A DNA stretch of 64,000 nt from Phycisphaeraceae bacterium D3-23 (lineage in GTDB: Bacteria > Planctomycetota > Phycisphaerae > Phycisphaerales > Phycisphaeraceae). The DNA is taken from contig CP114179.1 in the NCBI GenBank assembly GCA_039555135.1, forward strand, positions 868,001 to 932,000. The letters are read 5' to 3'. Of this stretch, positions 1 through 64,000 are shown piece after piece. The position numbers and the translations under genes are program-made. Every line of letters begins with the position of its first letter. Position 1 is the first letter of the stretch. A model generated the notes under the pieces. It searched no databases. It was not told the DNA's origin and worked only from the letters and a program-made list of their open reading frames with translations.

Positions 1-897
1 GACTTGGGAGAGCCCAGTGATGAGCGACGCGGCGGCCATATCAAAGTGCGCTTCGAGCCGGTCGGTCTCGATCTCGGAGGTGTACTTGTCGTCGCAGCCG
101 GGCGCGCCTTGACGGATCGCGTCGGCGCGCTGGGCGATCATGGCCTGGCGTTGCTGCATTGACTCGAACGCGCCGAGGTAGTAGCCCAGCTTTTCTCGCT
201 CGGCCGCGGGGAGCTGCGCGTCGACACGGCGGATGTCGTCGGTCACGAAGTCGAGCAGGTTGCGTTCGAGGTCGAGCTCGGTCTGGATCGCGGCCCCGCC
301 GGTGACGACGCCGAAGAGGTCTTTGTATGCCGCCATCGGGTCGGCGTAGTAGGAGAGCGGCTCGTTGACGCCCGAGGCGGAGAGCCTTGGGTTGACGATA
401 TAGCTGCCGACGAAATCCATCGCGAGACCGAGGTGGGAGAAGACCGTCGGGAAGGCCTTGGCGAGCACCGCGTCGATGGTCTCGCCCATCGGTGCATCGC
501 GTTCGCCGCAGCGGTAAGCGCCCAACGCTCCGTAGGACCCGGTGTGTGCGCCGGTGAGCATGCGGGCGCTGAGCCCCTGGATGAGGTTGAGCCGAGACTT
601 GAACGGGGCGAGCGCAGCCATCGAGTCGTTAAGTTCAACATCCTCAAGCCGGTCGGTGTGCAGCCAAGCGAACGGTTCCCGGCCCTGCGCCGCCATGCGC
701 TGCTCCATACCGACCGGGTCGAACCCGTATCGCGGCAGGCCGTTCTGCCTTGAAAGGAAGACAAAGCGCTTCGGCAACCGCGCCGGGTCGCCCGAGGCGT
801 GGGCTTCCATCTGCAGCATGAACGGCGAGAGCGCGCCCACGCCCGCCCCGGCCGACAGCGCCATCGTCCGCAGCATCTCGCGTCGTGAAATCAGCAT
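1..897 (-). CDS. DUF1552 family secreted protein (partial, C-terminus outside window)
   Basis: The first 299 codons of a protein that runs off the left edge. It opens with MLISRREMLRTMALSAGAGV, a twin-arginine-type signal (SRREMLR followed by a hydrophobic stretch and a small-residue cleavage zone), so export by Tat to the periplasm is likely. The remainder (RFVFLSRQNGLPRYGF..., LNLIQGLSARMLTGAHTGSYGALGAY) matches the DUF1552 pattern known from Planctomycetota, Verrucomicrobiota and Acidobacteriota. The family has no established reaction. Its start codon lies 3 nt after the stop of the DUF1592 cytochrome gene upstream, so the two form one operon, which is the usual arrangement of these families. 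Start chosen because it gives the Tat signal and fits the spacing. Confidence 0.85.
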   Translation of the reverse strand, partial: MLISRREMLRTMALSAGAGVGALSPFMLQMEAHASGDPARLPKRFVFLSRQNGLPRYGFDPVGMEQRMAAQGREPFAWLHTDRLEDVELNDSMAALAPFKSRLNLIQGLSARMLTGAHTGSYGALGAYRCGERDAPMGETIDAVLAKAFPTVFSHLGLAMDFVGSYIVNPRLSASGVNEPLSYYADPMAAYKDLFGVVTGGAAIQTELDLERNLLDFVTDDIRRVDAQLPAAEREKLGYYLGAFESMQQRQAMIAQRADAIRQGAPGCDDKYTSEIETDRLEAHFDMAAASLITGLSQV

Positions 898-900
898 CGT

Positions 901-3456
901 CTACTCCTTGTCCCGACGGTAGAGGAACGAGTCGGAAGTCATCAGCGTGACGAGCACTTCCTTGAAGCTCCCGCCGGTCTCGACGTACGTGCGGTCCATC
1001 GCCATCAGCGTCGGCGAGTCGCTGAGCATCTCGTTGCGCCCCATCCAGTAGCGGAAGACGTGGCGGATGAACGACTGGCGCACCCGGTCGCTGCGCGCGA
1101 GCCGGTGCATCAGGTCGTGGACGTCTTCATAAGGCCCATCGAGTTGCGGATCGCCTGTGCCCGTCAGCACGCCCGACGCATCAACCGGCTGGGTCTCGGG
1201 GACGGGCGCGACCAGCTCGTCGATCCGGCGCGCGATTTCCGCGAGCATCTCGTCACGCCGCACATCGGTCACGCCGGCCCAGTAGTCGCGCTCACGGCTC
1301 CAGCGGGCGACATGGTTTTCGTAGTCGTGTTGCAGGTGTTCGTAGTCGGGGTCCGCCGGGTCGGGCGCATCGCGCTCGGCGATCCTGGCTTCACATTCGC
1401 CGATATATGCGGCCCGCCCCTCGGCGTCCATCGCCGTCCACTTCGCCAGGTCCCGACGCCGGTCTCGCATCTGGTTGTCGTAGCGGTGAAGCGCATCGCG
1501 GTACGCCTGCACATCACCGAGCAGGATGTCATCGCGGTGTCGGCCAAAATCGTCGTACGACTCGAAAGCCATCCCCAACGGGTTCATCTGCCGGTGGCAG
1601 CGCCAACACTCGGCCTCTTGTGTCACGACCATGCGCTGGCGCAGCGTGCGGTGCGCATCCTCGGGCAGCTTCGCGTCCACCCCGATCGGCAGCTCGGGCA
1701 CGACGTCGGCCAAGAGGTGCTCGCGAATCCACTTGCCCCGGCGGATCGGGTCGTTATCGAAGTTGCCCGACCACGCGATGAGCCAGGCCGGGTGCGTCAG
1801 CATCCCCACGCGGTTGGCGACCGGGAAGGGCTGGTCGATCGGGTAGTCCCACGTCACGTGGTCGAGGTTGTACGAAGAGACCGCGACGCCGGGGTAGCGC
1901 CCGAGGATCGGCACTCGGCCTTGGGCGAGCGTGGCCGCGTTGCTACGGTCGGGGTGTCGGCGGGCGTCGGTATAGACACGCACCAACGCGCCCTCAACCA
2001 GTTGCGGCGGGAGGTAGGCGACCATGTACCGGTCGGTCGTCAGCAAAGTTTCGAGCACCGCGCGGTCGTCGCGCAGCGTGTTGAGCACGAGCAAGTCCGC
2101 ATCCCGGATCAGGTGGCGCGGCCGATGGGCGTGGTTTCGTGCGTGGTCCTTGAACACGAACTCGGCGTTCGTATAGCCAAAAAACTCTTGGAAAAACCGA
2201 AGCAAACGCGGATTGTCCGCCCGCCACTCGCCCCAGCGATGCTCCATCGGGTAGTCCCAGTTGCGGCGGTCGTCGTGGACAAACAGCAGCCGACGGACCT
2301 CGCGCTCGACATCATCCCGCGTCGAGAGATGGCCTTGTGCGATCGCCTCCAACAGCGCGCGGTCCGGCGGCGCATCGCTCACCGCAAACGAGATCGCGTA
2401 CGCCAGCTCGCGCGGGCCGAGCATCCGCCGCCCGTCCTCAAGCCGTTCGCCCATGCCAAGCTCCATGCGGAACAGGAACTCGGGCGACATCAGGACCGCC
2501 ATCAGCATGTTCTGGAACCCGCGCAACGGGTCGGACACCGCGACCGACTCACGCAGCAGCCGGCCGTACCGCCCCGCTTCTCCCTCCGTCGGCGAACGCA
2601 GCAGCAAAACCTCAAACGCCTCGTCGACCGCCTGCCCAAACGCCGCGTCAAGCGCATCGGGGCTTGGTGGTTCTTCCTGGAGCAGTGCCAGATCGCGGAA
2701 TTCGGCGCGACGACGGTCGCGCTCGTTCGACTCGCGTACGACCGTGCCCTGGGTCATTGTCACGACCAACTCGCGGTAGTTGAGCATCAGCGTGCGCAGC
2801 ACCGCGTCGTCGGCCGGGAGCATCGCGAAGTCTTCGAACCCTTCGCCGTCGAGCGCGGTCAGCGCATCGATCGGCCCTCCGTCCTGCCCGCCGGGCGCGC
2901 GGGACGCGCGGAACCTGCGTGAGAGCTCGTCGTAGATCGGCTGGCTCATGCGCCACAAGCGCGCATACGAAAACGCCGGGCCCGTGTGCTCGCCGCTGAA
3001 CAGGTCGTCGTGTTTCAATCGGTTGCCGTAGCTGGGCAGCTGCATGCGGTGCTCGGACTCGCCGCGTCCCGCATCGCTGAGCCGTGCTTCGATCCAACCG
3101 ACGAACGCGTCGCGCGCGTCGCGCGTCGGCTGGGGCTCATCGGGCGGGGGCATATCCTCCAGCGACACCATCTCCGCGATCTTCTCCCACCGCTCGAGGT
3201 CGTCCTCGGCGATGTCATGGACTGTAAAGCGCGCCTTCTGCACCTCGCCGCCGTGGCAGCGCACGCAGTGCATCTCCAGGAACGGGACGATGTCGCCCGC
3301 AAAGTCCGGCCCGCCACGCACGGCCGCGTCGACACGCCCACGCGGCGTAGTCGCTCCGCCGTCGTCCACCGGCCCCGCCAGCAGCGGCGGGAGCGCGAAC
3401 CACAACACCCCCAAGGCCGTCGCGGTCGCACGGGTTGCAAGGGTCTGTTTCTTCAT
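901..3456 (-). CDS. Planctomycete-type cytochrome c protein (DUF1592/DUF1588/DUF1585)
   Basis: An 851-residue exported protein. It begins MKKQTLATRATATALGVLWF, a Sec signal peptide; an in-frame start 8 codons upstream is rejected because it would put extra residues before the signal. A CVRCH haem-c motif at about residues 64-68 sits in a short cytochrome-like region (HCVRCHGGEVQKA). The middle matches DUF1592 and a second CxxCH (CWRCH, residues 617-621, followed by QMNPLGMAFESYDDFGR) is the DUF1588 signature. The C-terminus (FRYWMGRNE...GGSFKEVLVTLMTSDSFLYR) is DUF1585-like. Together with the DUF1552 gene 3 nt downstream it forms a two-gene unit. The biochemical role is not established; periplasmic redox-linked degradation of complex substrates is often proposed and is inference here. 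Confidence 0.88.
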   Translation of the reverse strand: MKKQTLATRATATALGVLWFALPPLLAGPVDDGGATTPRGRVDAAVRGGPDFAGDIVPFLEMHCVRCHGGEVQKARFTVHDIAEDDLERWEKIAEMVSLEDMPPPDEPQPTRDARDAFVGWIEARLSDAGRGESEHRMQLPSYGNRLKHDDLFSGEHTGPAFSYARLWRMSQPIYDELSRRFRASRAPGGQDGGPIDALTALDGEGFEDFAMLPADDAVLRTLMLNYRELVVTMTQGTVVRESNERDRRRAEFRDLALLQEEPPSPDALDAAFGQAVDEAFEVLLLRSPTEGEAGRYGRLLRESVAVSDPLRGFQNMLMAVLMSPEFLFRMELGMGERLEDGRRMLGPRELAYAISFAVSDAPPDRALLEAIAQGHLSTRDDVEREVRRLLFVHDDRRNWDYPMEHRWGEWRADNPRLLRFFQEFFGYTNAEFVFKDHARNHAHRPRHLIRDADLLVLNTLRDDRAVLETLLTTDRYMVAYLPPQLVEGALVRVYTDARRHPDRSNAATLAQGRVPILGRYPGVAVSSYNLDHVTWDYPIDQPFPVANRVGMLTHPAWLIAWSGNFDNDPIRRGKWIREHLLADVVPELPIGVDAKLPEDAHRTLRQRMVVTQEAECWRCHRQMNPLGMAFESYDDFGRHRDDILLGDVQAYRDALHRYDNQMRDRRRDLAKWTAMDAEGRAAYIGECEARIAERDAPDPADPDYEHLQHDYENHVARWSRERDYWAGVTDVRRDEMLAEIARRIDELVAPVPETQPVDASGVLTGTGDPQLDGPYEDVHDLMHRLARSDRVRQSFIRHVFRYWMGRNEMLSDSPTLMAMDRTYVETGGSFKEVLVTLMTSDSFLYRRDKE

Positions 3457-3715
3457 ACCGCAGCCAAACTCGTGACGCACAACCGTCCCGACTCATTTCG
3501 ACACGACCGAGATTTTGTATGCAATAACCCGGGCCGTCAAACCCCACTCAATCAAGTAAACGTGGCTGATACCCCACACAAAGCCGCCAAACACCCCGCC
3601 AAACCGCATGTTATGCCGCCGCCGAACCTGCGTCATACCCTTGGCGGCGCGGCGTGGGCCGGGCGATCCGTCTAGAATCGCGTCGCCCACACACCTGAAA
3701 CCTACGGAGAATCTC

Positions 3716-4789
3716 ATGGTCCGCCCCGCCTTCTTCCTCATCCTCGCGCTGTCACTCATGGCCTGCACCACCGCACCAACCCACGCCCAGGACGCCGAGC
3801 CCGAGAGCGATCTCTGGGTCACCTACGAGGGTGCTGCCGACCTCCCCGGCAGCGGCAAACACGTCGTCCTCATCAGTGGCGACGACGAGTACCGCTCCGA
3901 AGAGGCCCTGCCCCAACTGGGCAAGATCCTCGCGACGCAGCACGGCTTCACCTGCACCGTCCTCTTCGCCATCCACCCCGACACCGGCTTCATCCAGCCC
4001 GACTACCAGAAGAACATCCCCGGCCTCGAACACCTCGATGACGCCGACCTCGTCGTCATGGCCCTGCGCTTCCGCGACCTGCCCGATGAGCAGATGGCGC
4101 ACATCGACGCCTACCTCCAGCGCGGCGGGCCGATCATCGGCATGCGCACCTCGACCCACGCCTTCAACATCCGCAGCAGCGACACGTACAAGCACTACAC
4201 CTTCAACTTCGGCGACGGCGCTTGGAACGGCGGGTTCGGCCGATTCATCTTGGGCGAGACCTGGATCAACCACCACGGCCACCACAAACACGAAAGCACG
4301 CGCGGCATCCTCACACCCGGGAGCGAAGACCATCCGATCGTTCGCGGTATCGAAGAAGGCAGCATCTGGGGGCCCAGCGATGTGTACGGCGTCCGCCTGC
4401 CCCAGCCCGAGGGCTGCGCGCCTGTCGTGCTTGGCGCAGTGCTCACGGGCATGTCGCCCGACGATGAGGTGGTGGATGGCCCCAAGAACTTCCCGATGAT
4501 GCCCATCGCGTGGACCAAGCCCTACCAGCTCGACGGCGGCGAAGCAGGCACAGCGTTTACGACGACCATGGGCGCGGCGACCGACCTCGAAGCCGAGGGC
4601 ACCCGGCGGATGATCGTCAACGCCGCGTACTGGCTGCTCGACATGGCGGACGACATCCCCGAGGGCGGCACGAGCGTCGACCTCGTCGGCGACTTCGACC
4701 CAAGCCAATACGGCTTCGGCGCCGCCCAGCCCGGCCGCGACGGCTACGTCACCGGCCGCGTCCCCAGCGACTACGCGATGGCGGAGTAG
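3716..4789 (+). CDS. ThuA-domain lipoprotein
   Basis: A 357-residue protein starting MVRPAFFLILALSLMACTTA, a lipoprotein signal with lipobox LMAC, so it is probably anchored in a membrane on the periplasmic side. The body (GKHVVLISGDDEYRSEEALPQLGKIL, GGPIIGMRTSTHAF, AFTTTMGAATDLEAEGTRRMIVNAAYWLL) has the ThuA / class-I-glutamine-amidotransferase-like fold pattern abundant in Planctomycetota. ThuA was named for trehalose utilisation, but most planctomycete members have no proven substrate. The ATG at 3716 is preferred to an in-frame start 36 codons upstream because it gives the signal peptide and follows an ACGGAGA ribosome-binding site at 3704-3710. A TAGAAT hexamer at 3673-3678 is a possible -10, giving a short leader. 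Terminator follows at 4846. Confidence 0.85.
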   Translation: MVRPAFFLILALSLMACTTAPTHAQDAEPESDLWVTYEGAADLPGSGKHVVLISGDDEYRSEEALPQLGKILATQHGFTCTVLFAIHPDTGFIQPDYQKNIPGLEHLDDADLVVMALRFRDLPDEQMAHIDAYLQRGGPIIGMRTSTHAFNIRSSDTYKHYTFNFGDGAWNGGFGRFILGETWINHHGHHKHESTRGILTPGSEDHPIVRGIEEGSIWGPSDVYGVRLPQPEGCAPVVLGAVLTGMSPDDEVVDGPKNFPMMPIAWTKPYQLDGGEAGTAFTTTMGAATDLEAEGTRRMIVNAAYWLLDMADDIPEGGTSVDLVGDFDPSQYGFGAAQPGRDGYVTGRVPSDYAMAE

Positions 4790-4845
4790 TGGCACAGGCA
4801 TCCTGCCTGTGAGGCACACCAAAATCAGATCGTTTGATCGACCAG

Positions 4846-4871
4846 CCGCCGCCTTACACGCGGCGGTTTTT
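4846..4871 (+). terminator. Rho-independent terminator after the ThuA gene
   Basis: Seven-base stem CCGCCGC / GCGGCGG (4846-4852 and 4860-4866) with a 7-nt loop followed by TTTTT. It lies 57 nt past the ThuA stop codon and just before the long inverted repeat at 4873. Confidence 0.75.
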
Positions 4872-4872
4872 C

Positions 4873-4950
4873 GTTTAGCCGTCGCCCAACGGGCGGCGCG
4901 TCGTGGATACACCCAGCAGCGACAGGCCGCCCGTTGGGCGACGGCTAAAC
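4873..4950. repeat. REP-like long inverted repeat (perfect 25-bp arms)
   Basis: Arms at 4873-4897 and 4926-4950 are perfect reverse complements over 25 bp; the outer end reads GTTTAGCCGTCGCCC and the spacer is 28 nt. Related arms occur at 40128-40200, 63925-64000 and, in shorter form, 12556-12590, 14661-14744 and 17643-17667. All but the 12556 copy lie in non-coding DNA or at gene 3' ends. No transposase is nearby. Function unknown; an mRNA-stabilising or terminating hairpin, or a REP-type mobile element, are the obvious possibilities. Confidence 0.8.
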
Positions 4951-5012
4951 AAACGACCTAACGAAGCGATACTGCGATCGTTCTTGGCAGGCAGGATTGT
5001 CTGCCCCCCGGG

Positions 5013-5018
5013 TAGAAT
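5013..5018 (+). promoter_or_regulatory. -10 hexamer TAGAAT placed for a leaderless start
   Basis: TAGAAT ends exactly 6 nt before the ATG at 5025, so transcription would begin at or next to the start codon. No Shine-Dalgarno sequence precedes this ATG and no good -35 is visible. Confidence 0.5.
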
Positions 5019-5024
5019 GTCGGC

Positions 5025-6968
5025 ATGCCGATGTTTCCGGTGGAACTCGACGCCCCGCCGCTGCCCGACATCTGGGTGCCGCCGGTGCCCGAGGTCGTGG
5101 ACATCCCCGCCGACCTGCCGACGCTTGAGCCGAGCGTGGTGGTGACGCTGCCGCTGAATGAGGAGGTCACGGACGCCCTCATCGTGCCGGGCGAATTGTC
5201 CGGGGGCGATGGCACCGATGTCCTCTACGTCGCCATCTCGCAGGAGCGTGTGAACGTGTGGGCGGCGGTGGTGTACTTCGTGCCCGAGATCGCGCTGGGG
5301 CTGACCGCCCTGCTCATCCTCGTCGCGCTACGCAAGCTCTGGGTCGGCCGACGCTTCACCCACCGCAAGGGCGAGGCGTACTGCAAGAAGTGCTGGGCCG
5401 GGCTGACGGGCATCGAGAGCGACACCTGCCCCGAGTGCGGCCGGGCGGTGGCGAAGACACGGCGGGTCGCAAAGCGTTCGCGGCGTTCGCCGTTAAGCGT
5501 TCGCGGGCTGCTCGTGGCCGCGACCGTCGGCATGTCGATGATCACCGGCACGCTCTGGTTCGGCGAGAGCTGGCGCGGCGTGTATTCCAAGGGTTTTGAT
5601 TGGCGTGCCAGCGACGACTGGCGTCGGCTCGTCGATCCGCTAGACCGCCGGAGCCCCTTTCGAATCAACAAAATAGCGGGCTGGTTCGACTGGCCGTCCG
5701 CCAAACTCGCGGCGTTTGCGCGCGATCGAAACCACTTGTGGCTCAGCGATATCGAGACGGCCTATCGCGATGGGGAGGGAATCCTGTATCGCAACCTGGT
5801 CCGACGATACGCGACATCCGACGGCTCGAAGCTCAGTGAACACCTCTTGCCTGCAAGCTCGCAGTGGCAAGACTCCTATGAGCATGGAGGGGCCTGGCTC
5901 GTGTATAAAGCGGACACACTCTTTGTTTCCGATGGCGACCATTATTACTGCCTTCGGCCTGATGCAAACACGCCCTGGCTCAAATACGAAACTGAAAACC
6001 CCGACGAGTTTTTCTCATTCGCAGGCATTACACCGGACGGCAACCACCTCGTGATCGGTCTCAATGGCCTCGACGCGGGCTGGCATAGCCTCACTGCATC
6101 ACAGCGTTTTGTCGTTTTTGAAACGCAGACTGGCGAGATGCTCTCGGTGCTGGACCCGTTAGCTCTCGACGACCGATACCCCGTACTCGGAATTGAGACC
6201 GAACTGATCGATCTCGTGATGATGGAAGATGTAGGGGTGGTCCTACTGTGCCTGGAGCAACGACACCCTGTGACCGGCGACACAGAACAAGTCGTCATGG
6301 CTTGGGACTTTCTGAACGAAACGCTTTCGCCCGTCGAGCCGGTGTCGATCCCGCCCGCCGCGTTCTACTTCGACACGCTGTTGGAGTTCGGCTATCCATG
6401 GTCCATCAAGAGTATCGACTCCAAGCCGAACTCAATTTTTGAGACGAGCAGGATCATGCGTAATGTCTATCGGCAAACCCGTTTCGAGATATGGCGATCT
6501 GAATCCCAGCGTGCTGGGGACGTGCTCGGGTGGCTGCCTGATGAGCTCAATCGGAGTTCCTATAGTTCCTTGCACCAGCCCACCGTGCTGCCGCCTTACG
6601 ACTGGCTCAATCCTGATACTGATATCCCGCTCTACGACCTGAGTTCGGCGAGGTTGCCCTCACGCCCAGACCGGGCCCTGCGAATCAGTCCCGCTCTGGG
6701 GCGTGCCCTGTTCGATGTGCAATTGGCACCCTCAGGGCACTCCGCCGTCATCGACATGCTTGGGAACTCACAAATCTATCTCTTGAATATCGATACGGCG
6801 ATGGCGATGGCCTCTTTCCCGATGGATCGCTCTATGGAGGTCGATCACAAGTTCTTTGTCAATGAAGAGACGCAGTACATCATGTGTGTAGACCGAAATC
6901 TGCGTCAGAATGCAGCCGCAGTTCCCAAGTACCGCTCTGAAATCCTGATCTTTGATTTGCCTGAGTGA
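5025..6968 (+). CDS. Membrane protein with zinc ribbon and large exposed C-terminal domain
   Basis: A 647-residue protein of unknown function. Residues 1-80 are acidic and proline-rich without a signal peptide. A hydrophobic segment (WAAVVYFVPEIALGLTALLI) precedes a four-cysteine zinc ribbon CKKCWAG...TCPECG at about residues 122-142, then a basic stretch (RRVAKRSRRSP) and a second membrane segment (GLLVAATVGMSMITGTLWF). The remaining ~450 residues resemble an irregular beta-propeller (repeats of SDGDHYYCLR, TPDGNHLVIG, VVFETQTGEML type), which is a guess. Basic residues next to the ribbon suggest it is cytoplasmic and the large domain periplasmic. The C-terminal half is less GC-rich than its neighbours. 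Convergent with the gene at 7064, sharing the hairpin at 6994. Confidence 0.7.
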   Translation: MPMFPVELDAPPLPDIWVPPVPEVVDIPADLPTLEPSVVVTLPLNEEVTDALIVPGELSGGDGTDVLYVAISQERVNVWAAVVYFVPEIALGLTALLILVALRKLWVGRRFTHRKGEAYCKKCWAGLTGIESDTCPECGRAVAKTRRVAKRSRRSPLSVRGLLVAATVGMSMITGTLWFGESWRGVYSKGFDWRASDDWRRLVDPLDRRSPFRINKIAGWFDWPSAKLAAFARDRNHLWLSDIETAYRDGEGILYRNLVRRYATSDGSKLSEHLLPASSQWQDSYEHGGAWLVYKADTLFVSDGDHYYCLRPDANTPWLKYETENPDEFFSFAGITPDGNHLVIGLNGLDAGWHSLTASQRFVVFETQTGEMLSVLDPLALDDRYPVLGIETELIDLVMMEDVGVVLLCLEQRHPVTGDTEQVVMAWDFLNETLSPVEPVSIPPAAFYFDTLLEFGYPWSIKSIDSKPNSIFETSRIMRNVYRQTRFEIWRSESQRAGDVLGWLPDELNRSSYSSLHQPTVLPPYDWLNPDTDIPLYDLSSARLPSRPDRALRISPALGRALFDVQLAPSGHSAVIDMLGNSQIYLLNIDTAMAMASFPMDRSMEVDHKFFVNEETQYIMCVDRNLRQNAAAVPKYRSEILIFDLPE

Positions 6969-6993
6969 GTGTGTTTGCGCAGGCAGAAGAAAA

Positions 6994-7014
6994 CCCACGG
7001 ATGGAATCCGTGGG
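6994..7014. terminator. Bidirectional hairpin between convergent genes (CCCACGGAT family)
   Basis: Perfect 9-bp stem CCCACGGAT / ATCCGTGGG with loop GGA, flanked by T-rich sequence on both strands (TTCGTTCTTGTTTTCGTTTT on +; GTTTTCTTC on -). It lies between the stops at 6968 and 7064 and can serve both genes. Copies at 57406-57426 and 61316-61336. Confidence 0.7.
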
Positions 7015-7042
7015 CTTCGTTCTTGTTTTCGTTTTCTGAAAC

Positions 7043-7063
7043 CCGGCACCCGAGACCCGATCC
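7043..7063. repeat. Heptanucleotide array, 3 x CCCGNNN
   Basis: Three heptads CCCGGCA, CCCGAGA, CCCGATC end directly at the stop codon of the minus-strand gene at 7064. The same heptads in reverse complement (GGGTGCC, GGGTCTC) occur at 12486, so this is a dispersed element. Confidence 0.6.
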
Positions 7064-7657
7064 TTACAACTTGCGCCAGCCGCCGCCGGCGCCGCGGATG
7101 CCGTTGCTGGTGGCTTTGCCTTCGCGGTTGAGTTTGATGAGCGCGCTGCTCGCGGTCTTGGGGTCGAGGTCACACTTCTCGGCGACGCGGGACTTGGCCA
7201 TGCACAGGTGGTCGGGGGTGTCGGCCGGGGGCAGGACCTTCATGATCTCGGTGCAGGCGGCCTGCATCTCTTCGCGGGGGACGCGCTTGCGGGTGCCCTT
7301 GGTCTGCGCGGGCTTGGCGGCCTCGGCCGGCTTCGCGGGCTGGTCCTGCTTGAACTGCAAAGGCAGGCGGTGCTCGTTACACACGGCCAGCACGGCCAAC
7401 GCGGCGTCGCGTCGCAGCGGCATGTTGATCCCGGGCCGGGCGAGCTCCTGCCGGATGTCTTCGACGACTTTTTCAAGCGCGGGCAGCGTCGGGCTGCTGG
7501 CGGGCTCCTTGGCGATCATCTTCTCGATGCGTTCGATCTCTTTTTCCTGCTCGACCTGGTGCGGCGTCTTCTGCGCGAGGAAGGTGGTGAGCTGCGGGCC
7601 CAGCGCGGTGCGGAGGCGGTCGATGAGTTGTTCTTTGGGGAGGGTGGCGGTGGCCAT
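7064..7657 (-). CDS. Hypothetical protein with C-terminal winged-helix-like region
   Basis: A 197-residue, soluble, charged protein that I do not recognise. The N-terminal half is predicted helical with a coiled-coil-like stretch (QVEQEKEIERIEKMIAKEP). A low-complexity A/P/K linker (QPAKPAEAAKPAQTKGTRKR, residues ~105-125) leads to a C-terminal region (MAKSRVAEKCDLDPKTASSA then LIKLNREGKATSNGIRGAGG) that reads like a winged helix-turn-helix, including the turn before the wing. DNA binding is therefore an inference. Start supported by an AGGAAG ribosome-binding site about 9 nt upstream. Confidence 0.65.
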   Translation of the reverse strand: MATATLPKEQLIDRLRTALGPQLTTFLAQKTPHQVEQEKEIERIEKMIAKEPASSPTLPALEKVVEDIRQELARPGINMPLRRDAALAVLAVCNEHRLPLQFKQDQPAKPAEAAKPAQTKGTRKRVPREEMQAACTEIMKVLPPADTPDHLCMAKSRVAEKCDLDPKTASSALIKLNREGKATSNGIRGAGGGWRKL

Positions 7658-7967
7658 GGTTGTGACTTCCTGGGGGTTTGTCGGTTTGCGAATCGGTTAT
7701 GCGAATAGTGGGACGAATCGACACGGCCCGACAGGCGTCGGGCCGAGGGGTTGCGATGTTGTTTGCCGACACGGGCAAATGATTAGGGCTGGGCGGGGAA
7801 CGGGTACCTGTGTTGTGGGTTTGCACTTGCCCCGGAAGCGGATCCTCGAACAGCATAGCAGTTATTGTGAACTAGACAAGGTCTTGGGTTACAAAACTCG
7901 CAATGAGGATAGGGGGAACGCGGGCTGAAGCCCGCGCCGGCGGGCGGGGGCGTTTGTAACGGCCGCC
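7658..7967. other. 310-bp intergenic region upstream of the 7064 gene and downstream of guaB
   Basis: No convincing gene. It must contain the leader and promoter of the minus-strand gene starting at 7657. Near its right end is a perfect 8-bp hairpin CGCGGGCT-GA-AGCCCGCG (7919-7936), 32 nt past the guaB stop; it lacks a U-tract on either strand, so termination is possible but unproven. Confidence 0.5.
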
Positions 7968-9452
<1,485 letters not shown>

Positions 9453-9559
9453 CTATTGTGTCCGGGCGGGGTCGTAGCGTCAAGTTTGGGGGCGGCCGGG
9501 CTGGCGCAAACCGGCGTTGTAGCCGATGTGTATGGCGGATCATCCGAACGGCGTTGCCC

Positions 9560-9565
9560 TACAAT
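9560..9565 (+). promoter_or_regulatory. -10 hexamer TACAAT placed for a leaderless start
   Basis: TACAAT ends exactly 6 nt before the ATG at 9572. No Shine-Dalgarno sequence in the 6-nt gap (CCCACC). Confidence 0.5.
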
Positions 9566-9571
9566 CCCACC

Positions 9572-10519
9572 ATGCTTCCGACGATTACACACCGGCTGAT
9601 GATGGCGGCGGCGATTGCGCTCGGGACGCTGTCGTGGTGGCTCATCTTCCCGAAGCTGTTGGCGGCCGACGGGTCGGCGGGGATCTCGCTGATGGATGCG
9701 CGGGCCGGGCTCTGGCTGGCGGGCGTGATGCTGCTCGTGTTCGGGCTGCCCGCACTAGTCAGCGCGATCTATGTCGGCGCGGCGGGCAACCCGCTGTCGG
9801 GCATCTTCACCGTCGGCTTCGCACTGATGATCCTCGCGGGGCTGGGGGGCTCGGCCCAGGGGCTACTCATCCGGCAGCAGTCGTGGGCCAGCAGCGCGGG
9901 CGGGGGCGTGTTCGTCAAGCTCGAGATCGAGCTGCTGCTCTGGGCGGCCGCGTGGTGCTTGTTGATGTTTCTGATGCGCCGATTCCGCACGAAGGTGCGC
10001 GACCGGCTCGTGCCCCGCCGGCTCAAAACGCCCTACTCCGCCAGTGCGCAGCGCCTGTCGGAAGAGGACACCCCAAAGTTTGTGCTGCACGTCACGCCGA
10101 TCGTCGCGGGGCTGCTTTGCGCGGGGATCGGCTGGCTGCTGTGCATGGCCATGATCCAGAACGCAGCGGGCGGGCAGGTGATCGGCGCGATCTTGCTGGC
10201 CTTCACGATCGGCTCGCTGACGGCGAGGATCGCGCTGCCCACGGGCAACGTCGTGTTCCTCGTGCTCAGCCCGCTGCTCGCCGGGTTCGTGGCGTACGCC
10301 CACGCGGCGGTGGTCCACTCGGGGGCCTCGGGCACGGACATCATCGGGCTGCTGCACCGAGGCGCGCTGATCGGCCCGGCGATGACGCTGCCGATCCATT
10401 GGGCCTCGGCCGGGATGGTCGGCGTCGCCACAGGCATCGGCCTGGCACAGGCGATCGACCGGGTGCGCTATGGGGAGTTTGAGGCGGCGGCGTCGCAGAG
10501 CGATGCAAAAGCGGGCTGA
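9572..10519 (+). CDS. Polytopic membrane protein of unknown function
   Basis: A 315-residue protein with about eight hydrophobic segments (for example MMAAAIALGTLSWWLIF, LAGVMLLVFGLPALVSAIYV, IVAGLLCAGIGWLLCMAMI, VVFLVLSPLLAGFVAYAHAA). A central basic loop (RRFRTKVRDRLVPRRLKTPY) is probably cytoplasmic. No catalytic motif recognised. The ATG at 9572 is chosen over an in-frame start 38 codons upstream because the extra residues are arginine-rich and unlike a membrane-protein N-terminus, and because TACAAT ends 6 nt before it. It precedes the ClC gene by about 110 nt, and that gene has its own -10-like hexamer. Confidence 0.65.
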   Translation: MLPTITHRLMMAAAIALGTLSWWLIFPKLLAADGSAGISLMDARAGLWLAGVMLLVFGLPALVSAIYVGAAGNPLSGIFTVGFALMILAGLGGSAQGLLIRQQSWASSAGGGVFVKLEIELLLWAAAWCLLMFLMRRFRTKVRDRLVPRRLKTPYSASAQRLSEEDTPKFVLHVTPIVAGLLCAGIGWLLCMAMIQNAAGGQVIGAILLAFTIGSLTARIALPTGNVVFLVLSPLLAGFVAYAHAAVVHSGASGTDIIGLLHRGALIGPAMTLPIHWASAGMVGVATGIGLAQAIDRVRYGEFEAAASQSDAKAG

Positions 10520-10616
10520 CCTCCCACGCGTTGGCGGATTGTGATTACCGAACAGGCCTGCGCCCCGTGGCGGGTGTCGTTCGCGGACTCGCTCCACCCA
10601 CCCTACGCCCCAGCGA

Positions 10617-10622
10617 TACACT
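10617..10622 (+). promoter_or_regulatory. -10 hexamer TACACT placed for a leaderless start
   Basis: TACACT ends exactly 6 nt before the ClC ATG at 10629; no Shine-Dalgarno sequence is present. Confidence 0.45.
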
Positions 10623-10628
10623 GGCACG

Positions 10629-12482
10629 ATGGCCCGGCTCTGGCAGCAATTCGCGCAGCACTTCAACCGCCTCCGCGCCGCGGCGGGGTTCTCGCCCAAC
10701 TGGTTCCTCATCCCGCTCGCCGCCGTGATCGGCGCGCTGGGCGGCCTCGTCGCGGCGGGCTTTGGTACGGGGGTCGAGTGGATCAGCGAGACGCTCTCGA
10801 CCATGCAGCAGCGGCCGTCGCTGTGGGTGATGGGCACGCTGGTCGTGCTGATCCCCGCGGCCGGCGGCCTGATCGTCGGGCTGATCCAGTCGCGGCTGAT
10901 GCGGACCGGGCCGATCGCCGGCGTGCCCGAGGTGATCGAGTCGCTGGCCAAAGACCGCGGTAAGCTCAAGGGCCGGGTCGGCGCGAGCAAGGCCGTGACC
11001 GCGGCGTGTACGCTGGGGACGGGCGGGTCGGCGGGGATCGAGGGGCCGATCATCACGATCGGCGCGACGCTGGGCAGCAAGGCCGCGCAGTGGCTGCACA
11101 TCAAGCCCGAGCACTACCCGACGCTGATCGGCTGCGGCGCGGCCAGCGCCACGGCCGGGATCTTCAACGCCCCGATCGCCGGCGTGCTCTTCGTCCTCGA
11201 AGTCATCCTCCGCGACTTCTCCGTGCGCACCTTCATGCCCATCGTCGTTGCCAGCGTCTTCGGCACCGCCGTGTCGCAGGAGTTTTTCGCGCAGCTCGGG
11301 GGCGGGCACGACTCGGTCGCGGGCGCGCTGTTTCAGGTCCCGCCCGAGATGCTGATCGACTACCGCTTCGTACTTTCCGAGACGCCGGCGTACATGGCGC
11401 TCGGGCTGGTATGCGGGCTCGTCGGGCTCGGGCTCGCCGGGTCTTTGCGGCTGAGCGCCCGGCTGTGGCAGCGCGTGCCCGTCCCGGACTTCACCCGCCC
11501 TGCGCTGGGCGGGCTGATGCTCGGCGCGATGGGACTGCTCTTCCTCGTCCTCTTCCCCGCCAACGCGACAATCGAAGAACACCTCGGCTCCCACCAGCCC
11601 GTCTTCATGGGCAACGGCTACTCCGTTATCGAGTCGCTGCTCAACCCCGAGACCTACCACGCCGCGACGATCGGTGTCTGGCTCCTGCTCGCGATCCTGC
11701 TCTTCAAGATCGTCGGCACGGGGCTCACGATCGGGTCGGGCGGGTCGGGCGGCGCGATCGCGCCCAGCTTGTTTGTCGGCGCCGCGGCCGGCGCGCTCTT
11801 CGCCGTCGCGCTCCAGAAGACCGGCTACTTCCCGGGCGCGACCCCCGCGACCTACGCGCTGGCGGGCATGGCCGGCGCGATCGCCGCCTCGCTGCACTGC
11901 CCGCTCACCGCCTTCCTCCTCGTCTTCGAGATCACGCAGGACTACAAGGTCATCCTCCCCATCATGCTCGTCGCCATCATCTCAACAACCACCGCCCAGT
12001 TCCTCCACCGCGACTCGGTCTACACCGACCTGCTGCGCCGCCGCGGCATCCGGATGGGGCAGGTCTCCGACCTCTCGATCCTCCGCCGGATCCAGGTCAG
12101 CGACGTGCCCAAGACCCCCGCCGTGCTCGTCAACCCCGACGACCCGGCGCAGCGTCTCATCGACCTCGCCACCGACTTCGCCGTGTCCGACTTCGTCGTC
12201 GTCGATGCCAAGGAGCACTACGTCGGGCTCGTCGTCGGCGACGACCTGCGCACGACGCTCGTGCAGCGCGAGGCCATCCCGCTCATGATCGTCGCCGAGC
12301 TCATGCGCACCAACCTCCCCACCGTGCAGGGCAACGAGACGCTCGACGTCGTGCTCGACAAGTTCGCCAAGCACGAGGTCTCGTCCCTGCCCATCGTCGC
12401 GCCCGAGGGCCACGTCTCGGGCATGGTCACCCGGTCGCGGCTGATGCGGCAGTATCAGGACGAGTTGGACAAACGTGGGTAG
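10629..12482 (+). CDS. ClC-type chloride channel/antiporter with C-terminal CBS pair
   Basis: A 617-residue integral membrane protein. ClC signatures are in order: the first filter region as GPIAGVPEVIESL (~95), GTGGSAGIEGP (residues 130-140, with the gating glutamate in GIEGP), GIFNAPIAGVLFVLE, and GSGGSGGAIAPSLFVGAAAG in the third filter region. Two CBS domains follow (about residues 480-610: TPAVLVNPDDPAQRLIDLA and LPTVQGNETLDVVLDKF...SSLPIVAPEGHVSGMVTRSRL), which in relatives bind adenine nucleotides. The gating glutamate suggests a Cl-/H+ exchanger, but transport mode cannot be decided here. Start supported by TACACT 6 nt upstream. The following gene is rnpA, separated by a heptad array. 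Confidence 0.93.
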   Translation: MARLWQQFAQHFNRLRAAAGFSPNWFLIPLAAVIGALGGLVAAGFGTGVEWISETLSTMQQRPSLWVMGTLVVLIPAAGGLIVGLIQSRLMRTGPIAGVPEVIESLAKDRGKLKGRVGASKAVTAACTLGTGGSAGIEGPIITIGATLGSKAAQWLHIKPEHYPTLIGCGAASATAGIFNAPIAGVLFVLEVILRDFSVRTFMPIVVASVFGTAVSQEFFAQLGGGHDSVAGALFQVPPEMLIDYRFVLSETPAYMALGLVCGLVGLGLAGSLRLSARLWQRVPVPDFTRPALGGLMLGAMGLLFLVLFPANATIEEHLGSHQPVFMGNGYSVIESLLNPETYHAATIGVWLLLAILLFKIVGTGLTIGSGGSGGAIAPSLFVGAAAGALFAVALQKTGYFPGATPATYALAGMAGAIAASLHCPLTAFLLVFEITQDYKVILPIMLVAIISTTTAQFLHRDSVYTDLLRRRGIRMGQVSDLSILRRIQVSDVPKTPAVLVNPDDPAQRLIDLATDFAVSDFVVVDAKEHYVGLVVGDDLRTTLVQREAIPLMIVAELMRTNLPTVQGNETLDVVLDKFAKHEVSSLPIVAPEGHVSGMVTRSRLMRQYQDELDKRG

Positions 12483-12485
12483 CTC

Positions 12486-12658
12486 GGGTGCCGGGTCTCG
12501 GGTCCAAGGTTTGGGGACTGGAACGATAGCGCCAATGGTTTCAAGCTACGATGTCGCGTTAGCCGTCGCCGCCGCGCCGCCGCGCAGGCGCGTTGCAAAA
12601 CCCAGCGAGCGTATCATCACCAGCCCGAAACCCGAAACCCCCGACCCGAAACCCGAAA
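12486..12658. repeat. Inverted pair of heptanucleotide arrays (GGGNNNN / CCCGAAA)
   Basis: Five G-rich heptads in register at 12486-12520 (GGGTGCC, GGGTCTC, GGGTCCA, AGGTTTG, GGGACTG) face five C-rich heptads at 12624-12658 (CCCGAAA x4 with one CCCCCGA). The left array follows the ClC stop by 3 nt; the right array lies inside the N-terminal extension of rnpA and encodes its SPKPETPDPKPET linker. The G-rich strand of each array meets the usual G3-N4 pattern for G-quadruplex formation with at most one weak run. Confidence 0.7.
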
Positions 12659-13041
12659 CGCGAAAGCGTTTCAAGTTCACCCACGCGCACCGCCTGCACG
12701 GCGACCGCGCGTTCCAACAGGTCTTCGCCAACAAACTCCGCAAAAACGCCGGGCCCCTCGCCGTCCTCGCGCTGCCCAACGGCCAGCCCCACCACCGCCT
12801 CGGGCTCAGCGTGTCGCGTCGGGTCGGTAATGCCGTCAAACGCCACCGCATCAAGCGCATGCTCCGCGAGGCGTTCCGTATCCACCACCACGACTGGCCA
12901 GGCCGATACGACCTCGTCATCGTCGTCTACCCACACGACACGCTGAAGCTGGACATTTATGCAGAACACCTCGCAGAAGCACTCCGGCAGCTCCACCACG
13001 TCGCAGAGAAACGCGCGACGCGCGAGGGGTCTAAGGGCTAA
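12535..13041 (+). CDS. rnpA: Ribonuclease P protein component with N-terminal extension
   Basis: The conserved core (FKFTHAHRLHGDRAFQQVFAN...HRLGLSVSRRVGNAVKRHRI, then KRMLREAFRIH) is the RnpA fold with its RNR-type motif; it binds RNase P RNA in pre-tRNA 5' maturation. No ATG, GTG or TTG occurs in frame between 12535 and the core, so the protein must carry about 45 extra N-terminal residues (168 aa in total). That extension is built from a REP-like repeat (AVAAAPPRRRVAKP, 12556-12590) and a CCCGAAA heptad array. The last codons and stop (SKG, TAA at 13039-13041) come from another heptad array. rpmH, the usual upstream partner, is not here. Confidence 0.9.
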   Translation: MVSSYDVALAVAAAPPRRRVAKPSERIITSPKPETPDPKPETRKRFKFTHAHRLHGDRAFQQVFANKLRKNAGPLAVLALPNGQPHHRLGLSVSRRVGNAVKRHRIKRMLREAFRIHHHDWPGRYDLVIVVYPHDTLKLDIYAEHLAEALRQLHHVAEKRATREGSKG

Positions 13042-13181
13042 GGGCTAAGGGCTAGCATCGAGTAAGTAACAACACGAGACAGACACCGGCCTCGAAAGCC
13101 GATCCCCACTCAGTGGATAAACTCTTTTGCAATCTCCCGCCTCCATCCCTAGACCCTAGGCCTTAGACCCTAGACCCTACC
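13027..13181. repeat. Inverted pair of telomere-like heptad arrays
   Basis: GGGTCTA followed by three AGGGCTA heptads (13027-13054) faces CCCTAGA, CCCTAGG, CCTTAGA, CCCTAGA, CCCTACC (13147-13181). The arms are inverted relative to each other and 92 nt apart. The left arm contains the rnpA stop codon; the right arm ends 4 nt before the YihY start codon. The left arm on + and the right arm on - each have four GGG runs with 4-nt loops, a canonical G-quadruplex pattern. Confidence 0.75.
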
Positions 13182-13185
13182 CCCC

Positions 13186-14688
13186 ATGAAGTGGTTCCAC
13201 CGACTCAAACTCGAGCTCCGCATCGCGCTCACTCGCCCGCGCACCAACCTCACGCGCGGCCAGCGCTTCGTCCGCTACTGCATGGACCTCGCCCTCCACG
13301 CACGCAACGAGCTCCGTGAGGACGCGGCCACCACCATGGCCGCCGCACTCACCTACCGCACGATCTTCGGCCTCGTCCCCGTCCTCGTCATGACACTCAT
13401 CGTCTTCCGCGCTTTTGGCGGGTTCGACGACAACGCTCAGAACGGGCTCCGCGACATGGTCTACAGCGTCCTCGAAATCGAGCGTCCCGACCCCACCCCC
13501 ACCGACGACCCCGCCGAAGACGCCAAGCTCCAGCTCAACGTCGACGACTTCCCCGAGATGTTCCGCCCGCTGGTCGAGGAAGCGATCGCCAAGAGTATCC
13601 AGGAAAGCCCCTTGGCCGCTGCGGGCCGCGCAGAGATCGAGCTCCAGCAACGTATCGACAACATCCTGGGTGACCTGTCGAGCCGGGCCGCGAATATCGA
13701 CATGAGCAAGATCGGTGTGGTCGGCATGCTCATCCTGATCTGGGCGGCACTCGGCCTCATCGTGACGATCGAGAAGAACTTCAACGTCATCTTCAAGGCC
13801 CCGCAGGGCCGGCCCTGGCACGTGCGCATCCCGATCTACTGGGCCGTCATCACGCTGGGCCCCGTGCTGGTCTGGGCGAGCTTCTACTTCTCCAACCGGC
13901 TGATCGAGTATTCCGCCGAGCTCCAATACGTCGGCGGGCTGTTCGCATGGCTCAACCGCTTCGCCGCCCTGCTCGTGACCTGGCTGCTGTTCGTCCTCAT
14001 GTTCAAGCTCCTGCCCAATGCACGGGTCAAGATGCGGCCGGCCATGATCGGGGCGATGGTGTCCGCGCTCGCCTGGGAAGGCATGAAGGCCGCGCTGCGC
14101 TGGTACATCGATAACGCCGTCGTCGGCTCGACCCAGTCCGCGCTCTACGGCTCGCTCGCGCTGATCCCCATCATGCTCCTGTGGACCTACATCACCTGGC
14201 TCATCATCCTCGCCGGGCTCGAAGTCACCCACATCCTCCAGACCCTGCCCGCCCAGCGGCTCGGGCTGGCCCGGGCGACGCTGCTTCCGGACAACGCCGC
14301 ACAGACGCCGCTGCGCGACCCCTGGCTCGTGATCCCGGTCCTCAGCGCGATCGCCGAGGCCTTCCACCAAGGGCAAACCGTTTCCGTCAACGAGATCGCC
14401 GAACGCCTCGACGCCACCATGAAAGAGGTCGGCCGGGTCACCCGGGAACTCACACGTCGCGGCCTGCTCCACCACCTGCCCGACGAAGATGGGCCCGACC
14501 GGCTGTCGCTCGCGATGCCGCCGGACAAGATCCGCATCGCCGACCTCATCGACACGACGCATGACGCCGCGGGCGACGACATGCCCGGCCACGCGCTGCT
14601 GCAACAACTCGCCGACGCGCAGAACCAGGCGCTCGCCGACGCGACGCTGGAAGGTGCGTCTGCGCGTCGCCGCGGCGGCGATGGCTAA
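13186..14688 (+). CDS. YihY/BrkB family inner-membrane protein with C-terminal winged helix
   Basis: A 500-residue protein. The YihY/BrkB core spans about residues 35-370, with an amphipathic N-terminus, AAALTYRTIFGLVPVLVMTL, LILIWAALGLIVTIEKNFNV, GRPWHVRIPIYWAVITLGPV, LWTYITWLIILAGLEVTHIL and a characteristic acidic extracytoplasmic loop. About 75 residues (QGQTVSVNEIAERLDATMKE...RELTRRGLLHHL) form a winged-helix-like tail seen in longer family members. Once called RNase BN, the family has no confirmed nuclease activity. The C-terminus ARRRGGDG and the TAA stop are encoded by the inverted repeat at 14661-14744. Start follows the heptad array directly, with no ribosome-binding site. Confidence 0.85.
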   Translation: MKWFHRLKLELRIALTRPRTNLTRGQRFVRYCMDLALHARNELREDAATTMAAALTYRTIFGLVPVLVMTLIVFRAFGGFDDNAQNGLRDMVYSVLEIERPDPTPTDDPAEDAKLQLNVDDFPEMFRPLVEEAIAKSIQESPLAAAGRAEIELQQRIDNILGDLSSRAANIDMSKIGVVGMLILIWAALGLIVTIEKNFNVIFKAPQGRPWHVRIPIYWAVITLGPVLVWASFYFSNRLIEYSAELQYVGGLFAWLNRFAALLVTWLLFVLMFKLLPNARVKMRPAMIGAMVSALAWEGMKAALRWYIDNAVVGSTQSALYGSLALIPIMLLWTYITWLIILAGLEVTHILQTLPAQRLGLARATLLPDNAAQTPLRDPWLVIPVLSAIAEAFHQGQTVSVNEIAERLDATMKEVGRVTRELTRRGLLHHLPDEDGPDRLSLAMPPDKIRIADLIDTTHDAAGDDMPGHALLQQLADAQNQALADATLEGASARRRGGDG

Positions 14689-14744
14689 CCCGAAGCAGAA
14701 TCACGCGCCGCCCGCGTTAGCCGTCGCCGCCGCGGCGACGCGCA
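14661..14744. repeat. Inverted repeat supplying stop codons to two convergent genes
   Basis: 29-bp arms at 14661-14689 and 14716-14744 differ at one position and are separated by 26 nt. The left arm encodes the C-terminal ARRRGGDG and TAA of the YihY gene; the right arm, read on the minus strand, encodes the C-terminal ARRRGGDG and TAA of NAD synthetase. The core GTTAGCC(G/A)TCGCC links it to the REP-like family at 4873. Confidence 0.85.
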
Positions 14745-16489
14745 GGCACATTCGCAGTCGCAACCCCATCCAACCCCCGCTGGTTGTCGTAGCCCTGCGC
14801 GATCGGCATCCGGCGCCCAAACCCGAACGCCCGGCCTGTGATCTTCAGGCCCGGCGCGGCCTGCTTGCGTTTGTATTCGTTCAGATCAATCAGCCGCGTG
14901 ATCCGCAGAATGGTCTCGGCGTCGCAGTCCATCTGCGCGATGATCTGACGAGCGGTCTGCTCGCGCTCGATGTAGCGCTCGATGATCTCATCGAGGACTT
15001 CATACGCCGGCAATGAGTCCTGGTCGGTCTGGTCGGGCCGAAGTTCCGCGCTGGGCGGCTTAGTGATCGTATCGAGCGGGATGACGGGGCCGTCAAACTG
15101 CTTGTATAGCGTGCAATCCGGCGTGTTCATCCATTTCGCGAGGTCATACACCATCGTCTTGGGCACGTCGGAGAGCACGGAGAATCCGCCGCACATATCG
15201 CCGTAGAGCGTGCAGTAGCCCACCGCCAGTTCGCTCTTGTTGCCGGTCGTCACGAGCATCGCGCCCAGCTTGTTGCTCAGCGCCATCAGGATGTTGCCAC
15301 GCACGCGTGCCTGGATGTTTTCCTCGGTGACATCTTCCGGTAGGCCGGCAAACAAGTCCGCGAGCATCGCTTCCATCGCGCCGTGGGCCGGCTCGATCGG
15401 GATCACATCGAACGCGACGTCGAGGTTCTCGGCGAGCAGCCGCGCGTCCGTCACACTCCCCCCGCTCGAGTAGCGCGACGGCATACCGAACCCGCGCACA
15501 TTCTCCGCCCCAAGCGCCGCGACCGCGATCGCGCAAGACACGGCCGAGTCGATCCCGCCCGACAGCCCCATCACCACCTGCTTGAAACTGCACTTGCGGC
15601 AGTAGTCGCTCAAGCCGAGCACCAGCGCCGCGTACACCGACGCCAGCCCCTCGCGCGGCGACTCGATGCGCGACACCTCGGACGCGCCGAGCGCGCCCCC
15701 GCCCGCGCTGTTCGCCTCGTCCCCGGTCGGGACCTCGACGACCAGCAGGTCGGGCTCAAAGTCTTTGGCGTGCGCCAGCACCTGTCCCCGCGCATCGAAC
15801 ACACACGAGTTGCCGTCGAACACGAGCTCGTCGTTGCCGCCGACCTGGTTGCAGTAGACCAGCGGGAGTGCGTGGCGTTTGGCGACCCGGCTCATCAGCT
15901 TCAGCCGGAACGCGTGCTTGCGGATGACGTAAGGCGACGCGGAGCAGTTCACAAAGAGCTGCGCCCCGAGCTGGGCGAGCTCGTCGATCGGGTTATCGTG
16001 GTAGAGCTGACGCGAGACCGCGTGCTCTTCGTTCCACAGGTCTTCGCAGATGCTGATCCCGAGCTTGATGCCGGCAAAGTCTGCGAGGTCGACGCGCGGG
16101 CCCGGCTCGAAATACCGCCGCTCGTCAAACACGTCGTAGGTCGGCAGCAGGTGCTTGCGGTGGTAGCCCGCGACGGCACCCTCGACGCACAGCGCCGCGG
16201 CGTTGTAGAGGGTTCGGCCGCGCTCGTGCTCCGAAGGCAGGGGCAGACCGATAACCGCCGCGATGCCCCGGCACTCCGCGGCGAGCTGATCGACCGCCGC
16301 GACGCACTCGGCGACCACGGCCGGCTTGAGCAGCAGGTCCTTGGGCGGGTAGCCGATAATCGCCAGCTCTGGGAACACCGCGAGCGAGGCACCCCGCTCA
16401 CGGGCGGTGAAAAGTGAATCGCGGATCAACTCCGCGTTGCCGGCGATATCCCCCACCGTCGGGTTGATTTGGGCGAGTGCAAGTTTCAT
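14717..16489 (-). CDS. nadE: Glutamine-dependent NAD+ synthetase
   Basis: A 590-residue two-domain enzyme that converts deamido-NAD to NAD+ using glutamine. Residues 1-~275 are a nitrilase-type glutaminase with the Glu-Lys-Cys triad visible in FPELAIIGYP, YHRKHLLPTYDVFDERRYFE and LFVNCSASPYVIRKHAFR. The C-terminal half is the ATP-pyrophosphatase synthetase with the P-loop MGLSGGIDSAVSCAIAVAAL, followed by NIQARVRGNILMALSN and LVTTGNKSELAVGYCTLYGD. Start set at MKLALAQINPTVGD; an ATG 4 codons upstream is in frame but the family starts here. The last residues ARRRGGDG come from the inverted repeat and are not part of the family. Convergent with the YihY gene. Confidence 0.97.
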   Translation of the reverse strand: MKLALAQINPTVGDIAGNAELIRDSLFTARERGASLAVFPELAIIGYPPKDLLLKPAVVAECVAAVDQLAAECRGIAAVIGLPLPSEHERGRTLYNAAALCVEGAVAGYHRKHLLPTYDVFDERRYFEPGPRVDLADFAGIKLGISICEDLWNEEHAVSRQLYHDNPIDELAQLGAQLFVNCSASPYVIRKHAFRLKLMSRVAKRHALPLVYCNQVGGNDELVFDGNSCVFDARGQVLAHAKDFEPDLLVVEVPTGDEANSAGGGALGASEVSRIESPREGLASVYAALVLGLSDYCRKCSFKQVVMGLSGGIDSAVSCAIAVAALGAENVRGFGMPSRYSSGGSVTDARLLAENLDVAFDVIPIEPAHGAMEAMLADLFAGLPEDVTEENIQARVRGNILMALSNKLGAMLVTTGNKSELAVGYCTLYGDMCGGFSVLSDVPKTMVYDLAKWMNTPDCTLYKQFDGPVIPLDTITKPPSAELRPDQTDQDSLPAYEVLDEIIERYIEREQTARQIIAQMDCDAETILRITRLIDLNEYKRKQAAPGLKITGRAFGFGRRMPIAQGYDNQRGLDGVATANVPARRRGGDG

Positions 16490-16631
16490 ACCGGTTATCA
16501 TTAATCCTCAGCCGGGAAAACTACGACTACCATTCTAGGGCTTTGCCTCCCAAGGCGATCCCGACCCCGTTCCCAAAGCCACCGGCCCGACCGAGACACA
16601 CGCACGCAACACGCACCCAAGGCGACCCCCT

Positions 16632-17621
16632 ATGAAAAGACTGCTCCTCCTCCTCGCCGCCTCCACCTGCGCCGTGTCCTTCGGCTGCCAGCGCGACCAG
16701 CTCAGCCGAGTCGACCCTAAGCAGCAGCGCATCGACGACCTGATCGAGCAGGCGCACGAGTTCAACGACCTCGGGCTCACCGACTCGGCCTTCGCGGCAT
16801 TCGGGCTGGCGCTCGAAGAGAACCCACGCGTCGTCGAGGCCCACCTGGGCATCGGCGACATCTATAAGGAGCGCGGCGACTACGAACGCGCCTCGCCTCG
16901 CTACGAGATGGCGGCCGCGCTCGACCTCAACAACTACGACGCACACTACAACCTCGGCGTATGCAAGCAGGTGCTCGGCGACCTGCCCTTCGCGATCCGC
17001 AGCTACCTCCGCGCGCTGGCCATCAACCCCGACTCGGGCGAGGCCAACCGCGACCTCGCCTCGGCGTACATGCAGGACAACAAGACCGGGCTCGCGCTGG
17101 CGTATGCCGAGCGCGCGGCCGAGCTGTCGCCGGAATCCTACGGCGCGTGGGCGAACCTCGGGTTCGTGTACATCCGCATGGGCGAGTTCGAGAAGGCCGT
17201 CGATGCGTTGCGTGCGGCGACCGAGCTCGCGGCCGACGACACCGAGGCGACCCGCGTGATGCTCGGGCTCGCCGATGCGCATATCCGGCTGGGCAACTAC
17301 ACCCGGTCGATCAACGTTTTGCAGTCCGTGCTACGCACTGAGCCGACCTCGACCGCGCACGAGCGAATGGGCGTCGCAATGTTCAAGCTGCGCCGCTACG
17401 ACGACGCGCTGAGCCACTTCAAGCAGGCGATCGAGTTCGACGACACCGACACCGCGGCCCACAACGGGCTGGGCGTCGCGTACATGACGCTCTACATCGA
17501 GGGCGGCCGCGAAAACGTCTGGCAGCGTGACGAGGCCAAGCGCGCGTGGAACCGGTCCTTGGACCTCAACCCGAACCAGCCCGCGATCGTGGAACTGGTG
17601 GCGCGGTACGAGAACATCTAA
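16632..17621 (+). CDS. TPR-repeat lipoprotein
   Basis: A 329-residue lipoprotein. MKRLLLLLAASTCAVSFGC carries a lipobox (SFGC), so the mature protein would be lipid-anchored in the periplasm. Almost the whole mature chain is tetratricopeptide repeats, about seven of them (for example AHLGIGDIYKERGDYERASP, AHYNLGVCKQVLGDLPFAIR, AWANLGFVYIRMGEFEKAVD, AHERMGVAMFKLRRYDDALS, AHNGLGVAYMTLYIEGGREN). TPRs are protein-binding scaffolds, so a role in assembling an envelope complex is plausible; the partner is unknown. Convergent with the kinase gene at 17695, with a hairpin between them. Confidence 0.85.
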   Translation: MKRLLLLLAASTCAVSFGCQRDQLSRVDPKQQRIDDLIEQAHEFNDLGLTDSAFAAFGLALEENPRVVEAHLGIGDIYKERGDYERASPRYEMAAALDLNNYDAHYNLGVCKQVLGDLPFAIRSYLRALAINPDSGEANRDLASAYMQDNKTGLALAYAERAAELSPESYGAWANLGFVYIRMGEFEKAVDALRAATELAADDTEATRVMLGLADAHIRLGNYTRSINVLQSVLRTEPTSTAHERMGVAMFKLRRYDDALSHFKQAIEFDDTDTAAHNGLGVAYMTLYIEGGRENVWQRDEAKRAWNRSLDLNPNQPAIVELVARYENI

Positions 17622-17642
17622 CCGCGAGGCCGATGTATCGTA

Positions 17643-17667
17643 AGCCGTCGCTGCGGCGGCGACGGCT
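17643..17667. terminator. REP-like hairpin between convergent genes
   Basis: Perfect 9-bp stem AGCCGTCGC / GCGACGGCT with a 7-nt loop, 21 nt past the TPR gene and 27 nt from the stop of the minus-strand kinase. It belongs to the TAGCCGTCGC repeat family. No U-tract, so terminator function is inferred only from position. Confidence 0.5.
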
Positions 17668-17694
17668 ACCGGGCTATGTGCTACGGAGTACGCG

Positions 17695-18315
17695 CTAGCG
17701 GGGGAGCGCCTCTAACAGATCGAACCCGTCCGAGCGGGCGGCGTGGTAGCCGATTGTCACTGCCGCTAACGCCGCATACCGCGATGCGCGTCGTCGCAGC
17801 AACTCCGCGTAGCACCGGCCCAGCGCGACGGATTGATCTTCATCCACACCGGGTTCGTAGCCCCCCTGCCAAAGAACAGGCTTCGGCTCGCGGAGATAGA
17901 GTTCAACCATCCGGTCGCGGACGGAGTCAGGCGCTTCGAAGTAGACGACACGGGTCTCGCTCTTCAGCCGATCGAGCGGCGCGTCGCCGGTGTAGATGAC
18001 GCTGCCCGTGGTATCGAGGACGACGTGACGGTCGGCGGTCTGGGCGGCGGCGGCGGTGTCAAGGGCTTCGCTTGTGACTTCGCGTTCGAGGGCGAGGTAC
18101 TGCGCTTCGCGTTCGGCGTAGCCGGGCGTCCAGGGCATGCCCATCCACCGGCCCACGGCGTGGACCGGGTCTTCATCGTCCGCAACATCGATCCACTCAC
18201 CCAGCCGCTGCGCGATCATGGCGTCACAGTCGAGGTGCAACCAGCCGTGCTGCGCGAGTTGCTTCGCCCAGTGGGACTTGCCGATGCCGGACATGCCGAT
18301 GAATGCGAGGTGCAT
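17695..18315 (-). CDS. P-loop kinase, shikimate-kinase-like
   Basis: A 206-residue cytoplasmic protein starting MHLAFIGMSGIGKSHWAKQL, a Walker A loop GMSGIGKS at residues 7-14. HLDCDAMIAQRLGEW follows at the place where shikimate and adenylate kinases bind substrate. A Walker-B-like strand RHVVLDTTGSVIY comes later. The overall size and the early DCD motif resemble the shikimate kinase / AAA-type small-molecule kinase group, but shikimate-binding arginines are not obvious, so the substrate is left open. A G-rich heptad array begins 2 nt upstream of the start codon. Confidence 0.65.
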   Translation of the reverse strand: MHLAFIGMSGIGKSHWAKQLAQHGWLHLDCDAMIAQRLGEWIDVADDEDPVHAVGRWMGMPWTPGYAEREAQYLALEREVTSEALDTAAAAQTADRHVVLDTTGSVIYTGDAPLDRLKSETRVVYFEAPDSVRDRMVELYLREPKPVLWQGGYEPGVDEDQSVALGRCYAELLRRRASRYAALAAVTIGYHAARSDGFDLLEALPR

Positions 18316-18316
18316 A

Positions 18317-18463
18317 GGGGCCAGGGGTTAGGGCCGAGGGCCTGGGCCGGGACAACAGGGGTAGACGAAAATCCAAACGGGTTCGAGTAGGATCACGAAT
18401 CTCGTTTCATCAGTGCGGCGCAACTTGCGCTGGGACCTAAGCCCTAGGCCCTAGCGCCTAACC
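18317..18463. repeat. Inverted pair of heptad arrays upstream of the P-loop kinase
   Basis: GGGGCCA, GGGGTTA, GGGCCGA, GGGCCTG (18317-18344, plus GGGCCGGG) face CCTAAGC, CCTAGGC, CCTAGCG, CCTAACC (18436-18463); the arms are about 85-90 nt apart. The left arm abuts the kinase start codon (18313-18315) and the right arm ends 8 nt before the stop codon of the fusion gene at 18471. Same design as the pairs at 12486 and 13027. Confidence 0.7.
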
Positions 18464-18470
18464 ACTACGC

Positions 18471-21400
18471 TCACTCCACCGTCATCACGCCCGCACCAAA
18501 CGTGAAGCCGCCGCCGAAGGCGCAGACGCCGAGGGTGTCGCCGACCTCGAACTGGTCGTAGGACTTGCAGATCGAGAGCGGAATGGAGGAGGACGACGTG
18601 TTGCCGTGGTTGGCGAGCAGGTCGATGACCTTCTCGGGCGGGACCTTGAGCCGGGCGCGCACGGCCTCGGCGATCCGGCTGTTGGCCTGGTGTGGGACGA
18701 GCCAGTCGACCTGGTCGATCGGCAGCCCGGACTCCTCAAAGGCCTGCTTGACCATCTTCGTCATCGCGCGGACGGCCTCGACGAAAACCTTTTGCCCGTC
18801 CATGTGGACGTAGCTGTGGCCCTGGAACCCGACGGTGAGGACGTTGCCCTTGTCGGCCTTGCCCGAGAGGACGGGGCGCTGCATGACGAGGCACTTGCCG
18901 CCCTTGGCGCAGACCTTATCGTCGGTCGAGCCGCGGACGATCGTCGCGCTCGCGGCGTCGCCGAAGAGGATCGCGGTGCCGAAGTCTTTGGGGTCGACGA
19001 CGCGGGAGAGCGCTTCGGTCGTGACGACGAGCACGGCTTTGTGCGGCTGGGTGAGGATGGTGTGGTAGGCGGTGTCGAGCGCGTACAGCCAGCCCGAGCA
19101 CGCGGCGTTGACGTCGTAGACCATGAGCTCGTGCTTGGCGTCGGGGTCGAGCTCGCGCAGGATCATGCAGGCCATGGACGGCGTATTGAGCGGCGGCGTG
19201 GTCGTGTGGCAGACGATGCCGGTAAGGTCATCGAGGGTGAGCCCCTCGGCAGCGAGCGCTTTACGCGCAGCCTCGGCCCCAATACCCACAGCGGTCTGGT
19301 CGGACGCGAGGATCGGCCGCGACGCGATCCCGGTGCGTTTGATGATGTCGTCGCTGGTCCACTCGGGGAATCGCTGCTCGAAGCGTTCGTTGGTGAGCTT
19401 GTCGCGGCCCTCGGCGATCTGGATCGGCGAGAGGTAGATCTTGACCTTATCGCCCACGGCGTCGGTGAGTTGGCGGTCTTCCGAGGTCACGGGCGCGGCG
19501 GGCCGACCGATGACGGGGTGGCCCAGGTCCTCGCGGGTCTGGCGTTTCATCACGCGCTCGCCCGGGGCGGCCTGCTCGGTGCGGATCTTCAAAAGCGGTG
19601 TGCCGACGTCGACGGTCTGTTCCTCGGCGACCATCAGCTCGGCGATCGTGCCGTCGTAACGCGAGTTGATCTCGAACACGGCCTTGTCCGCCTCGGCCTC
19701 GGCGAGGAGCTGGCCCGACACGACCGCATCGCCGACCTTCACCTTCCACGCGCTGATCGTCACCGCCTGGTCCGCAGGGCTCGAGCCCTCGGCCTCGACG
19801 ATCTCGGTCAGGCCGTCATCGTCGGTGTGTTCGTGTTCAGGCCAGGTGATCCCGAGCCCGAGTAGTTCGCACGCAGTCGTCAACGTCCGACGGTAGCTAG
19901 GCAAGACTTCGAGCTGGTTGGTGTAGTTGCACGGCGCGTAGGTGTCGCTGCGGGTGACGCGTTTGGCTTTGACACTGCCGCCGAGTTTTTCGAGGACGGT
20001 CGCGAGGATCTCCGAGCCGAAGCCGAGTGTGAGGTTGTCTTCGTGGACGACCAGGAGTTTGCCGGTCTTGCGTGCGCTGCGGAGGATGGTGTCCTGGTCC
20101 CACGGCGCGATGCAGCGGAGGTCGATGAGTTCGACGCCGATGCCGACGGTGTCGAGTTTCTCGGCGACGCCCATGCCGATCGTGACGGTGCTGCCCCAGG
20201 CGACGAGGGTGAGGTCGTTGCCTTTCTTGAGGACGCGTGCGCTGCCGACGGGGGTGAGGTGTTTGTCGACGTCTTTGCTGGTGAGCTTCCAGGGCGCTCG
20301 GTCGTTGAGGCAGACCTTGGGGTAGAGGAACACCGTGGGCCGGCCCGACTCGAACGCGGCGTTGAGCATTGCGGCGGCGTCGGAGGCGGAGCTTGGCATC
20401 ATCACGTCGACGCCGGGCATGTGCGCGATGATGGATTCGAGGGTTTGGCTATGGAAGGGCCCGAGCCCGGGGCGGTACGCGCCACAGGTGATCATGAGGA
20501 TGATGGGGCACTCGAACTGGCCGTTGGTGCGCCAGTACATCGAGCCGACTTCGCTGAGCAGTTGGCCGATGCCGGTGGGCAGGAAGTCGGCGAATTGGAT
20601 GAACCCGACGGGCCGGCCACCGGCGAGCGCGCGGCCGATGCTGCTGCCGATGATGGTCGCCTCGGCGAGCGGGGAGTTGACGACGCGGCCGGGGAACTTG
20701 GTCGACAGCCCTTTGGTGACGCCGAAGACATCGCCCTTGGGGTCTTCGATATCTTCGCCAAAGAGCGTGATGCGTTCGTCGCCGGCGAGCCGGTGGCCCA
20801 GCACGGCGCGCATGGCCTCGATCATGGTGACGGTGTCGGGGGCCTCGTGGTCGGTGGGGTCCGCGCTGCCGAGGTACTCGTGCTCGTTACGCGAGGTCGG
20901 CAGCAGGTGCTCGGGCAGCGGCCGGCTGGCGGTGTGGCAGGCGACCGGGTCGCCGATGCGCCGCGCGCGTTCGACGGCGGCGCGGCAGTCGCGCTCGACC
21001 TCCTGGTCGATCGTCTCCATCGTCACGGCCGGCTCGCCCTGCGCGATCAGCCCTTTGCGCATGTTTTCGATCGGGTCGTTCTGGGCGTGGATCTGGTCGA
21101 TCGTTTCCTGGAGGCGGTAGATGCGCTGGTCGTCGGCGTTGGAGTGGCTGCAGAGGCGTTCGACATGCATGACGCCGATGCGCGGGGTGCGCAGAGCGCG
21201 GACTTCGCTGACGAGTTCACCGATGCGCGGGACGTCGGGGAGGATGTCGGTCCCGTCGAAGTGGTGGACGGTGAGGCCGAAGAAGCGGTCTTGTTCGTAG
21301 CCCGGCAGGTTGTAGAACGTGTTGCCCGTGGTCTCGGTGGAGATGGCGTAGCCGTTGTCTTGGATCCAGAAGAGGACGGGGAGCTGGTCGCGGACGGTGT

Positions 21401-21932
21401 GCGCGATGGCTTCCATCACTTCGCCCTGCTGGCTCGTGCCATCGCCCAACCCGCAGAGGACGATCGGATTGCCCGGGTCGTCCTTGATCTGCATGGCGAT
21501 GCCGACGGCCTGGAGTGCGTTATTGCCGACGGGCACGACGGTGCTGGGCAGGTTGAGCTCACGATCGGCGAGGAAGCACGACATCTGCCGGCCGGCAGAG
21601 TAGTTGGCGGCGTTGCACAGGACGCTGTCGAACCAGGCCTGGGGCTCGACGCCGCGGCCGAGCATGAGCGCCTTGTCGCGGTAGTGGCCGTGGAGCCAGT
21701 CCTGGGGCTCGAAGAACAGATTGAGCGTGGCGGCGGCTTCGTGGCCCGCGCCACCGACATGGAAGAACGCCTCGCCCGCGGCGCAGAGTTCCTGCTCCAT
21801 GCGGTCGACGACGCGCGCGCACCGCATCGCGCGGTATACGGCGAGCAGTTCGGCCATCTTCACCGTGTCGGTCGCCTTGGCATCGGCCTGGCCGTTGCGC
21901 TGCGACTTGAGTAATTCTTGTGGGACGGCCAT
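18471..21932 (-). CDS. Four-part fusion: keto-acid dehydrogenase E1 alpha - E1 beta - lipoyl domain - KAS III
   Basis: An 1153-residue protein. Residues ~20-350 are E1 alpha (HGHYRDKALMLGRG; thiamine-diphosphate motif GDGTSQQGEVMEA...QDN, GDG at 163-165). Residues ~365-695 are E1 beta (TMIEAMRAVLGHRLAGDERI, FGEDIEDPKGDVFGVTKGL, LIDLRCIAPWDQDTI). Residues ~720-785 are a lipoyl domain with the lysine in EADKAVFE at 750. Residues ~828-1153 are FabH-like KAS III with the catalytic set intact: Cys945 (NAACSGWLYAL), His1081 (VPHQANSRI) and Asn1111 (NHGNTSSSSIP). In principle one chain could decarboxylate a 2-oxo acid, load the acyl group on lipoate and use it for a decarboxylative condensation; this is inference. 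Start chosen at MAVPQELLKSQ with GGAGGG 6 nt upstream. No E2 or E3 gene is in the window. Confidence 0.93.
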   Translation of the reverse strand: MAVPQELLKSQRNGQADAKATDTVKMAELLAVYRAMRCARVVDRMEQELCAAGEAFFHVGGAGHEAAATLNLFFEPQDWLHGHYRDKALMLGRGVEPQAWFDSVLCNAANYSAGRQMSCFLADRELNLPSTVVPVGNNALQAVGIAMQIKDDPGNPIVLCGLGDGTSQQGEVMEAIAHTVRDQLPVLFWIQDNGYAISTETTGNTFYNLPGYEQDRFFGLTVHHFDGTDILPDVPRIGELVSEVRALRTPRIGVMHVERLCSHSNADDQRIYRLQETIDQIHAQNDPIENMRKGLIAQGEPAVTMETIDQEVERDCRAAVERARRIGDPVACHTASRPLPEHLLPTSRNEHEYLGSADPTDHEAPDTVTMIEAMRAVLGHRLAGDERITLFGEDIEDPKGDVFGVTKGLSTKFPGRVVNSPLAEATIIGSSIGRALAGGRPVGFIQFADFLPTGIGQLLSEVGSMYWRTNGQFECPIILMITCGAYRPGLGPFHSQTLESIIAHMPGVDVMMPSSASDAAAMLNAAFESGRPTVFLYPKVCLNDRAPWKLTSKDVDKHLTPVGSARVLKKGNDLTLVAWGSTVTIGMGVAEKLDTVGIGVELIDLRCIAPWDQDTILRSARKTGKLLVVHEDNLTLGFGSEILATVLEKLGGSVKAKRVTRSDTYAPCNYTNQLEVLPSYRRTLTTACELLGLGITWPEHEHTDDDGLTEIVEAEGSSPADQAVTISAWKVKVGDAVVSGQLLAEAEADKAVFEINSRYDGTIAELMVAEEQTVDVGTPLLKIRTEQAAPGERVMKRQTREDLGHPVIGRPAAPVTSEDRQLTDAVGDKVKIYLSPIQIAEGRDKLTNERFEQRFPEWTSDDIIKRTGIASRPILASDQTAVGIGAEAARKALAAEGLTLDDLTGIVCHTTTPPLNTPSMACMILRELDPDAKHELMVYDVNAACSGWLYALDTAYHTILTQPHKAVLVVTTEALSRVVDPKDFGTAILFGDAASATIVRGSTDDKVCAKGGKCLVMQRPVLSGKADKGNVLTVGFQGHSYVHMDGQKVFVEAVRAMTKMVKQAFEESGLPIDQVDWLVPHQANSRIAEAVRARLKVPPEKVIDLLANHGNTSSSSIPLSICKSYDQFEVGDTLGVCAFGGGFTFGAGVMTVE

Positions 21933-22058
21933 CCGAGCCCTCCGTCGTATCGCCCGCGTCGGCCGGGCGTGGTGGGAAACAAAACGGGCACGTGTGGCCC
22001 CAAAACGCACCCGACAGTTTAGCCGATCCGTGCCGTGCCAGCCGTTGAGCCGGCGCCT

Positions 22059-25000
22059 TTAGGCACGGTCCAGCTCTTTGGCATCGACCACGACCAGGCG
22101 GTCCAGCCGAGCACGCGCGTCGCGGACGGCCTGCCGGCGGGTTTCGCCCCGGCCCGAGATCGCGGCCGCGGTGGACGCGATCTCGCACCACTTGCGGTAG
22201 TCGCTCATCGCGGAGGTGTCGGTCACACCCGCCAGGGTCTGGAGGTAGAGATCGCGCAGGTCGCGCTGCTCACGGTACCAGCCCGTGCGGACACGGCGGA
22301 TGAAGCGCAGCCGAGCGAGCAGGCGGAGCGCCCGTTCGCCGAGCGTAAGGTTGAACGCGATATGTCGTTTGAAGAGGTCGAACTCGGGGCGGACGACGTG
22401 CCGGTAGCTGACCTTGTCGCCGCGCTCGAGCGCAAGATTCAGCCGGCGCCGGTCTCGACGGTAGCGCGTCGGCGAAGTCAGCAGCGCGGCGAGGTAGACC
22501 TCGTCGGGTACGATCATCGCGCGGGCTGCGCCCTCAATGCCGCGGCGTGTCAGCTCGTATCCGCGCTCGGCGCTGTCGTGGTCGAGCAGGCGATCGACCG
22601 TCTCGCACAAGCGCCTGGCGTAGGCGATCCCGCCCCGCTTGCCGCCCCACACCACGCAGCGGTACGACACCTGAACCAGCCGGGCGCGCACCGCGCGGTC
22701 CAGTTGGGCGCAGCGTTCGAGTAGTGGCGACATGAGCCCGACATACTCCCGCGAAACGACAGGCCCGCTGCGCCCGCCAAACTGCTCGGCGATATCTTCC
22801 GCCACCGCATCAAGCAGGTCGCCCGGCTCGTCGGGCTCGTGCGACAAGAATCGGTCTGCAAAGCCGGGGTCGACCGCGAGCTTGCGGCCAACATCCAGCG
22901 CCTCGCCGCAACGCGCATCGGCCGTGCCCAGCACGCGGCGGGTCGCCTGCTCGATCGCGGGCCGGGTCAACGGCGCGAGCCCGCGTTGCAGCACGATGCC
23001 GAGCATGACCCATGCCGAAAACCGGCGGTGGCCCCAGAAGTATTCACTGAGCACCGCCGCCGACACTAACGCACGGCGGTCGGGGTGTGTGCTGGCTTCG
23101 AGTGAATCCGCCAGCGCCTCGGCGGGGTGCCGGCTTGGTGTGTTGTTCAGGAGCTGGTCGAGCGTGGGCAGCGCAAGCGTATCGATCACCGCGCCGGTGC
23201 GCTGCGCGTGGCCGACGGCGTCTAAGGTCTGCTGGCCCAGCACACTGTCGGTCGCGAGCACGAGGTCCGTCGAGCCGGGCGTCGGCGTCGCGGCGTACAT
23301 CGGGCGCGTCGATCGCCCCGGCGCACCAGCAACCGTCAGTTCCTGTTCACGCGGCGGGCTGGCGAACATGACATCGACCCGCCCGGGTCGGCCCGTCGCG
23401 AGCGAGTCGACGTCCAGCGTGCCCCGCACCTGATATCCCATCGCCGCACCGGCCTCGACGAGTAGACGGGCCAGCAGGTCGAGCCCCGCCCCGCTCACTC
23501 CGGCGACGCTCGCACGCCAGACCTCCTGCGTCGCATGGATCGGGTGTGTCGGCGTCTCGATATCCACAAGCAAGCTCGCATCAAGCCGGCTGCGCTCGGG
23601 CCCGCTGCGCTGGATCGTCGCCAGCCCCAGCGCGGGGTTGGCCAGCGCGTTGAGCATCGACCGCCCCGCCCAGGCCCAGGACGTCGCCGTCATCCACCCG
23701 CCCGACTCACGCGGCGCGGGCTCCAGTCCGAGTGGCCCGAGCTGCAGGCGCTGGGCCGTATTCAAAAACCATACCTCCGGGCAGAGCACCAGCCGCTGCT
23801 GCGTCGCGATGTAGCCTTCACCGGTGGACGCTTGAAGCCAATGCTCCGCCGCCGCCCTAAGCGCTCGCGGCCCCTCACGCCGACGCGCGAGCACGATATG
23901 CACGCCCTTGCCGGTCACCGACCGCTCCAGCAAGCGCCGTAGCCGAGGCCGATCCGTCGGGTCGATCACCCCGATCCGCACGCCCGGCTCCTGCGACCCC
24001 GACCCCAGCGCCGCCAACATCGCGGGCAGGTCCAGCACGCCCGGCGCACGCTTGCGACGTGACCACCGCCGACGCTTACGCCGCACCGCCGAGGGCTCCT
24101 CGGTATGGATGATGAATGTGATGTCCCGCCCGTGCCGCGCGGCCGTCGCGATCGCGGCGTAGCCGTGTGCAAACAGCTCCCGCCCGTTCATCAACACCAC
24201 GGGCCGCGCGCTCGACGACGCACCCGCGCCCAGCGCGGCAGTGCCCGCCGACTCGCCTGCGATGCGCGACCCGCCGGTGGTCGGCAGCTCATGCTCCAAC
24301 AGCAGACGCGACTGGTCATCCAGCTCGCCGAACACCGCGATGTCGAACGCCGACGACCCGTGCTGCTCGGTCATGTACTGCGCATCGGTGAGGTCGCGCC
24401 GCAACCGACCCAGCACGGCCACCACATCGACCAGCGCGCTGCCCGGCGGCGGTAGCCGATCCAAGACTTCTGACTTCGATGCGCGCCCTATCACCGACGC
24501 GACCTGCGATTCGAGGCCCGCAAGCGCACCGGCAAGCACCTCACGCGGCACACCCGGATGCCCCCGCAACTGCGACGCAAGGCCTGCCAAAATCGCCCCC
24601 GGCGAACTGCCCGGCCCGTCCAGCATCGCGACGACTTCACTCGATGCGTCGCCGCGCACTCGCAAATCCGACAACACCCGCGCCACCGCACGGTACAGCG
24701 TGCCCTCCGCGTGATCGACCACCACCAGCCGGCGGCAGTCGCGCGCATGCCGCTCGACCATCTCCGTATCTACCGGCCCGGCCATCCCCAGCCGCAGGAT
24801 CGGCAGACGACCCACAAGCCCGAGCTCCGAGATCACCTGACGCAGTCGCGCGTAGCCCACACCGCCCACCACCAGCCCCATCGGCAGCGCCTCGTCCCGG
24901 CCCGGCGGGTTGATGATCACGTTCGCCCTGTCACCGCGTGCGATACCCAGAAGCACATCGACCCGATCTCCCCCCGCAGGCCGGCCGGTCAACGCCATCC

Positions 25001-25592
25001 CCGATGGGTGCTGCACACGGCCGGGCTTGCCGCAGTGGACCGTGCCAAACCCGTCCCATACCGCGCCCGCCAAGCCCAGCACCGAAACGCCGCCCGCCGA
25101 CGCGCTCGCCCGCATCGCCATCGCAAACCACGGCATCACCTCCGCATGATGCGCCGGCTCAACGATTGTCAATCCGCCCAACGACCAGTCGTCCGCAACC
25201 ACGCGGCCCAACGCCGAATCCCAAGGCCCCACCGCGACCACCACCCCCGCGCCATTCGCTTCGAACGTCTCACCCGATGTAGGGAGCAACGCCCGGCCTG
25301 CATCTGCGGCACCTTGCGCATCAAGCATAAGCAGACCCGGCCGACAAGCATCCAACGCCCCCCGCGCCGCCGCCGCCGCCAGCGCCGCGTCGGGCAGCAC
25401 CAGCGCCTCAATACCTTGCTCCGCCAGCCAGGCCGTGTGTGACTCCACCAGATCGACCACCGCGTCCGGGCTGCCCAGCCGAGAGACGATCACGACCCGC
25501 ACCCCCGCCGCGATCGCCGAACGCAGCAGCAGCAAAGGTGTGCCCATCACCGCGTCGCCATCGGACTGGATCAACCGCGGGTCGGGGGGCAT
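22059..25592 (-). CDS. Degenerate indolepyruvate ferredoxin oxidoreductase-like protein
   Basis: An 1177-residue protein whose length and order resemble fused IorA/IorB proteins: a POR-type N-terminal domain (~1-220, LRSAIAAGVRVVIVSRLGSP), a thiamine-domain-like region (~400-560), a gamma-like domain (~690-760, ASVAGVSGAGLDLLARLLVE) and a long C-terminal region (~900-1177) resembling DUF6537. The expected thiamine motif is absent: where GDG...DN should be there is MNGRELFAHG...FIIHTEEPS. No CxxC iron-sulfur clusters exist. It may be inactive or act differently. It lies 126 nt upstream of the fusion gene on the same strand, so co-transcription is likely, and divergent from the KAS gene. The start at MPPDPRLIQS is chosen because earlier codons would overlap that gene. 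Family assignment is moderate. Confidence 0.6.
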   Translation of the reverse strand: MPPDPRLIQSDGDAVMGTPLLLLRSAIAAGVRVVIVSRLGSPDAVVDLVESHTAWLAEQGIEALVLPDAALAAAAARGALDACRPGLLMLDAQGAADAGRALLPTSGETFEANGAGVVVAVGPWDSALGRVVADDWSLGGLTIVEPAHHAEVMPWFAMAMRASASAGGVSVLGLAGAVWDGFGTVHCGKPGRVQHPSGMALTGRPAGGDRVDVLLGIARGDRANVIINPPGRDEALPMGLVVGGVGYARLRQVISELGLVGRLPILRLGMAGPVDTEMVERHARDCRRLVVVDHAEGTLYRAVARVLSDLRVRGDASSEVVAMLDGPGSSPGAILAGLASQLRGHPGVPREVLAGALAGLESQVASVIGRASKSEVLDRLPPPGSALVDVVAVLGRLRRDLTDAQYMTEQHGSSAFDIAVFGELDDQSRLLLEHELPTTGGSRIAGESAGTAALGAGASSSARPVVLMNGRELFAHGYAAIATAARHGRDITFIIHTEEPSAVRRKRRRWSRRKRAPGVLDLPAMLAALGSGSQEPGVRIGVIDPTDRPRLRRLLERSVTGKGVHIVLARRREGPRALRAAAEHWLQASTGEGYIATQQRLVLCPEVWFLNTAQRLQLGPLGLEPAPRESGGWMTATSWAWAGRSMLNALANPALGLATIQRSGPERSRLDASLLVDIETPTHPIHATQEVWRASVAGVSGAGLDLLARLLVEAGAAMGYQVRGTLDVDSLATGRPGRVDVMFASPPREQELTVAGAPGRSTRPMYAATPTPGSTDLVLATDSVLGQQTLDAVGHAQRTGAVIDTLALPTLDQLLNNTPSRHPAEALADSLEASTHPDRRALVSAAVLSEYFWGHRRFSAWVMLGIVLQRGLAPLTRPAIEQATRRVLGTADARCGEALDVGRKLAVDPGFADRFLSHEPDEPGDLLDAVAEDIAEQFGGRSGPVVSREYVGLMSPLLERCAQLDRAVRARLVQVSYRCVVWGGKRGGIAYARRLCETVDRLLDHDSAERGYELTRRGIEGAARAMIVPDEVYLAALLTSPTRYRRDRRRLNLALERGDKVSYRHVVRPEFDLFKRHIAFNLTLGERALRLLARLRFIRRVRTGWYREQRDLRDLYLQTLAGVTDTSAMSDYRKWCEIASTAAAISGRGETRRQAVRDARARLDRLVVVDAKELDRA

Positions 25593-25652
25593 GCTGGGGG
25601 TCCGTGGGTTTCGGTCTGCGCTAGCCTCGCTATCATCGGCCGCACTTCTCAA

Positions 25653-26891
25653 ATGAGCAAACCCCACACCCCCCATTGCGCACACTCACCCGACACCCCC
25701 GCCGCCGAGCACCGCGCCCCCGCGCGCGTCGTCATCGCCGGCTTCGGACTCATCACACCGCTCGGGCTCGGGGCCTGGGCGACCTACCGCGCGCTCCTGC
25801 AAGGCCAAACCATCGCCGACCGTGCGCAAGCGCTTCCCGAAGGCCTCCCGCCCACCGACCTCGTCCTCGCGCTCGGCGGCGTCAGCGTCGCCCGACACAC
25901 CGCCTCCGACCCGGCCGTCGAGCTCGCCGAACGCGCCGCACGCGAAGCCGCCGCGATGGCCGGCCAACCCACCGACAAACTCCCGCTCTGGTTGGGCACC
26001 AGCAAAGGCGCCGTCGCCCGGCTCTCCACACGCCAAGGCCTGGGCAACCCGCCCGACGAACACGACCGCCGCAACATCGCCCTGGGTCCACACGCTTTCC
26101 TCGCCCACCAGCTCGACCAACGCATGGGCACGCGCAGCCGGGCCCAGAGCGTCGCCGCCTGCGCTTCGGGCCTCGTCGCGCTCGACCGCGCACGCCGGGC
26201 GCTCGCCTACGCCGACGACGGCACAGACGAACCCTACGCACTCGTCGCCACCGCCGACGCGGCGCTCACGCCTTGCTTCGTCCACAGCTACCTCCGCCTC
26301 GGTGTCCTCGCCGACCCCACCCGCGACGGCTACCGTCAGCGCCCGCTCGACCACCGCCGACGCGGCTTCATGCTCAGCGAAATCGGCGCAGCCGTACTGC
26401 TACGCCGACTCCCGCGCGGCCAATCGCCCGCGCCAAACGACATCGAACTCGTCCACACCGCCACCGCCTGCGAAGCGTTCGACATGATCCGCACCCCGCC
26501 GACCATGCCCGCCCTCTCGCATGTCGCCACGCGACTCCGCGACCACCTACCCCAAAGCGAAGCGCTCGCCGCCCTCCACCCCCACGCCCCGGGCACCCCC
26601 GACCACGACCCGGGGGAACTCAAAGTCCTGCACAACGTCTTCGGCAACACACCCAACCTCTACGCCTGCAAAGGCGCGATCGGCCACGGCCTCGGGTCCG
26701 CCGGCCTCGCCGCACTCGTCATCGCCTGCCTCGCCCTGCGCACCCAAAAACTGCCACCCATGCCCTGGCTCGACCAACCGATCTTCCCGCTCCAAGACCC
26801 GACACCCCAGACCCAAGAACCGTCCCAAACCCACGCCGTCTTCGCCGCCGGCTTTGGCGGGCACACCGCCGGCGCCCTCCTCCGCTCCTAG
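25653..26891 (+). CDS. Beta-ketoacyl synthase (FabF-like, divergent)
   Basis: A 412-residue condensing enzyme. The Cys-His-His set is readable: Cys170 in SVAACASGLVAL, His311 in HAPGTPDHD (equivalent to HGTGTPxND of FabF), and Lys340/His345 in KGAIGHGLGSAG. RPLDHRRRGFMLSEIGAAVL matches the FabF RPFDxxRDGFVxGEGAG segment but is degraded. Such enzymes extend acyl thioesters with malonyl-ACP. It is more divergent than a housekeeping FabF and has an N-terminal extension rich in P, H and A. It is divergent from the oxidoreductase-like gene (61 nt between starts) and, with the E1-lipoyl-KAS III gene, suggests a dedicated acyl-chain pathway. TATCAT at 25631-25636 is a possible -10. Confidence 0.8.
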   Translation: MSKPHTPHCAHSPDTPAAEHRAPARVVIAGFGLITPLGLGAWATYRALLQGQTIADRAQALPEGLPPTDLVLALGGVSVARHTASDPAVELAERAAREAAAMAGQPTDKLPLWLGTSKGAVARLSTRQGLGNPPDEHDRRNIALGPHAFLAHQLDQRMGTRSRAQSVAACASGLVALDRARRALAYADDGTDEPYALVATADAALTPCFVHSYLRLGVLADPTRDGYRQRPLDHRRRGFMLSEIGAAVLLRRLPRGQSPAPNDIELVHTATACEAFDMIRTPPTMPALSHVATRLRDHLPQSEALAALHPHAPGTPDHDPGELKVLHNVFGNTPNLYACKGAIGHGLGSAGLAALVIACLALRTQKLPPMPWLDQPIFPLQDPTPQTQEPSQTHAVFAAGFGGHTAGALLRS

Positions 26892-26900
26892 CACTCCCCA

Positions 26901-26932
26901 CGCCGACGCTGACTCCACGAAGCGCCAGGTAC
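26901..26932 (+). repeat. Dispersed 33-bp repeat, copy 1
   Basis: CGCCGACGCTGACTCCACGA... matches the reverse complement of 37247-37279 with a few differences. A partial further copy (GCGAAGCGTCTGGCACACC) follows at about 26942-26960. Non-coding; origin unknown. Confidence 0.6.
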
Positions 26933-26997
26933 GCCGGTCTGCGAAGCGTCTGGCACACCACGCCCGAAGCGTCCGCGCCGCGCATGAAAAAACGGCA

Positions 26998-27038
26998 GGG
27001 TGCTCCTCCTTCGGGTGGCCAAAGCCACCCGCACCCTA
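26998..27038 (+). terminator. Nested hairpin after the KAS gene
   Basis: Outer stem AGGGTGC / GCACCCT (26998-27004, 27032-27038) encloses a perfect inner hairpin GGGTGGC-CAAA-GCCACCC (27014-27031). It lies about 105 nt past the KAS stop. No long U-tract follows, so this is a structural call rather than a proven terminator. Confidence 0.5.
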
Positions 27039-27091
27039 CCGCCTGAAATTTCAAAAGCGGACTCACTCCTCCCAGCCGAAACCCGCCCGGG

Positions 27092-27310
27092 CTAACGCCC
27101 GACGCGTCCCGTGTGGTCCGCTTCCTCCTCCACTTCTTCTCCATCCTCCGCCGCGCCCGCCGGTGCGAGGTGACCTTCAGATGGGTTCGGATCGACCGCA
27201 GCACGCCCCGTCGTTGGGTACAGATCCCCCAGCCGCACGTACCCAAAAACCGCCACACCGACAGCCACTAACACCGCGAAAAATGTAAAACGATCACGTT
27301 GGACGGACAT
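27092..27310 (-). CDS. Small single-pass membrane protein
   Basis: A 72-residue hypothetical protein: a short basic N-terminus (MSVQRDRF), one membrane helix (TFFAVLVAVGVAVFGYVRL) and an acidic tail (EDGEEVEEEADHTGR). AGGAG lies about 9 nt upstream of the ATG at 27310; a longer in-frame opening exists but lacks coding character. No family recognised and function unknown. The next 213 nt up to the methyltransferase gene contain nothing I can identify. Confidence 0.45.
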   Translation of the reverse strand: MSVQRDRFTFFAVLVAVGVAVFGYVRLGDLYPTTGRAAVDPNPSEGHLAPAGAAEDGEEVEEEADHTGRVGR

Positions 27311-27523
27311 GCACCAAGCTCCTGAGACAACAAGGGGCTCACCCCAAAGGGCGAAAAGAAAGGACACCTGCCTGAACCGGCCAGATCGGCCAGCCCCTGT
27401 TTTCTCCGTCCAACCATTGTGCGAGGTTCGCCCCCCCGGGTCAAGCAAAATCTGGCCCAGTTAAACGGTTAGATGCGATCTTTTTCACGTTAATCTGGGC
27501 GGTTTGTGATCCCGCACGCCCCA

Positions 27524-28150
27524 TCACGCCCGACGCATCAGGATCGTCGCATCATGCCCATGCGGGAAATAGTCCTGCCGAAGCACCACCTGTGACGTCT
27601 GCTGGAATGCCCAGTCCAGCAGCTTCAACGTCGGCAGCCGGCGGGCGGGGTACTTCTGCGGCGCGGCCTTGGGCGACACCGTGTCCGACAGGAAGTTGAA
27701 AACCAACGCCTCCGACGCCGCGTCCCACGCATGCCCGAGCAAGCCGAGCGCCGTGTCGTCCTCCATCGTGTTCAGCGTCCCCGAGATCGCCACCACCTGC
27801 GGCTCGCCGATCTTCAGCAGCCCCGGCTCCGCCACGAAATCCCCCGCATGAAACGCCGCCCCCGGAAGTGACCGCCCGTTCGCAAACTCAATCACCTCCG
27901 GCACCCCATCCACCCCCACAAACCGTTCGTACCGCAACTCCCGCTCCAACAGATACGCCGCAAAGTCCCCCCGGCTACACCCCGCATCCAGCACCCGCTT
28001 CCCCGTCAAAAAAACCATCTCCGTCATCACCTTGAACCGCAGACGCTGCGTCCGCTCATTGGCCCAAAGCGTCACCTTCACATCCGAGCCATGCTCGAGC
28101 TGCGCTTCAACATACGGCCCAAGATACGAATCGGGGTCTTGCGTCGGCAT
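27524..28150 (-). CDS. Class I SAM-dependent methyltransferase
   Basis: A 208-residue soluble protein with the SAM-binding glycine-rich motif I as VLDAGCSRGDFAAYL, an acidic residue ending strand 2 (FVGVDGVPEVIEFA) and motif II-like GEPQVVAISGTLNTM. The substrate cannot be read from the sequence. TAGGAT (28157-28162 on the minus strand) ends exactly 6 nt upstream of the ATG, indicating a leaderless transcript. Divergent from the 783-residue membrane protein at 28215. Confidence 0.8.
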   Translation of the reverse strand: MPTQDPDSYLGPYVEAQLEHGSDVKVTLWANERTQRLRFKVMTEMVFLTGKRVLDAGCSRGDFAAYLLERELRYERFVGVDGVPEVIEFANGRSLPGAAFHAGDFVAEPGLLKIGEPQVVAISGTLNTMEDDTALGLLGHAWDAASEALVFNFLSDTVSPKAAPQKYPARRLPTLKLLDWAFQQTSQVVLRQDYFPHGHDATILMRRA

Positions 28151-28156
28151 GCCGCT

Positions 28157-28162
28157 ATCCTA
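28157..28162 (-). promoter_or_regulatory. -10 hexamer TAGGAT placed for a leaderless start
   Basis: Read on the minus strand, TAGGAT is followed by AGCGGC and then the ATG at 28150: exactly 6 nt. No Shine-Dalgarno sequence. Confidence 0.5.
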
Positions 28163-28214
28163 GCCGAGTGCTTCACAACATTCCGGCAGATCGATACGAA
28201 CGGCCCGTGACTTG

Positions 28215-30566
28215 ATGGCAAACCTTCCCCCACCCGCCCCGCTTATAGAAACGCCCTACTGCCCGGGCTGTGGGTACAACCTGCGAGGCCAGCCCGCCGC
28301 CGACCTCACACAATGCCCCGAGTGTGGCGGGAACTGGGCCCCGGGCGAGTTGCTGGATCGCCCACCGCCCCCGGCTGTGTCGTCGGCGCAGTGGACTCTT
28401 GCAGGAATCATTACCGCGCTCACGGTTTTCATCCTCGGCTACCGGCTGCTCGTCCTCAACAACCTCTACCAGACCTCGGCCTTCTTCATCGGGCTGCCCG
28501 CCCTGCTCGCCATCACCCTCGCGCTCACGACCCGCGCCAAGACCGCGACCGGCATCTGCTTCAAAGTCACGACGATGACGCTGCTCATCTCCGGCATCTT
28601 CCTGGGCGAGGGGTTTATCTGCTGTGTCATGATGGCGCCGCTGTTCTTCATCGTCGCCGGGATCATCGGCATGGTCATCGACCACTACCACTATCGACCC
28701 AAATCGGGCCGGCTCCGGTTGCTGCTTCTGCCTCTCCTCTTGCTGATGGCCCTCGAAGGTGTCAGCGAGCGGCTAAGTTTCAGCCCCCACGCAACGGCGA
28801 GCGCCACCCGACTGGTCGATGCGCCGCCCCACGCCGTACGCGAACAACTCGCCAACACCCCGCGCTTCGATCGGCCCATGCCTGCGCTCCTCCAGGCCGG
28901 ATTCCCGACCCCACTCGAAGCGCGCGGCCAAGGCCTCAACATCGGCGACTCGCGCAACGTCGTCATGGGCGTGCACGGCCACACCGGCGAACTCGCACTC
29001 GCGGTCACCGAGAACAGCGAACAACACATCCGATTCAAAACGCTCAGCGACACCACCAAGATCAGCGAGTGGCTCGCGTGGCGGTCGGCTACCGTTGAGC
29101 TTCAGCCCGTCGGCGAATCGCAGACGCGCGTCACCTGGACGCTGCACTACGAACGCCGACTCGCCCCGGCCTGGTACTTCGGGCCGTTCCAGAAAATCGC
29201 CACCACCCTCGCCGCCGGCTCGCTGATCGACAACCTCGCGACCCCGCCCGCCGCGCAGCGCACGCGGCCTTGGCAATCGCCCGGGCTCATCCGGTCCCTG
29301 AGTCTGCTCGCGCCTGTCCTGCTCGCGCTCATCCTCTCGGCCGTTTACCGCCGTCGGCGACGCCTGCTCATCGGCGCCTGGCTCTCGCTGGCCTGGGCCT
29401 TCCCCGCCGTCGTCATCCTCAACCTCGTCGCGATCCACGGCGGGTGGTGGTCCTTCAACGCCCAGGGCGCGATGTGGCTGGGCATGCCCGTCGACCTGCT
29501 GCTGGGGTGGGCCATCCTCTGGAGCGTCGTGCCCGCACTGCTCGCGCCCCGCCTGCCGCTGCCCATCGTCGCCCTCGTGCTGCTCTGGCTCGACCTGCTG
29601 CTGATGCCCTGGAGCGCGCCGGTCGTGCAGCTCGGCCCCATGTGGCAGTACGCCGACCTCGCCGCGCTCTGCGTCGTGCTGGTCCCCGCCCAGTGGCTCG
29701 CGCGATGGACACGTCAAGAGACCCACCTCCCGGGCCGAGTCCTGATCCACCTCGCGGCGTTCACCGGGCTCTTCCTCGTCTGCATCCCGCTCGTCCTGAT
29801 GGAGCACACCGACCTCACACTCGACGGCTGGCGGCACCAGCCCGGCTGGCTGCGCGGCCTTTGGATGCAAGCACTCGCGCTCGCGGCGCTGCCCGGACTC
29901 GCAGGCGTCGCCGCGTTCTACCGCTACGGCAAAGGCACCGCCGTGCCCTACGACCCGCCCAAGCAACTCGTGACCCAAGACGTCTACGCCTACGTACGCA
30001 ACCCGATGCAGCTCGCGCTCGTCCTGATCTACACCGTCATGGCCGGCGCGTTGATGAACGCCTGGCTGCTCATGGCAGCCGGCGTCGTCCTCGCGTACGG
30101 CTTTGGCCTCGCACGATGGCACGAAGACCAGCAGCTTCGGGCACGCTACGGCGAAGACTGGCGACGCTACCGCGCCGCAGTCCGCGCCTGGTGGCCCCGC
30201 TTTAGGCCGTACGTCAACGACCCCCAAACCCCCGCCATCGTCTACATCGACCACGCCTGCAAACCCTGCGCGGGCGTCGCACGCTGGCTTGAACGCCGGG
30301 CACCCGTCGGCCTGCAGGTCCTCGACGCCCAAGACGCCCCTGGCCCGCTGCAGCGCATGACCTACCAGGCCGGCCCCACGTCACCCCCCGAGCCCGGCGT
30401 CGCCGCAATCGCCGCCTGCCTGCAGCACCTCCACCTCGGCTGGGCCGCCATGGGCTGGGCCCTCAAGCTCCCCGGCATCCGCGGGGCCGCTCAACTCCTC
30501 ACCGACGCCGCCGGCGGCGGGCAGGCGCAGACACGCCCCGCCAAACCCAGACACTACAATCCGTAA
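28215..30566 (+). CDS. Four-module membrane protein: zinc ribbon - SRPBCC-like - ICMT-like methyltransferase - DCC-type thioredoxin-like
   Basis: A 783-residue protein. Residues 16-37 are a zinc ribbon (CPGCGYNLRG...QCPECGG). Several membrane helices follow (~58-180). Residues ~190-330 resemble a polyketide-cyclase/SRPBCC domain (TASATRLVDAPPHAVREQLA ... VELQPVGESQTRVTWTLHYE). More helices lead to an isoprenylcysteine-methyltransferase/NnrU-like segment (~575-660: VTQDVYAYVRNPMQLALVLI, ARYGEDWRRYRAAVRAW). The C-terminus (~673-783) begins VYIDHACKPCAGVARWL, a CxxC arrangement like DUF393/DCC oxidoreductases. Such a combination implies a membrane-associated modifying enzyme of unknown substrate. 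Its stop codon is immediately followed by the ATG of the Mrr-like gene. Confidence 0.75.
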   Translation: MANLPPPAPLIETPYCPGCGYNLRGQPAADLTQCPECGGNWAPGELLDRPPPPAVSSAQWTLAGIITALTVFILGYRLLVLNNLYQTSAFFIGLPALLAITLALTTRAKTATGICFKVTTMTLLISGIFLGEGFICCVMMAPLFFIVAGIIGMVIDHYHYRPKSGRLRLLLLPLLLLMALEGVSERLSFSPHATASATRLVDAPPHAVREQLANTPRFDRPMPALLQAGFPTPLEARGQGLNIGDSRNVVMGVHGHTGELALAVTENSEQHIRFKTLSDTTKISEWLAWRSATVELQPVGESQTRVTWTLHYERRLAPAWYFGPFQKIATTLAAGSLIDNLATPPAAQRTRPWQSPGLIRSLSLLAPVLLALILSAVYRRRRRLLIGAWLSLAWAFPAVVILNLVAIHGGWWSFNAQGAMWLGMPVDLLLGWAILWSVVPALLAPRLPLPIVALVLLWLDLLLMPWSAPVVQLGPMWQYADLAALCVVLVPAQWLARWTRQETHLPGRVLIHLAAFTGLFLVCIPLVLMEHTDLTLDGWRHQPGWLRGLWMQALALAALPGLAGVAAFYRYGKGTAVPYDPPKQLVTQDVYAYVRNPMQLALVLIYTVMAGALMNAWLLMAAGVVLAYGFGLARWHEDQQLRARYGEDWRRYRAAVRAWWPRFRPYVNDPQTPAIVYIDHACKPCAGVARWLERRAPVGLQVLDAQDAPGPLQRMTYQAGPTSPPEPGVAAIAACLQHLHLGWAAMGWALKLPGIRGAAQLLTDAAGGGQAQTRPAKPRHYNP
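30555..30560 (+). promoter_or_regulatory. -10 hexamer TACAAT placed for a leaderless start, inside the upstream gene
   Basis: TACAAT is the Tyr-Asn codon pair just before the end of the upstream gene and ends exactly 6 nt before the ATG at 30567, so the nuclease gene could be transcribed independently of its neighbour. Confidence 0.4.
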
Positions 30567-31442
30567 ATGGCTTCTAAATCTTCCGGTGCCGACGATTTCC
30601 TCGACGAACTATTCGCGATGTTCAAAGCCCTCCCCTGGTGGATCGGCCCGATCTTCGTCGGCCTCGCGTTCCTCCTCTTCCGCTTCGTCTTCCCCTACGT
30701 CCTTCACGCCATCGACGCGGCATTCGACAGCCCCATCAAACTCGGCACGATGTTAGCGACCCTCTCTAGCTTGCTCGCCCCACTGTTCGCAGGCATCACC
30801 GCACTCGTCTGGGTGGCCGCGCTTGTCCACAAACGCATCGACGCCCAACGACTCGACAAGCAACGCAGCATCGACACCATCCGCGAACTCTCGTGGCGAG
30901 AATTCGAACAGCTCCTCGCAGAGGCCTACCGACGACAGGGCTACCGCGTTACCGACACCGGCCAGACCCACGGCCACGCCCAGCCCGACGGCGGCATCGA
31001 CCTCGTCCTCGACCGCGACGGCCAACGCACCCTCGTCCAGTGCAAACACTGGAAAACCCAAAAGGTCGGCGTTAAAACCGCCCGCGAGCTCTACGGCGTC
31101 GTCGCCAGCCAACACGCCGACCGTGGCGTCCTCATCACCTCCGGCCGCTTCACCCAACAAACCCACGACTTCGCCCAGGACCTCCCGCTCAACCTGATTG
31201 ATGGCCCCCAACTCCAAACCCTCATCCACTCCGTCCAACGCCCCCGGAACTCCGCCCCATCCCCAGCTCCCTCCGATCAATTATCAATCATCAATCAAAA
31301 ATCAGAGATTCCCGCCTGCCCCCGCTGCCAATCCCCCATGACCCGACGCACCGCCCGCAAAGGCCCCACCGCCGGGCAACAGTTCTGGGGCTGCACCACC
31401 TACCCGAAGTGCAAGGGAACGCGGGCGATGGGGGCGGTCTAA
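30567..31442 (+). CDS. Membrane-anchored Mrr-type restriction endonuclease-like protein with zinc finger
   Basis: A 291-residue protein. Two membrane segments (~23-48 WWIGPIFVGLAFLLFRFVFP and ~60-88) precede a Mrr_cat-type nuclease domain (~105-225): WREFEQLLAEAYRRQGYRV, then DGGIDLVLDRDGQRTLVQCK, in which Asp145 and Gln158-x-Lys160 form the PD-(D/E)xK-like active site, and HADRGVLITSGRFTQQTHDF. A topoisomerase-type C4 zinc finger (CPRCQSPM...WGCTTYPKCKG) ends the protein. Membrane-tethered Mrr relatives are known, but their role is unclear; type IV restriction or DNA quality control are candidates. ATG directly follows the upstream stop (0-nt gap), allowing translational coupling. Immediately downstream lie the 21-bp arrays. 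Confidence 0.85.
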   Translation: MASKSSGADDFLDELFAMFKALPWWIGPIFVGLAFLLFRFVFPYVLHAIDAAFDSPIKLGTMLATLSSLLAPLFAGITALVWVAALVHKRIDAQRLDKQRSIDTIRELSWREFEQLLAEAYRRQGYRVTDTGQTHGHAQPDGGIDLVLDRDGQRTLVQCKHWKTQKVGVKTARELYGVVASQHADRGVLITSGRFTQQTHDFAQDLPLNLIDGPQLQTLIHSVQRPRNSAPSPAPSDQLSIINQKSEIPACPRCQSPMTRRTARKGPTAGQQFWGCTTYPKCKGTRAMGAV

Positions 31443-31519
31443 CGCCCTTTCGCGACCACGGGCAGGTGGCAAGGGATCCGTCTGCCAAGCCCAGGATGAT
31501 CCCCTCTCCACGGCCCCCG

Positions 31520-31855
31520 GAACGTGGCGCTGCGCCCCCGGAATATGGCGCTGTGGTTATGAAACACGGCGCTGCGCTTAAGAAACGTGGCATTCCGCTT
31601 AAGAAACGTCGCGCTGCGCTTAAGAAATGTGGCGTTCCTCCTAAGAAATGCGGCGCTGCGCCCCCGGAATGTCGCGGTGCGCCCCCGGAATATGGCGTGT
31701 TGAGCGCAGAACTCGGCGGTGCGCCCCCGGAATGTGGCGTTTTGTGCGCAGAACGCAGCGGTGCGCGCGCAGAACGTCGCGTGGCGCTTCCGGAACTTGG
31801 CATGTTGAGCGCAGAACGTCGCGTTTCGGATACAGCATCTGGCATGGTGCTCCCG
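31520..31855. repeat. 21-bp tandem array A (16 units)
   Basis: Sixteen consecutive units of exactly 21 bp with no indels. Each begins (G/A)AA, most have GGCG(C/T)TGCGC-like cores, and the last six bases switch among a few modules: CCCCCG, CTTAAG, GAGCGCA, CTTCCG. No stop codons in two frames of each strand, giving heptapeptide patterns such as AALKKRR and ATFLKRS, but the plus frame then meets a TAA at 31997. I treat it as non-coding. It starts 77 nt after the Mrr-like gene stop. Confidence 0.85.
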
Positions 31856-31927
31856 CAAGGCCGTGTGGCTGAGGGTAGCGAAACGCTGACTGACCGCGTT
31901 TACTCGACCGTGATGCGATCGGCAGCG

Positions 31928-32301
31928 ATCGTTTTCGGGGCGGACACAATCGTGGAAGCCCGGGTTTTCGTTGTTTCGGGCTTATTCACGATGGGTTAAG
32001 AGCTGTTCACAGGTGTAGATTGGGGGTTCACGATGAGAGAAGGCGTGTTCACACATCGAGATGAACTGTTCACGACTAAAACAAACCTGTTTACAGGTGT
32101 GAACAACCTTTTCACAGGGGTAGATTTCCTATTCACAGGTGTAAACGACCTGTTTACAGGTGCAACAAACTTGTTCACGATGGAAACCTGCCGGTTGACG
32201 GTCGTGGGAAAGGAAGAAACCGTTGTCGCGCGGCGGGAAACAATGATTCTATGACAGGACACCATTGTTGCCTCGGAAGAAACAATCGTTTTTTCCCTCT
32301 A
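31928..32301. repeat. 21-bp tandem array C, different consensus
   Basis: Periodicity of 21 bp continues with a new core: CTGTTCACAGGTGTAGA-like units are clear from 31981 to 32190 (ten units, core (C/T)T(G/A)TT(C/T)AC), flanked by looser units with GAAACAATNNTT-like cores up to 32301 and TCGTTTTC-like cores from 31928. Read in the plus frame the units give xxxxLFT heptapeptides, in the same frame as array A, broken by one TAA (31997-31999). Base composition is markedly lower in GC than array A. Confidence 0.75.
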
Positions 32302-32327
32302 AACACCGGCTTATAGGGCGTCCAGCC

Positions 32328-32369
32328 CCCCGGAAAACCCCGGAATACCCCGGAATACCCCCGGAACCT
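32328..32369. repeat. Short tandem repeat CCCCGGAATA
   Basis: Four to five imperfect 10-bp copies of CCCCGGAA(T/A)A directly after the 21-bp arrays. The rest of 32302-32439, up to the HPF gene stop, holds nothing recognisable. Confidence 0.6.
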
Positions 32370-32439
32370 ATCGAAATGCGGCCTGCCACGACTGGCAGAC
32401 AGGGGCGGCGTTATCGGGGGCTGGGCGGGCGGACTGGGG

Positions 32440-32754
32440 TCAGTGGGTGGCGAGGCGGTCGAGGGTTTTTTGGACGGCGCGGGCGAGCTTGGCGGCGGTC
32501 TCGCTGACGACTTTGAAGAAGTCGTCGCCGTTGGCCTCGACGACCAGGGGCTTCATGCCTTTGGGGCGGGCTTCCATGAGGCAGCGCTTGTCGCCGGGCG
32601 TCTGCTTGGTCGGGCTGCTGTCGTCGTAGAGGTGGATCTCGACGCGGGTGAGGCGGTCGGCGAGGTGGCCGAGCTTGTCGGTGACGGTGTCGCGGGCCAT
32701 GGCTTCGAGGGAGTCGCTCTTGTCGATGTTGCTGTAGTTGGTCTGGATGATCAT
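32440..32754 (-). CDS. Ribosome hibernation-promoting factor / RaiA family
   Basis: A 104-residue cytoplasmic protein starting MIIQTNYSNIDKSDSLEAMA with the S30AE/HPF fold pattern: a first strand and helix ending VTDKLGHLADRLTRVEIHLY and a second helix DDFFKVVSETAAKLARAVQK. Family members bind the 30S decoding region and promote dimerisation or inactivation of ribosomes in stationary phase. This is the short form, without the long C-terminal dimerisation domain. The usual pattern of basic residues is thinner than in E. coli HPF, hence some reserve. The 3' side faces the 21-bp repeat region. Confidence 0.75.
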   Translation of the reverse strand: MIIQTNYSNIDKSDSLEAMARDTVTDKLGHLADRLTRVEIHLYDDSSPTKQTPGDKRCLMEARPKGMKPLVVEANGDDFFKVVSETAAKLARAVQKTLDRLATH

Positions 32755-33082
32755 GGGCTGGCTTGGATTCCTTTCGTGCGCGGCACGCGCTGGCTCATCC
32801 TAGGCGCGCTGTCCGCGTGCGGGTGTCGGCGGGTCACGCCTACAGGTGGCCACCTGGCGGGAGGACGGGCAGGCAAGTTGTTCGGTGCAGTCGGGCGGGC
32901 CGATGGATCGCTCCTCAAGCGGCGGCTGGGGACGCCCGGCCTACTAGACTGCATCGATCGAGCGGCATGACGCGGGGGGTGCCGTGCGCGGGGGGTCCGT
33001 GAAGAACAGAACGGAGTCGGCCGCTGCACCACGCAACTGTGCATGATGTACGATCCGCCCCACGACTTAGCGAGGTGTTGAT
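32755..33082. other. 328-bp divergent intergenic region
   Basis: Lies between the HPF gene (minus) and the lipoprotein gene (plus) and must hold both promoters. I see TACGAT at 33049-33054 and TAGACT at 32945-32950 as possible -10 hexamers for the plus-strand gene, and GAGG at 33071-33074 as its ribosome-binding site. No gene, RNA or long hairpin recognised. Confidence 0.4.
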
Positions 33083-35353
33083 ATGACTGGACGCAAGGAT
33101 GGGGCCCTGGCTGCGCTGTTGCTTGTGGTTCTGATGCTGACCGGGTGCGCCTACCCGCCGGGCGCGGGGGGTGGGCCGATCACGCTGCGGGACGGCACGC
33201 TGAGCGCGACGATTGACCCGGCGACGCTGCACATCACGATGGCCGACGACGCGACGGGGCAGGCGGTGACGGTCTCCAACGCGCAGCCGGGGCTGTCGGC
33301 GGCCGCGGTGCAGGCGGTCGGGGGGCGTGCGCTGTCGTGGCGGGTGGGCGAGGTTGCGGCGCACGCGGAGATTGTGGATGGCGCGTTGGCGGTGCGTTTC
33401 AGTGGGCCCCGCCACGCGGAGGTGACGTTCCCGGTCCTTGGGCGCACGGCGGGTGGTGGCGAGGGCGGGGGCCTGGCCGAGAACATCTGGCTGCTGCCGA
33501 TCGCCGAGGGGCACCGCGTCCCCGACGATGATGCGGACTGGGCGGCGCACCTCGCGCATCAGTCGCCGACGAATACGCTCGAGGGATTGTCGGTCCCGTT
33601 CCTCGGCGTGATGCGGGGCGACGCCGGGCCGACGGCGGTGTGGATGCTCGAAGACCCGCTGAACAACACGCTGCGCTACACGGGCGACGGCCACACGACG
33701 CCGATCGGGCTGCGCATCACGCACCGCTTCAACCCCGCGATGGACGACACGCGCTACGGCGTGCGTTTCCGCTTCGGCGGCGACAGCGCGATCGGCCCGG
33801 CACTGGCGTACCGCGGGTATCTGGAACGCAGCGGCCGGCTGGTCACGCTGGCGGACAAGATCGCGGACAACCCGCGGGTCGATCGGCTGCGCGGGGCGCT
33901 GCACGCCTACGTGTGGGACGACGGGCTGATCAGCGCGCACGACCTGCGACACGCGAAACCGATCGCGGCGGCGCTCGTCGCGGCGTCGGACAGCGGCCCG
34001 GCCGACTCGCCGCAGGCGCGGGTGTGGTCGCTTCTGGACGACGCGGGGCGTGAGGCGGCGGCGGCGCTGGTCGAGGAGGAGTGGCCGTCGATGTACCTGA
34101 AGCGCGAGCTGGCGGCGGCGCTGTCGCGGGTGATGGCGCAGCATGACGACCCCGCCGCGATGCGAGGCGAGGTCTACCGCGCGTTCGATGGCCTCCTCGA
34201 CCCGCCCAGCACCTGGGGCGACGGCGTGAGCATCGCCATGCTCAACGCGATGCACCAGGCCGGCATCGAGCACGCGCTGCTGCTGACCGGCGGGCTCCAC
34301 ACCGCAGACCAAAAGCCCTACGTCCCCGCCTTTGCCGACCAACTCGGCTACCTCTTTGGGCCCTACGACTCGTACCACTCCATCCATGCGCCCGACACGC
34401 CCGAAGATGACACATGGGACACGGCACAGTTCGACCAACACCTCTGGGAGACCGGCGGCATCCGCAACGAGGACGGCAGCTACTCCGCCGGGTTCAAGCA
34501 GCGCGGCCGACACCTCGCGCCGATCGCCGCCCGGCCGTACGTCGAGGCGCGCGTTAATATGATCCTCGGACAAACGCCCCACTCCGCGTGGTTCGTCGAC
34601 TGCGATGCGTTTGGCCAGTTGTTTGACGACTACACGCCCGGCCGGGAATGCTCGAAGTTGGGGGGGATGGTCGCCCGGCTGGATCGCCTGGACTGGCTGA
34701 GCGGCCGGCATGGGCTCGTCGTCGGGTCTGAGGGCGGCAGCGCCTACGCGGCCAACGCCATCCACTTCGCCCACGGTATCACCTCACCCGTCATCGGCTG
34801 GGGCGACCCGCAACTCACCGAGCGCGACAGCGAACATTACCTCGGCGGGTGGTGGCCGCCGACGGGCCCGGCCGTGTTCTTCAAGCAAGTCCCGCTCGCG
34901 CCGGGCTACGGGAAAGTCCACTTCGACCCGCGTTACCGGCTGCCGCTGTACCAGGCGGTGTTCCACGACTGCGTCGTCGCCACGCACCACTGGGGCTACC
35001 ACAGCCTGAAGTTCTCGGATCAGGTGCAGACCGTCGCGCTCATCGAGCAGCTCTACAACGTCCCGCCCCTGGTCCACCTCAACCGTGACGCCTGGCGCGA
35101 GCACGGCGACGCCATCGCCCGGCGCATGGCTTTTTTCGCGCCTATCCACCGCGACGCGGCGCTGCTCCCGCTGACGAGCTACCGCTGGCTCGACGACGGG
35201 GGCTTCGTTCAACAGACGACGTTCGGCGAACGGTTCGTCATCACAGTGAACTTTGGGGATGCGGCATTCGTCGTCGAGGGCGACACGATCGAAGCCCGCT
35301 CTGCGGTCTGCCTCGACCGAGAGACGGATGAAATGTCGCGGTATTCTCCTTGA
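33083..35353 (+). CDS. Glycoside-hydrolase-like lipoprotein (resembles DUF5696 group)
   Basis: A 756-residue protein with a lipoprotein signal (MTGRKDGALAALLLVVLMLT then GC). The mature part begins with a beta-sandwich-like region (ITLRDGTLSATIDPATLHIT...) and continues into a large domain with sugar-enzyme character: LLLTGGLHTADQKPYVPAFA, AWFVDCDAFGQLFDDYTPGR, GLVVGSEGGSAYAANAIHFA. Acidic residues in these strand-end motifs could be catalytic as in TIM-barrel glycosidases. The family assignment is tentative; substrate unknown. It ends 79 nt before tmk, which has its own -10. Confidence 0.55.
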   Translation: MTGRKDGALAALLLVVLMLTGCAYPPGAGGGPITLRDGTLSATIDPATLHITMADDATGQAVTVSNAQPGLSAAAVQAVGGRALSWRVGEVAAHAEIVDGALAVRFSGPRHAEVTFPVLGRTAGGGEGGGLAENIWLLPIAEGHRVPDDDADWAAHLAHQSPTNTLEGLSVPFLGVMRGDAGPTAVWMLEDPLNNTLRYTGDGHTTPIGLRITHRFNPAMDDTRYGVRFRFGGDSAIGPALAYRGYLERSGRLVTLADKIADNPRVDRLRGALHAYVWDDGLISAHDLRHAKPIAAALVAASDSGPADSPQARVWSLLDDAGREAAAALVEEEWPSMYLKRELAAALSRVMAQHDDPAAMRGEVYRAFDGLLDPPSTWGDGVSIAMLNAMHQAGIEHALLLTGGLHTADQKPYVPAFADQLGYLFGPYDSYHSIHAPDTPEDDTWDTAQFDQHLWETGGIRNEDGSYSAGFKQRGRHLAPIAARPYVEARVNMILGQTPHSAWFVDCDAFGQLFDDYTPGRECSKLGGMVARLDRLDWLSGRHGLVVGSEGGSAYAANAIHFAHGITSPVIGWGDPQLTERDSEHYLGGWWPPTGPAVFFKQVPLAPGYGKVHFDPRYRLPLYQAVFHDCVVATHHWGYHSLKFSDQVQTVALIEQLYNVPPLVHLNRDAWREHGDAIARRMAFFAPIHRDAALLPLTSYRWLDDGGFVQQTTFGERFVITVNFGDAAFVVEGDTIEARSAVCLDRETDEMSRYSP

Positions 35354-35420
35354 CTGGGGGTGGCCGCCGGTGGCTGGGGCCGAGTCTTCCACATCCGCCC
35401 ACGGGGCCGCGATCGGGCGT

Positions 35421-35426
35421 TATTCT
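35421..35426 (+). promoter_or_regulatory. -10 hexamer TATTCT placed for a leaderless start of tmk
   Basis: TATTCT ends exactly 6 nt before the tmk ATG at 35433; the gap GTGACG has no Shine-Dalgarno match. Confidence 0.45.
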
Positions 35427-35432
35427 GTGACG

Positions 35433-36167
35433 ATGAGCGCGGTGAGCGATGACAACCTGATGCAGCAAGGGGCCTCCGCGCCCGACTGGCCCGGGCGGCT
35501 GGGCGGGCGGTTTGTGGTGTTTGATGGGCCCGATGGGAGCGGGAAGAGCACGCAGTTTCGTCGGCTGGTCGGGCTCGCGGAGGCGGCGGGGGTGGCGGTC
35601 TGCGAGGTGCGCGAGCCGGGCGGGACGCATATCGGGGAGGAGATCCGCAAGACGCTTTTGGATGCGCAGCACGAGGAAGAGGCGCCGATCGACCTGCGTT
35701 GCGAGATGCTGCTGTTCATGGCCAGCCGGGCGCAGTTGATCGCGCAGCGGGTTCGGCCGGCGCTCAAGCGGGGGGAGCTGGTGCTGGCGGATCGGTTTAT
35801 CTCGTCGACGCTGGCGTACCAAGGCGCGGGCGGCGGGCTGCCCGTGGATGAGATCATCGCGGTGGGGAAGGTCGCGTTGCAGGAGTGCTGGCCCGACCTG
35901 GTGGTGGTGTTCGATGTGGATGCGGCGACGGCGCGGGCGCGGATGAACCCGCTCTTGCGTGGGCAGGAGTTTGATGCCGACCAGGACCGGATGGAGAGCA
36001 AGGGGGATACGTTCCACCGCAAGGTCCGGCAGGGGTACCTCGACCAGGCGGCGGGCGACCCGGGGCACTACCTCGTGATCGATGCGCGGGGGGAAGAGGA
36101 AGATGTGTACGGCCGAATGTGTGCCGGGCTTGCCGAACGCGTCGCGGCGTTTGAACAGAAAGGCTGA
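35433..36167 (+). CDS. tmk: Thymidylate kinase
   Basis: A 244-residue enzyme phosphorylating dTMP to dTDP with ATP. The P-loop FDGPDGSGKST lies at residues 30-40, 20-odd residues later than usual because of an N-terminal tail (MSAVSDDNLMQQGASAPDWP). REPGGTHIGEEIRKTLL is the family's dTMP/ATP-binding REPGGT motif, and LADRFISSTLAYQGAG the DRxxxS/TxAYQ motif. The LID-region arginines after FDVDAATARARMNPL complete the picture. The start at 35433 is chosen for the -10 fit; the core would begin equally well a few codons later. Followed after 3 nt by a small membrane protein gene. Confidence 0.96.
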   Translation: MSAVSDDNLMQQGASAPDWPGRLGGRFVVFDGPDGSGKSTQFRRLVGLAEAAGVAVCEVREPGGTHIGEEIRKTLLDAQHEEEAPIDLRCEMLLFMASRAQLIAQRVRPALKRGELVLADRFISSTLAYQGAGGGLPVDEIIAVGKVALQECWPDLVVVFDVDAATARARMNPLLRGQEFDADQDRMESKGDTFHRKVRQGYLDQAAGDPGHYLVIDARGEEEDVYGRMCAGLAERVAAFEQKG

Positions 36168-36170
36168 GCG

Positions 36171-36428
36171 ATGGCATCCACACCCGACCCCAAGCCCAAT
36201 GCGTCCCGCGTCCGAGCGGGGGGGATGGCCATGATCGTTTTAGTGACCCTGGTGTCGCTGGGGGTGTGTGCCTTGCTGGTGTTGCTGATCGCGACGGAGG
36301 TGTTTGGCCGACACGCGCTGACGGGCACCGACTACGCGATGGGGGTCGCGTACTGCGCGGTGTTCGTGACGGCGGGGGCGAGTATTGCGCTGGTGTTCAA
36401 GTTGTTGGTGGGGAAGGCGGGAAGCTGA
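36171..36428 (+). CDS. Small two-helix membrane protein
   Basis: An 85-residue protein with two hydrophobic helices (MAMIVLVTLVSLGVCALLVL and VAYCAVFVTAGASIALVFKL) after a polar, proline-rich N-terminus. It begins 3 nt after the tmk stop and is almost certainly co-transcribed. No family recognised; function unknown. Its TGA stop overlaps the left arm of the long inverted repeat at 36427. Confidence 0.6.
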   Translation: MASTPDPKPNASRVRAGGMAMIVLVTLVSLGVCALLVLLIATEVFGRHALTGTDYAMGVAYCAVFVTAGASIALVFKLLVGKAGS

Positions 36429-36597
36429 ACCACGAAGGCGCGGAAGGCACGGAGGAAGGCAGAAGTTTGGGCACAAAAAGGCACAAAGAGCACAAAACAT
36501 GTAGAGTAGCAGCGCTTCTTCTTTTGTGATTCTTGTGCTTTTTAGTGGCTAAACGCGTCCCCTGCCTTCCTTCGTGTTCTTCGCGCCTTCGTGGTTC
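36427..36597. repeat. 171-bp long inverted repeat with 9-bp periodicity
   Basis: Outer arms 36427-36462 and 36562-36597 share GAACCACGAAGGCGCG plus further imperfect pairing; inner parts repeat GGCACAAAAA / GGCACAAAGA / GCACAAAAC facing TTTTGTG...CTTGTGCTTTTT. Outermost bases give TGAACCAC on each strand, which is the stop codon of the small membrane protein on + and of the lytic transglycosylase on -. The GAACCACGAAGG motif is frequent in planctomycete and verrucomicrobial intergenic DNA, from general knowledge. Confidence 0.8.
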
Positions 36598-37204
36598 AAT
36601 CATCTTCCATCCCCGCTCGCCGTAGGACGTTGGCGACGTAGGCGCGGGTCTTGGGGCCGACCTGGCCTTCACCGTCGAGGGCGAGGAGTTGGTCGGTGGT
36701 GAGCGCGGGGTGGGCGATGCGGAGCTTGGCGACGGCGGTGGGTCCCATGTGATAGGCGGCGAGCGCAAGCTTGAGGTCGTCGTCGAAGCGGTCGAGCAGG
36801 TAGGCGAGGTAGCGGGTGCCGATGTCGATGTTGTAGCTCGGGTCGTAGAGCTGTTCGTCGTCGGCGTCGGGGAGGTCGAAACGCTGGATCACCTCGCGGT
36901 GGGTGATGGGCGTGATCTGCATGAGCCCGCGTGCGTTGGCGGAGGAGAGCGCGTTGGGGTCGCCGCCGGACTCGGTGCGGATGACGGCACGGACGAGCGC
37001 GACAGGGAGGCCGTGACCGTCGGCGTTTTCTTCGATCTCTTCGGCGATCGCGGCGGGGAGTGTGTTGCGCCTTGAGCACTGGTCGACAGTCATCCACAGC
37101 GCGATCGTGAGCAGTGTGATCACGATCGCCCACCACAGCCAGGCCATTCGGCCGGGGGGCGGCTGGAGCCATCGGGGGTAGCGGGGTTTGCGTCTTCGCC
37201 GCAT
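36596..37204 (-). CDS. Lytic transglycosylase (SLT family), membrane-anchored
   Basis: A 202-residue protein. A basic N-terminus (MRRRRKPRYPRWLQ) and one membrane helix (MAWLWWAIVITLLTIALWM) act as signal anchor, placing the domain in the periplasm. The SLT domain (~60-170) has the catalytic glutamate in AVIRTESGGDPNALSSANAR, then GLMQITP and YDPSYNIDIGTRYLAYLLDR and AYHMGP, the standard motifs for cleavage of peptidoglycan with formation of 1,6-anhydro-muramic ends. Leaderless-type -10 (TACCAT) 6 nt before the ATG. Convergent with the small membrane protein; the stop codon lies in the shared inverted repeat. Confidence 0.92.
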   Translation of the reverse strand: MRRRRKPRYPRWLQPPPGRMAWLWWAIVITLLTIALWMTVDQCSRRNTLPAAIAEEIEENADGHGLPVALVRAVIRTESGGDPNALSSANARGLMQITPITHREVIQRFDLPDADDEQLYDPSYNIDIGTRYLAYLLDRFDDDLKLALAAYHMGPTAVAKLRIAHPALTTDQLLALDGEGQVGPKTRAYVANVLRRAGMEDD

Positions 37205-37210
37205 GGGGGG

Positions 37211-37216
37211 ATGGTA
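37211..37216 (-). promoter_or_regulatory. -10 hexamer TACCAT placed for a leaderless start
   Basis: On the minus strand TACCAT is followed by CCCCCC and the ATG at 37204: exactly 6 nt. Confidence 0.4.
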
Positions 37217-37246
37217 GCGGGAAGTGGGCTTGTCGCCTGTGGATTA

Positions 37247-37279
37247 GGTACCAGACGCTTCGCGGACTCAGCGTCGGCG
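37247..37279 (-). repeat. Dispersed 33-bp repeat, copy 2
   Basis: Reverse complement matches 26901-26932 (CGCCGACGCTGAGTCCGCGA...). Located between the lytic transglycosylase and the esterase genes. Confidence 0.6.
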
Positions 37280-37295
37280 TTTGGCGGCAAGCGTG

Positions 37296-39329
37296 TTAGC
37301 GGTTGCCGTCGGTGGGGCCGGGGAGGTCGTCGGTGCGGAAGGGTGGCGCGGGGAGGCCTTCTTCGTTGACGAGGTTGGCGTCCTCGGGGTTGTCCTTCCA
37401 GGCGTAGCGGACGTGGACGGGGTTGGGGACGTCGGGGGACCAGACGGTAATCAAGGCACCGCGTTCGTTCTGGTCCCCAATCTCTGCGTTTGCGGGGACA
37501 AACTGGCCGTCTTCGCCTGCGATAGTGAATCCGGTGAGCGGCCCCTCGCCCCGTATCGCCATCGGGCTCCCCAGGTTGGCGAATTCGAGCTCGATGCGGC
37601 CATCCACGACAAGGAGTTTGTCGGTGCGCCAGATCGGCCCCGACTTCACCACATCCATCCCATACGTATCCGCCAGCGCCCACAGCGCAAGACGCAGACC
37701 CACATCCTGCTTGTTGCGGGGGTGGATGTCGTTGGCGGCGCCGATGTCGATGATGGTAGCCATGCCGGTGTTGGGGACAGTGAGCAGCGTGTGGAGCTGC
37801 GCGTTCTGGAGGTGGGTCCACGGCGTGTCGGTGGGCTGGTCGACGTAGGCGCGGAAGTTAGCGAGCTGGACGAAGAGGAAGGGGAACTCGCCCTGGTTCC
37901 ATTGCTCGCGCCAGTCGTGGATCATGGCGGGGAAGATGGTTTCGTACTGCTCGGCCCGGCCGGCGTTGGACTCGCCCTGGTACCAGATCGCGCCCTGGAT
38001 GGTGTAGGGGACGATGGGGGCGATCATGCCGTTGTACAGCCCGGCCGGGGAGTGCGGGTGGTCGGGGCCGACGGGCCTTGCCGGACGTTGCGTGGCGGCG
38101 TCGGCGGGGTCGAGCTCGTGGGTGATGCGGTAGCGCCAGTCGCCGGCGAGGGCGATCGGCTCGCCGACGTTTGCGTCGGCGGGCCGGAGCTTCATCTGCG
38201 CGGCCTGGCCGTGGAACCCGCCTCCGCCGTGGGCGTCGAACATGCGGACGGCGACGGTGACTTCGCCGGCGACGACGTGGCGTGCGGGGATGCGGTAGGT
38301 GCGTGGCGACTGCCAAGCGTTCTGCACGTTCGGGCCGGTCGCGCCGACCTGCTGGCCATTGAACCATGTCACATCGAAGTCGTCGATCGGGCCCAGCTCC
38401 AGGACGAGCGGCTTGCCCGCCCAGTTAGCGGGGATGGTGACGGTCCGGCGGTACCACATAACGCCGTCGAGGTCGCCGTGGCCCGCGGTTTCCCAGCCGC
38501 CGGGGAGCGTTGCGTTTTCCCATTCGCTGTCGTCAAAGTCGTTGGCGACGAAGCCGGCTTCTTCGTCGGTCATGGAAGGGCCGTTGAGCTTGGCGTTGTA
38601 GTCGGCGAGGGCTTCCTCGAACGCGGCGAGTCGTTCGTCGTATCCATCGAGCATGTTGTCGTAGCGCTCGAGCATCGGCCCGGCCGACTCGACGGTGTCG
38701 AGTTTCTCCCGGCTGGTCCAGGCCTCGGAGGGGGTGCCGCCCCAACTCGAGTGGAGGATGCCGACGGGGACGTCGAGGCGTTGGTACAGCTCGCGTGCGA
38801 AGTAGTAGCCCACGGCCGAGAACCCGCCGACGGTCTGCGGCGAGCAGACCTGCCACTGGCCGGGGACGTCGCGTTGTGGGGCTTGGGCGACGGTGCGCCG
38901 CGCGGTCCACATGCGGAGGCCCGGGTGGTTGGCGTTGGCGATCTCTTCCTGCGGGTTGTCGGAGTTACTGACCGTCCACGCCATATTGGACTGTCCCGAC
39001 GCGACCCAGACCTCGCCGACGAGGACATCGGCGATCTCGATGCGGTTGGTGCCTTCGATGACGAGCGGTCGGCCTTGCGCAGAGGCCTCCATCGCGTCGA
39101 GCATCACGGACCAGTTGCCATCGGCGTCTGCCCGCACGCTGTGTTCCTGGCCGGCGAAGACGAGGTCGACTTGCTCGCCCGCATCCGCCCAGCCCCAGAT
39201 ACGGACCTCGGCGTCGCGCTGCAGCACCATGTGGTCGCCGATCACACTAGGCAGGGACACGTCCGCCAGCGCGGCGGGTGCAAGCAGGAGCGACGAGAGC
39301 AGAGGCAAGACGGCGAGGGCACGTTTCAT
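37296..39329 (-). CDS. Sialate O-acetylesterase-like SGNH hydrolase
   Basis: A 677-residue secreted protein with a Sec signal (MKRALAVLPLLSSLLLAPAA). The family's N-terminal sandwich is seen as SLPSVIGDHMVLQRDAEVRI, and the SGNH block as WVASGQSNMAWTVSNSDN, with the catalytic serine in GQSNM. Other landmarks are PVGILHSSWGGTPSEAWTSR, APIVPYTIQGAIWYQGESNA and DIHPRNKQDVGLRLALWALA (catalytic Asp/His region). An inserted beta-sandwich (~260-390: WYRRTVTIPANWAGKPLVLE...) is common in planctomycete members. It probably removes O-acetyl groups from sialic acid or plant/algal polysaccharides outside the cell; the true substrate is unknown. Confidence 0.9.
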   Translation of the reverse strand: MKRALAVLPLLSSLLLAPAALADVSLPSVIGDHMVLQRDAEVRIWGWADAGEQVDLVFAGQEHSVRADADGNWSVMLDAMEASAQGRPLVIEGTNRIEIADVLVGEVWVASGQSNMAWTVSNSDNPQEEIANANHPGLRMWTARRTVAQAPQRDVPGQWQVCSPQTVGGFSAVGYYFARELYQRLDVPVGILHSSWGGTPSEAWTSREKLDTVESAGPMLERYDNMLDGYDERLAAFEEALADYNAKLNGPSMTDEEAGFVANDFDDSEWENATLPGGWETAGHGDLDGVMWYRRTVTIPANWAGKPLVLELGPIDDFDVTWFNGQQVGATGPNVQNAWQSPRTYRIPARHVVAGEVTVAVRMFDAHGGGGFHGQAAQMKLRPADANVGEPIALAGDWRYRITHELDPADAATQRPARPVGPDHPHSPAGLYNGMIAPIVPYTIQGAIWYQGESNAGRAEQYETIFPAMIHDWREQWNQGEFPFLFVQLANFRAYVDQPTDTPWTHLQNAQLHTLLTVPNTGMATIIDIGAANDIHPRNKQDVGLRLALWALADTYGMDVVKSGPIWRTDKLLVVDGRIELEFANLGSPMAIRGEGPLTGFTIAGEDGQFVPANAEIGDQNERGALITVWSPDVPNPVHVRYAWKDNPEDANLVNEEGLPAPPFRTDDLPGPTDGNR

Positions 39330-39480
39330 CGGAGTTTCCTGTGGCCGATCAGGCCAAGCGGGGTCGGGTCTTGAACAGGCGGGGTCTCACTCGGTGGCGG
39401 CCGAGCCGGCGTGATGCCGATACATGGTAATCCAAAGGCGGCGGTGCGCATGTGCCCCGCCCTCCCCCGAGAGCCCGACG

Positions 39481-40116
39481 ATGTTCAACCGGCTTGTCTT
39501 ACTCCTGGCGATCTTGCTGCTGGGCGCGTTCGCGCTGGCGGGCTATCAATGGGCCCGGGCGTCTGTCGCCAAGCAGGTCTACCGCGATCGGCTGGGCGCG
39601 GTGCAGAAGGAGTACGCCCAGCTCGCCGACCAGTACAACCAGGCCGTGACCCCCAAGCCCGTGACCGAGCTGCTGGTGCGGGACGGGAAGATCAGCGTCG
39701 TCATCCGCGAGGGCGACGGCACCGCCCGCACGATCGAGACGCCCTACCTCGCCGACCGCGAGGTCTTCGTGGACTACGCCCTGATCGACGGCCGGCTGCT
39801 CATCCGGCGGATCTTCGATGAGAACACTGCGCCGGCCTACGCGACAATGATCGACGCGGAGCTGGTCAACGTGGACTGGGACGACCACGGCGCGATGTTC
39901 GGCAAGGCCATCTACCGCCGGCTCGAAGACGGGCGATGGGTCATCTCCGTCACGGGCGACGGCTCACTGGGGCTGAAAAAACTCGAGCCCGGCGAAGAGG
40001 CGGAGCTGACGCATCGGCCCGGCGTGCAGGAGTATGCCCCGGTCGCCCCGCCGTCGCCGCAAGACGTCGAGCCCATCGGGTTTGGCGAGGTGTGGCGGGC
40101 GATGTTCAGCGATTAG
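39481..40116 (+). CDS. Hypothetical membrane-anchored protein
   Basis: A 211-residue protein with an N-terminal helix (MFNRLVLLLAILLLGAFALA) that can be a signal anchor, a short coiled-coil-like stretch (VYRDRLGAVQKEYAQLADQY) and a beta-rich periplasmic domain (TELLVRDGKISVVIREGDGT, DREVFVDYALIDGRLLIRRI, YRRLEDGRWVISVTGDGSLG). No family recognised. Start at 39481 is taken because 19 upstream in-frame residues have no signal character. A degenerate REP-like pair follows at 40128. Confidence 0.6.
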   Translation: MFNRLVLLLAILLLGAFALAGYQWARASVAKQVYRDRLGAVQKEYAQLADQYNQAVTPKPVTELLVRDGKISVVIREGDGTARTIETPYLADREVFVDYALIDGRLLIRRIFDENTAPAYATMIDAELVNVDWDDHGAMFGKAIYRRLEDGRWVISVTGDGSLGLKKLEPGEEAELTHRPGVQEYAPVAPPSPQDVEPIGFGEVWRAMFSD

Positions 40117-40127
40117 AACCGAGCTGA

Positions 40128-40200
40128 GTTTCATCGTCGCCCATCGGTCGGGGCGAGCACAATGTGAAAACAACAGCCGCCCGTTGAGCGGCGGCTAAAC
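40128..40200. repeat. REP-like inverted repeat, degenerate copy
   Basis: Right arm GCCGCCCGTTGAGCGGCGGC... (40176-40200) matches the 25-bp arm at 4926-4950 with two differences; the left arm from 40128 (GTTTCATCGTCGCCCATCGG) is more degraded. Lies between convergent genes. Confidence 0.6.
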
Positions 40201-40234
40201 GTCGTATTGATGCGTTGTCATCGCGAGCGGAAGC

Positions 40235-40843
40235 TTACTGATACACCGGCCCGACGCTCACGGGCAGCACGACGACCGCGGCGTCGTTTTGGCCGGCGAT
40301 CTCACGGGCGTGGGCATCGAACCAGGCCTGGAGCGCCTCGAAGTCGGCCCGGCGTTTTTCCCAGAACCCGCGCTCGTCCGGGGCGACCACAAACTGACGC
40401 CAGTAGCCGTCGGCCTTGATCATCCACGCGGTCGTGATAACGCGCGTCGTCTGGCCGCGCACGGTCGTGTCGTATTGATACACCACCAGCGCCCAGTCCC
40501 CACGGAGGCGGACAACGACGCCCTCGTTCTCGATCTGGCTGGCAGTACGGGCGCGGATGAAGCTCAGCAGCTTTTCGACCACGCTCAGCCGGCCTGCCGC
40601 AGTGCCCGGGTCAAGCACCTGGTCGCGGGCTTCGTCCAGCCGGCCTTCATCGACCGAGTGGAGGTAGTTGTCGAAGGCGCGGATCGCCGACTCGACCATC
40701 GAAGGCTCGTCACGGTCATCGACCTCGACCCCCGCAGCGCTGCCGGCAGACGCCACCCCACACCAGCCCAATGCAATCGCAAGGACGAACAACCACGCGC
40801 CCCATCGGGCGGCTGAAGCGCGTCGGCGTGGCAATTCAGACAT
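40235..40843 (-). CDS. Exported hypothetical protein, NTF2-like
   Basis: A 202-residue protein with a signal peptide (MSELPRRRASAARWGAWLFV...GVASAGSAAG). The mature part (SAIRAFDNYLHSVDEGRLDE ... DWALVVYQYDTTVRGQTTRV then ITTAWMIKADGYWRQFVV) has the helix-then-strands layout of SnoaL/NTF2-like domains, which include many small-molecule-binding and lumazine-binding-like periplasmic proteins. No catalytic residues can be assigned. The ATG at 40843 is preferred to a TTG four codons upstream. Confidence 0.55.
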   Translation of the reverse strand: MSELPRRRASAARWGAWLFVLAIALGWCGVASAGSAAGVEVDDRDEPSMVESAIRAFDNYLHSVDEGRLDEARDQVLDPGTAAGRLSVVEKLLSFIRARTASQIENEGVVVRLRGDWALVVYQYDTTVRGQTTRVITTAWMIKADGYWRQFVVAPDERGFWEKRRADFEALQAWFDAHAREIAGQNDAAVVVLPVSVGPVYQ

Positions 40844-40967
40844 CGAGAACCCCAAACGGATAAAAACGGACTTCGATCATACCTTAGGTTCCACGCCGGC
40901 CACTACGAAAATCACGATTTTTCTCAGTTTTTTACAGCCCGGCACCGATTTTCCCGAACCCGGGGGG

Positions 40968-41891
40968 CTATGACCCGACCGGGTCGGGCTCGACACCCAT
41001 TTCTCCACCGCCGTGGCTGCGGGCCCGGGCCAGGGCGTAGGCCATGTAGATAAGCATGGCGATCGCGAGCAGCATCTCCTTTTGCTCGTTGATCTGCTCA
41101 AAGTAGCCCATGTACATCGGGTCCAGCTTCGGCGAGTCCCCGGCAAAAAGCTGTTTGTAGATGTCCTTGCATGCCTTCACGACGTAGGCGTACAGCACCA
41201 TGAATCCGGCGGGCCAGCATGCGATAGCCGGCAGCCAACGCTCGGGCAATCGCCGGGCCTCACGACGGATGTGCCACCAGATCGGCACGCCGACCATCAC
41301 GCCCAGCAGATACGCCGAGCCCAGCGACTGGATCGACAGCCCCTCGAAATTGTTGTGGACGCTCTGCGCCCGATACTGTTCGCCATCGGCCTGGGTTGTC
41401 ACCATCTCCGAGTGGCCCCAGCGTGCAAAGGTCTGGCCCCAGTTGACCTCTTCGCCGGCGAAAAAGATGGCCGCCAGCGCCGTCGCCCCGAGCACCGCCG
41501 GTGCCGCGTACCGCGCGAGCGGGCCCAGCCCGCCCTTGGGCAGCGTCCGCGACTGACGCAGCACGAGCCAGGTCGCGCCTAGCCCCAGCACCCCCGCCAG
41601 CAGCGAGCAGGCGAATGTGATCATCTCGACGAGCTGGTACTCGCGGTGGCTTTCTTCGACGACGTACTTGAGGAAGATACCCAGCTCCGCGCCGGGCAGC
41701 AGCTTGCCGTGGGCATCGAACAGCAGCAGCGACGGATCGCCCGAGGTGCTCACCCCCTGAACCCACGTGCCCGGCGACGCGAGGTACACGAAGAACAACA
41801 CCAGCACCAACGCGGGCCCGGCCAGCGCGACCGCGACATCGCGTTTGTTCAGCCAAGGGCGTTTGCGTGTGGGGGGCAGCGCATCATCCAT
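40968..41891 (-). CDS. Polytopic membrane protein with GEEVNWGQ motif
   Basis: A 307-residue protein with about seven membrane helices. A signature AAIFFAGEEVNWGQTFARWG is like the EEISWGQ motif found in a set of uncharacterised bacterial membrane proteins; charged E-E-W-Q residues inside a hydrophobic context suggest a functional site, of unknown type. The start could also be the GTG one codon earlier: a TAAACT hexamer (41900-41905, minus strand) ends 5 nt before that GTG and 8 nt before the ATG. It begins 11 nt after the DUF418 gene stop, so both may also be co-transcribed. Confidence 0.6.
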   Translation of the reverse strand: MDDALPPTRKRPWLNKRDVAVALAGPALVLVLFFVYLASPGTWVQGVSTSGDPSLLLFDAHGKLLPGAELGIFLKYVVEESHREYQLVEMITFACSLLAGVLGLGATWLVLRQSRTLPKGGLGPLARYAAPAVLGATALAAIFFAGEEVNWGQTFARWGHSEMVTTQADGEQYRAQSVHNNFEGLSIQSLGSAYLLGVMVGVPIWWHIRREARRLPERWLPAIACWPAGFMVLYAYVVKACKDIYKQLFAGDSPKLDPMYMGYFEQINEQKEMLLAIAMLIYMAYALARARSHGGGEMGVEPDPVGS

Positions 41892-41902
41892 CACCCGCAA
41901 GT

Positions 41903-43195
41903 TTACGCGCCCCCGCCCGACGCTGCGCGCTTGCGCATCGGCTCAAGGCGCAGGTACGTCAGCGAACGCCAGACCCACTCCATCGGCCCGAAGCGGAAGC
42001 ACGCCAGCCAAAGCGGCGACCAGATCAGCTGCAGCGTCCAGACGCCGAGCACGATCGCGTACATCGCCGGGCGTTCGAGCTTCGCGAAGTAGCCCAGGCC
42101 GTGGCCGTAGAAGATGAGCGTGACCAGCAGCGTCTGCGCCAGGTAGTTGGTCAGCGCCATGCGCCCGACGCAAGACAGCGGGTACGTCAGCTTCGCGAAC
42201 CACGGCTGCTTGCACAGCAGGAGAACCAGCCCGACCCAGCCGCAGACCATGAACACGGTCGGGACGTAGTGCGCCGCGAACATCAGCATCGCGTGGACGC
42301 CGTCGCCCGAACTGGGCTGTATCTTCAGCCACGCCAGCCCCGACGCAAGCGGCAGCCCGATACCGAAGCCGACGCCGAGCATCGCCGCGTAGAACCCCGA
42401 CGAACGCGCCCCCGTGATGACACGCGCCTTCATCGCCGCCATCCCCAGCAGCATCATGCCCCCGGACCACCAGTAGAACATCATCGGGCCGATGAAGAGG
42501 ATAAACGCCAGCGCCGAGGGCCAGCGCACCTGGAACTGCGCCCCCGGCCCGCCGCGGTACGCTTCGATCTCGCCGGGGATCAACGCCGTCTCGTAAAAGT
42601 CGAACTCGGCGTAGCCCGACGGGTCGCCTTGCTTCCAGAGCGCAAACAGCCCCGCGAAGGCGAGCGTCGCCAGCAGCGACACCATCAGCGACGCCGACCC
42701 CGCCGCGACCAGCCAGCGTATCGGCAGCCGACGCAGCAGGTAGACGATCGACCCGATCAGCGCGTAGCCCACGAGGATGTCGCCGTACCACATCAAAAAC
42801 GCGTGGACCAGGCCGATCGCCAGCAGCCAGCCCATCCGCTTGTAGTGCAGCTTCGCCGGCGGCCGCCCCGCCGCGATCGCGCGGTCCGCCACCATCACGA
42901 CCCCCGCGCCAAACAGCAGCGAGAAGATCGACATCATCTTCATATTCGTGAACACATCCGCCACAAACCACAGCCCCAGCGCCAGCGGCGTGTCGTCCGC
43001 AAACCGGGGCCCGTCCATCGCCCACGCCTCGGGCCAGCCCATGAACGGGATGTTCATCACCAAAATGCCCAGCAGCACCACCCCGCGCAGCACATCGATT
43101 GAGACGATCCGCTCCCCGCCGGAAGTTGGCACGAGTGGCGCGGCGGGCGTCAAGGGGTTCTGCGGTGCCGGGACGGCGGGCGTGGCTTGCGACAT
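41903..43195 (-). CDS. DUF418 family membrane protein
   Basis: A 430-residue polytopic protein. The N-terminus (SGGERIVSIDVLRGVVLLGI then LVMNI) is the classic opening of the DUF418/acyltransferase-3-like group, and GRMALTNYLAQTLLVTLIFY near residue 345 is the hallmark of the DUF418 domain. About ten membrane helices. Proteins of this type are often linked to transport or modification of unknown compounds; none has a settled role. A 36-residue P/A-rich N-terminal tail precedes the first helix. Confidence 0.88.
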   Translation of the reverse strand: MSQATPAVPAPQNPLTPAAPLVPTSGGERIVSIDVLRGVVLLGILVMNIPFMGWPEAWAMDGPRFADDTPLALGLWFVADVFTNMKMMSIFSLLFGAGVVMVADRAIAAGRPPAKLHYKRMGWLLAIGLVHAFLMWYGDILVGYALIGSIVYLLRRLPIRWLVAAGSASLMVSLLATLAFAGLFALWKQGDPSGYAEFDFYETALIPGEIEAYRGGPGAQFQVRWPSALAFILFIGPMMFYWWSGGMMLLGMAAMKARVITGARSSGFYAAMLGVGFGIGLPLASGLAWLKIQPSSGDGVHAMLMFAAHYVPTVFMVCGWVGLVLLLCKQPWFAKLTYPLSCVGRMALTNYLAQTLLVTLIFYGHGLGYFAKLERPAMYAIVLGVWTLQLIWSPLWLACFRFGPMEWVWRSLTYLRLEPMRKRAASGGGA

Positions 43196-43312
43196 GACAG
43201 GGGCTCGGGCGGGGAAGAGAGACGGCCGATCAGCCGGGGTAAACGATACCCGCCCGGCGCGTATCGGTGCTGCGAAAACGAAACCGGTTGAGTCGCAATC
43301 TCGGGCAACGTG

Positions 43313-43687
43313 CTAACCCGCCGATGACTCAATACGATCGCCACACTCCGGGCAGTCTCGGCCCGGCGCGGCGGACCCGCGCAGGTCGTAGCCACACTTG
43401 ACGCAGCAGCCCGCCCCGATCGTCCGCGCGACCCGCTGCCAGACACGGGATGCGATCAACCAACTCCAAATGGTCAAGACCGGGCACACCAAGACCCATA
43501 GCATCACGACCGCCCATACCTGACTTTCGTCGATGTCGTGAGGGCCTGGCCCGCCACCCCACGAGGCGTAGAGCTTCATGCCATAGATGACACCGACCAA
43601 CAACCCAACCAGAAACACCGGGGCCAATGCAACGATGCTAACCGAATAAATCGTGGCCTTGGCCTTGTTTTGCCTGGGGCGTTTCAC
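43313..43687 (-). CDS. Small membrane protein with C-terminal CGYDLRG zinc ribbon
   Basis: A 124-residue protein. It starts with GTG: on the minus strand TATGAT is followed by CCTGCC and GTG at 43687, a 6-nt spacing identical to the other leaderless-type genes; a TTG eight codons upstream lies before that -10 and is rejected. Two membrane helices (TIYSVSIVALAPVFLVGLLV and VVMLWVLVCPVLTIWSWLIA) are followed by the zinc ribbon CCVKCGYDLRGSAAPGRDCP then ECG. Such short proteins are very common in Phycisphaerae; no function is established. Confidence 0.75.
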   Translation of the reverse strand: MKRPRQNKAKATIYSVSIVALAPVFLVGLLVGVIYGMKLYASWGGGPGPHDIDESQVWAVVMLWVLVCPVLTIWSWLIASRVWQRVARTIGAGCCVKCGYDLRGSAAPGRDCPECGDRIESSAG

Positions 43688-43693
43688 GGCAGG

Positions 43694-43699
43694 ATCATA
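43694..43699 (-). promoter_or_regulatory. -10 hexamer TATGAT placed for a leaderless GTG start
   Basis: Minus-strand TATGAT, 6-nt gap (CCTGCC), then GTG. The spacing selects the GTG over an upstream TTG. Confidence 0.5.
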
Positions 43700-44031
43700 C
43701 CACTGCGACAATCGTTACCCGCCCCACACCAACAGCCCGCCCATCGAGCGGCGCGCCGCGGGCGAATCAAGCAACCCACTCCCTTTGGGCGTCGGCTACA
43801 ACAATCGAACGCGGCTACGCCTGCGTTATCATCGCGTTTCCCCCTCGCCGACCCTGGTCTTTGTCCTCCTCTCGGACCGCAGGACCGCGAAGCAGGCCGG
43901 CGTCGAGCGAACGCCTGATCGCCGCTTCGGCGTGAGACCTCCGCGGGACGAAACGCCATCTCTCCCGCCCCTCTCCCTTCCGACATTGACTGAGCTGTAT
44001 AGGGTGCATGCTGGGTAATGCAGCGGTGTTA
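43700..44031. other. Intergenic region with a degenerate REP-like segment
   Basis: About 330 bp without a convincing gene. It contains GC-rich palindromic sequence (GAGCGGCGCGCCGCGGGC near 43747 and a GGGCGTCGGCTACAAC end near 43787 resembling a decayed TAGCCGTCGC-type arm). Nothing else recognised before the promoter at 44032. Confidence 0.4.
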
Positions 44032-44059
44032 TTGACATCTTGCTGCATTAGTGTATAAA
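44032..44059 (+). promoter_or_regulatory. Sigma-70-type promoter of the PEP-CTERM gene
   Basis: TTGACA (44032-44037), 16-nt spacer, TATAAA (44054-44059): near-consensus -35 and -10 boxes and the best conventional promoter in the window. It would give a leader of about 75 nt with an AAAGGA ribosome-binding site at 44131. Confidence 0.8.
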
Positions 44060-44142
44060 AGCGTCACAACAGTTCGTTTTTGTTGTTCGGGGCGTTTCCG
44101 GGCAAAGGCGTTGTGAAAACAGGCAAGAGAAAAGGATATCAC

Positions 44143-44916
44143 ATGGTTGGTTTGAATCGTATTGTACTGGGGGCTGTCGCTGCAGCCGTATCGCACACCT
44201 CGATGCAGGTGAATGCGGCGGTGCTCGAGTACGATCAGGATGTCTCACCTGACGTAATCTTCGGCAGCGGAAATGCAAACGGTGGCTTCACCACGGACCG
44301 CGCTTCGGGTGTTGAACTAGGCCTGAGAGCCAAGCTACGCCACAACGGCGCAGGGCAAGCCGAAAACACCTTCAACAGCAACGGCGACGGGACCTACTCC
44401 TTCAATCCCGGCGTTGCACCCACGCAGTCATCGCCCACCGCCGAGTGGAGCTTTGAGTGGTCGATCAATTCGGACTTCGACGGCACCTCCGGCTGGGACT
44501 TGGACGACCTGAATTACGTGTTGTCGATGACTTCCGACGTCGGTACTTTTATGCCCGCCTTCGACCCGATCAACGGTGTCAACCCAGGCCTGATTCGTGT
44601 CCAATGGGACCACGGGATCGGCACCAACGCGACCGGCAACGGCGGCGGCGCAAAAATCTCAAATGCCGCCAATGATGCTGCTGGCTACGCCGCGCTGATC
44701 GCCGACAACAACGTCGCTCAGAACTCCTGGAAGCCCCATTGGTTCGTCCCCGGCTTCGACCCGCTCGCTGTGGGTGAGTACACCTTCACGCTCACCGCGC
44801 TGAATGGTACAACCGAAGTCGCCAGCACCTCGATCGTCGTCCTCACCCCCGAGCCCGGCTCCCTCGCCCTGCTCGGCCTCGGCGGCCTGATGGTCGCGCG
44901 ACGACGTCGCGGCTAA
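44143..44916 (+). CDS. PEP-CTERM sorting-domain protein
   Basis: A 257-residue exported protein: signal peptide MVGLNRIVLGAVAAAVSHTS...NAA, a beta-rich body (SPTAEWSFEWSINSDFDGTS, GEYTFTLTALNGTTEVASTS) and the C-terminal sorting signal TPEPGSLALLGLGGLMVARR then RRG. Exosortase systems recognise such tails and process them at the membrane; no exosortase is in this window. The gene has a strong promoter (44032), an AAAGGA site 7 nt before the ATG at 44143 and a clear terminator (44951), so it is probably well expressed. Function of the body is unknown; surface or extracellular matrix roles are typical. Confidence 0.9.
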   Translation: MVGLNRIVLGAVAAAVSHTSMQVNAAVLEYDQDVSPDVIFGSGNANGGFTTDRASGVELGLRAKLRHNGAGQAENTFNSNGDGTYSFNPGVAPTQSSPTAEWSFEWSINSDFDGTSGWDLDDLNYVLSMTSDVGTFMPAFDPINGVNPGLIRVQWDHGIGTNATGNGGGAKISNAANDAAGYAALIADNNVAQNSWKPHWFVPGFDPLAVGEYTFTLTALNGTTEVASTSIVVLTPEPGSLALLGLGGLMVARRRRG

Positions 44917-44950
44917 ACGCAACCCCAACCCGGACCGACCCAACTCTACC

Positions 44951-44982
44951 GCCCGCTGCATACACGCAGCGGGCGGTTTGTT
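44951..44982 (+). terminator. Rho-independent terminator of the PEP-CTERM gene
   Basis: Stem GCCCGCTGC / GCAGCGGGC (44951-44959, 44966-44974) with loop ATACAC, followed by GGTTTGTTT. Confidence 0.85.
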
Positions 44983-45051
44983 TCGTGACGTTTCGTCGGA
45001 TACGCCGCAAAACACCGCCGGGCCGCGGTGCCGACCCGCTCGTGTCATACG

Positions 45052-46272
45052 TCATGGCGTTGCCCGCTCCTGCCCCGACGCTTCCCCATCCCACGCGTGC
45101 GCGCCGACCTCCGACGCCGCCGAACCCGCCACGACCCCGCCCGCATCATTCAGCCCAGGGTCCCGGCCGTACACGCCGCCTGTCTCCGCGACCGGGAGGC
45201 GTGGCCGCGAGTCCCCCGGCGCCGACGCGTTGTACCACCAGTTCCGCGCAAACGTGAACGACTCGGGCGATGTCCCCGGCCCGACATTCACCGCACGGTT
45301 GTAGCCCTCGCCGCCGAACACGACCAGGTTGTCCGTGAACGCGCCGTCTCGGCATGGCACAAAGTCCTCGGCCGCCGACTCCTGCAGGATACGCACCGCC
45401 CACGGCGTCGGGCCCACCATCGTGTTGTGGTGAACCCGCGCACCGTCCACCCCCACAAACGCCACCGGCGTGCCCGGCCCGACGAACACACATCCCGCCA
45501 CCTCCAAGTCGCGCGCCTCGGCATTGCCTTCCAACTCCAACGCCGGGCGGAAAAATACACGCCCGGTCGAGCCGCCCGCGTTCACCGCACGCGCCCCCGC
45601 GTTCTCGAATCGGCAGCCCAGCACGCGCACATCACTCGTCCCCCCCTTGAGCTGTACCCCGCTCCCCTGCGCGCCCGAGCCTGTCCGTCTAAACACGCAG
45701 CCGACCACCACGCCGTCGTGGCACCCCACCATGTCCACACCCGACCCGCCGTCGCCCCAGTCGGTCAACTCGCAATCCTCCACCCGCAGCCGGACCACAC
45801 CCGACAGCTTGATCCCGTCTCGGTTGCCGCGCGGCCCGACGTCACGCACCACAAGACCACGCAGCACCACATCATGCGACGGCTCGTCGATCTCGCCGCC
45901 ATCGTCGATGTTCAGCCCATTGCTTGTCGCGCCCTCAATGACCAGGTGTTCGAGCACGACGTGCGACACCCGCGACAACTGCATCCCGTTCGTCCCGCCC
46001 CGCAGCACCGGCGGGTCGGCCGGGTCGGCGGCCGACACCGTGATCGGCGAGCCCGGCTCGCCATGCAACGCGGTAAGGTGCAGCCCGCCGTCGTACACCC
46101 CCGACCCAATCCGAATCGTCGTACCCGGCTCGGCCCGGGCCAACGCCGACAACAACTCGGCCCGTGAGTCCACACGCACCTCTCCCGCGTACGACGGCAA
46201 CACGATGCAGGCGCAAGCCACCGCGACAACAAGCCAGCGCACGGGATAGATCAGAGTCGTTGGAACGGGCAT
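45052..46272 (-). CDS. Right-handed beta-helix secreted protein (pectate-lyase-like)
   Basis: A 406-residue protein with signal peptide MPVPTTLIYPVRWLVVAVAC...PSYAG, then repeated beta-helix coils: ELLSALARAEPGTTIRIGSG, VLEHLVIEGATSNGLNIDDG, VVLRGLVVRDVGPRGNRDGI, LRVEDCELTDWGDGGSGVDM, GVVVGCVFRRTGSGAQGSGV, VRVLGCRFENAGARAVNAGG. Such helices bind or cleave polysaccharides (parallel beta-helix, DUF1565/Beta_helix type). Catalytic calcium-site residues of true pectate lyases cannot be confirmed. The ATG at 46272 is chosen because GGAG lies 8 nt upstream and the signal begins there; a longer opening exists. Confidence 0.75.
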   Translation of the reverse strand: MPVPTTLIYPVRWLVVAVACACIVLPSYAGEVRVDSRAELLSALARAEPGTTIRIGSGVYDGGLHLTALHGEPGSPITVSAADPADPPVLRGGTNGMQLSRVSHVVLEHLVIEGATSNGLNIDDGGEIDEPSHDVVLRGLVVRDVGPRGNRDGIKLSGVVRLRVEDCELTDWGDGGSGVDMVGCHDGVVVGCVFRRTGSGAQGSGVQLKGGTSDVRVLGCRFENAGARAVNAGGSTGRVFFRPALELEGNAEARDLEVAGCVFVGPGTPVAFVGVDGARVHHNTMVGPTPWAVRILQESAAEDFVPCRDGAFTDNLVVFGGEGYNRAVNVGPGTSPESFTFARNWWYNASAPGDSRPRLPVAETGGVYGRDPGLNDAGGVVAGSAASEVGAHAWDGEASGQERATP

Positions 46273-46457
46273 GAGTTGCTCCACAGGTAAACCATCGACC
46301 GCAAGCTCCACCAGTTTATCCCAGCCCCGAGGCGATCGCGTTAGAGGCCGTGACACCGACGCGATGGAACCGGCGGCAATACAGCAGTCTGTCAAGCAGC
46401 CACTGCCCGACAGGCGGGGCCGCTCCCTTGCGGACCCGCACCGCACCACAAGCACCG

Positions 46458-46838
46458 CTATTCGTACACGTTCTGCGGTCGGCTACGGCTCAGCCAGAAG
46501 AACACCGCCGCAGCAATCGCCATCGCGAGAGTGATGGCGCTGCATACGGATCCCATGATGTACTGGGTCAAGACGTCATACGCGCCGCGCTGCTCCGGGA
46601 CATCCAGTGGCCAGCCGTTGGAGCGCGCCACCTGGGCCCAGGCCGACTGACGGTCCTCGGGCGCGTATTCACGGCCGACGGCTTCATACGCCTCCCAGCG
46701 CTCGATCCCCTCGGGGTACGTCACCGCACCATCGTAAAAACACCACCCCGAACAGGTGATCAAAGGCAGCAACAACACCGACGCCACGAGGGCGACCGTC
46801 ATAAAAACCGTTTGCTTCTGTCCCGCCCGATCCATCAT
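46458..46838 (-). CDS. Hypothetical two-helix membrane protein
   Basis: A 126-residue protein with helices at each end (TVFMTVALVASVLLLPLITC and GSVCSAITLAMAIAAAVFFW) and a central polar loop (EGIERWEAYEAVGREYAPED) that would be periplasmic. No family recognised. Lies 43 nt after the VOC gene on the same strand; a TAGAAT hexamer ends 9 nt before its first ATG, so it may have its own promoter. Confidence 0.5.
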   Translation of the reverse strand: MMDRAGQKQTVFMTVALVASVLLLPLITCSGWCFYDGAVTYPEGIERWEAYEAVGREYAPEDRQSAWAQVARSNGWPLDVPEQRGAYDVLTQYIMGSVCSAITLAMAIAAAVFFWLSRSRPQNVYE

Positions 46839-46881
46839 GACCGTCCGATTCTATGGGCAACGAGTCTGTGTGGGGCAACAA

Positions 46882-47292
46882 CTACTCCGGCGGTGCAACG
46901 ACCTCCAGCTTGATCCGGTCCGGGTCCTCGAAGAACACCGCGTAGTAGCCCGGGCCACTGGCGTAGGGGTGTTTGTCCTCATACAAAATCGTCGTACCAC
47001 GCTCGCGGAGCTGCGCCGTCAACGCATCGACCTGCGCCCGCGATTCGCCGTGAAACGCCAGGTGATTCAGCCCCACCCGGCATCGGTGATACCCCGGCTC
47101 CCCCTCACCCACATACTTCGCCTCCACCTGCACCAGCACCAGATACGCCTGCCCCTTCTTGTAGCTCACTCCCGCGTCCCACTCCTGGTACACGTCGTAC
47201 CCCATCTCACCAAGCAACCAGCCATAGAACGCCGACGACTTTGCGAGGTCGCTAACGTAAAGCTCGACATGGTGGAGTTGGCCTGCGTGCAT
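46882..47292 (-). CDS. VOC family (glyoxalase/dioxygenase-like) protein
   Basis: A 136-residue metalloenzyme-like protein. It opens HAGQLHHVELYVSDLAKSSA with FYGWLLGEMGYDV, the first beta-alpha-beta-beta-beta module (His ligand in HHVELYV), and its second module has VGLNHLAFHGESRAQVDAL and GYYAVFFEDPDRIKLEVVAP (His and Glu ligands). Substrate unknown; the family includes glyoxalase I, fosfomycin resistance and lactoylglutathione-like enzymes. It starts 12 nt after the EEP-family gene stop and probably shares its transcript. Confidence 0.85.
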   Translation of the reverse strand: MHAGQLHHVELYVSDLAKSSAFYGWLLGEMGYDVYQEWDAGVSYKKGQAYLVLVQVEAKYVGEGEPGYHRCRVGLNHLAFHGESRAQVDALTAQLRERGTTILYEDKHPYASGPGYYAVFFEDPDRIKLEVVAPPE

Positions 47293-47304
47293 CGTGTGTC
47301 CGCG

Positions 47305-48210
47305 TCACGGGGTGGGCTCGATCTCAAACTCCGCCCAAACCGGGTGGTGGTCCGCCAGCACCGGGTCGAGCGCAATGATCCCCCCATCCACCGTACGCAT
47401 CGCCGAGGGCACACGGTACAGCACGTGGTCGATCACGCCGCTGCGCTGCCCGCCCGCCGCATTCCACGTGCTCAGCCCCGACGCCCGAGAGACGTCCAGC
47501 CCGAGGTCCTGCCAACTCGCGCGGAAGCCCGCCGCCAAACAATCATCCATGTGCGCCTCGCCCAGCCGATCATTGAAATCCCCCGCCAGGATGACCAGCG
47601 CCCCGGGTGTAGCTTCCGCCGCACGCCGCGCCAGGTCGCCCGACTGCTGCTCGCCCGGCCGCGGCTGCCCCCCATGCGCCCCACCCGAAACATGCAGCGC
47701 ATACACCACCACCTCACGCCCCCCCACCCGCGTCGACGCCCGCACCGCGCTCGCCGGGTTCCACCCCGGCCCTTCCAGCACCAGCTCGCCCGTGTCGTGC
47801 AGCGGCGTCCGGCTGAGCACCGCCTTGTACTTGTCCTTGTGATTCGCCGACGAAATCTCACCCACGTAACAGTACGGCATACCTAGCACCACACCCGCCC
47901 GCTCGACCCAGTCGCCGCCGGGCACCTCGTTGAACGCGACCACGTCCGGCTCGTACGCAATCAACGCCTCGCCGACCTGCTCCGCCGTCCCGCGGTTCCC
48001 AAACTCGACGTTGTACGCCACCACCGTCAAACGCACGGGCTGCACCACCGGCGTCCCATGACACCCCGCCAACAGCCCGAGTGCACACACCGCCATCGCC
48101 ACCGCCACCAGCAGACCGGGCCCAACCGCCCGCACACCCCGCACCTGGCTGTTTAGCAGCGTCCCGCCTCTCACACCCCAAAGCCCGCAGGATGGATCCG
48201 TTTTCGACAT
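47305..48210 (-). CDS. Endonuclease/exonuclease/phosphatase-family lipoprotein
   Basis: A 301-residue protein with a lipoprotein-type signal (VGPGLLVAVAMAVCALGLLA then GCHG), although about 30 residues precede the hydrophobic part, so a later start (for example a GTG near residue 24) is possible. The EEP fold motifs are clear: TVVAYNVEFGN, PDVVAFNEVPGGDW (metal-binding Glu), VVVYALHVSGGAHGG, VILAGDFNDRLG and ADHHPVWAEFEI. Exported members act as DNases or phosphodiesterases/sphingomyelinases; which one applies is unclear. First gene of a probable operon with the VOC gene. Confidence 0.82.
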   Translation of the reverse strand: MSKTDPSCGLWGVRGGTLLNSQVRGVRAVGPGLLVAVAMAVCALGLLAGCHGTPVVQPVRLTVVAYNVEFGNRGTAEQVGEALIAYEPDVVAFNEVPGGDWVERAGVVLGMPYCYVGEISSANHKDKYKAVLSRTPLHDTGELVLEGPGWNPASAVRASTRVGGREVVVYALHVSGGAHGGQPRPGEQQSGDLARRAAEATPGALVILAGDFNDRLGEAHMDDCLAAGFRASWQDLGLDVSRASGLSTWNAAGGQRSGVIDHVLYRVPSAMRTVDGGIIALDPVLADHHPVWAEFEIEPTP

Positions 48211-48297
48211 CGACGCACGGTAGAAACTGCTCCCGAAGACGTCAATCGTTCGCCCCTGCCCTTCCCACGAAGGCGGGGACGACGGCGAACGTCACAA

Positions 48298-48530
48298 CAC
48301 CACCTCGGCCTGCTCGGCCGCATCGACGACACCGCATCCTTCGCCACCCACACCCTCGTGTCCGCCGGCGAGCACGATGTCTTCGCGCGTCTCGCGCCCA
48401 GCCTGCCGAACGCTTCCAGCCCCCCGTCATCGTCCACAGCCAGACCGCCGGCCGCCACCTGCCCTCGGCAAGCGACGCCACCTTCCAGCAAGTCGCCACC
48501 TTTTCTCCAGCAAGGCGTAGACCCGTAAGC
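48298..48530 (+). pseudogene. Decayed C-terminal fragment of an FSH-type serine hydrolase
   Basis: Reads THLGLLGRIDDTASFATHTL, VSAGEHDVFARLAP and, after a one-base deletion near 48402, LAERFQPPVIVHSQTAGRHL with PSASDATFQQVATF. This aligns with the C-terminal third of the intact hydrolase at 51867-52601 (THLGLLGTIDDDAPFTTPTL ... ERFQSPATVHSPTAGHHLPY). A second one-base change near 48502 disturbs the end. The N-terminal two thirds, including the nucleophile, are absent. Most likely a partial duplication followed by decay. Confidence 0.8.
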
Positions 48531-48785
48531 CACCCGGGCAGTGGTGAATCGCGTGTCAACAATCGACGCAATGGCACCGACTCCGCCATGCCCTGTCAAG
48601 GGAAACAAGACGCCAAGCAACTGAAGATAGAGCGCTTGCGACTTATGTAGGGGGCGGCCAGGCCCGAATCCGTATCCGCCCAACCTTTGCCGCCCAGTCG
48701 ATTTCGCTTGGGGATCAGCCCGCCGCCCGCTAGGATGAGGAGACCTCCTCCCCAGGCCACTCCCATCTCTCCAAGGGGCCCGAAC

Positions 48786-49747
48786 ATGACCCGCTCCCTC
48801 CCCGCTCTGCTCGCGTCCGCGTTGCTGCTTGCCGCCGCGCCGCACGCCCACGCCGAAATCGTCATCACCCAAGACGCCGGCTGCTTCTCCGACGGCGTGT
48901 TCGAGCCCGACGGCACCTGCATCGACATCCGCGCTATCCTTCCGGAGTTCGGTTCCGTGCGCGTCGCCGCCCATACCACCACGCCACTCAGCGAGGCCGA
49001 AGACTTCGGGCTGAACTTCAACGACCTCGATGCCCTCAACCCCGTGCCGGCACACCTCGACCCCACCGACGGCATCAACCTCGCCAGCCAGATCACCGGC
49101 AACCAGCTCGACCTGACGATCACCGGCTCGCAAAGCATAGGGCCTTCCACCCCCAACTCCGGCGTCTCCGAGGTCAACCTCGGCGCACGCGTCAACCAGA
49201 CCTACATCCTCGACGACGTCTTCTTCGCCAACGAGACGATCATCGTCGATTGGGACCCGCTCGCCTCTGGCTCGATGGCCCGGCCGACCGACGCGCGCCG
49301 CCCGGCCTGACCTCCCTAAGCATCGACATCAACGTCCTCACCACCGTCAACGGCAACCCCGTCCAGACCCCCATCTTCAGCGCCTCCCTCCGTTACGACG
49401 AGGACGACCCCGGCATCCAGGCCACCGGCAACTCCGCCTCCACCTTCAGCTTCGACCCGCTCATCGGGCCGGGCATCGGCCAGTCCTATGTTTCGGACAC
49501 CCCGATCTTTAGCAGCACCCCGATCACCGAAGGCGAGGAGTTCACCATCTCGATCGATGTCTTCGCCACCGTCTTCAGCGACGGCTTCGCATCCGGCGAC
49601 AACAGCGGCTGGGCCAACACGTTCGCTAACACCATCCAGCTCACCGCCACCGCGCCCGACACCACCACCTTCACCCAGGTCCCCGAGCCCGGCAGCGCGG
49701 CGCTGCTGGCGATCGCCCTCCCCCTGCTCGCCCGCCGACGGCGGTGA
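48786..49747 (+). pseudogene. PEP-CTERM protein gene interrupted by a frameshift
   Basis: The first frame encodes signal peptide MTRSLPALLASALLLAAAPH then AHA and a body ending ETIIVDWDPLASGS at about 49275, then runs to a stop at 49310 in nonsense. A second frame, shifted by one base, continues sensibly from about 49270 (SLSIDINVLTTVNGNPVQTP, FTISIDVFATVFSDGFASGD) to a PEP-CTERM tail VPEPGSAALLAIALPLLARR at 49747. The joined protein would be about 320 residues, a typical secreted PEP-CTERM protein. The break lies near the GC-rich stretch CTCTGGCTCGATGGCCC; a sequencing error is as likely as a true mutation. Confidence 0.8.
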
Positions 49748-49808
49748 ATCAGGCCGTATCATGGCGGCCACCCAACCCTCTAAAGACCCGCCGCCGCACG
49801 GAACCCCC

Positions 49809-50177
49809 ATGAAACAGCCGCCCCCCGCCAGCATCGAACGCGCCAAGCAGATGACCTTCGCCGACATCTACCCGCTCTACCTCGCCCGGGTCGAGAAGAA
49901 CGGCAAGACCGAGCAGGACCTGCAAAAGATCATCCACTGGCTCACCGGCTACACCGCGAAGAAGCAGCAGGCCCTCATCAAAGACGAGGCCACCTTCGAC
50001 ACCTTCGTCAAGAAGGCCAAGTTCCACCCCAACGCCCACCTCATCACCGGCACCGTCTGCGGCTACCGCGTCGAAGACATCGAAGACCCCTTCATGCGAC
50101 AGCTCCGACAACTCGAAAAACTCATCGACGAGCTCGCCCGCGGCAAGAAGATGGAGAGCATCCTGCGGAGTGAGTGA
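49809..50177 (+). CDS. DUF2200 family protein
   Basis: A 122-residue soluble protein. The sequence (MTFADIYPLYLARVEKNGKT, DLQKIIHWLTGYTAKKQQAL, NAHLITGTVCGYRVEDIEDP, RQLRQLEKLIDELARGKKME) matches DUF2200 end to end, a small conserved bacterial family without known function. TATCAT at 49757-49762 is a plausible -10; the start at 49809 lies downstream of it, while an in-frame ATG at 49761 would overlap the -10 and is rejected. Confidence 0.85.
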   Translation: MKQPPPASIERAKQMTFADIYPLYLARVEKNGKTEQDLQKIIHWLTGYTAKKQQALIKDEATFDTFVKKAKFHPNAHLITGTVCGYRVEDIEDPFMRQLRQLEKLIDELARGKKMESILRSE

Positions 50178-50337
50178 GGGCTCGCACGTTCCTGTGCCGC
50201 TGTAGATCGAGAAACAAGGTCCCCGGCACTGTCGCTGCACTCGATACCGTTCCTGTAAAAACCACGATTCGGCCAGCGTCGAGGTGTCAGGCACAACGAA
50301 GCCCGTGAGAATCGTGACACCCTCGGAGACCGCAAAG

Positions 50338-51585
50338 ATGCGCCTGACTCTGAATCGTCGTACAAACCGTGCCGCGACACTGCTGATCCTCGCCGGGCTG
50401 GCCGGGGCCGGGAACGCGGCCGGGGAGGACTGGTTCGCCCCCGTCTTCGCCGATACCCATGGCCGGTTCGGCGGGGTGATGGACGACCCCGAAGCGCACC
50501 GCGTCCAGGTGCTGGTGTCGGAAGTGGTTGAGGGGGAAGACGGTCAAGCGACGCTCCGCCGCCACGGCTACCGCGCCGACGCCGAGTACTTCTACCCCGC
50601 CAGCTCGATCAAGATCGCCGCGTGCGTCGCGGCGCTGCTCGAGGTGCAGCGCTGGCAGGAAGAGCTAGGGCTAGACGCGGACGTTGACACGCCATTGGCG
50701 TTCCACGGGGCCGACGGCTCGGTCCTGGAGCATGACGCCTCCAACGTTGTCGACGGCACCGTCACCGTCCGCCACGAGATCCGCAAGGTCTGCCTGGTCT
50801 CGGACAACCCGGGGTTCAACCGGCTGTTCGACCTGGTCGGCCGTGATGCGCTCAACCAGACGATGTGGGACGCCGGGCTGCCCAGCTTCCGCCTCCGACA
50901 CCAGCTCATCGGCGGCGGCCCGGGCGAACGCCGCGGCGACCCGGAGACCACGCCCCGCGTCGAGCTGCGGACCAGCGGCGGCGGCCACACCCTCCCACCC
51001 CGTACCGCGGAGATCGAACTACCGACACAGCGGCCCGACGACGCCTACCGCTTCGGCGAGGCGTACATCGCAGCCGGCCAGCGCCACGACGGGCCGTTCG
51101 ACTTCACCCAACGCAACGAAGTCGCGCTGGCCGACCTGCACGACCTGCTCATCATGATCGCCCGCCCCGACATCGGCCTGGGCAAGCCCGGCCTGCCGCT
51201 CACCGACGCCCACCGCGCCCTGCTCGTCGAGGCGATGAGCCAGGACCCGCTGACCTCGGCCAACCCGGTCTACCCCAGCCCGCCGCACGAGCCGGGCTTC
51301 GCACAGAGCTGGCCGCTCGCCGGTGTGCAGCGCGTCGTCGACGGCGGCGCGGTGACCGAGACGCAGAAGGGCGGGCTCGCCTACGGGTTCGTGATCGAGA
51401 ACGCCTACTACGTCGACGAAACCACCGGCCGATCGTTCTTCCTGACCGCGACGATCTACCACAACCCCAACGCGACGTTCAACGACGATACCTACGGCTA
51501 CGACTTCTCCCGGCAGTTCCTCACCGACCTGGGCGAGGCCGTGGCCCGGCGGCTCTGGGGCCCGGCGCCCGATCAGCACGAATAA
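50338..51585 (+). CDS. Exported serine hydrolase, class A beta-lactamase-like
   Basis: A 415-residue protein with signal peptide MRLTLNRRTNRAATLLILAG...NAAG. The beta-lactamase fold motifs are visible: SxxK in YPASSIKIAACVAALLEVQR, an SDN loop in CLVSDNPGFNRLFDLVG, and ETQKGGLAYGF in the place of KTG. No class A Glu166-type omega loop is obvious and the chain is longer than a beta-lactamase, so it may be a D,D-peptidase or esterase rather than a resistance enzyme. Start at 50338 gives the signal peptide. The downstream 280 bp contain repeat hairpins (51619-51853). Confidence 0.75.
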   Translation: MRLTLNRRTNRAATLLILAGLAGAGNAAGEDWFAPVFADTHGRFGGVMDDPEAHRVQVLVSEVVEGEDGQATLRRHGYRADAEYFYPASSIKIAACVAALLEVQRWQEELGLDADVDTPLAFHGADGSVLEHDASNVVDGTVTVRHEIRKVCLVSDNPGFNRLFDLVGRDALNQTMWDAGLPSFRLRHQLIGGGPGERRGDPETTPRVELRTSGGGHTLPPRTAEIELPTQRPDDAYRFGEAYIAAGQRHDGPFDFTQRNEVALADLHDLLIMIARPDIGLGKPGLPLTDAHRALLVEAMSQDPLTSANPVYPSPPHEPGFAQSWPLAGVQRVVDGGAVTETQKGGLAYGFVIENAYYVDETTGRSFFLTATIYHNPNATFNDDTYGYDFSRQFLTDLGEAVARRLWGPAPDQHE

Positions 51586-51618
51586 GGGGTGCAGCGCGTG
51601 AGGCACGGTTTTACGCTT

Positions 51619-51853
51619 AGGGTGGCCGTGGCATGCCGGAGGCATCCCACGGACGATGATGCCTTGCGTCCTGTCAACACCAGTAGCGTTGGATGCCCCT
51701 CGACACCCGATCCCGTGGGACCGCTCCGCGATGCCACGGCCACCCGCCGAAGGCATCCCACGGACTGTCATGCCCATGGCCACGTGACCCGCAATGACAT
51801 GATTGCCGACATTCCTCATTCCGTGGGATCGCTCCGCGATGCCACGGCCACCC
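51619..51853. repeat. Three copies of a ~34-bp hairpin repeat
   Basis: Copies at 51619-51653 (minus orientation), 51711-51745 and 51821-51853 share CCGTGGGA(T/C)CGCTCCGCGAT (or its complement variant) followed by GCCACGGCCACCC. Each folds on itself: CCGTGG...ATCGC-TCC-GCGAT...CCACGG in the 51821 copy. They fill most of the 281-bp gap between the serine hydrolase and the FSH hydrolase genes. No transposase nearby. Confidence 0.75.
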
Positions 51854-51866
51854 CAGGAAACAATCG

Positions 51867-52601
51867 ATGACACACACGACCAAGCACCCCTTCGCAACCC
51901 TCCTCCTACTCCTCGCGGTCGCCTTGGCGGCCATCTCGTGCCGGCCATCCACGCAGACCGGCGGGCCGGTCGATCGCGATAGCGACACCATCAATAGCAC
52001 CCCGCCCGTCACGCTCAACGCCGGCGAAGACAAGCCCCGCATCCTCATGCTCCACGGCGGCGGCAGCAGCGCCGCCGGGTTCGCCCGGCAGCGCGGGGTC
52101 CGCGACCTCGCCGAGGCACTCCCGCAGTACACCTTCGTCTTCGCCGACGCCCCCGAGCCCGGCGGGCTCTGGCTCCGTGACCCGCCGAGCAAATCGCAGC
52201 CCTCCACCGACCCCGGCTGGGCCGACCGCTCCGTCGAATACCTCGACGCCTTCGTCGAAGAGCACGGCCCGTTCCACGCCGTCGTCGCCTACTCCCAGGG
52301 CTGCCCCATGGCGCTCGTCTACCTCGCCCACGCCCCGGCCGACACCTTCCAGAAAGCCGCGCTCTTCAACGGCTACGCCCCCACCACCCACCTCGGCCTG
52401 CTCGGCACGATCGACGACGACGCACCCTTCACCACCCCCACCCTCGTCTTCTCCGGCGAACACGACGTCTTCGCCGACCTCGCCCCCGGCCTCGCCGAAC
52501 GCTTCCAGTCCCCGGCCACCGTCCACAGCCCCACCGCCGGCCACCACTTGCCCTACGAAAGCGACCCCACCTTCCAACAGGTCATCGACTTCCTGCGCTG
52601 A
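51867..52601 (+). CDS. FSH-type alpha/beta serine hydrolase lipoprotein
   Basis: A 244-residue protein with signal MTHTTKHPFATLLLLLAVAL ending in lipobox-like AAISC. The FSH1/serine-hydrolase fold is seen in KPRILMLHGGGSSAAGFARQ, PQYTFVFADAPEPGGLW, the nucleophile elbow AVVAYSQGCPMALVYLA (Ser in YSQG), LVFSGEHDVFADLAPGL (catalytic Asp) and SPTAGHHLPYESDPTFQQVI (catalytic His). Substrate unknown, probably a small ester. A decayed fragment of a paralogue lies at 48298. Ribosome-binding site weak (AGGAAACAATCG). Confidence 0.85.
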   Translation: MTHTTKHPFATLLLLLAVALAAISCRPSTQTGGPVDRDSDTINSTPPVTLNAGEDKPRILMLHGGGSSAAGFARQRGVRDLAEALPQYTFVFADAPEPGGLWLRDPPSKSQPSTDPGWADRSVEYLDAFVEEHGPFHAVVAYSQGCPMALVYLAHAPADTFQKAALFNGYAPTTHLGLLGTIDDDAPFTTPTLVFSGEHDVFADLAPGLAERFQSPATVHSPTAGHHLPYESDPTFQQVIDFLR

Positions 52602-52627
52602 AGAACGCGATCGACGCGTGGCCGGTG

Positions 52628-52750
52628 TCGGCGCAGCCGCCCCCGGAACGGACGTAGGCGAATCCGTACGACCCCTTTCACTTCAAGCTGCATGGGCATC
52701 CGCCATAGGGTCCGGGGGGTCGCTCGCGGATTCGCTCCACCCCGGCCTCC
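52628..52750. repeat. Composite GC-rich repeat, copy 1
   Basis: Begins GGCGCAGCCGCCCCCGGAAC and ends with CCGGGGGGTCGCTCGCGGAT then TCGCTCCACCCCGG. A second copy with the same two ends is at 53826-53940. The ends are partly complementary (CCCCCGGAAC versus GTCCGGGGGG), so each copy is itself an inverted repeat. Confidence 0.6.
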
Positions 52751-52912
52751 CGCCCCTTCGCGGGGCGTCCGCGTATTCGCCCCAAACCCCACCCACCACT
52801 TCCAGCCACTCGCGGCCATCCCCGGCAGCGGGGAATCCCGGGCGCTTATTCTTGGGGGTGCGCATCGGTTCGGGGTAAAATGGAGTTGATACCGACACCC
52901 ATATCGGAGCCA

Positions 52913-53158
52913 ATGATGACAAAAGAGACTACACCCAGGACCGATGCCGCGGTCGTCTGCGGCACCGCTTTCGCCACAAGCTGCGCGGGCTTTGCCCTGT
53001 CGGTGCTCCTGCTCATCCCGGTCCTTGGCACACTGCTCGCCCGGCTCGACGCGCCGGCCCTCCTCCAGCAGGTGGTCGTCGTCCTGCTCCTGTTCGGCCT
53101 GCCGATCCTCGCCGCGATCGCTGGCATCGAACTGGGCGAGAAGATTATCCGGCGGTAG
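52913..53158 (+). CDS. Small two-helix membrane protein
   Basis: An 81-residue protein with helices AFATSCAGFALSVLLLIPVL and QVVVVLLLFGLPILAAIAGI. The ATG at 52913 is chosen over one at 52880 because the latter overlaps a TAAAAT hexamer (52876-52881) that looks like the -10, and CGGAG lies just before 52913. No family recognised; function unknown. Confidence 0.5.
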   Translation: MMTKETTPRTDAAVVCGTAFATSCAGFALSVLLLIPVLGTLLARLDAPALLQQVVVVLLLFGLPILAAIAGIELGEKIIRR

Positions 53159-53279
53159 CACGCCGGGCCGAGTCATGGCCGAGGCCGAAACAGAATCCTT
53201 GGTGGCCAAGGTCGGCCCAGCCGCCCCCCGATAACACGGCAAATCGCGTCCATCCGTGGCTTACCCACGGGTTTTCCAC

Positions 53280-53489
53280 GCGCTGCGCGAGCGCAGGACG
53301 GCGCTGCGCGAGCGCAGGGCGGCGCTGCGCGAGCGCAGGGCGGCGCTGCGCGAGCGCAGAGCGGCGCTGCGCGGGCGCAGAGCGGCGCTGCGCGGGCGCA
53401 GAGCGGCGCTGCGCGGGCGCAGAGCGGCGCTGCGCGAGCGCACGGCGGCGCTGCGCTCGCGCACGGCGGCGCTGCGCTCGCGCATTCGC
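53280..53489. repeat. 21-bp tandem array D (10 units, dyad TGCGC-NN-GCGCA)
   Basis: Ten head-to-tail units of exactly 21 bp. Every unit contains TGCGC-NN-GCGCA; the arms never change while the centre is GA, GG or TC. The last 5-6 bases vary among GGACG, GGGCG, GAGCG, CGGCG and TTCGC. Codes without stops for ALRERRA-type heptapeptides on + and similar on -, but substitutions do not favour synonymous changes. Confidence 0.9.
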
Positions 53490-53538
53490 AGGGGGTCGAT
53501 CATGCAGCTGGGCAGAACGACCGCTGGGGCGGTCTGTC

Positions 53539-53790
53539 GGAGCGCTCCAGGCGGGCCCCGGAGCGCTCGGGGGCCGGGCTGGAGCGCTCAAACGGGGCTC
53601 CGGAGCGCTCGCGGGCCGCTGCGGAGCGCTCCGGCGTGGCGTTTGAGTACTCACGGAGCGTTCCGGAGCGCTCAAGCGCGGCGTTTGAGCGCTCGGGAAG
53701 GTACCTTGAGCGCTCCAGCGGGCTTCTTGAGCGCTCCGTAACCGCGTTGGAGTACTCAAACGCCCCGGCGGAGCGCGTCGGCAACGCTCA
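53539..53790. repeat. 21-bp tandem array E (12 units, dyad GAGCGCTC)
   Basis: Twelve units of exactly 21 bp, each starting (G/T)GAG..CTC: nine have GAGCGCTC, two have GAGTACTC (53644 and 53749), and the last unit has decayed (GAGCGCGT). The two variants change both central bases together and stay palindromic. The other 11-12 bases of each unit are nearly all different. Starts 49 nt after array D. Confidence 0.9.
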
Positions 53791-53825
53791 GGCCCGCCTC
53801 AAAAACTCATCCATCCCTCGCTGCT

Positions 53826-53940
53826 GGCCCGGATCGGTGCAGCCGCCCCCGGAACCCCCGAAGCGGGATGCTCGAATCGACATGCACGCAGCTCGTTCCG
53901 GGGGGGTCGCTCCGCTCCACCCCGGTCACCAGCCGCGAAC
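53826..53940. repeat. Composite GC-rich repeat, copy 2
   Basis: Ends match those of 52628-52750: GGTGCAGCCGCCCCCGGAAC at the left, TTCCGGGGGGGTCGCTCCGC then TCCACCCCGG at the right. The two copies bracket the small membrane gene and both 21-bp arrays. The 170 bp after it, up to the DUF262 gene, contain nothing I recognise. Confidence 0.6.
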
Positions 53941-54109
53941 GTTTTGACCACTCACGCCCGTTTTGTCATGCTTGCTATCGATAACGCGACGCGGCCCGGC
54001 CGCGACAAATGGGGTGGGCAGGCCTGCCCGCAGAAAAGTCGCGGATAGACAGAATCCCCCAACCACTTGTTAGAGCGCACCAGAACCAACCTAGGAATCG
54101 AATGTAATC

Positions 54110-55780
54110 ATGGAAGCAAGAAACCGACTTTTGCCAGACTGGTTAACAAAGGTCAGAACAAGACAGATTGTCTTGCCTCGATTTCAGCGATTTGAGGCGT
54201 GGTCTCACGGGCAAGTTACTGGATTGCTAAACAACGTACTGCAAGAACTTCCCGCCGGTGCAGTTCTCATTCTGGAAATTGGGGACAAGGAGCCATTCCA
54301 TTCTCGCCCAGTTATGGGTGCACCCAATAGGGGTGATCGAATTACAGAGCACCTACTGGATGGCCAACAAAGAATCACGGCGTTGTGGCGTAGCTTGCAC
54401 GACCAATACGACAACCGTTCATATTTCGTAGCTTTCGACGAAGAGCAATCTGAAGAGGTTCCGTACTACATTGTTTCGTATGGACGGTGGGATAAAAACG
54501 GCGAACGCTATCCACTTTGGCTAAACTCACCTCCCAAGGTATGGGCGAAGAACATGATTCCCGTTCCGCTTCTGCGGCCGGATAATGAAGCGGAGTCGGA
54601 ACTCGACCTGTGGGCTGAATCCGCATCTGATGGAGATAGAGAAACAGAGCGGCGAATCATCAAACAGGGGAACCGCCTCCGTCAGCTCTTTGCCAAATTT
54701 AACATACCTTTTTTGTCCCTACCGAGTACAACGCCGAACGAAACGGCGTTGAATGTCTTCATTCAAATGAACACTTCGGCTTCGCCCTTGTCTGCTTACG
54801 ACATCGTTGTTGCACAGGTAGAAGCTGCTGCTGGAATGTCACTCCACGAGTTAACTGATGATCTGCGTAAGTCTGCCCCGGCTATCGAAGAATACATTGA
54901 ACCAGCCGATTTGATGCTAGCCGTTAGTGCCCTGCTGCAAGATAGAGTCCCAAACAAAAGTACCTACCTCAGCGATGGGTTTAGCAGCCATCTTGTGGAG
55001 GTATGGGATAAAACTATTCTGGGAGTAAAACGGGCAATCGCATTTCTTGAAGAAGAGCGTATTTTCGATGGAAAACGCCTTCCTACAGATGTGGTGCTCT
55101 ACCCGCTTTCTGCCCTCTGGTCGCAAGTCCCTGATGGCCTTGATGCAGAAGGAGAAGCACGAACTCTTATACGTCGGTACTTGTGGCGAACTTTCTGCAC
55201 TGATAGGTATGAACGAACCTCTGCCACACGCGCATTGACAGACTTTCGTCAGTTATCGAAGTTACTTTCGTCACCAGATTCTATATCCCCGGATGTCTTT
55301 GATGAGCAGCGCCATCCGCTACCCACAGTCGAAGAGCTAGTGTTTTCTGGATGGCCTGTTAGAAAAGATAGACTCGCTCGGGCCATATTGGCTGTCTCTC
55401 TTAGAGCGGGTGGCTTAGATTTCGCTGACGGTAGTCCCGCATCAAGAAGTGGACTAAAGAAACGAGAGTACCATCACCTGTTTCCCAATGCATGGCTTGC
55501 CAGAGCCGGCTTTCAAGACGATGCGATTTTTCGTTCGTTAAACTGCGGTCTAGTTAGCTGGAGAACCAACCGCAATATCTCAGACAAGGCACCAGCAAGA
55601 TACTTGAACGAGAGAATGGAAGCGTCCAGTTTGGGTGCTGAAGAAATCGAGCGCCGCCTCGAATCTCATTTGATCCCACACAAGCAAATCATTAAAGAAC
55701 AGTATGAAGATTTTCTTGTAGAAAGGGGAAAGTTGGTTCTTGGTCACATGAAGTCACTGTGTTCGGCAGGCAACACGTAG
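54110..55780 (+). CDS. DUF262 / HNH (GmrSD-like) nuclease-like protein
   Basis: A 556-residue cytoplasmic protein. The N-terminal DUF262 (ParB-like NTPase) domain shows PRFQRFEAWSHGQVTGLLNN and EHLLDGQQRITALWRSLHDQ (residues ~80-100, with the DGQQR motif). The C-terminal part has an HNH/DUF1524-like motif REYHHLFPNAWLARAGFQDD (~450) followed by LNCGLVSWRTNRNISDKAPA. This is the layout of GmrSD-type modification-dependent restriction and related phage-defence enzymes; defence is inference. The gene is much AT-richer than every neighbour and uses codons like TTA, AGA and CAA freely, a sign of recent transfer. Preceded by the 21-bp arrays D and E. Confidence 0.85.
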   Translation: MEARNRLLPDWLTKVRTRQIVLPRFQRFEAWSHGQVTGLLNNVLQELPAGAVLILEIGDKEPFHSRPVMGAPNRGDRITEHLLDGQQRITALWRSLHDQYDNRSYFVAFDEEQSEEVPYYIVSYGRWDKNGERYPLWLNSPPKVWAKNMIPVPLLRPDNEAESELDLWAESASDGDRETERRIIKQGNRLRQLFAKFNIPFLSLPSTTPNETALNVFIQMNTSASPLSAYDIVVAQVEAAAGMSLHELTDDLRKSAPAIEEYIEPADLMLAVSALLQDRVPNKSTYLSDGFSSHLVEVWDKTILGVKRAIAFLEEERIFDGKRLPTDVVLYPLSALWSQVPDGLDAEGEARTLIRRYLWRTFCTDRYERTSATRALTDFRQLSKLLSSPDSISPDVFDEQRHPLPTVEELVFSGWPVRKDRLARAILAVSLRAGGLDFADGSPASRSGLKKREYHHLFPNAWLARAGFQDDAIFRSLNCGLVSWRTNRNISDKAPARYLNERMEASSLGAEEIERRLESHLIPHKQIIKEQYEDFLVERGKLVLGHMKSLCSAGNT

Positions 55781-55877
55781 TGTGCTCTAAGAAGGCTGCG
55801 GAGTGGAACGCATCTTCCACTACGCCCTTTTAGTCTTCAATATAATTCCACCATTCCCGGCAAGTGTTACAACTAAC

Positions 55878-56720
55878 CTACTCCCCCGGGATATACGAGA
55901 TCACGCCGTCCCAGGGGGAGCTGGCGGTGGCGTAGAGTTTTTTGGGGATGCGGCCGGCGAGGTAGGAGAGGCGGCCGGCTTCGACGGCGTGGCGCATGGC
56001 GTGGGCCATCTGCACGGGGTCTTTGGCGTGGGCGATGCCGGTGTTCATGAGGACGCCGTCGGCGCCGAGTTGCATGGCGAGGGTGGTGTCGGCGGCCTCG
56101 CCGACGCCGGCGTCGAGGATGACGGGGTAGTCGGGGTCGCCGTCCTTGAGCAGTTCGAGGATGATGGTGATGGCGTTGGGGTTGAGGACGCCCTGGCCGC
56201 TGCCGATCGGGGAGCCGGCGGGCATGACGCTGCTCGCGCCGGCCTCCTTGAGCTTCACGGCCATGACGGGGTCATCACTCGTGTAGCACAGCACCTTGAA
56301 GCCGTCGGCGACGAGTTCGCGGGTCGCTTCGAGCGTGCCGAGGGGGTCGGGGAGGAGGGTCTTCTTGTCGGCCAACACTTCGAGCTTGACCCAGTCCTTG
56401 CCGGGGTTGTCGAGCTGGTCGAGCAGCTCGCGGCCGAGCTTGGCGACGCGGACCGCATCATCGGCGGTGAAGCAGCCGGCGGTGTTGGGGAGGATGGTGT
56501 AGCGGTCGGTGTCGATGTAGTCGAGTAAGGATTCGCCCTTGGCGTTGACGAGGCGCTCCCGGCGGACGGCGACGGTGATGACCTCGGCCCCGGAGGCGTC
56601 GAGGGCCTGCTGCATCTGTTCGTAGGTGGCGTACTTGCCGGTGCCGACGATGAGTCGGGAGGTCAGCGTGCGGCCGGCGATGTGGAGGGGAGCGGATTGT
56701 TGGGTGAGCGTGTTGGGCAT
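55878..56720 (-). CDS. thiG: Thiazole synthase
   Basis: A 280-residue enzyme that forms the thiazole phosphate of thiamine from deoxyxylulose phosphate, dehydroglycine and the ThiS thiocarboxylate. Family motifs: [71 protein letters not shown] (the Schiff-base lysine lies in this LEVL region), [20 protein letters not shown] and [20 protein letters not shown]. Slightly longer than usual (about 255-265) through both ends. Encoded downstream of thiS with an unrelated gene between them. Confidence 0.97.
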
Positions 56721-56784
56721 TTTCGATTTCGGATTGCTAGTTGATAAAACAAATGTGAGAGATAGTGTTCTAGTCGCTGATTAC

Positions 56785-57084
56785 TCAGAGTTTGTAGCGG
56801 CCATCCCAAACGGCACCGGGCCAGTCGGGCGTTTTCGGGTGGTATCTTTTGATATCAATTTTTGAGTCGTATAGTTCTTCACTCATTTTCATGAGGCTTT
56901 CGAACCTAGGCACAACGATCAGCAACTTCCCTTGGGCATCGGCCACCGCTTCTCGAATTGTGTCTCGGTCGAATCCTGTCGCCCAGCATAAAGCCGAAAC
57001 GACATCCTCGTCACTGTCTTCCCATGTCACCAGCATTAGGTGATCTATCGGGTTGGGCGTTCTGTCTGCATGTTCACTTTCCAT
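56785..57084 (-). CDS. Hypothetical protein inserted between thiS and thiG
   Basis: A 99-residue soluble protein (MESEHADRTPNPIDHLMLVT, WEDSDEDVVSALCWATGFDR, LIVVPRFESLMKMSEELYDS) that I do not recognise. It lies on the thi strand, 13 nt after the thiS stop and 64 nt before thiG, and is less GC-rich than either neighbour. It is not a known thiamine gene. Insertion into the operon or a small accessory gene are both possible. Confidence 0.55.
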   Translation of the reverse strand: MESEHADRTPNPIDHLMLVTWEDSDEDVVSALCWATGFDRDTIREAVADAQGKLLIVVPRFESLMKMSEELYDSKIDIKRYHPKTPDWPGAVWDGRYKL

Positions 57085-57097
57085 AGCTGCAAGCCTT

Positions 57098-57298
57098 TCA
57101 ACCCCCGCCGACGAGGGTGACAAGTTCGATGTGGTCGCCGTCTTGGAGCGGTTGATCGGCGTGTTCGCGTTTGGGGACGACGGACTGGTTGAGTTCGACG
57201 GCGACGGCCTGGCCTTCGAGGCCTTGCTCTTTGAGGAGGTCGGCGATCGATGCGGCGTCGGTGGTGTGGGGCTCGCCGTTGAGGGTGATGGTGGGCAT
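57098..57298 (-). CDS. thiS: Sulfur carrier protein ThiS
   Basis: A 66-residue ubiquitin-like protein: MPTITLNGEPHTTDAASIAD, VAVELNQSVVPKREHADQPL, QDGDHIELVTLVGGG. The C-terminal Gly-Gly is adenylated and thiocarboxylated to carry sulfur to ThiG; here the tail ends GGG. First gene of the visible thi cluster. No thi-box (TPP riboswitch) elements were found in the 200 nt upstream. Confidence 0.93.
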   Translation of the reverse strand: MPTITLNGEPHTTDAASIADLLKEQGLEGQAVAVELNQSVVPKREHADQPLQDGDHIELVTLVGGG

Positions 57299-57405
57299 GG
57301 GGGTAGTTTAGCAGGGTGGGTTGGGGGGAAGCGGCGCGGATACCCGCGTTATGCCGCAGCGCGGCACAGCGCGGGCATGGGGACAAAGAGGGCAATGAGG
57401 GGACA

Positions 57406-57426
57406 CCCACAGATGGAATCTGTGGG
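57406..57426. repeat. Hairpin of the CCCACGGAT family, compensated variant
   Basis: CCCACAGAT-GGA-ATCTGTGGG: relative to the copy at 6994 one base pair has changed from G-C to A-T on both sides, so the stem is kept. Located in the divergent region upstream of thiS and of the methyltransferase gene at 57498, so it is not a terminator of either here. Confidence 0.75.
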
Positions 57427-57497
57427 CTTCGGTCGGGATAATGGGTTCGATGGCATCGGTGGGCTTCGGGTAGACTGTGCGGCTCGGGAGAACCGAC

Positions 57498-58208
57498 ATG
57501 AGCACGATGCAGACATCTTTTACCTCGAAGTGCTACGACCTCTGGGCGTGGTTCTACGACTACACGTTCGGAGCGCTGGTGCACAAGCGGCACATCCGGG
57601 CGGTGAAGCAGATCCGGACCCGGCCCGGCGACCTCGTGCTTGACCTCGGCGTGGGCACGGGGATGACGCTCAAGGAGTACCCCGACGACATCACGGTGGT
57701 CGGCGCGGACCTCTCGGCGGGGATGCTGGGCAAGGCGGCGAAGAAGGTCGATCAGGACGGGCTGACGAACGTGCACCTGGTGCAGGCGGACGCGATGTTT
57801 CCGCCGCTCAGGGAGCAGGCGTTTGATCATGTGATGATCGCGCACACGATCAGCGTGGTGAGTGAGCCCAACAAGCTGCTGCTCTGGGCCAAGCGGATGG
57901 TGAAGCCCGGCGGGACGATCGTCTTGCTCAACCACTTCCACGCGAGCAACCGGGTCGTCGCGTTCTTCGAGACGCTTCTTAATCCGGTCTTCATCAAGAT
58001 CGGTTGGAAGAGCGACCTTGCGCTGGAGGATTGCCTTCGGGATACGGGGCTGCATATCCGGTACCACTTCAAGACGAGCGCGATGGACCTCTGGCAGATC
58101 GTGGTGCTGAGCCCACAGGGCCCGGCGCTGGAGCCGGCGGAGGAGTCGGCGAGAGATGCGGGTCCTGCGGAGCAATCGATGTCGGGTGCGACGCCTGCGA
58201 TTGCGTAA
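57498..58208 (+). CDS. SAM methyltransferase, PmtA-like (phospholipid N-methyltransferase)
   Basis: A 236-residue class I methyltransferase. YDLWAWFYDYTFGALVHKRH is very like the N-terminus of Rhodobacter-type phosphatidylethanolamine N-methyltransferase; motif I is VLDLGVGTGMTLKEYP, then VVGADLSAGMLGKAAKKVDQ, motif II DHVMIAHTISVVSEPNKLLL, and VKPGGTIVLLNHF. An alanine/glutamate-rich tail (ALEPAEESARDAGPAEQSMS) is extra. The ATG at 57498 has GGGAG 8 nt upstream and a TAGACT -10 at 57471-57476; an in-frame GTG at 57477 overlaps the promoter region. Likely modifies membrane lipids; substrate is inferred from similarity only. Confidence 0.8.
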   Translation: MSTMQTSFTSKCYDLWAWFYDYTFGALVHKRHIRAVKQIRTRPGDLVLDLGVGTGMTLKEYPDDITVVGADLSAGMLGKAAKKVDQDGLTNVHLVQADAMFPPLREQAFDHVMIAHTISVVSEPNKLLLWAKRMVKPGGTIVLLNHFHASNRVVAFFETLLNPVFIKIGWKSDLALEDCLRDTGLHIRYHFKTSAMDLWQIVVLSPQGPALEPAEESARDAGPAEQSMSGATPAIA

Positions 58209-58222
58209 AGCGGCGGGTCTAC

Positions 58223-58250
58223 TTGCAGCGACACCGCGCTGACGTATGAT
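58223..58250 (+). promoter_or_regulatory. Promoter of lptD, leaderless type
   Basis: TTGCAG (58223-58228), 16-nt spacer, TATGAT (58245-58250), then exactly 6 nt to the ATG at 58257. The clearest case with both a -35 and a -10 among the leaderless-type starts. Confidence 0.65.
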
Positions 58251-58256
58251 CCGGCG

Positions 58257-61200
58257 ATGCCCAAACGATTTCCTGTGGCCGTGCTGCTGTGTGCCTTGGC
58301 GCTCCCGCCCCTTGCGAGCGCGCAGCCGGCGGTTGTGGATGGCGATGCGCAGGTAAGCGCGGTGCTCCCGCCCTTGCCGGGCGACCACCCGTTTGCGGCG
58401 CAGGTGTTGTCGAGTGATCTCGTGATGCGGGCGGGCCGCGCGACGGTTTATCAAGACGGTGAAGCGCAGGTGGTCGTGCTCGAGGGCGACACGGTGATCA
58501 CGATCGGGTTGCAGGGGTACCGCTCGCCCAACGCGGTGGTGCGGATCGAGTCGGCCCCCGGGTATGGGCCGGACGTTCGGCATTTGGCGATCTATCTGGA
58601 GGATGCCCAGCCCGTGGGCGGGGCCGGGGTGCGGATGCAGGGCGCGGGGCTGTTGATTACGGCGGCGATCTCGGGCGGGGTGGATGTGGAGTCGCCGCTG
58701 TTTGAGCGGGCCGACGCTGCGCCGTCGAGCGCGCTGGTGTCGGCGGCACAGGCGCGGATGGCCGAGTATCGGCGGGCGCTGCGGGCGCCGCTGCTTGATG
58801 CGCAGCCGGGCACGGCGTTTGACCCGGCGACGGACGATGTGCGTGCTGCGCGTCGGGCGGCGATCGAGCAAGAACGCCAGCGGATCGACCCCGACGACCC
58901 GCGCTACGACGGGACGCTCAGCGACCCGGAACTCGTCGACCGCAGCGTGCTGCCCACGCGCGGCACGGTGCGCTACGCGGTGGACCGCGCGGTGTTGCAG
59001 ATGGGCGAGCGCGAAGACGCGGTGATGCTGATCGGCAACGTGCGCGTGCTCTATGAAGATGAGGACGAGGGCCGGGACGTGCTGCTCACCGCCGACAAGG
59101 TGGTGATCTTTATCGAGAAGGATGAGGCGCAGGGCGACGCCCCGCGCGTGGCTCCGACGGAGGTCGATGCGTCGCGCATCCGCGGGGTGTACCTCGAAGG
59201 CAACGCCGTGATCAGCGACGGCGACGCGAGCGTGCGTGCCCCGCGTGCGTACTACGACCTGAAGCAGAACCGCGCGGTGCTGCTCGAAGCGGTCGTGTAT
59301 GCGCTCGACACGCAACGTCAGGTGCCGCTGTACATGCGGGCGGATGTGGTCCGTCAGACCTCGGCCGACGCGTTCGAGGCGCGCGGCGCGACGCTGACGA
59401 CGAGCGAGTTCGCCAAGCCGCACCTCGCGCTAGGCGCGGACCGCATCACGCTGCGTCAGAGCCGGCAGCCCGACGGGTTTATCGAGCGTTACATCACCGC
59501 GAGTGGGATCACGCTGCGCAGCGAAGACACGCCGTTTTTCTACTGGCCTTTCCTCGCTGCGCCGGCCCACGCGCTGCCGCTCAAGCGCATCACGGCGGGG
59601 TACAGCAGCAGCAACGGCGTGAACGTGCAGACCGCGTGGGACCTCTACGCCCTGATGGGCCGACGCGCCCCCGAGGGCGTCGAGTTCTTGGGCAACCTCG
59701 ACTACCGCGGCGACCACGGCCCGGCTGTCGGCGTCGAGCTCAGCTACGACCGCGACGCCATCCGTGGCGAGCTGCGCGGCTACCTCCTGCCCAGCGACTC
59801 GGGCGAGGACGACATCGCCGACCGCAACGACATCGCGTACGACGGCGACACCCGCGGCTTTCTCCACCTCCAGCACCGCCAGGACCTGCTCAACGGATGG
59901 GAGCTGTCGGTCGAGGGCAGCCACATCTCCGACCCCTCGTTCCTCGAAGAGTTCTACCGCGAGGAAGCGTTCAACGCCCGGCCCTACCAGAGCTCGGTCT
60001 ATGTCAAGAAGGCAGAGGACGACTGGGCGCTGACCGGGCTGCTCAACTACGAGACGAACAACTTCACCGCGCAGGTGCCGACGCTGCTGACGCCGGGCTA
60101 CACGGTCGACAAGCTGCCCGAACTCGCGTACTACCGCGGGACGAGTCTGCTGGACGATCGGCTGACGTGGTACCACGAGTCGCGCATCGGTACGGTCCGC
60201 GCGCGGTTCGGGGACGACAGCCCGGCCGACCGCGGGTTCACGATGGCGCAGTCGATGGCGCTCTTCGGCACGCCCAACACCACGAGCTTCGCCGACGCCG
60301 CGCGCGCCGCCGGTTTCCCGACGAGCACCGTCGGCCGGTTCGACACCCGCAACGAACTCGCCATGCCCATGCGGGCGGGCATCTTCGACGTGACGCCGTT
60401 TATCGTCGGCCGGGTCACCGCGTATGACGACGACTTCGCGACGTTCAACGGCGGCGCCAACGACGACCAGGTCCGGCTCTGGTACGGGGCCGGCGTCGAG
60501 GTCTCCACCGAGTTCACGCGCACCTACAGCGTCAAGAACGAGCTGCTCGATCTCGACGGCATCCGACACATCGTCGAGCCCAGCGCGACCGTCGCGCTCT
60601 ACGGCTCGTCGTTCGAGGACGGCGAGCTGCCGATCTACGACCCGGAGGTCGAGGACCTGGCTGAGGGCGCGGTGATCCGCATCGGCGCGGTGAATACTTT
60701 GCAGACCCGTCGCGGCCGCGAGGGCCGACAGCGCACAGTGGACTGGCTCAAGCTGAAGACGGACTTTGTGATGCGGTCTAACGACGCGGACACCGCGACC
60801 GTGATCCCGCGCTTCATCGACCACCGGCCCGAGTACTCGCTGGGCGGCGACCACTTCTACGCCGAGATGCTCTGGGCCGTGACGCAGTCCGTCGCCCTCA
60901 CCGGCGAGGTCACGCACAGCTTCGAGCGCGGCAACGTCGTGCAGTGGCGGCTGGGCACCGAGATGCGGCACGACGAGCACCTCTCGACCTTCGCTCACTA
61001 CCGCGAGATCGACCCGATCGACGCCCGGCTGCTGACCTACGGCTTCGCGCTCGACCTCACGACCAAGTACCGCCTGGTCTTCAGCCACACCCTCGACTTT
61101 GGCGCATCCCAGTCCCGCAGCATCAACCTCGCCCTGGACCGCAAGCTCCCCCGTGCCCGGCTGCAGTTCGTCCTGTCCTACGACGAGATCGACGACGACA

Positions 61201-61277
61201 CGACGATCAGGCTGGTCCTCATCCCCGACGGTTTTGGCAGCGGCCTGGGCAACGGCGGCGTGTTCGGCGGGCGGTAA
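58257..61277 (+). CDS. lptD: LPS-assembly protein LptD (OstA) homologue
   Basis: A 1006-residue outer-membrane protein with signal peptide MPKRFPVAVLLCALALPPLA. Two OstA/LptA-like jellyroll regions come first (~55-140 and ~240-345: MGEREDAVMLIGNVRVLYED, VYLEGNAVISDGDASVRAPR, AYYDLKQNRAVLLEAVVYAL), then a long LptD beta-barrel (~420-1006: PFFYWPFLAAPAHALPLKRI is the family's typical PxxYxP motif region, and ENLQHRQDL-like strands follow). LptD inserts LPS or related glycolipid at the cell surface with LptE. Its presence indicates an outer membrane. It is longer than E. coli LptD, mainly in the periplasmic part. Followed by a PpiD/SurA-like folding factor. Confidence 0.88.
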   Translation: MPKRFPVAVLLCALALPPLASAQPAVVDGDAQVSAVLPPLPGDHPFAAQVLSSDLVMRAGRATVYQDGEAQVVVLEGDTVITIGLQGYRSPNAVVRIESAPGYGPDVRHLAIYLEDAQPVGGAGVRMQGAGLLITAAISGGVDVESPLFERADAAPSSALVSAAQARMAEYRRALRAPLLDAQPGTAFDPATDDVRAARRAAIEQERQRIDPDDPRYDGTLSDPELVDRSVLPTRGTVRYAVDRAVLQMGEREDAVMLIGNVRVLYEDEDEGRDVLLTADKVVIFIEKDEAQGDAPRVAPTEVDASRIRGVYLEGNAVISDGDASVRAPRAYYDLKQNRAVLLEAVVYALDTQRQVPLYMRADVVRQTSADAFEARGATLTTSEFAKPHLALGADRITLRQSRQPDGFIERYITASGITLRSEDTPFFYWPFLAAPAHALPLKRITAGYSSSNGVNVQTAWDLYALMGRRAPEGVEFLGNLDYRGDHGPAVGVELSYDRDAIRGELRGYLLPSDSGEDDIADRNDIAYDGDTRGFLHLQHRQDLLNGWELSVEGSHISDPSFLEEFYREEAFNARPYQSSVYVKKAEDDWALTGLLNYETNNFTAQVPTLLTPGYTVDKLPELAYYRGTSLLDDRLTWYHESRIGTVRARFGDDSPADRGFTMAQSMALFGTPNTTSFADAARAAGFPTSTVGRFDTRNELAMPMRAGIFDVTPFIVGRVTAYDDDFATFNGGANDDQVRLWYGAGVEVSTEFTRTYSVKNELLDLDGIRHIVEPSATVALYGSSFEDGELPIYDPEVEDLAEGAVIRIGAVNTLQTRRGREGRQRTVDWLKLKTDFVMRSNDADTATVIPRFIDHRPEYSLGGDHFYAEMLWAVTQSVALTGEVTHSFERGNVVQWRLGTEMRHDEHLSTFAHYREIDPIDARLLTYGFALDLTTKYRLVFSHTLDFGASQSRSINLALDRKLPRARLQFVLSYDEIDDDTTIRLVLIPDGFGSGLGNGGVFGGR

Positions 61278-61315
61278 GGCGATCCTCCAAAAACACCTCA
61301 AACACCCACGCCAAG

Positions 61316-61336
61316 CCCACGGATTGCATCCGTGGG
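61316..61336. terminator. Hairpin of the CCCACGGAT family after lptD
   Basis: Perfect stem CCCACGGAT-TGC-ATCCGTGGG, 39 nt past the lptD stop. The loop differs from the other copies (TGC instead of GGA). No U-tract follows on +, so termination is inferred from position only. Confidence 0.55.
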
Positions 61337-61501
61337 TGACCCGCCCTTGAAAAGGGTGGGCCTCTCAACGCTTATCGTGTTTCCCCGGCGTCCATCCGCG
61401 ACCCCGCCCCTTCAAACCCGATATACTCAGCGGTCCGATTGACCCGGGCGTTGCTTTGGCGCGCCCGCCCCACCAACGCCCCACGACCCGGAGCCCGCCG
61501 C

Positions 61502-63850
61502 GTGTTTAAGTTTATTCGCAAGTACCAGAAGTGGCTGCTCGTCGTCTTTTGCGCCATGCTGATGTTCGCGTTCCTGGTCCAGCCGGTCATGAGCATCTTC
61601 TTCCCCGACCCGTCCAAGCGGACGATCGGGACGATCTACGACGGCCAGAAGGTGACCGAGCTCGAAAAGCAGCAGGCGGTCCGCACGCTGGGCACGTTGC
61701 GTCAGCTCGGCTTCAATGGGCTGGGCCTGTTTGCGCAGGAAGACAGCGAGGCCGACGCCGGTCTGGCGTGGCTGCTGCTGGTCCGCGCGGGCCAGCACGC
61801 CGGGTTCCAGGCCAGCGACAACGAGGCCTACACCGCATTGTCGATGAAGCAGAGCAGCGTGGAGGATGAGGACTCGCTCAACGCGCTGGCCGCCAAGCTC
61901 AACATGAAGACGGCCGACCTGCTGGGCATCGTCAAGCAGTACCTGGTCGCCGAGCAGTACCGCCGACTGGTCATGGGCCACACGTTCGAGATGCGCGAGG
62001 GCTTCAGCTCCTCGCCCGGGCTCAACCGCGTCCGGCTCGAAAACGAGATCCTCAACCAGTTCGCACAGCTCGATCCGCAGATGCGCGAGATGCTGCAGGG
62101 CCGCATCGTCGAGATGGTCCTCGGTGCAACGCTCGGCCACCCGCGCATGTCCGACACCGCCATCCGCCACGTCGTGCAAGAACAACAGGCCCAGCTCGGC
62201 GGGACGCTCGTCGTTTTCGAAGCAGAGGAATTGACCGACGCGCCGACCGAGGAAAAACTCCAAGCGCTCTTCGACCTGTACAAGGCCGACTTCGCGGGCC
62301 AAGGCGACACGTACGGCTTCGGCTATCGCCAGCCAGGTCAGGTCCGGCTCGAATCGCTCCGCATCCCCTTCGACGCCGTGCGCGTCCTCGCCGCCGGTGA
62401 AGTCAGCGAGAGCGACGTCCGCCGGTACTACGACGCGAATGTCATCCTCTACCTCGACTGGCAGCCGCGCGACCAGGAGCCGGAAGAGGAAGACGCCCTA
62501 GAAGACACCGCCGACGATACGACCGTTGACGGTGAAAACGAAGCAGGACTTGAGACCGAGGGTGAAACAGACGACGCCACAGAAGTCGAAGCAGACGCTG
62601 AGCCCGAAGCCGAGGGCGAAGAAGAAGCCCAGCCGCGCATCGACGAGCGGGTGCGGATCGACTACCGCCTGCGTGAAGAGATTCGGCAGGTGCTGATCTA
62701 TCAGAAGACGAACGAGATGATGGCCGACATCGTGCGCGACATCCAGCGGATGCTGGCCGAGGACGCGCGGGTGCTTAAAGAAGACAACGGCTTCAAGGTG
62801 ATCCCTGACGGCTTCGCGCCGACACCGATGGCGCAGATCGCCGCCCGCATCCAGGAAGACTACGATGTCACGCTCGAAGTCATCGCCGACAACGGCGCGT
62901 GGGTGTCGCTGCCCGACTTCGACGCGGCCGCAAACTTCGTGGGCGGCATGGTCCGGCTGATGCCGACACGCTCGATCTGGGCACCCGACGGCCGTGGGTT
63001 CCAACTCGTCGAGCTACCGCTGACCTCGCTCCCGCTGTCAGGCCGACTGGGCCTGCTCGCCAGCTTCATCCAGCAGCCCTCGCAGCAAGGCCCGCAGGTC
63101 TTCACGCTGCGTCAGCTCACCGCCGGGGCCAAAGAGCTCGTGCCCGAGGGGACGGCCGGCAACCCGCAGCGGCCACAGGTTGGGCTCGCGCTGCCCTTCC
63201 CCACGCGCGACCTGGCCGGGTCGGTGTACATCTCCCGCCTGACCGATGCCGAGCGCGACCGCCCCGCCGCCACGCTCGCCGAAGTGCGCGAAGACGTCGA
63301 ACGCGATGCGCAGCTGCTCGCCGGCTACGAGGCCATGATCGCGCGCAAGGACTCGCTGCTGACGATCGCCCGCGACAACTCGATCTTCGACATCGCCGTC
63401 GGCGGCAACAGCCAGAGCGTCGAGCCATTCAGCCGCAGCGCCGCCCCGGCCATCGACGGCGTGTTCAATGTCCAGCCGCTGGTCACTGCCGCGTTCGACC
63501 TCGCCGAGGAACTCCGCAGCGGTGCGGGTGTCGAGGGCACGCTCTCGGCCCAGCGCCTCGTCGGGGTCGAGCTCCCCCGCGAGCGCAAGCTCCTGATCTT
63601 CCAGGTCGACAGCTACAAGCCCATCTCACGCACCGCCTACCAGGAATTGCTCGACCCCAGCGGCGGCGTGCTCGGCAACATCGCGCTGATGCAGGCGAAC
63701 ACCCCGGATGCTGACCCCGACAGCGGCATCTTCGAGACGCTCTCACTCGACGCGATGATCCGCCACACCGGGTTCAAGTACGCCGAAGGCGAAGGCCCCA
63801 CCCCCGCCGAGGGCGCGGGCGACGGTGGGGATGACAACGCCGATGAGTAG
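61502..63850 (+). CDS. Membrane-anchored PpiD/SurA-like periplasmic folding factor
   Basis: A 782-residue protein. It starts MFKFIRKYQKWLLVVFCAML, a short basic segment and one helix as in PpiD, then a SurA_N-like helical region (~40-220: GTIYDGQKVTELEKQQAVRT, ILNQFAQLDPQMREMLQGRI). A strikingly acidic insert lies at ~320-378 (EPEEEDALEDTADDTTVDGE...). The C-terminal ~400 residues are poorly conserved; a parvulin domain is not obvious. It probably chaperones outer-membrane proteins such as LptD encoded just upstream. GTG at 61502 is chosen because GGAG lies 8 nt upstream and the helix begins there; TATACT at 61422-61427 is the likely -10. Terminator at 63877. Confidence 0.75.
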   Translation: MFKFIRKYQKWLLVVFCAMLMFAFLVQPVMSIFFPDPSKRTIGTIYDGQKVTELEKQQAVRTLGTLRQLGFNGLGLFAQEDSEADAGLAWLLLVRAGQHAGFQASDNEAYTALSMKQSSVEDEDSLNALAAKLNMKTADLLGIVKQYLVAEQYRRLVMGHTFEMREGFSSSPGLNRVRLENEILNQFAQLDPQMREMLQGRIVEMVLGATLGHPRMSDTAIRHVVQEQQAQLGGTLVVFEAEELTDAPTEEKLQALFDLYKADFAGQGDTYGFGYRQPGQVRLESLRIPFDAVRVLAAGEVSESDVRRYYDANVILYLDWQPRDQEPEEEDALEDTADDTTVDGENEAGLETEGETDDATEVEADAEPEAEGEEEAQPRIDERVRIDYRLREEIRQVLIYQKTNEMMADIVRDIQRMLAEDARVLKEDNGFKVIPDGFAPTPMAQIAARIQEDYDVTLEVIADNGAWVSLPDFDAAANFVGGMVRLMPTRSIWAPDGRGFQLVELPLTSLPLSGRLGLLASFIQQPSQQGPQVFTLRQLTAGAKELVPEGTAGNPQRPQVGLALPFPTRDLAGSVYISRLTDAERDRPAATLAEVREDVERDAQLLAGYEAMIARKDSLLTIARDNSIFDIAVGGNSQSVEPFSRSAAPAIDGVFNVQPLVTAAFDLAEELRSGAGVEGTLSAQRLVGVELPRERKLLIFQVDSYKPISRTAYQELLDPSGGVLGNIALMQANTPDADPDSGIFETLSLDAMIRHTGFKYAEGEGPTPAEGAGDGGDDNADE

Positions 63851-63876
63851 TTCGAACTAGAAACAACAGCACCCAG

Positions 63877-63906
63877 CCCCGCATGTGAATGCGGGGTTGT
63901 TTTTTT
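63877..63906 (+). terminator. Rho-independent terminator
   Basis: Perfect 8-bp stem CCCCGCAT-GTGA-ATGCGGGG (63877-63896) followed by TTGTTTTTTT, 26 nt after the stop of the PpiD-like gene. Confidence 0.92.
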
Positions 63907-63924
63907 AACTTTGACGCGGATCTC

Positions 63925-64000
63925 GTTTAGCCGCCGTCCAACGGACGGCGCAAGGTTTGTCCAGCGCTCCGGCGCGCCGCCCGCTGGGCGACGGCTAAAC
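63925..64000. repeat. REP-like inverted repeat at the right edge
   Basis: Arms 63925-63949 (GTTTAGCCGCCGTCCAACGG...) and 63976-64000 are related to the 25-bp arms at 4873-4950 in the same order and with a similar spacer (26 nt), but each arm has diverged. The same element therefore occurs at both ends of the window. Confidence 0.8.

Follow-up and report, generated by a model that had tools for sequence, protein, structure and literature searches.

In this work we describe a single 1153-residue protein of Phycisphaeraceae bacterium D3-23 in which the alpha and beta parts of a 2-oxo acid dehydrogenase E1, a lipoyl domain and a FabH-like ketoacyl synthase (KAS III) follow one another, and which probably primes fatty-acid-type chains as a self-contained enzyme, bypassing CoA. 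The domain order, the intact motifs, the lack of an E2 core, the single origin of the fusion and the loss of the CoA-adenine residues are seen in the sequences themselves. In the usual view, one complex supplies the acyl-CoA with which branched fatty acids begin, and FabH takes it up; were one enzyme to channel the acyl group on lipoate instead, fatty acid synthesis would have another way in, present over several phyla. A search of the open-licence literature did not find an E1–lipoyl–KAS III fusion described, and such a fusion readily escapes notice, as each of its parts matches a different family.

The fusion gene and its domains

The window, i.e. the whole stretch of 64,000 nucleotides that was analysed, sits in a single-contig genome of 4.62 Mb. 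The fusion gene, its parts and its upstream neighbours are placed in it as follows.

18471–21932, minus strand: whole fusion gene (P0001), open frame of 1153 amino acids, with homologs
21938–21943, minus strand: GGAGGG, probable ribosome-binding site, read from the sequence, ending 5 nt before the ATG
20958–21836, minus strand: E1-alpha domain (thiamine-diphosphate half), residues 33–325; PF00676 (E1_dh), E 5.9e-29
19908–20834, minus strand: E1-beta domain, residues 367–675; PF02779 and PF02780
19584–19763, minus strand: lipoyl domain, residues 724–783, predicted attachment at Lys750; PF00364 (Biotin_lipoyl), E 4.5e-16
18480–19403, minus strand: KAS III (FabH-like) domain, residues 844–1151, with Cys945, His1081 and Asn1111; NF006829
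22059–25685, minus strand: diverged indolepyruvate-ferredoxin-oxidoreductase-like gene, upstream, 126 nt from the fusion
25653–26891, plus strand: KAS I/II-type condensing enzyme, divergent, Cys-His-His intact; domain matches

A preliminary description of this DNA had proposed one 1153-residue frame made of E1 alpha, E1 beta, a lipoyl domain and a FabH-like domain behind a good ribosome-binding site. This is confirmed: the frame starts at an ATG at 21932, GGAGGG lies 5 nt upstream of it, and the strand, which had not been given, is minus. An alternative, longer start at a GTG at 22010 is possible. The same description had raised a frameshift or an assembly join between the parts; both are excluded, because the same protein is encoded in 12 of the family's 51 genomes and at 72 loci outside the family, and because the genome is a single contig.

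Every Pfam match in P0001 is above its cut-off, with Transket_pyr at 367–539, Transketolase_C at 563–675, ACP_syn_III at 939–1005 and ACP_syn_III_C at 1066–1150, and the NCBIfam model NF006829 (beta-ketoacyl-ACP synthase 3) covers residues 844–1151 with 262.5 bits (cut-off 249). All of the 43 fusions aligned show E1_dh, Transket_pyr and Transketolase_C in that order and a PF00364 lipoyl match, and neither in them nor in P0001 does Pfam find an E2 core (PF00198) or an E3-binding domain at E up to 0.001.

The view that the active-site motifs of all parts are intact holds well beyond the window. In E1-alpha, H83, Y84, R85, N193 and H263 (which, together with E424, H494, D164 and G165, we take to be active-site or cofactor residues), as well as D267 and R273, are invariant in the 43 fusions; so are E424 and H494 in E1-beta, while D164 and G165 of the cofactor motif are kept in 40/43 and 39/43. 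The lysine of the lipoyl EADKA motif is K750, the predicted site of lipoylation. It is invariant in the 43 aligned fusions, its motif being part of one of the two patterns with which the loci were collected, and the D of EADKA is kept in 33 of them. Cys945, His1081 and Asn1111, which align with C112, H244 and N274 of Escherichia coli FabH, are also invariant in the 43, and the triad is kept in all 81 fusion KAS domains. The lipoyl synthase (LipA) family is matched in 9/9 carrier genomes, 8 of which exceed the cut-off; the match in the window's own genome is split and below cut-off.

The fused KAS III compared with FabH

In the AlphaFold model the KAS part matches FabH structures with a TM by target of about 0.9 (Foldseek); the E1-beta part agrees poorly with solved E1-beta structures (TM 0.56–0.58, rmsd 13–14) and the domain packing is uncertain (pTM 0.60). 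The fused KAS III has in common with FabH its fold, the Cys-His-Asn triad and Arg249, which is kept in 81/81 domains and presumably has an ACP-side role. It differs in that it forms a separate clade and in that Trp32 and Arg151 of FabH are replaced: they are present in 0/81 fusion domains versus 40/41 and 39/41 distinct free-standing KAS III, a set which includes the window genome's own FabH (L001/L194) once. A distant KAS III (L193) is the sole free-standing row without both residues, and another (L190) has Lys for Arg151. According to a structure paper (PMC4606726), the adenine of CoA is stacked between Trp32 and Arg151 in FabH. The loss of both in all the fusion domains is what a lipoyl donor would allow.

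Spread and inheritance of the fusion

Contigs were scanned with two short patterns, which gave 208 related stretches, of which the best 80 were kept. Among these 80, the E1–lipoyl–KAS III fusion maps to several bacterial phyla, with Planctomycetota, Verrucomicrobiota, Kiritimatiellota, Lentisphaerota, Spirochaetota, Sumerlaeota and two gammaproteobacterial MAGs; 8 loci come from the window's own family and 72 from outside. The four parts lie in order within one frame in 74 of these 80 loci, and the other 6 run off the contig start. MAGs account for 76 of the 80 titles, so that binning errors may lie behind labels such as Gammaproteobacteria. Within the window's family the fusion is found in 12/51 genomes, its own included, and in 6/33 genera, two copies being incomplete because their contigs end, at residue 608 in G332 and at residue 1124 in G331. 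Outside it, 45/193 genomes of Pontiella's class match the fusion at E 1e-150 or better, and 15/196 genomes of the order of Akkermansia do so at E 1e-100 or better; in 13 of these, E1 runs into KAS within one frame. Akkermansia was not retained as a carrier: in a MAG labelled Akkermansia muciniphila (L151) the lipoyl-KAS part stands at a contig start with E1 on another contig, and the label is doubtful, the genome being given as 4.2 Mb, which is large for that species. In a search of 72,556 plasmid records none covered 80% of the fusion at E 1e-60, with 70 partial matches.

A quick tree, drawn from 22 free-standing enzymes and 43 of the 81 fusions, places the fused KAS domains together in a single clade that excludes FabH (SH-aLRT 100). 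Distances between E1 parts agree with those between KAS parts (r 0.79; 0/2000 permutations as high), in a comparison whose outgroup has four real rows, the fifth (L131_3_E1) being the fusion itself, which accounts for the two changes counted for the fusion label. These sequence comparisons support one old fusion with a single origin, inherited as a unit. A free-standing KAS III is also present in 20/20 carrier genomes checked, so the fusion is an addition.

Substrate of the E1 and fatty acids of carriers

The evidence on the preference of the E1, branched 2-oxo acids versus pyruvate, is mixed. At E 1e-15, the only solved structures that E1-alpha matches are those of the Thermus 2-oxo acid dehydrogenase and of branched-chain enzymes. 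E1-beta scores 187.7 bits with Thermus and 170–174 with branched-chain enzymes, versus 156 with bacterial and 112–114 with mitochondrial pyruvate dehydrogenase, and its second-best match (1ik6, 186.5 bits) is an archaeal-type chain named pyruvate dehydrogenase. For both halves, the NCBIfam models that score best are those of pyruvate dehydrogenase subunits, none of them anywhere near its cut-off.

The cultured bacterium Pontiella sulfatireligans carries the fusion (L122), and its major fatty acids are given as C18:0, i-C12:0, i-C18:0, i-C14:0 and i-C16:0 (PMC7356697). Because this carrier makes even-numbered iso fatty acids, 2-oxoisovalerate, which would provide an isobutyryl primer, is a candidate substrate there. 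Only one further protein of the E1_dh family was found in the Pontiella genome; E2 and E3 adjoin it, and it could equally make isobutyryl-CoA, as its matches to pyruvate dehydrogenase models are also below cut-off. Salinispira pacifica, compared simply as a spirochaete, has iso-C15:0 and straight chains (PMC4511686). For the window's organism a branched 2-oxo acid is a less certain candidate. The priming of branched or unusual chains suggested in the preliminary description gains from the fatty acids of Pontiella, while the E1 comparisons leave it divided between branched acids and pyruvate. It is conceivable, though we advance it only tentatively, that the enzyme converts a branched 2-oxo acid directly to 3-oxoacyl-ACP by lipoyl delivery, as a CoA-free start of fatty acid synthesis. 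Kiritimatiellota would then owe their even-numbered iso fatty acids to it, and other PVC and spirochaete carriers their branched chains. Such an enzyme would bring the question of where Pontiella and other carriers get their iso fatty acids within direct experimental reach, and would offer a compact tool for branched-chain production.

Proposed mechanism and alternative explanations

With thiamine diphosphate as cofactor, E1 alpha-beta would decarboxylate a 2-oxo acid and load the lipoyl arm by reductive acylation, as we propose from the intact family residues. The arm would hand the acyl group on to the KAS III cysteine, skipping the E2 core and the transfer to CoA. KAS III would then condense the acyl group with malonyl-ACP to give 3-oxoacyl-ACP, and a separate dihydrolipoyl dehydrogenase would reoxidise the arm. 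This route past acyl-CoA, as first suggested in the preliminary description, draws on the intact residues, the single old fusion, the lack of an E2 core and the loss of Trp32 and Arg151 in 81/81 domains, and stands as probable.

The lipoyl arm could instead serve a separate E2 core that makes acyl-CoA, with the KAS III using acyl-CoA as FabH does, the two activities being merely co-localised. The window's genome does contain three places matching the E2-core family, beside one of which a frame reads, by eye, like dihydrolipoyl dehydrogenase. An alternative grip on CoA is also possible, because a Trp occupies the FabH Thr28 slot, four residues before the lost Trp32, in 44/81 fusion domains, and Arg36, another CoA-contacting residue, is kept in 73/81. 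However, the adenine-stacking pair is absent from all 81 and no E2 core or E3-binding domain is matched in the 43 fusions at E up to 0.001; the fusion is old, and no E2 gene is among its recurrent neighbours in the best 80 of 208 stretches, where genes may be missed and many contigs are short. We therefore regard this arrangement as unlikely. A little less likely still is that KAS III is an acyltransferase, from acyl-lipoyl to acyl-ACP, or uses a nucleophile other than malonyl-ACP, the product being a specialised metabolite. A second, KAS I/II-type condensing enzyme adjoins the fusion in 6/9 other family loci searched, and two Streptomyces plasmids (L196, L197; two of five Streptomyces records) have an E1 alpha-beta gene followed by a synthase whose first domains are lipoyl, E2-core, ACP and KS. 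Nevertheless, the His and Asn for decarboxylative condensation are kept in 81/81 domains, and no conserved biosynthetic cluster was found over the best 80 of 208 loci (contigs often short, longest frames favoured), the commonest neighbour family being present in 17/80, as expected of a self-sufficient enzyme. That the parts were joined by chance, or have degenerated, and do nothing together would fit the patchy presence in the family (12/51 genomes, 6/33 genera), but is very unlikely: 43 fusions from several phyla, 44–83% identical to the window's, keep the catalytic residues, and both halves share one history. The oxidoreductase-like gene is rejected as a general key to function, since among 9 family loci and the best 80 of 208 scan loci only three g1 genomes, of the window's genus, have it next to the fusion.

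The proposed CoA-bypassing enzyme resembles the branched-chain keto-acid dehydrogenase (E1/E2/E3) plus FabH route in decarboxylating a 2-oxo acid onto lipoate before KAS III priming. It differs because the E2 core there makes free acyl-CoA, which FabH binds, whereas the fusion has no E2 core and carries behind its lipoyl arm a KAS III devoid of the CoA-adenine residues. This two-step route is proposed for the branched lipids of Akkermansia in PMC9328018. The Streptomyces polyketide/peptide synthases are alike in that the lipoyl arm would feed an assembly line, apparently without free acyl-CoA judging from domain order; however, they comprise two proteins with an E2 core, an ACP and a KAS I/II-type KS, while the fusion has KAS III and neither E2 core nor ACP. 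In the window's own genome, an E1 alpha-beta fused 2-oxo acid dehydrogenase (L047) has the same E1 order and is 37% identical, but its E1 stands alone and a separate E2 gene comes after it, and the fusion may have grown from an E1–E2 pair of this kind.

Domain organization

The E1-alpha, E1-beta, lipoyl and KAS III parts that the preliminary description claimed to lie in a single reading frame are all seen there by Pfam and NCBIfam, and the active-site residues that it listed are present.

The fusion gene, its domains and the neighbouring genes in the window
18471-21932, minus strand: fusion gene, ATG at 21932, 1153 amino acids
Residues 33-325, minus strand: E1-alpha
Residues 367-675, minus strand: E1-beta
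Residues 724-783, minus strand: lipoyl domain
Residues 844-1151, minus strand: KAS III
22059-25685, minus strand: indolepyruvate ferredoxin oxidoreductase-like protein with DUF6537, 1208 amino acids
25653-26891, plus strand: KAS I/II-type condensing enzyme, Cys-His-His intact in this copy

K750, C945, H1081 and N1111 are invariant among 43 aligned fusion relatives, and no match to an E2 core or an E3-binding domain was found in any of 43 fusions.

The KAS I/II-type gene is a neighbour of the fusion here and in six of nine other Phycisphaeraceae loci (genera g1, g4, g10 and g15), is not beside it in the family loci L041, L043 and L046 (the last without upstream DNA), and is beside it in 5 of the 80 loci of the wider scan described below, all from the Phycisphaera group. 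Outside the window, a counterpart of the 22059-25685 gene was seen next to the fusion in three further g1 genomes and nowhere else among the nine family loci and 80 scan loci searched. The window's protein has no CxxC and matches the pattern GD[GSA] just twice, both GDA; it is perhaps a pseudo-enzyme. Elsewhere in the window, positions 54001-56000 have a G+C content of 0.50, against about 0.62-0.70 in flanking blocks, and contain a 556-amino-acid frame (54110-55780) that by eye only resembles a mobile or defence gene.

Acyl donor and substrate

The catalytic Cys, His and Asn are kept in all 81 fusion KAS domains compared, as is the ACP-side residue Arg249 (E. coli FabH numbering). Trp32 and Arg151, which stack on either side of the CoA adenine in FabH (PMC4606726), are missing from all 81, while 40 and 39, respectively, of 41 distinct free-standing KAS III have them; Lys214 is found in 24/81 fusion domains versus 37/42 free-standing rows. 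The simplest reading of these sequences is that the acyl donor to KAS III would be the lipoyl arm and not CoA: the arm would hand the acyl group directly to the KAS cysteine, and condensation would follow. Two observations count against this interpretation, namely that Arg36 is retained in 73/81 fusion domains and that the Thr28 position is occupied by Trp in 44/81.

In the usual route, branched-chain keto-acid dehydrogenase (BCKDH) and FabH are separate enzymes with an acyl-CoA intermediate, as in the proposal put forward for Akkermansia in PMC9328018. A related idea is seen on two Streptomyces plasmids, where an E1 alpha-beta gene is followed by a synthase beginning with lipoyl, E2 core, ACP and KS; the place of this E2 core is taken by KAS III in the fusion.

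Streptomyces plasmid synthases downstream of the E1 alpha-beta gene
Plasmid locus L196: 11963-18262
Plasmid locus L197: 9992-16291

From its domain order, the lipoyl-E2 core-ACP start is probably a keto-acid loading module. No published description of an E1-lipoyl-KAS III fusion was seen among the papers listed by targeted searches of open-licence literature.

Sequence evidence on the E1 substrate is mixed. Among solved structures, the only chains matched by E1-alpha at E 1e-15 are branched-chain ones and those of Thermus 2-oxo acid dehydrogenase. The top matches of E1-beta are about equal (Thermus, 187.7 bits; 1ik6, a chain named pyruvate dehydrogenase, 186.5; branched-chain chains, 170-174), with bacterial PDH (156 bits) and mitochondrial PDH (112-114) lower, and the best NCBIfam models for E1 are PDH subunits, none of which reaches its cut-off.

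Isobutyryl, the product of 2-oxoisovalerate, is the starter of even-numbered iso chains. Pontiella sulfatireligans F21 has the fusion (locus L122). Its genome encodes one other E1_dh-family protein, whose operon also carries E2 and E3 and matches PDH-type models only below cut-off, and also an AceE-type enzyme above its cut-off. The major fatty acids reported for P. sulfatireligans are C18:0 with i-C12:0, i-C14:0, i-C16:0 and i-C18:0 (PMC7356697); Pontiella agarivorans, considered here for its profile alone, is described as similar (PMC10880615).

Distribution and history

Within Phycisphaeraceae, 12 of 51 genomes, spread over 6 of the 33 genera, carry the fusion; among the 33 family genomes with completeness of 90% or more and contamination no higher than 5%, 9 do so. 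In a class-wide sample it was detected at E 1e-100 in 6/298 genomes, all within this family. The preliminary description had also proposed a search for such fusions across taxa, and they were found in several phyla: a scan whose queries were the lipoyl-KAS segments of ten relatives yielded 208 related stretches, and the best 80 loci represent Planctomycetota (Phycisphaerae and others), Verrucomicrobiota, Kiritimatiellota, Lentisphaerota, Spirochaetota and Sumerlaeota, together with two gammaproteobacterial MAGs. By title, MAGs account for 76 of these 80 loci, and eight (L079-L086) are from genomes also in the family count. All four parts follow in order in one frame in 74/80; the remaining six start at a contig start. 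Matches with E 1e-150 or lower occur in 45 of the 193 genomes of the class to which Pontiella belongs.

A quick tree was built from the KAS domains of 43 fusions together with 22 free-standing KAS III; one branch with a long stem (support 100) sets all fusions apart in it. The fusions group similarly in the E1 tree, largely by phylum, with a few rows shifting (for example L108, from Sumerlaeota), and E1 and KAS patristic distances correlate (r 0.79, as high in 0 of 2000 permutations). The simplest account is a single old fusion inherited as a unit.

Among free-standing KAS III, one of genome G349 (L193) lacks both Trp32 and Arg151 and has a very long branch. In the KAS tree, the fusion of family locus L043 (8473-11958, genome G033) groups with Verrucomicrobiota at a support of 86; in the E1 tree it falls, without resolution, between that phylum and its own family. 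It is possibly a transfer.
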